NCBI GenBank assembly: GCA_018398765.1
Contig: JAHBMJ010000325.1
Span: forward strand, 1-20,554
Length of the DNA: 20,554 bases
Reading direction: 5' to 3'
From: Chromera velia
Taxonomy: Eukaryota > Sar > Chromeraceae
Below the pieces are notes generated by a model, which worked only from the letters and a program-made list of their open reading frames with translations, did not search any database and was not told where the DNA came from. Shown in pieces: positions 1 through 20,554 of the stretch; within the stretch, counting starts at the first letter, position 1, and every line of letters starts with the position of its first letter. Position numbers and translations under genes: made by a program.

Positions 1-295
1 GCAAGGAAGGGGGTTGCATATACAGAGAAGAAAGCAAAAAAGTGAAATCTGCATTGCATTCTTCCTCCCCTCTGCTTCTTTCTACACATGCTTTTGCTAC
101 CAGAGTAACTAAAACAGCCGTATTTTGACCTCAAACCTGTCGGATAATCTTTGCAAAATATAGGGGATCTTCAATCAAGTATCCAATTTTCAAGATGTCC
201 ACTCTCCAGAAGACGACATGTTGTCATGTAGCAATGCATTCACACAAAGCACAGAAAGGGTGTGCCAGACGTATATTGTTACTTGTTTTCCTTAC

Positions 296-332
296 CTGTT
301 GCATCCGCTCGACAGGATCTGCACCGCCCGCC
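296..332 (-). other. possible internal micro-exon (37 nt) of an unidentified minus-strand gene
   Basis: On the minus strand a 37-nt stretch is bounded upstream by CCTGCCTGTGCGTAATGCAG and downstream by CAG|GTAAGG. The first matches the TGCAG acceptors of the other genes here, and the second is the best consensus donor in this part of the window. One frame reads AGGADPVERMQQ without a stop. No neighbouring exon could be joined to it, so it may belong to a gene running off the left edge, to a 3' untranslated exon, or to chance. Confidence 0.25.
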
Positions 333-560
333 CTGCATTACGCACAGGCAGGGTCTCTGCTGCTGAGCTATTTCATGCAAAGATCTATAAATGTTCCGGC
401 TTCACGGTCAAAGCAGGTGTGTGGAAGCTTGACTGAGAGATGAATGCATGTATAGACAGAGGGGTTGACACGCTCACGGAATTCTACTGTGTGCGGCCCC
501 GGAAAGCACCTGTGCATACGAATTTGTATTAGATGACTCTTCATGATTCGGATTGCCTAA

Positions 561-572
561 TGCATGCATGCA
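561..572. promoter_or_regulatory. TGCATGCATGCA tract (two overlapping TGCATGCA octamers)
   Basis: The tract is a perfect palindrome. TGCATGCA is the known binding word of an ApiAP2-family domain in apicomplexans. It lies about 230 bp upstream, in minus-strand sense, of the possible micro-exon at 296-332. A regulatory role here is inference. Confidence 0.3.
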
Positions 573-1504
573 AGGTATATATATCTTTAAAAATTAATAA
601 TTCAGACGTATACGGGCCGGTATGCAGTTTAAAAAAAAAAAAACAGTTAAGTTTGTTCGAGTTTGTTATTCGCGCGCGAAATTCGTTCGCGAAGGGCCGG
701 CGAGAATGAATTAAGTTTGTGCGTCCTCGATCGTCCTCGGAGGGCGGCTCGGGTAAATTCAATCGAGGCCCTGAGAAGTGTCGGAATTAAGTTCACATAA
801 AAATTCTGAGTGCACGTGATTTTCAAGTACCGCGCTGCGTGAGTGTACACTCGATAAGGCAGTCACTTGAGGTAGGGTGTGTTCTTGTAAAAGTAACATT
901 TTTAGATATACTAATTGTCACGTTCTATATGCATTAAACGTTTTTAAGATGCCGAATCATCATATTCAAAATTGACAAAACACAAAGTTTATGTACGTTA
1001 ATGTACATCGTATAGTACATCTTCATTCCAGAATTCGTTTGTTCATGTTATGTGAAATGGAAGATCTACTGGCTTCGAAGGAAAAGACTGTTTTTCTATT
1101 GAACAGAGCCCTTCCATCTGCTACTACAGTGCAAAGTAGTGCAGAGACGGATAGGATTAAAGTTAGAGCCTAGGTTAGAGCTATCTGAAGTAACTCATAA
1201 TCTAAAGTAACTCTAATTCTAACCCAAAATTACCTCTTCGTGGTACGTAATGTATGTCTATGGATATATTTTTGAATAACAATCATTCCTAATCAATGAC
1301 ATACACCGACATCCCTTATACAATGACCTAACTACCTACGGAGCATGATGTAGACTAATGTGCATGAATGTATGGTGCAAAGCAGACAATTTTCATTGTT
1401 TCGCATTGTCCCGCATTGCCAGTGACAAAGCTAGTGACGAAGCTGCAGCAAGTGGATGCACAAGTACTTGAAGCCTGAATGCTTCTTCAGATTTTTGTTT
1501 CTGT

Positions 1505-3411
1505 TCAATGCTGCGTGTGCGCCCATGCTGCAGGGAGGGCCACGTATTCTTCGTCTTCCAAGGGGGGCGTTGAATGTGAAACGGCACTGGAGGAGAGGGG
1601 GGGTGGAGGGAGAGGAGGGGGCGGAAGACCTGATGAGACAACAGCAGCTCCAGGTTGATCTCCTGGAACGAGAGGGGGGGGCGGCGGTGCGTTTGGGGGA
1701 GGAAGGGGCTTCCTGGAGAGGGGAGGAGGGGGCGGAGGGGGGAGGGGTTCCAGCCAGTTGGGGGCCTTCTCGCGTTTGCCAAATTTCTTGAGCTTGTCGG
1801 CAAATTTGTTCATCAAGCCGGAGATTTCGAAAGATTTCGGGCGTCCTCCTTCTTGACTTTTGAGCAAACCAGTGGCTTCGTCCTGTGAGAGAGGGGGTGG
1901 CAAAGGAGCGTTTTTCACTTTCATCTGCAGACCCTCTGCCACCGTGCCACCTGCAGAACTCTGCTGAGGGTCTCTGAGGTGTACTTTCTTTCTGCTGCAA
2001 CACACCCCCTCCCCTTCCTGCGCACCTCGGCCGTCGAGCTTCACAAAGAATCCATTCCGCATCTGCAAAAGGTGAGGCATGTCCTCTGCCCATGCTCTGC
2101 AGAAGCGCACTGCATGAGGCAACGTGATCCCCTGGCTGTGCGAGGTGGAGCACTGCAGGCAGGCAGACAGACAGGGCGGTGGCACAATGCACGCGACACT
2201 CACTCACTCTCTCTCTCTCTCTCTCTCTCACACACTTACACACACACACACACACATGCAGACACACACACACACACACACACACACATGCAGACACACA
2301 CACACACACACACACACACATGCAGACACACACACACATGCACACACACACACACACACACACATCGCGCATCCGCGAACGCACACATACACTGTCGTCA
2401 ATTCCCCCCCCCCAATTAGAACACACACACATAGAAAGCATGGAAAAATTACGGTGCACACAAGTGCGTGCACACGTGCAGACTGGCTGATACTGACCTA
2501 CGCGGACACAGACACAAGTAAAGAAAAAGCAAGCAAAGGCACACAAGAACTCATATGCACGTAAATACATGTGTACACACAGAGACAATTTTCCATTTGT
2601 ATACACACGTACTCAGAGACACACAGACATACATTGATTGACGGAGGCAAGTCTGCAGATTGTTGCACAGCACCGCATTAGAAGGTCACATGTTTCTACA
2701 GGAAACACTAAGGCAAAACCGGCAGACCTACCTTCCAGTATTGTTCTATCGCTGAATTACCCGGCAGGTTGTCGGGGCACTCGGTCCCCACTCTTGCGGA
2801 CAGCTCTGTGGACGCTCGTGACTGACAGCACACAAACTGAGCGTTCGGGCTCAAATATTCTTCTTTGTTGTAGTCCCTGCATCCATGAGGTTTCCATGTG
2901 AGGGTTTTGGAAGTCACGGGTGTTTCCTGGTGATACAATACTCGATTTCAAAGTCATCACCTCGAATGTCAATCGGTCACGCACAATTAGTCCAAAAAGA
3001 AGGACACAATGCAGCCCTCTGCCCAAATCTTCTTCTCTATCATAGACAGACACGCGATGCAATACAGAAATCTATGCGAGCATGGTGGACCTGACAGGAC
3101 TTTCGGGGTGGAAAGGGGAGGGAGCCGATGAACTGGGTTCCCAAAACATGCGGCACGCACACATCCACTTCTTTCCTTCTTACCGCAACTTCCAGTTTCT
3201 GTCCGTCTGCTCCCTTTGTTGAGGAAAAATAACAAGACGAGCCAAAATCTGGACCGCCGCAGACAATTGAGGCCTTTACTCACCTGCACGAGCGAGCCTG
3301 GTTCTCCCTGTCGAGGATCAGTCCCCTGCCTTGGTGGCATATGAGGATTAGAACAGAACAAAAAAGTGCGACCAGACTACGCCACTGGGCACGGAAAAGG
3401 GCGCGACACAT
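1505..3411 (-). CDS. gene A: secreted cysteine-rich protein with proline-rich tail (unknown family), 3 exons
   Basis: Exons are 3411-3284, 2876-2732 and 2152-1505, giving 306 residues. Donors are GTGAGT and GTAGGT; acceptors are ATGCAG and CTGCCTGCCTGCAG. Phases agree at both junctions (phase 2, then phase 0). The start is the ATG before a classic signal peptide: a basic N-end, then the hydrophobic run SLVALFCSVLILIC at about residues 12-25, with cleavage probably near residue 28-30. The mature N-terminal half has eight cysteines (42, 59, 60, 76, 92, 109, 142, 143), including two CC pairs, suggesting four disulfides. A short amphipathic lysine-rich segment (FADKLKKFGKREK) comes next. Proline runs resembling profilin/SH3 ligands follow, and the protein ends in an acidic/hydrophobic tail. 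No C-terminal membrane segment is seen. I do not recognise the family. Export or surface location is inferred from the signal peptide; disulfides are inferred from cysteine parity. The gene is unrelated by sequence to its neighbours. Confidence 0.78.
2153..2731 (-). other. gene A intron 2 with CT/CA microsatellite
   Basis: The 579-nt intron starts GTAGGT and ends CTGCCTGCCTGCAG. Its acceptor-proximal half is almost entirely simple repeat: on the plus strand (CT)n, then (CA)n broken by TGCAGA units at 2197-2364, then a poly-C run at 2404-2413. A 391-codon minus-strand reading frame crosses it, but the cysteine/valine repeats it encodes are only (TG)n translated. Confidence 0.75.
2197..2364. 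repeat. compound (CT)n-(CA)n microsatellite
   Basis: It runs CTCTCT, then CACACA, interrupted three times by GCAGACA units. It lies inside gene A intron 2, just upstream in sense direction of the acceptor at 2153. Confidence 0.95.
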
Positions 3412-3713
3412 GGGCGCTGATCGATCGATTGACAGGGTTTCTTGATGTTTTCTTGGAGCTGTACTTGTTTTAGATGGGCACGACGTCTTCAAGTTTTTGA
3501 GTACTTTTAGAACGCATGCAAAGCCGTCTCTGGGCCAATTCATGTACAGCCTCCAATTTGTGTACCCCCCAAGCTTTTGATTCGGCAAGAAAGACCAGTA
3601 AGAGGTATCATGACGTGCCTGTCGATCTCTCAGTTGAACACAGTCCCCTCAACCTTTGTTTATATTCAGCAGCCAATGTACGTATACAGGAAGCGTCAGA
3701 CCGAAATTCATGA

Positions 3714-3728
3714 TGCATGCATGCATGA
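3714..3728. promoter_or_regulatory. TGCATGCATGCATGA tract upstream of gene A
   Basis: Overlapping TGCATGCA octamers lie about 300 bp upstream of the gene A start codon on its promoter side. The word matches the ApiAP2 target known from apicomplexans. Similar tracts at 561-572 and 17373-17380 also lie 200-300 bp before starts or candidate exons. The role is inferred from position and motif only. Confidence 0.35.
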
Positions 3729-5043
3729 ATTCAAAAGTTCTAAGCAAGGTGCACACTTGCATTCATGTTTCGTATATGATATCGATATGTGAATAATTAA
3801 TTCATGGTAAATTTAAAAAGTGAGTGCGCGCGCGTTGCGCGCAGAAGTGCGCGGATGTGAGAGATGCACATGCTCATTAGTAATTGTACGTAAATGCCCC
3901 AGGCTCCTAAAATCGATGCTCGGCTCTCCATACAAGCAAGTCCGTCGGAAGATTCCTTTCTTATCAAAGCTTTTGCCCTCCTTTATAGCCTCTTTGTATA
4001 CAATTTTTGCTGTAGTTAGTTCTATCTAGTTCTAGCTAATAACTTGTAATAACTAATCTTAACTCAAAATACCATGATGACTTGAAATTTAATATTGATA
4101 CTTCCTAGGATAGTGCTAGCTTATACTCATATCATACGTCCATAAGCACCGTTGACACTAGCGTTAATACCAATATGATGATATTAAATTAAAAAAAAAA
4201 ATACTATCATAGCTAGTAGTTGCCAGTGAAGTATATCAACGATGCAAGTCGAAGCCCGACTAGGCCCGACAGTGGACCGCGGGGCAACCCGGAACATAAA
4301 TCATCATAAATCCTATCCTATCCTATAGGTACAGTACATTAATTTTTCCTAGGCTGAATCCTAGCCTAAGTATTTTTCATAAAACTTTTAAGTTTAGTAA
4401 TACAAGTATTAAGACTTTACAATGAATATGAAACTTTTTTTAAGCATTAGCATTTATGCTGACTAACTATCCAGCAAAATATACTGCGTTTTGGTTAAAA
4501 TTGTAACCCAAAGACAAAATTTGAGCAAATTTTTTTAAATTAAAGTATCCAAAAATTTTGAGTCCCTTTCTTCCAACCCAACGCGAACCGGCTACTTTTA
4601 CACTTTTTTTCTATATGGAGAGGAAACACAACAGATTCTCTTGCACAAGAAAGAACAATAAGACGAAGGGAGAAAGGAAAAAAAATATGGCTTCCCAATT
4701 TCTAACTAGATTTCTGATCGGACGAGCGCACTTTTATCCAACAGGATTCCCCAATTCCTCCCTTTACGCGCTCAAGTAGACACACACATATGCTACAGCC
4801 GGGTGCGTTATCTGATGCCAGGCAAGGTGAACAGCCATGCTACATGCAGGTGTACGTATGGATACAATGCGGCGTCGGGCAAGAGACTACGGCCTGCCTC
4901 CGCCGATACCGTCGAATCGTCACGCATTTTCTCCCTCCAACCTCATACATTCGTTTTCCTTTCTTTCTTTTCTTTGCTCCTGCGTACATGGCATCCTACC
5001 TTTCTCTCTCTTGCTCTTGCCCCCTCTCTCTCATTCCTTGCTT

Positions 5044-5134
5044 CGTCCGTCCGTCCATCCGTTCCTTTCTTCTTTCTTTCTTTCTTTCTTTCTGTCTGTC
5101 TGTCTGTCTGTCTGTCTGTCGGTCTTGCTTTCTT

Positions 5135-5169
<35 letters not shown>

Positions 5170-5252
5170 TGCTTTTTTTGTTCCTTCCTTTCTTCCTTCC
5201 TTCCTTTCCTCCGTTCGTTTCTTGCTTCCCCCCTTCCCCCCTCCCCCTCTCT
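5044..5252. repeat. pyrimidine microsatellite cluster (CCGT, TTTC, CTGT, TTCC units)
   Basis: About 200 bp of plus-strand pyrimidine-rich tetranucleotides: CCGT, then TTTC, then two CTGT blocks, then TTCC and C-rich sequence. It is strongly strand-asymmetric (polypyrimidine on the plus strand) and could adopt non-B structures. It lies in the spacer between genes A and B. Confidence 0.93.
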
Positions 5253-5458
5253 GAGTCATTCAAAGTGCATGGCGTTTTGGTCTTCCTCGTGATTCTTTTA
5301 TGCTTTCTTCGGTGCATGCTTAAAAAGAGATGTCGGCTGCGTGCACCCACATCCGCAGCCCTCCACGTCGGCAGACAGGCGGACAGACATGACGTACCCA
5401 GATCAAACAAAGAAAATCGAAGGAGGAAGATGTGAAGCCACCGATCCATCCTCACAGC

Positions 5459-5482
5459 ATCCATCCATCCATCCATTCATCC
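5459..5482. repeat. (CATC)n microsatellite
   Basis: Five to six CATC units with one CATT variant, in the A-B spacer. Confidence 0.85.
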
Positions 5483-5571
5483 GACCGACACGATATGTAT
5501 CGATAGCATTCCTCTCCCATCCCTCTGACACGCAGCCGCGACGTGACAGGGAAGGCAGAGACAGAGAAAAA

Positions 5572-5575
5572 GACA

Positions 5576-5636
<61 letters not shown>
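5572..5636. repeat. compound (AC)n-(AG)n-(ACAG)n microsatellite
   Basis: Three adjoining simple repeats with sharp junctions, ending in ACAGACAG units. The same AC-AG-ACAG order appears at 11599-11650 and, larger, at 14698-14857. Confidence 0.93.
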
Positions 5637-5814
5637 TGTATGTTTCACAAGGGCAGTCAAAGGATGAAAGAGAAAGACCGCCTCCCATTCGGCAGACACC
5701 GAAATTCACTGTGCCAGGGAGGCATCTGCAGAGACCGTCGAGGAAATTGATCGATGAATACTCTGACCGTCCGGGAGCCTAGTTTTCAATGTCGCTTTCC
5801 CTGTTCATGACTTT

Positions 5815-5854
5815 TTCTTTCTTTCTTTCTTTCTTTCCTTCCTTTCTTTCTTTC
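5815..5854. repeat. (TTTC)n microsatellite
   Basis: Ten imperfect TTTC/TTCC units on the plus strand in the A-B spacer. Confidence 0.9.
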
Positions 5855-6135
5855 GACGTTTTTTTGTTTGTTTCTCTGCCTTTCGATCAAACTCTTCTCT
5901 CTCTCTGGGGGCGCGGCCGTGCAAGTGTGTGTGAGTATGTTTCTGGCACTCTTTTCTGTTGTTGTGTTCTGCCCATGTATCTGCCTGTGTATGCGTGTCT
6001 TTCTCTATCGTCTTCATCTATTAATTGAGTTGTCTGTCAGTCTGCTTGTTTCACTGCATCTCGGCCTCTGCCTTTCTCGCACGTTGCTTCCCCTTTTACC
6101 ACGCACATTTTGTGACTGCGTCAGATAGAGCTCCG

Positions 6136-6138
<3 letters not shown>

Positions 6139-6169
<31 letters not shown>

Positions 6170-6336
6170 CCTTTTTTGTGTTTGCGGCAAAACAGAAAAC
6201 AAAGAAAGAAGATGCAAAGGAAGGGCGAAAAGAAGGGACATCAGGTAAAGGAATTCCTGCATCGTCTCTTTATTTCCTCTCCCCACCTTTCCTCTCTTCT
6301 GTGGTGAAAGAGAGAGAGAGAGAGATAGAGAGAGAG
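6139..6336. repeat. (CT)n tract (6139-6167) and (AG)n tract (6307-6336)
   Basis: Two dinucleotide tracts of opposite strand sense about 140 bp apart, immediately 3' of the gene B stop codon in sense direction (6343). If the 3' untranslated region extends this far, a (CU)n/(AG)n hairpin could form in the mRNA. Confidence 0.85.
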
Positions 6337-6342
6337 GAAGAA

Positions 6343-7584
6343 TCAGTCTGCGGGCTCCACCTGCAGACGCATGAAGTTGTCGAGAAACCAGGCCTTCCTG
6401 CAACATCATGCATGCACGAGGACAAGACAAGAGAAGAGAAGAAAGGGGGTAATGGAAAGGTCTCCGACGTCGGGGATGGACATCACTCACAAGTGAAAGA
6501 GAGAGAAAGAGAGAAAGAGAGAAAGAAATTGTTGGAAGGATTCATGCTGGATGGATGGACTCATCTGATTGAAGGAAACGGCTTGTAGACCGACTGACGT
6601 GACGTTTTTTCCCAGCTCTGCAAACCGGACAGTTCCCCCGAACATCCAGATGCCCCCCCGTGAGTCAATTCGGAGACCTGACTCCGCACGCGGTGGGCCA
6701 ACAGGGGTCTCTCGTTCCGGTTCTTTTTCTTTCGCTTTCTCTGCAGAGCTCTGTGACTTGCTCTCTTCCGACGAAGAGGAAGAGCAGCCTGTTGCCCTTT
6801 CTTTTTCTCTCCCTGTCTCTGTCTCTGTGCCTCCCGATGCTTCCGGTGTCTTCGCACCCACACGCGGTCGCACGTCTTCTGCCCCACTCCCGTTGTCTTC
6901 TTTGCTCTCAACGGCAGCCTCTTGAGAGGCAGAGACACAGAGGTCAAGAGATCGGGAGACGACCTTGCGAAGAAGAGTTTCGGGAGAGTTCCCGGTTGAG
7001 AGGGTGGGGGAGGCGGTCTGAGAAATCCCCTCCTTTTCGTTCCTCCGAGTGGAATTGAGGGAGGCTGAGCCTTCACGTGTATCAGCGGAGGGGATTTGAT
7101 TTTGTGGTCGTGTGGTTTGCTCTTGCTCTGCTGGAGTTGGCGGTTCTGAGGGGTTTGGGTGAGCAGGTTCCGGCGGGGGTGTCTGTGAAGGGGGACTGGG
7201 GGGGACGGATGCCGAGCCTTCTCTTTGGGGGGCGGTTTGTAATTGGCCCGATTCTCCGCCTTTTTTCGCTAAGGGAGGGGGGAGTCTACTTGCATGGGTT
7301 CGGAGATCCGTGGGGGGAAAGGAGGCAGAGAGAGTGAGGGCGGGGGGGAGGGACTCAGAGAGGGCAGTAGAGACCGTGGAGCCGGAGAGAGATCGGCCGG
7401 ACAACACAGCTCCTCCGTCTCCACTCTCCTCCTTCTCCTTCTTCTTGCTTGACGGTGTGTGAAAGGAAAGTTCAGTAGAGGAGGAAGACGAAGAGGAGAC
7501 GGGCCCTTTGCCTTCAAAAGGAAGGTCCCGAGAAACCGAAAATGAGGAAAGGGGAGAAGGTTGCCACGCGCTATCGAGCTCGAT
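6343..7584 (-). other. gene B exons 11-12: proline/serine-rich loop and kelch blade 6
   Basis: Exon 11 continues after VWTE with [10 protein letters not shown], then a loop of about 290 residues rich in P, S, E and T. It ends with [20 protein letters not shown] and [12 protein letters not shown]. Exon 12 (55 nt) adds [17 protein letters not shown] and TGA at 6343-6345. Donor GTCAGT at 6598 is phase 2 and matches exon 12. The closing strand immediately before the stop suggests the propeller ends with the protein. Confidence 0.78.
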
Positions 7585-10004
7585 CTGCAGTCACTCACTC
7601 ATTCACTTATTCGTCCATTCACTATTTGTCGAAAGGCAGACCTTGAACTTTTATTTACGTTTCTATAATGTCTCATCGTTCCATCATCAGATCGATGCTC
7701 AAAAAACAGGTGTTCATGTTCTGTGCGTGCTAAGTGATTCGACTTCAGTCAGCGGGTTTCACATGCATCAGAAGGCCCCTTTTCTTTTCCCGCGCGCGAT
7801 CAGACTCCACATCCGCATGCAGTCTCTCTTTTTTTTGGAATGTGAGGCGGGAGCAGGTGTGTAAAACTTTCATTTTGTGCATTGAGAGGGGAAAAAAGAG
7901 ACGAGGACAGAGAGAGAGAGGGAGGGAGAGGGAGAAAGGAGAAAAAAAATAAGGCAATGGAACGGCAGCAGCAAACCAGACTGAATCCAGTATCTCCCTC
8001 ACGACAAAACCAGAAGGAAAACCGAAGGAGCCCTCCACCTTGCGTCCCTCCAGACAAACCAAGCCTTGAGGTCTCTCTACTCTCTCTCCCTCTCTCTTTA
8101 CACACACACACACACACACATCAAATCAAGCCCATGCAGGCAGGGAGACAAGAAGGGGAGCGAAGAGAAGGGAAGGGAAGGATCGAATGTTTGACTCTCA
8201 CCTCACCTCCGTCCAGACGAAGCTCGATGTGTCCAAAGAAAAGAGGTCGCACAAGAAGGCGCCGTCTCTCCACCCCCCAAAAATGAGGAGGCGGGGACCG
8301 AGGGAGTCTGCAGAGTGGTGAACACGGGGACCTGGGAAGCGCCCTCTCTGGGCAATGCTCTTCCACTTCCACCCAGCGGTCACGTCCTTCCTTCGGCACT
8401 CCAGGCATTCTCCAGCTGTCTCCCTCTCCCTCTCTCCCTCAGAAGAAGAGGAAGACGACGGGGCCTTTCCTTTTCTTTTTTTGCGATGTGCTCTTCCTGT
8501 TTCTCTTTCGGATACTTCTTCTTTTTCTTTTTCGTGAAGGGACAGAGAAAGGGACAGAGAGGATGCGGACGAAGATCTGTGTTTGGAAAGGGGGCGGGAG
8601 TCTTCATGGACCTTCCTTTTCTTTCCCCCTGCTCCCTCTTTTCCGCTGGACCCCGTCGCTTCTTCTTTTTTCGCCTTTTCTATTTCCCTCACCCTCTTGT
8701 TTTCTCTTGATGCAGACATCGCCAGAGAAGAGAGAGACACTGCGTCGAGTCCTTCTTTTTTCTCTTGACCCCCAACCTGTTTTGTCCTCGAAGGGCTCCC
8801 TCCTTCCTCCTCTCTCTCAGACTCTCCAGAACAGAGTGCGCCTGTGTGGCGCTGCTGAAGGAAATCTCCTAACTGGCGTGCGTGAGTTGCCGGAGGGAGG
8901 AAAAGGGGGAGGTCGGGGGCCTGTCTGTAGGAATTTCGGGTCCATGCTCTCTCGAAGTTGGGCTGTGGCTGTGGTGGTTTCTTTTTGTGGTCGGGAATCT
9001 CTTCGGGGGATCCTCCTCCTTCTTTTTCATTTTCATTTTCCTCCGCATGGGTGCGTTTCGTTTTTGATTCTGTCTGCTGTGTCGTTTCCTTTCTCCTTTT
9101 GCTTCCCTTCTTCCTTACCGAAGAAAAAGACGAGACTACTTCCTCTCTGCAGAAAAGAGGAAGGTCAGGCATCTGCTTATACGAACTTCTGGTCCATGCT
9201 CTCTCAAGGGTCCGGCCTTGGAAGAGTCCAGATTTGTCTGGAATAGTCCGCTGTCCTGATGCGCTTTTTCTTTGGTTCTCTCTCTCTCTTCCCTCTCCTG
9301 ACGGAGATTTCTCACCACCGTGTCCCTCTCCTTCATCAGCCTTGGCTTGTGCCAACTCTCTCTGTGCTTGTTTGTGTTTGTCCTGCCCCCCCGTGCTTTT
9401 CCTTTGACGGCTCTTTGGGAGAATTACACGAAGCGGATGGCCTCCCACTCGCCTCCCTTTGGAATTGGAGGAATTGGCATCAGAGTCGGAAGAGGAAGTC
9501 TCGGGGCTGCTGCTGCTGCTACTGGAAGAGCACGCACAGGGGTCCGACGCTTTTCTGGGGATCGGCCTCCTGCATCTTGGGCGCCGCTCTCTCTCTCTGT
9601 CTCTGCCTGCGTGCGGCTCCCTTTTACCTTTCCCCGCTGAGACCTCTCTGGTGCTGCCTGTCGAGGAAGAGGAAGAGGGTCCACGGGGGAGGAGCGTGGG
9701 AGATGTGTTTCGAAACTCTCCCCCCACTCCGGGGGACAGAAGGGAACGCGCCTCCATCGAAACGTCCTCCTTCTCACTGCCCCCCCGACTCCAACATCCC
9801 GATTCCTCCCCCAAAGGCTGCTGGAAACGTTTCTGTTTGTCTCGACAGAGCATCCACAGGTCCTGCAGCCAGGCAGGTAGGCAGACAGGAAGGCGCAAAT
9901 GGAGACAGGAAGTAAAGACCATTCAAGGGAAACGACAGACTTCTCAAAAAAGCACTCGAGAGTCTTACAGAACCAAAAGTGCATACCGGGAGACAAAATG
10001 ACTG

Positions 10005-10057
<53 letters not shown>

Positions 10058-11605
10058 GGCATCGAGAGAGACACACAGACGCAAAGAGAATCGAACTGAG
10101 AGACCAGAACTCACACGATCGCACACTACCAGTCGGGGCCATGACCATAGAGAAAATGAGACAGACACCCTTTGTTCGCAACAAAGAAAGCAAAGAAACG
10201 AATCAACGAACCAACATTCTCCCTCCCTGACCGACCCCAAATGTGACCAGAGAGGCCGACGATGCCCCCCCATTCCCCCCCTGCTGGTTGCGTTGCACGG
10301 CTCCAGGTCCGTGTGTGCCGTCCCTCTGAATCACCACCCCCCCCGAGGGCCTTCCTCCTCTCGTTCGCTGCGTCTTCACAGCTTCCCCTGCGGACTCTCC
10401 GGGAGTCTTGGAAACAGCGCTCGTCACATGATCCACCTTCACTTGGCGATTCGCTCCTCTTCCCCCAGATCTCGAGAGGGAGGCCTCGGTTCCTTTTTTG
10501 GGAAGGGGAAGGGAGGCCGTTACTCCCTCTTCCTCTCCACCCCTGCACGCCCCACCCCTCTTCCTATTCCACTCCCCCCGTGGAGCAGGAGGCTGCACCG
10601 AGTCTCCCCTCCCTCCAAAGAGAAACAAGCGGCTTCCCACTGCTGTCAGAGAGTGACCGAATCGGCGAGCAGGCACGCGACCACTCACGGCATCAGACGG
10701 CGTTGAGGCGACCGGCGGTTCTTTCTCTTTCTCTTTGCACAGCCCCCGACTCGATTCTGCTGTTTCCCTCTGCTCACTCTTCATTCCCCAAATCCTCCCA
10801 TGCACCCCCTCACCGCCCTTCCCCGCAGTGCCCCCCTTGCCAAAACAAGAGAGACCCCGTCCCTCTGCATTCGCATCCTCATTCAATTTACCCACCCCCT
10901 TCCGCTCCCCCTTCTCTCCTTCCCTGCCGCCCCCCCTCCCAAGCTCCACATCCACATCCCCCTCGGGCTCGAGTCTGTGCCAAGAGAACCAGCCATCGGA
11001 AGGATCATCAGGGATCTCCAGGAGGTACACGTCCCCGAACAGCCGACGTGCACCCATTCCACCTGAGACCACCGCAGCTGGACGCGCCTCTCCGAGGACC
11101 TCCAGACTGGCCTGCAGGCAGACAGGCAGGCAGGCAGGCAGGCAGGGAGGTATTGTATGTACAGACACAGACAGGCGGACGGACGCATATACATGTTTGG
11201 CGAGCGTCTGTATCTGACTGCACGTAATACATGAGTCGTCTGCGATGGGTACGTTCAGGGTTTCCAGACAGGAAGGCACACATGCATGGAGGCAGGTCGG
11301 CATGTACGCATAGCCGCGCTGTGCGCATTCCCCCCACTTTTCTCCCTCTAGACATCACCCCGCACAAAAAGAGAAATGCCCGTCTTCGTTTTTCCAGTCT
11401 CCACCTCTCCCCCTCCCCCAGAAACCTCCTGCAGGTCTCTATACCTCCCTCCTGAAGCTCAGATGAATGAATGGAAGACCTCGTGTCTGCATGTCACCAT
11501 TGCTCCGATGCAGATACTCACCCTAGCTAGACTCAGAGAAAGAGAGAGAGAGACCAACTCTCGGATTCACAACGAACTGATGCAGGCAACAGAGAGACCC
11601 ACCCA

Positions 11606-11647
<42 letters not shown>

Positions 11648-14600
11648 CAGACTGACTGTGCAGGACGCATAGTGATTCCGCGCGGATGGTGGCCGTCCTC
11701 TTGTACACCAGTGCTCCCACCTGCAGGCAGGCAGGCAGGCAGGCAGGCAGGAGTCCAGGTGCAGGATCACCAGACGAACTCAGAAGACAAAAAGAAACAA
11801 AAGACCAGGCCTCTCCACACACACGGGGATGAAAACAAGAACGCATTCCTCTCCCCATCTCTTCCTGTCCCCATGGAGTCTCATTCGTTCTTTCAACTGA
11901 CACGATCGAAAAGATTGAACACCAACAGGCCGACAGGAAGTCTTCAAAGAACGTTTCGACACGGCCGCAAACACGACGATTTCTTCGGTACGTCTTGCCA
12001 CTTTGCGACGAAACCAAAATGGAAGAACGAGCCATCCAGCAGTAAAAATAAAAAAAGAACAGAAAAGAAAAGACGATGCGTCTACTGGAAGGAAGATGCT
12101 TCTCTCCCTCACCCGACCAAGCAGCCAGGCAGGCAGGCAGCCCACCCACCTCGGAGGCTCAAATTCCCTTTCCAGTCGGAAGGGCAGGGCCATCCCGGAC
12201 TTGCACTCCAGCACACTCACGCGTCCGAACTGTCTGCTGGCCGATGCAATCACCCTCCCGTGTCTTCCCCTCGGCAGATGGGAAAACACGACTAGTCTCT
12301 GACCCTTCTCAAAAGGAGAAGAAGCACAGAGAGGGACGGCAACGCAGTCCGATCCCCGGAACCTGCGCTCGCTCGCTCATGCGCAGAGAGGAAGGAAGGA
12401 AGGAGCGCAGGCAGGCAGTACATGAAGGAGACAGAGAGAGAAAAAGAGCGCCCACCCCAAACATTCATGATCTGCGAGCAATGAGGCAGAAAGAAGACAG
12501 GAGAACCAGATGGCTATCCAAACGATCTGTTTGACGCACGCTCGGAGGGACTTTAGGCCGGGAACAGAACATGAGGAGATGCGGAGACAACAGCGAGAGA
12601 CACCCACAAGCACATGACATGAAGAGGGAAACGACAAGTGGAAGAAAGAGAGCAAAACACCACGCCAAGCTGCACTCAAAGAGCGTCCGCGTCAAACTAA
12701 ACACAGAGACATGCTACATCACATGTGCCCCCAAAACACTGGAAGACTCTCCAGCGTCGGCGGGGTTTTGTGTACACGGATTCTTTGATGGTATACTAAT
12801 ATTCATGCACGTTTTTGCATTAACGGTGATCGCATGTTCAGATCCTTCTGCAAGCGCGCAAAGCAAATAGCAAACAATATCCCCCCCCCCCCATCTCTAA
12901 CCTGCACGCATCCGCCAAAGGATCATCCAGCATGTTCTCGCTCATCATCGCGTTCAGCGTCCACTCAAAGTCTCTCTCTCCCTCCTTCTCCTCTCCTGTC
13001 TCGCCCCCTTCTTTCGTCGAGACTGGGACGGGGGGGGGGGGTGAAGAGGAGAAGTCCCTTTTGGCCCCCAGACTTTTGTTCTCGAAGAACCCCCTCTTCA
13101 AGTCAAGTGACCACACCTCACAGCAGGGCATCGGCACTTCAGAGTCAAACAGCTCAAAAACCCCGTAGCCCCCCGACAGGAGGATTCGATCCGCCAAGCC
13201 GTGTCCGTCTCCGTCCCGTGAGTCTCTGCATTGGGCTTTTCTGTCTCTGTCTCCATCTGCGTCTGCCTGTCTGTTTTGGTCTCCATCAGAGAGGGAATGG
13301 GAATTCTCTTCTCCTTTTTCCTCCTGAGCGAAAAAAAAGGCAAAAGGAAGAGGAGGAGGGGGGGGAGACAGCCGTCATACCAGACAGAGGCTTTCTTTTC
13401 TTCTGCATGCTTGTACAAAATCTCCCACTTGTTCATTCAGGTTTTCACTCGAGAGCAACCAGAGAATCGAAAGCTCCAACTTGAAGAGAGAGAGAAAGAG
13501 AGAGGAGAAACGAAGAGGACGCACAAGAGCAACAAACAAACATCGATCAACTTCTCTTCCAAAACATACAGACAGACGGAAAGGACCAACTCCAAAACCT
13601 ACCCCACCTGACGGGCAGACAAACACAATCCTTCGCAACTCACCCCTGCAGTTTTGTTGTTGCACGACGAAAGAGAAAAGCGCCTCGCGGCAAGAGCCCC
13701 AAGCCCCGGGGCCCCAGCACTGCTGTCGAAGGAGAGGAGAACGTCTTTGCGAGGCTGCATGCATACAGACACGAGAGGAGGGAAGCTCGACTGGACATCA
13801 AAAACAACGAACGTCAGAATTTCTGGAAATGCACGCACACATGGCAACCGAGGGTAAGGGATTCAGTCAAGGAAGGGCAGACAAACCGGCCAAGATTGAC
13901 AGTAAATGTGCACAGACTCCCTCTGACAGTGACCGTGCATTTGCTGCTCGTTTCCCCTTGGCCGACTGACTGTTCTTGCTTGAGAGACTAATCGGTGAAA
14001 GCGCCAGACAGACCAGACAAACAGAGGCATAACAGAGGCCACACAGAGAGAAAGGCTTTCTGTTTTTTTCTTTTTTTTAGCATTCTTGTCTCTTCTCTCT
14101 CTCCTTCTCCCCGACTGACTGACTGACTGACCGACTGACTTTCTCGCTCTTTTCCCCACTCTCCTTTTCCCTTACAGACAGACAGTAATGTTTGTTTCCT
14201 CTCTCCCTGTTCTTTCGTGAACGGAGAAAAAGAGAAAGGCTTCCCCACCTTCACAAGAAAAATCAAACGGAGGCTTCATTCATTCATACCCAATATACAT
14301 CCAAAACATTCAACGCTGTCTGAATCGATCGAGACTGATGTTGACCCACTGCATCTGAACGCAGATCTGCAACGTCGATAGCAGCCACATTCCTCTCACA
14401 CAAAAGTTCCCCTTTCACACATTGCACAATCCGCCCATGCATGCCACCCACCTGCACAAGAGACTGCGGGAGGTCCTCAGGCTCCTTCCAGGGGCTCTCC
14501 CAAACATCCAGACGCTCCTTCGGGAGGGGGAACTGCCGCACCTCTGTTGTTCTTGTGTGTGTGTTTTTGTTGTTTTTTTGTTCGATGGTTCAGGATGCAC

Positions 14601-14803
14601 ACAAGAGAATTCACAGAGAAACATGACAAACGGAAACATACGCGCACATGCATGCCCATGCAATCACACACAAGGACCCGTCAGTCACGAGGGCATGCCC
14701 ACGCACACGCACACGCAACCACACAGAGAGAGAGAGAGAGACACAGAGAGAGAGAGAGACACACACACACACAGAGAGAGAGAGAGAGGGGGAGAGAGAG
14801 ACG

Positions 14804-14840
<37 letters not shown>

Positions 14841-16686
14841 GGAGAGAGAGAGAGAGGAAAACGCTTGTTCCAGCTTCCTGTCCAGAGCTTCCGCACTTCC
14901 TTCCTTCCGTCCATCCGTCCGTCCGTCCGCGAGCGCATACAGCCAAAATGGAGAAGAGAAGGTTAACGAAAGGCTTCCTTCCTTAATTCTTCCTCATCTG
15001 AGGCTGATCGATCACGATCTTTCCCGACCGACCTGAAAGACGGAGGGGGCCTGCCCAAACAGATAGCGACCCTTCCTTGCGTGCGAACTTCTGAATCAAG
15101 TTTCTGCATCATGACAGAAAGCACACATGTTAATACAGAAACAGCCAAACAAATGAAAGTGTATGAAAATTAGGTCGCACATCTTCTTTTTTTTTCTTCT
15201 CTCCTGGAGAGAGAAAGACAGGCAGAGACAGAATGTATACTTCTTTCTTTCTTTCTTTCTTTCTTTTCCCTCCTTCTTTTCGTGTACAGGCAGACAGATA
15301 GATATACTGATAGACAGACTTGCTGACAGACAGACGAACAAACGGACAGACACTTTTTCCTACTTCTGGTCGTTCTCTTTATTTCTTCTTTCTTTTTCCC
15401 AAACATGGAGACAGGCAGACACATCACATGACTTCTTTTTGGCAGACAGACAGACAGACTATATGTTTCTTCCTCTCCCTTCTGACAGACAGACAGACAG
15501 ACAGAGAGACAGAGAGACAGAGAGACAGACAGACAGAGAGACAGACAGACAGAGAGACAGACAGACAGAGAGACAGACAGGCAGACAGACAGAGAGACAG
15601 ACAGCGGACAGACAGACAGGCAGGCAGGCAGACAGAGAGACAGAGAGACAGACAGACAGCCAGCCTATACGTTTCTTTCAGACAAACAGACAGAGAGACA
15701 GACAAGCAGGCAGACAGACAGACTGTATCGTCTTTTCTTTCCCCTTTTCAGGCGGACGGACGGACGGACAGAGAGACAGACAGACTGGCGGGAACGCAAA
15801 CAGTTAGAAAACAGGAAGTCACCTCCCGAAAAAATGGAAAAGAACCATGGAACAGGCGGGCATGAACTTCAAAAGAAGAACAGCATGCAGACAGGTGCAA
15901 TGCTCTTTTTCCCTCTCCCTTCTAACCCTTCTTCTGCGCATTCGCTCAATTCCGTCCTGTCTGACTTTACAACCCCCCCTCTTTTTTGGGCCGGGCAAAA
16001 GAGAAAGAACGCTCTCTCTGTGCGAATGAGGGGAAGAGTCGGCAAGCGAAATGGTTGAGTGGAGTCGACGAGCCTCAGGGCTGACTTTGAGGAAGCAGAG
16101 CATGTCTGATACTGAGAAGCGTCTCTTTCTGCATGCACGCACAGGTCCAATGGTGGGAAGGACAGAAAGGGAAAGGGAGGGTGCAAAAAGAAAAAAGGAA
16201 CAGGAAAGTCTTCAGATTTGATGGATGAGGATTCCATTCCTTTCCCTTGTGAAACGAGGGGCTGTCCATCGTGGAGGAAGGAAGCGTAGCTAAAAAACAA
16301 ACGAATAAACAAATCCAGCTTCTGAACCAAAATGTGGCTTGACAAGCATCTGTGTGCAAGCGTCGCATTTCAAAATTCTGTTCAAAAGCTTTAGAGCCTT
16401 TTTTGCTGGTTTGATCAGCAGGGTGTGAGGATGCACCCCGACAAACCGACCGGCCGACCGAACCCCCCCCCACACCCCAATTCTCATATTCGCAGCGACA
16501 ATGACGATTTGAATGGAGATCAGAATGCCGGTGTTTTTCAAAGAAGAGCTCCATTCAGTCACCTGTGAAGAAAAGGAGCACCTCTTCGAGAAGGTTCAAC
16601 GACAAGAGGGCGGTCAGAGATGTTTTGCAGGAAGGAGACGGCGACGGGACACGCGCTGTCGAAGTTGGTGTCGTGGCTGCCTCCAT
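6343..16686 (-). CDS. gene B: F-box / six-bladed kelch-repeat protein, 12 exons
   Basis: Exons: 16686-16563, 16128-16086, 15103-15033, 14543-14452, 13754-13644, 13323-12902, 12362-12150, 11720-11657, 11111-10236, 9862-8207, 7584-6599 and 6397-6343. They sum to 4713 nt (1570 residues), and every junction keeps phase. The F-box is at residues 24-72, split over exons 1-3. Kelch strands with GG motifs are at 198-199, 397-398, 546-547, 1201-1202 and 1540-1541; a degenerate blade at about 289-380 makes six. F-box proteins bind SKP1 in SCF ubiquitin ligases, and the kelch propeller normally binds the substrate; that role is inferred. Very long low-complexity loops are inserted between kelch strands, including a KKRKV nuclear-localisation-like motif at 1086-1090. 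The start ATG has A at -3 and G at +4. Least certain are the exon 4 and exon 9 donors. Confidence 0.82.
6495..6528. repeat. (GAAA/GA)n microsatellite in gene B intron 11
   Basis: Plus-strand GAGAGAAAGAGAGAAAG units. On the sense strand this is the (CTTT/CT) pyrimidine tract of the shortest intron (201 nt, 6598-6398), whose acceptor is ATGTTGCAG. Confidence 0.9.
7585..8206 (-). other. gene B intron 10 with GA-rich and CA repeats
   Basis: The 622-nt intron runs from GTGAGG to GAGTGACTGCAG. It holds a (CT)n-(CA)n tract at about 8069-8120 and a GA-rich stretch near 7905-7950. No open frame continues the kelch fold through it. Confidence 0.7.
8207..9862 (-). other. gene B exon 10: 490-residue disordered loop and kelch blade 5
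   Basis: It opens with DLWML, the fourth strand of blade 4, and closes with [20 protein letters not shown] and [15 protein letters not shown], blade 5. Between lie about 490 residues of S, K, E, R and G-rich sequence without stops, containing serine runs, KKRKV, KKRKGK and a duplicated 19-residue motif (8900-8956 and 9152-9208). Retention of one open frame over 1656 nt, with kelch strands at both ends in the same frame, shows it is coding and not intron. Confidence 0.85.
8900..9208 (-). repeat. duplicated 19-residue peptide motif ERAWTRxSYxQxPDLPLF
   Basis: Copy 1 at 9208-9152 (residues 891-909) and copy 2 at 8956-8900 (residues 975-993) of gene B share E-R-A-W-T-R, S-Y, Q and P-D-L-P-L-F, with only conservative changes elsewhere (S/N, K/R, M/A). 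The flanking loop is low complexity and not similar between copies. This looks like a selected short linear motif, perhaps a docking site. No known motif name is assigned. Confidence 0.85.
10005..10052. repeat. (GCAC)n-(AC)n microsatellite in gene B intron 9
   Basis: GCAC units grade into AC units on the plus strand, so (TG)n on the sense strand. It lies mid-intron (10235-9863). Confidence 0.93.
11113..11147. repeat. (CAGG)n tract forming the exon 9 acceptor
   Basis: On the sense strand it reads CCTGCCTGCCTGCCTG..., ending CTGTCTGCCTGCAG directly at exon 9. The microsatellite takes the place of the polypyrimidine tract. Confidence 0.9.
11599..11650. repeat. compound (AC)n-(AG)n microsatellite next to the exon 8 donor
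   Basis: It begins a few bases inside intron 8. On the sense strand it is GTCAGTCTGTCTCTCT..., so the donor merges into the repeat. Confidence 0.9.
11721..11751. repeat. (CAGG)n tract forming the exon 8 acceptor
   Basis: Seven to eight CCTG units on the sense strand end in CTGCAG, immediately before exon 8. The donor end of the same intron (12149) also starts with GTGGGTGGGCTGCCTGCC, so both intron ends carry the repeat. Confidence 0.9.
12881..12892. repeat. poly-C (sense poly-G) run near the exon 6 donor
   Basis: Twelve consecutive C on the plus strand lie 9 nt inside intron 6. On the sense RNA this is G12, in a position where G-runs are known to affect splicing in other eukaryotes. Confidence 0.85.
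12902..13754 (-). other. kelch blade 1 (gene B exons 5-6)
   Basis: Exon 5 carries ARRFSLSS, the P-x-R-x-x-H-S-like strand. Exon 6 carries [13 protein letters not shown], then CCEVWSLDL, the GG and W-x-LDL strands. Thirty-three acidic/basic residues are inserted between them at the start of exon 6. The exon 6 acceptor at 13324 has the only strong polypyrimidine tract among gene B introns, and its phase-0 fit to exon 5 (GGG|GTGAGT) fixes both. Confidence 0.8.
14112..14141. repeat. (GACT)n array, sense GTCAGTCGGTCAGTCAGT, in intron 4
   Basis: Seven tetranucleotide units read on the sense strand as serial copies of the GTCAGTCGG donor seen at exon 11 and at the apyrase intron. It sits mid-intron between 14451 and 13755. 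Confidence 0.9.
14698..14857. repeat. large compound (CA)n-(GA)n microsatellite in intron 3
   Basis: About 160 bp of CACGCA, AG, AC and AG tracts with GGAGA and ACGG interruptions. On the sense strand it is (CT)n/(TG)n pyrimidine-rich. It lies within the intron 15032-14544. Confidence 0.93.
14897..14929. repeat. (TTCC)n-(CCGT)n microsatellite
   Basis: Short TTCC units pass into CATC/CCGT units in intron 3, near the exon 3 donor. Confidence 0.88.
15241..15265. repeat. (TTTC)n microsatellite in intron 2
   Basis: About six perfect TTTC units on the plus strand. On the sense strand this is purine-rich (GAAA), unlike most intron repeats here. Confidence 0.9.
15441..15790. repeat. CAGA/GAGA microsatellite array with 16-bp higher-order unit
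   Basis: Interrupted blocks of GACA and GAGA tetranucleotides fill most of intron 2. Positions 15503-15526 are three AGAGAGAC units. Positions 15519-15582 are four copies of a 16-bp unit made of AGAGAGAC plus AGACAGAC, the last copy ending AGACAGGC. The sense strand is (CTGT)n/(CTCT)n. The long open frame it gives on the plus strand (D, R, Q, T repeats) is an artefact. Confidence 0.93.
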
Positions 16687-17243
16687 CGTGCTTTGCCGAC
16701 ACGAAACCTCTTTTCTTTTGATGAAAGAAGACACTCCACGTCTTAGAAATCACATACAAGAGCAAAGAGACCAGACGATCCCCTCAGTAGTCTGTCAGAA
16801 CCCGCTAAAGAACTAAGGGGAGGGACTGAAAAAAGGAGACTGATCTTATCGTGCCCGCAGTTTTTTCTTTCCGTTCCTCTTCGTTACGAGACGCCTGACC
16901 TCCCCTCTGTACGACGATGCTGGACAATCCGCCAGAGAATTTCACCTCTAAAAGACGTGCATCTCCCTTAATTGGGAGAGAGACAGGCGTTTTGAATACG
17001 TCAATAAAGAAGTACAAAGGAACGCAGCCGATCGCAGCCGTGAAGTCTCAGCGACTCAGGTGCGTTCCTACAGAGCCTACAAAAATCTGAACCTCTCCTG
17101 ACTTCCCTGCAAATGACTGTTTTGCAGATTTGGCAGAAAAGTTTTCCACGGGATTCATCCTCATCGTGATTCAGCTCGTCTGATGTATGAATGATCATGA
17201 AGCCTCGATCAATGTCGGAGCTGGAGTCGATCTGACATGCAAG

Positions 17244-17287
17244 TATAGCCCAATATAGCCCAATGTAGCCCAAGATAGCTAGCCCAA
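17244..17287. repeat. 10-bp tandem array TATAGCCCAA (four copies)
   Basis: Units at 17244-17253 and 17254-17263 are identical, and 17264-17273 differs by one base (TGTAGCCCAA). The fourth, 17274-17287, has four extra bases (GATAGCTAGCCCAA). The 10-bp period, one helical turn, and its position between divergent genes suggest a protein-binding array. That role is inference. Confidence 0.85.
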
Positions 17288-17372
17288 GCAAGATGAATTT
17301 TTAAATTTTTAGCCGTCTCGGCGTCTCCGCGTGCCGGATGCGCGGTGGCCCGGAAAGCTTCCAATGATGGCA

Positions 17373-17380
17373 TGCATGCA
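17373..17380. promoter_or_regulatory. TGCATGCA octamer upstream of apyrase
   Basis: It lies 257-264 bp upstream of the apyrase ATG. It matches the ApiAP2 target word known from apicomplexans and the tract 300 bp upstream of gene A. Confidence 0.35.
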
Positions 17381-17401
17381 GCGCGGGCCCTTTCCATGCA
17401 C

Positions 17402-17456
17402 TGTCGCGGCAATTGTCGCGGCAATTCGCGGCATGCCGGGGATTGCCGGGGCATGC
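17402..17456. promoter_or_regulatory. GC-rich duplicated element with inverted GGCATGC arms
   Basis: TGTCGCGGCAAT is repeated in direct tandem (17402-17413, 17414-17425), followed by TCGCGGCATGCC. GCATGCC (17431-17437) and GGCATGC (17450-17456) form inverted arms 12 bp apart. It sits about 180-235 bp upstream of the apyrase start, so a proximal promoter element is plausible. Confidence 0.45.
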
Positions 17457-17636
17457 ACAGAACGATTGACACCATGATCGCCCTTTCTGGAGGAGGCAAC
17501 CGAATTCTGCAATATTCTATGGCTGCACTGTTTTCCCATCCTGACAGTTTCCTCACGGCTTCCCCACAGAGTGAAATGAAAGGTTGTGTGAGATCTCTTC
17601 AGATTCAATGCATATTCCTGTGATTGTGTTTGGAAC

Positions 17637-20373
17637 ATGAAGGCAAAGAGGTTTTGGATTCTTGTCTGTTCTCTCTGCAACACGGCACAAGGGTCAGCGG
17701 CCGCTGTGTTGCATAACCGCTACGCCGCTGTCATAGACGCTGGGAGCACAGGAACACGGCTCCATGTGTTTGCTTACCATTGGAACCCGGCCTTATGTGA
17801 AGGCCATGGTGCCGTGGAAGTTGCGGTACCAGACAAAAACAAGAAGGTCTACCCTGGCCTTTCGTCATTCACCCAAAAGGTTTCTGAGGTGCCAGACTAC
17901 CTCGACAGACTCCGTGTCTTTCTCGACGGAGAAGTGCCAAAAGGGATGAGGGCAAGCACCCCCCTGTTCTTTAGGGCGACTGCGGGGATTCGAAATCTTC
18001 CGCGGACGGTGGCGAAGAGAATTTTACAGAGTGTACAGGAGTCACTGCAGAGCTGGGGGTACTTGTTCGAGACCAGTTGGGCGAGGGTGATGGGGGGGAA
18101 AGAGGAGGGAGTGTTGGGGTGGCTTGTTTTGAATGAGCTTCTGGGAACGTTTCCGCATGAGAGTTTGTTGGTGGGGGGAGGGGGGTCCTCAGTGGATCCT
18201 GATTTAGAGGGGAAAAGACAAAGGGCCAGTTTGTTTGAGGTGGGGGGGGCATCGGCACAGGTGGTAGTAGAGTTGTCCTCACTGAGTGCCCCTGCTCAGG
18301 TAAGGTCGGACTCAGCTCTCGAAAAGGAGGGGAGCGGACAGTCACCTGCAAACGGGCGAGGGGAAGACAATTTCGGGGAGAGAACTTCAAGAACACCCCC
18401 AGTATCTGCCAACCGACTTTTGCGGTTCTGTGGGAGGGAATACCATCTTCATGCGTTCAGCTTCCTTGGACTGGGTCGTCAGTTGTCGCTAGAAAACTTG
18501 ATTCTCCGAGAAGCCGCTGCTGTCCTTGATCCTTTTTCGCCTCCCCAAAAGAGGAGACGGAGGGAGCAGGACAGACAGAAGGACAGAGAGACGGAGAAAG
18601 AAGGACTGTCGGCGGTTCCTGTCGCATGTCTACAGAGGGGGGCGTCAATGGTTGTAGGGCACTCTGAAGTTTCAGATGCGCCGTCACGCGCTCCTCCAGT
18701 CCCCGCCTCTGTAGAGCCTCCAGGCTTTCTGACTGCCGTTCCTCTTCCTGTAGAGAAAGAAAAAGGAGCATCCGCTTCTTCTCCTTCAACTCCGTGCGAA
18801 CGTTCTGCTCTGTGGTGTAACTTTCCGGGAACAGAGGAGGAGCGTATCCTAGTGGAGGGTGACGGAGACGGGGAGGGATTGGAGGACGGAGACGCCGAGA
18901 CGGAATCCTTCGACTCGACTCAGGGAGGGGAGGGGATGAGGGTGTGGGGGCCCGGGTCTGGGGTCTCTCCAAGGGGACAATCCGGTTTGAGGGCAAACGA
19001 GAGCGCGAGCAATGCAATGAGCACGACCTCTAAGTCTCTAGTGGTGGTGCGAACTGTTGAAGCATTCGGCACTGGCAAGCTTGACTCGTGCCTAAATTCC
19101 GTTGCCTCCAACGTCCTCGACTATTTGCCTCCTCTGCCTCCAGAGGTCAGTCGGTCGATCGATCGATCAGCTGTGACTGCTGTGTACCGGAATGTGCAAG
19201 CAAGCTTGACTGACTGACCGACTGGACAGCTCGCTCTTGTATCATGGTTGATTGGTAGGGACTGTTCTGCTCCTCCCTCCCTGCATACGGTGAGCCGGTC
19301 AAGAGTGGCAGGGACAGTTTACGCCAAGCACAGTGGACACTTGACTCAGCAATCATGTCGAAAAGCAGCGAAACAGACAGAGGAGTCCCTGAAAGAATGG
19401 ATGTTTCACTCTGCAGCCCCCTTCCATGCCATACAATGGCAGGCAGGTAGCTGTGCGTCCGCGATGTTTGCAGACAGGCACGGGAAATTCGCCTCCGCTT
19501 TCTAGCTCTTAGAAGAGGGGATTCGATCCCATTTCTTTTCTAGCTGCGCGTTTCGGCAGGCGGCCTGCTGCATGGTTCAGGAGAAAGAACCAACTAGAAC
19601 CAATGAACCCGGAATTTCCTGCTATTTCATTTGTGAATGGTAAGGGGGGAAGAAAGAAAATCAATTTAAGAAGCTGCCCCCCTCTCCCCCTCCCTGCCTC
19701 CCTCTCTCCGCGTCTGTCTGTCTGCTGTCTGCAGGTAAGGAGAAGACTTGCAGAGGCCCCGCTTTACTGCACTGAAAATTGTCACTGGGAGAACGTGAAA
19801 ACGCGGGGGGGCGAAGCGGGTGGTGTCCTGTCGAGTGCCGACCTGCGGGAGGCTGCCAGGGCAGTATGTGGCCTCCATGTGAATGCGGTAAAGGCCAAGC
19901 TTGGAAGTGCCGCAGAGGAAGAGAGAAGTCGCACTGCGTGCTTCGGACTCTCTCTGTTTGCCGAGACCTTTACAGGTCTCCTCGGACTTCCCCCTGACTT
20001 TCAGGCAACAGCCGCGAATTCTGTGGGGGAGGCGGATCTCGGTTGGGCTGCGGGTGTTCTCCTCCTGTCTGTCCCTGAGCTGTTTCGCTCTGGTGTGTTG
20101 TCGTTGAACGAGACAGACTTTGAGGCAGTGACAGAGAAACAGAGCATACCTCTACTTCCAGCCACGGAGAAAATCTCGGAGGCTGCGCCCGCGTCTTTTG
20201 GGGCCTTTGCCAACTCTTCTTCTTCTTCTTCTGCTTCTCATATTTATTCGAGCCCCCCACGATGGGAAGATCTCGAGGGGGTTGGAGAGAGGGGGGACGA
20301 GAAAGAGAAAGAGGGGGACCTTGACAGAGAACGTCAGCAGGCCGTCCCATTGCCTCTGGCTGTTATTTCATGA
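17637..20373 (+). CDS. gene C: secreted GDA1/CD39-family apyrase (nucleoside di/triphosphatase), 2 exons
   Basis: Exons are 17637-19145 and 19735-20373, both phase 0, giving 715 residues. Apyrases hydrolyse nucleoside tri/diphosphates with Ca/Mg in the ER, Golgi or outside the cell. A signal peptide (WILVCSLC core) is followed by apyrase conserved regions: ACR1 DAGSTGTR (34-41, phosphate binding), ACR2 RATAGIRNLP (113-122), ACR3 GGKEEGVLGWLVLN (153-166, with the catalytic-type Glu 157), ACR4 FEVGGASAQ (200-208), the HAFSFLGLG block (272-280), FGTG (477-480), and ACR5-like ADLGWAAG (603-610). All key residues are present. Insertions make it longer than usual (about 450-550 residues), chiefly at 281-475. 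No C-terminal membrane helix is seen, so a soluble lumenal or secreted enzyme is likely. The start ATG has A at -3. Substrate preference cannot be told from sequence. Confidence 0.93.
19146..19734 (+). other. apyrase intron (GTCAGT...TGTCTGCAG)
   Basis: The 589-nt intron begins GTCAGTCGGTCG after GAG (residue 503) and ends CTGTCTGCTGTCTGCAG. Removal joins YLPPLPPE to VRRRLAEAP in phase 0 and restores ACR5. If retained, translation stops at TGA 19215-19217 after 23 extra residues. Its acceptor tract is a C-rich/CTGT run at about 19676-19734. Confidence 0.85.
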
Positions 20374-20554
20374 CTGCGTGCATTCTCCACCGCTTGGGCG
20401 GACCCAGTCTTCTTTCTTCTTCGTTTCTTTCTTTCTTTCTTTCTTTCTACATACTTAATAATTGATGAGCAGAACAAAACCCTGTCTGTCTTCCTCGATG
20501 TCGACTGTGGACGTCGAGCAGGAAGGCTGCGTGGCCTCCCCCCCCCCCCCCTTT
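20374..20554 (+). other. 3' flank of apyrase gene with (TTTC)n and terminal poly-C
   Basis: It contains a (TTTC)n tract at 20423-20448, and the window ends in a run of 14 C (20538-20551). TTAATAATTGATGA near 20455 is AT-rich and could lie near a poly(A) site, but no canonical AATAAA is present. Confidence 0.6.

What the first reader, a model, noticed from the sequence alone, without database searches (positions are those of the whole stretch)
6593..19151. Six of 14 introns start with GTC instead of GTR
Donors placed by phase and domain continuity read GTCAGC (16085), GTCGGT (15032), GTCAGT (11656), GTCGGT (10235) and GTCAGT (6598) in gene B, and GTCAGT (19146) in the apyrase gene. Position +3 is normally A or G in eukaryotes because of U1 snRNA and U6 pairing. 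Pyrimidine at +3 in over 40% of introns, often extended to GTCAGTCGGTC, suggests a lineage-specific donor code or a changed U1/U6 partner.
Basis: partly seen in the sequence, partly recalled or inferred. Interest (0 to 1): 0.78.

Follow-up and report, generated by a model that had tools for sequence, protein, structure and literature searches.

The report
Introns that start with GTC
In this alga-like eukaryote genome about half of the introns that could be checked begin GTC instead of the usual GTA or GTG, although the small RNAs that read intron starts look unchanged, which makes it a natural test of how cells recognise introns.

Summary
The unusual donors are real and not confined to the window. 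In six conserved genes (TypA, five CCT subunits) I placed introns by spliced alignment to known proteins, with scoring blind to intron base +3. Of 41 introns 24 pass a flank test: +3 is C in 14, G in 9, A in 1, T in 0; +5 is G in 23. Banning GTC/GTT donors costs at least 12 score units at 12 of the 14 GTC sites, 4-5 at two. In the window, donors 19146 and 10235 are fairly supported, three are plausible, and 11656 has a phase conflict. U1 (5' AAACUUACCUG) and U6 (ACAGAG in 7 of 7 copies) look canonical; no compensating U1 copy was found. So a 'lineage-specific donor code' is supported, a 'changed U1/U6' is not. Likeliest mechanism: C+3 pairs with the unchanged U6 G44, a weak contact for A or G (PMC11732430). 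A merely relaxed +3 is a close rival: against nearby decoy GT sites the C excess is not significant (p=0.07). No RNA evidence was available. Chromera velia is an inference.

The parts
17637..19145 (+). apyrase (GDA1/CD39 family) exon 1
   Evidence: PF01150, 134.1 bits; gene finder
19146..19734 (+). apyrase intron, donor ccagag|GTCAGTCGGTC, acceptor TGTCTGCAG; phase 0
   Evidence: two-exon gene of the same span
19735..20373 (+). apyrase exon 2 (homology weak)
   Evidence: open frame in phase; joined protein 143.4 bits, exon 2 alone no Pfam match; PDB alignment not significant
9863..10235 (-). gene B (kelch-like) intron with donor tttggg|GTCGGTCAGGG, 10.0 bits; in-frame alternative donor 10211 GTTCGT, 0.9 bits
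11651..11656 (-). claimed GTCAGT donor of gene B; phase 1 in the kelch-like frame, conflicts with the acceptor before 11111
15027..15032 (-). claimed GTCGGT donor, tttcag|GTCGGTCGGGA, 12.4 bits; plausible, no homology
16080..16085 (-). claimed GTCAGC donor, 9.0 bits; unconfirmed
6593..6598 (-). claimed GTCAGT donor after a stretch that looks kelch-like by eye ([12 protein letters not shown]), 8.0 bits, phase 2; plausible
7585..8206 (-). gene B intron with a GTG donor, acggag|GTGAGGTGAGA (gene finder)
8207..9862 (-). gene B kelch exon (gene finder)
   Evidence: near its 3' end PF01344 24.8 bits (cut-off 20.1) and PF24681 39.8 bits (below its cut-off 50)

Best explanation
These are ordinary GT-AG introns of the major spliceosome in a lineage whose donor consensus has become AG|GTSAGT, with S = C or G. 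Shown here: C+3 in about half of homology-placed introns, G at +5, T at +6, TGCAG acceptors, and canonical U1 and U6 genes. Inferred: the donor is chosen mainly when it is handed to U6. C+3 breaks one U1 pair (opposite U1 position 6) but makes a Watson-Crick pair with the unchanged U6 G44, at which A or G pair only weakly in other species. U at +3 has the same U1 cost and no U6 gain, which fits the shortage of T at +3.
For: 24 of 41 aligned introns pass the flank test: +3 C14 G9 A1 T0, +5 G23, +6 T19; C is 9 of 17 to 18 of 30 at other cut-offs. Penalty without GTC/GTT donors at the 14 GTC sites: 4, 5 and twelve values of 12-24. Gene-finder runs started with a flat donor model gave C 0.42 (128 introns) and, with other settings on the same sequence, 0.32 (135); the +3-blind run gave C 21, G 26, T 8, A 1 of 56 outside TypA. 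In the fetched sequence GTCAGT has the highest observed/expected ratio of the GTNAGT words: 216/76.1, against 182/103.8 (G), 40/20.2 (T), 64/40.6 (A). U1/U6 canonical. Forced-register energies for +3 A/C/G/U: -11.6/-7.5/-11.7/-7.7 kcal/mol with U1, 3.1/0.6/2.5/3.0 with U6. PMC11732430 passage: +3, usually A or G, interacts only weakly with U6 G44. SNRNP27 and a PF05971 gene, the family of METTL16 and of bacterial enzymes, are present.
Against: No transcript data. Against decoy GT sites within 60 nt of the same junctions the C excess is not significant (14/24 vs 73/196, p=0.07; vs 38/81 decoys with G at +5, p=0.36), so much of the C could be local composition. T is 0 of 24 but 8 of 56 in the gene-finder set. 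The expected trade-off with the exon end is not seen (AG| with C 5/14, with G 5/9, p=0.42; pooled p=0.81). The link of C+3 with A+4 in the 24 (p=0.013) is absent in the 56 (p=0.76; pooled p=0.053). Unforced duplex prediction with U6 did not favour C (A -1.4, G -0.6, C -0.1, U 0.2 kcal/mol, other registers), and in forced register the U6 gain is smaller than the U1 loss.
Confidence: 0.47

Rival explanations
1. Relaxed +3: the lineage no longer reads position +3, and C and G prevail there only because GTC and GTG are the common GT words of this genome (GTA is rare).
For: GTN in the aligned loci: G938 C738 T522 A232; local decoys G76 C73 T33 A14; C excess over local decoys p=0.07; T 8 of 56 in the gene-finder set.
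Against: T at +3 is 0 of 24 (p=0.030 against local decoys; p=0.003 against loci); C exceeds the locus background (p=0.004); of the four AGGTNAGT words only AGGTCAGT is commoner than its backward control.
Confidence: 0.36
2. A protein change: a spliceosomal protein near the donor (Prp8, U1-C, LUC7 or SNRNP27K) now favours or tolerates C+3.
For: The RNA partners look unchanged, so a protein is an obvious alternative.
Against: The one such domain read, SNRNP27, keeps a YRQYMNRKGGFNR stretch; that its M is human M141 is from recall. Prp8, U1-C and LUC7 were not searched.
Confidence: 0.11
3. A compensating U1 or U1-like RNA exists but is missing from the assembly or too divergent to be found.
For: The assembly is in 4040 contigs; 41 of 2442 first-look U1 candidates were scored.
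Against: The pattern search with free bases at the two key positions found only ACTTACC (2) and ATATACC (1); it requires a U1-like body behind them.
Confidence: 0.04
4. Misplaced junctions: the exons really end at nearby GTR sites.
For: Two of 14 GTC sites have a GTG alternative only 4-5 score units worse; one claimed window donor, 11656, has a phase conflict.
Against: The other 12 sites lose 12-24 units, and G at +5 appears in 23 of 24 although the aligner does not use it.
Confidence: 0.02

Closest known systems
Major (U2-type) GT-AG spliceosomal introns with the AG|GTRAGT consensus
   Same: GT...AG ends, G at +5, T at +6, G at -1, canonical U1 5' end and U6 ACAGAG
   Different: +3 is C in about half and A almost never; A or G is usual elsewhere (PMC11732430 passage)
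[quoted passage not shown] passages seen)
   Same: GTCAGT would be an extreme U6-led donor
   Different: the passages seen speak of A or G at +3, not C, and the expected trade-off with the exon end is not seen here
GC/GA donors of dinoflagellates and non-canonical introns of Amoebophrya (PMC7789003, passages seen)
   Same: a donor change in another alveolate lineage, if the genome is Chromera
   Different: here 24 of 24 confident donors keep GT and the change is at +3 (the aligner charged GC 4 units and other ends 14 units more)

Membership tests
U2-type GT-AG introns | GT at donor, AG at acceptor | tested here: met
   24 of 24 confident introns, with GC and other ends allowed at extra cost
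U2-type GT-AG introns | G at +5 | tested here: met
   23 of 24
U2-type GT-AG introns | purine at +3 | tested here: not met
   10 of 24 purine, 14 of 24 C
U2-type GT-AG introns | canonical U1 5' end and U6 ACAGAG | tested here: met
U2-type GT-AG introns | removed by the spliceosome as lariats in RNA | not testable with these tools
   no RNA data held
U12-type introns | RTATCCTT donor (recalled) | tested here: not met
   0 of 24 confident donors in the listing
U12-type introns | U6atac RNA in the genome | tested here: inconclusive
   no match, but the control rang nowhere
GC/GA-donor introns of dinoflagellates | GC or GA at the donor | tested here: not met
   0 of 24
U6-led donor class | weaker exon end where the U6 side is strong | tested here: inconclusive
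   p=0.42 in 23 C or G donors; p=0.81 in 70 pooled

The most novel reading that the evidence does not exclude
A lineage in which donor choice has moved from U1 to U6 without any change in either RNA: C+3 is favoured because it makes a Watson-Crick pair with U6 G44. The order of use in 80 introns (C 35, G 35, T 8, A 2) resembles the forced-register U6 energies and not the U1 energies. The perfect U1 target AGGTAAGT is also rare genome-wide (2797, against 14379 for the word read backwards), though in the fetched loci it is at its second-order expectation (3 against 2.6), so this may be composition.
Probability: 0.36. Interest if true: 0.85.

Novelty: new variant of a known kind. Interest (0 to 1): 0.68.

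Why it matters
Base +3 is a position at which U1 and U6 want different letters. A genome that uses C at +3 in about half of its introns with ordinary U1 and U6 would separate the two readings in living cells and test whether commitment to a donor occurs at transfer to U6. It also matters for annotation: gene finders trained on GTR donors would miss or misplace many introns in such a genome.

Tried and rejected
Rejected: a changed U6 (ACAGAG in 7 of 7 copies; the next base is A in six and T in one, L017) and, as far as the searches reach, a compensating U1. Rejected: the run GTCAGTCGGTC as a special signal (8 of 19 against 249 of 663). Not seen: a trade-off between C+3 and the exon end. The first gene-finder run chained the sequence into 13 'genes'; a length cost for introns gave 48 genes but still microsatellite donors such as GTGTGT, so I moved to homology. 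GroEL as reference for C1681 gave poor introns, because the gene is CCT eta. CCT epsilon gave no PDB match at the cut-off. CCT theta added one GTC donor (GTCAGG) that is not in the counts, and a second, unanchored intron. Forced-structure energies were invalid and were redone. Script one search failed on a file name. Primers that could prove the organism are only in supplements, which were not available.

Papers: the lists (20 shown of 9,120; 10 of 10; 15 of 2,398; 8 of 26; 11 of 11; 12 of 31; 9 of 9; 12 of 2,392) show no title or abstract start that reports frequent C at +3; the lists are capped and the library is open-access only. PMC4501334, PMC11732430, PMC12621601, PMC7789003, PMC6920818 and PMC10739334 were seen as passages found by terms; in PMC10581693 none of my terms occurred.

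Dropped rows: 17 of 41 aligned introns failed the flank test; in these +3 is C 9, G 4, T 3, A 1 (my count from the listing). One of the nine G introns in the 24 (TypA, GTGCTG) ties exactly with a GTCAGT donor 8 nt downstream. Seven of 63 gene-finder introns were dropped as lying in TypA.

Full report
What was checked. The window is contig C324 of a genome of 177.8 Mb in 4040 contigs. Its size and abundance of low-complexity DNA fit Chromera velia (193.6 Mb in 5953 scaffolds, many low-complexity repeats; PMC4501334, passages seen), but nothing here proves the species.

Is the donor call right? The aligner I wrote scores protein similarity only, accepts any GT at one price (GC 4 units dearer, other ends 14) and never looks at +3. 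Six genes on six contigs were used: TypA on C1105 with E. coli BipA as reference, and CCT eta, zeta, gamma, delta and alpha with PDB sequences as references; DNA. It placed 41 introns. I kept the 24 whose flanking residues on both sides score at least 15 against the reference. In these +3 is C 14, G 9, A 1, T 0; +4 is A 14, G 8, C 2; +5 is G 23; +6 is T 19; -1 is G 19. By gene, C of all: eta 0 of 2, zeta 2 of 4, gamma 1 of 2, delta 4 of 4, alpha 3 of 4, TypA 4 of 8. The 95% interval for C is 37-78%. Cut-offs of 25, 20, 10 and 5 give C in 9 of 17, 13 of 22, 17 of 29 and 18 of 30. G at +5, which the aligner does not use, argues that the junctions are right. Forbidding GTC and GTT donors within 90 nt costs 4, 5, 12, 13, 13, 14, 17, 17, 18, 18, 19, 20, 24 and 24 units at the 14 sites.

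Further looks. A gene finder started with a flat donor model on about 230 kb of readable sequence of the same genome converged on C at +3 in 42% (128 introns) and, with other settings on the same sequence, in 32% (135 introns); these sets contain microsatellite artefacts. With the other donor columns taken from the 24 introns and +3, +4 and +7 left flat, 63 introns of C222, C1105 and the window had C 27, G 27, T 8, A 1; without TypA, 56 had G 26, C 21, T 8, A 1. Whole-genome counts of AGGTNAGT, both strands, are C 9969, G 7173, A 2797, T 1726, against 7169, 8722, 14379 and 5454 for the words read backwards. In the fetched sequence, against a second-order expectation, AGGTCAGT is 17 to 4.8, AGGTGAGT 12 to 6.6, AGGTAAGT 3 to 2.6 and AGGTTAGT 2 to 1.3. 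These are word counts, not introns.

The window itself. The apyrase intron 19146-19734 rests on agreeing phases, strong ends (12.9 and 13.6 bits) and the gene-finder runs. Homology of its second exon is weak: the joined protein scores 143.4 bits against 134.1 for the exon-1 frame, but exon 2 alone matches no family and its alignment to ENTPD4 is not significant. Gene B is a kelch-like gene with long low-complexity inserts. Donor 10235 is preferred to 10211 on profile score and was chosen by one of two gene-finder runs. Donors 15032, 16085 and 6598 are plausible. Donor 11656 conflicts in phase. So two of the six are fairly supported, three are open and one is doubtful.

Partners. The full-length U1 (L009, 79.3 bits) starts AAACUUACCUG and a partial copy below the cut-off (L010, 48.2 bits) has the same 5' end; a third partial copy (L011) lacks it. 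Seven U6 loci all read ACAGAG. A pattern with the two key U1 bases left free and two mismatches allowed found only ACTTACC twice and ATATACC once. SNRNP27 (one match) and a PF05971 gene (two exon-sized matches; the family holds METTL16 and bacterial enzymes) are present. U6atac was not found, but that search had no working control.

Mechanism. PMC11732430 (passages) states that +3, usually A or G, interacts only weakly with U6 G44. C would pair with G. In forced register with ViennaRNA, U1 pairing is -11.6, -7.5, -11.7 and -7.7 kcal/mol and U6 pairing 3.1, 0.6, 2.5 and 3.0 for A, C, G and U. So C and U are about equally bad for U1, and only C is better for U6. The observed order, C and G first, then T, with A last, resembles the U6 order. 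This step is inference.

Against it. Among 196 other GT sites within 60 nt of the same junctions C is already 37% (p=0.07 for the excess at donors; p=0.36 against decoys with G at +5), while T is 17% against 0 of 24 (p=0.03); in the gene-finder set T is 8 of 56. A at +3 is rare, but GTA is rare everywhere (232 of 2430). The C+3/A+4 association (11 of 14 against 2 of 9, p=0.013) is not repeated in the gene-finder set (p=0.76), and no trade-off with the exon end appears. Unforced U6 duplex prediction puts A first and C third. A relaxed +3 therefore remains a close rival.

Novelty. The capped lists of my searches of open papers show no genome with frequent C at +3. GC/GA donors are known in dinoflagellates (PMC7789003, passage) but are a different change. 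I call this a new variant of a known kind.

Noticed in passing
whole genome (word counts): AGGTAAGT, the perfect U1 target, is about five times rarer than the same word read backwards (2797 against 14379); in the fetched loci it is at its second-order expectation (3 against 2.6), so composition may explain it.
   Followed up: partly
24 confident introns of TypA and CCT genes (L039-L046, L049-L051 and C1105): Acceptors are nearly uniform TGCAG: C at -3 in 23 of 24, G at -4 in 18, T at -5 in 17.
   Followed up: partly
L010, L011 and C3598:44904-44927: Further U1-like sequences that look like partial or altered copies.
   Followed up: no
about 15440-15780: Repeat tract of the GACAGACA type; 132 matches in the genome, most of them to this part (a lower bound since 40 of 1474 candidates were scored).
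   Followed up: no
L005: Apparent OsmC-pirin fusion gene (by eye from the prediction, no family search done).
   Followed up: no
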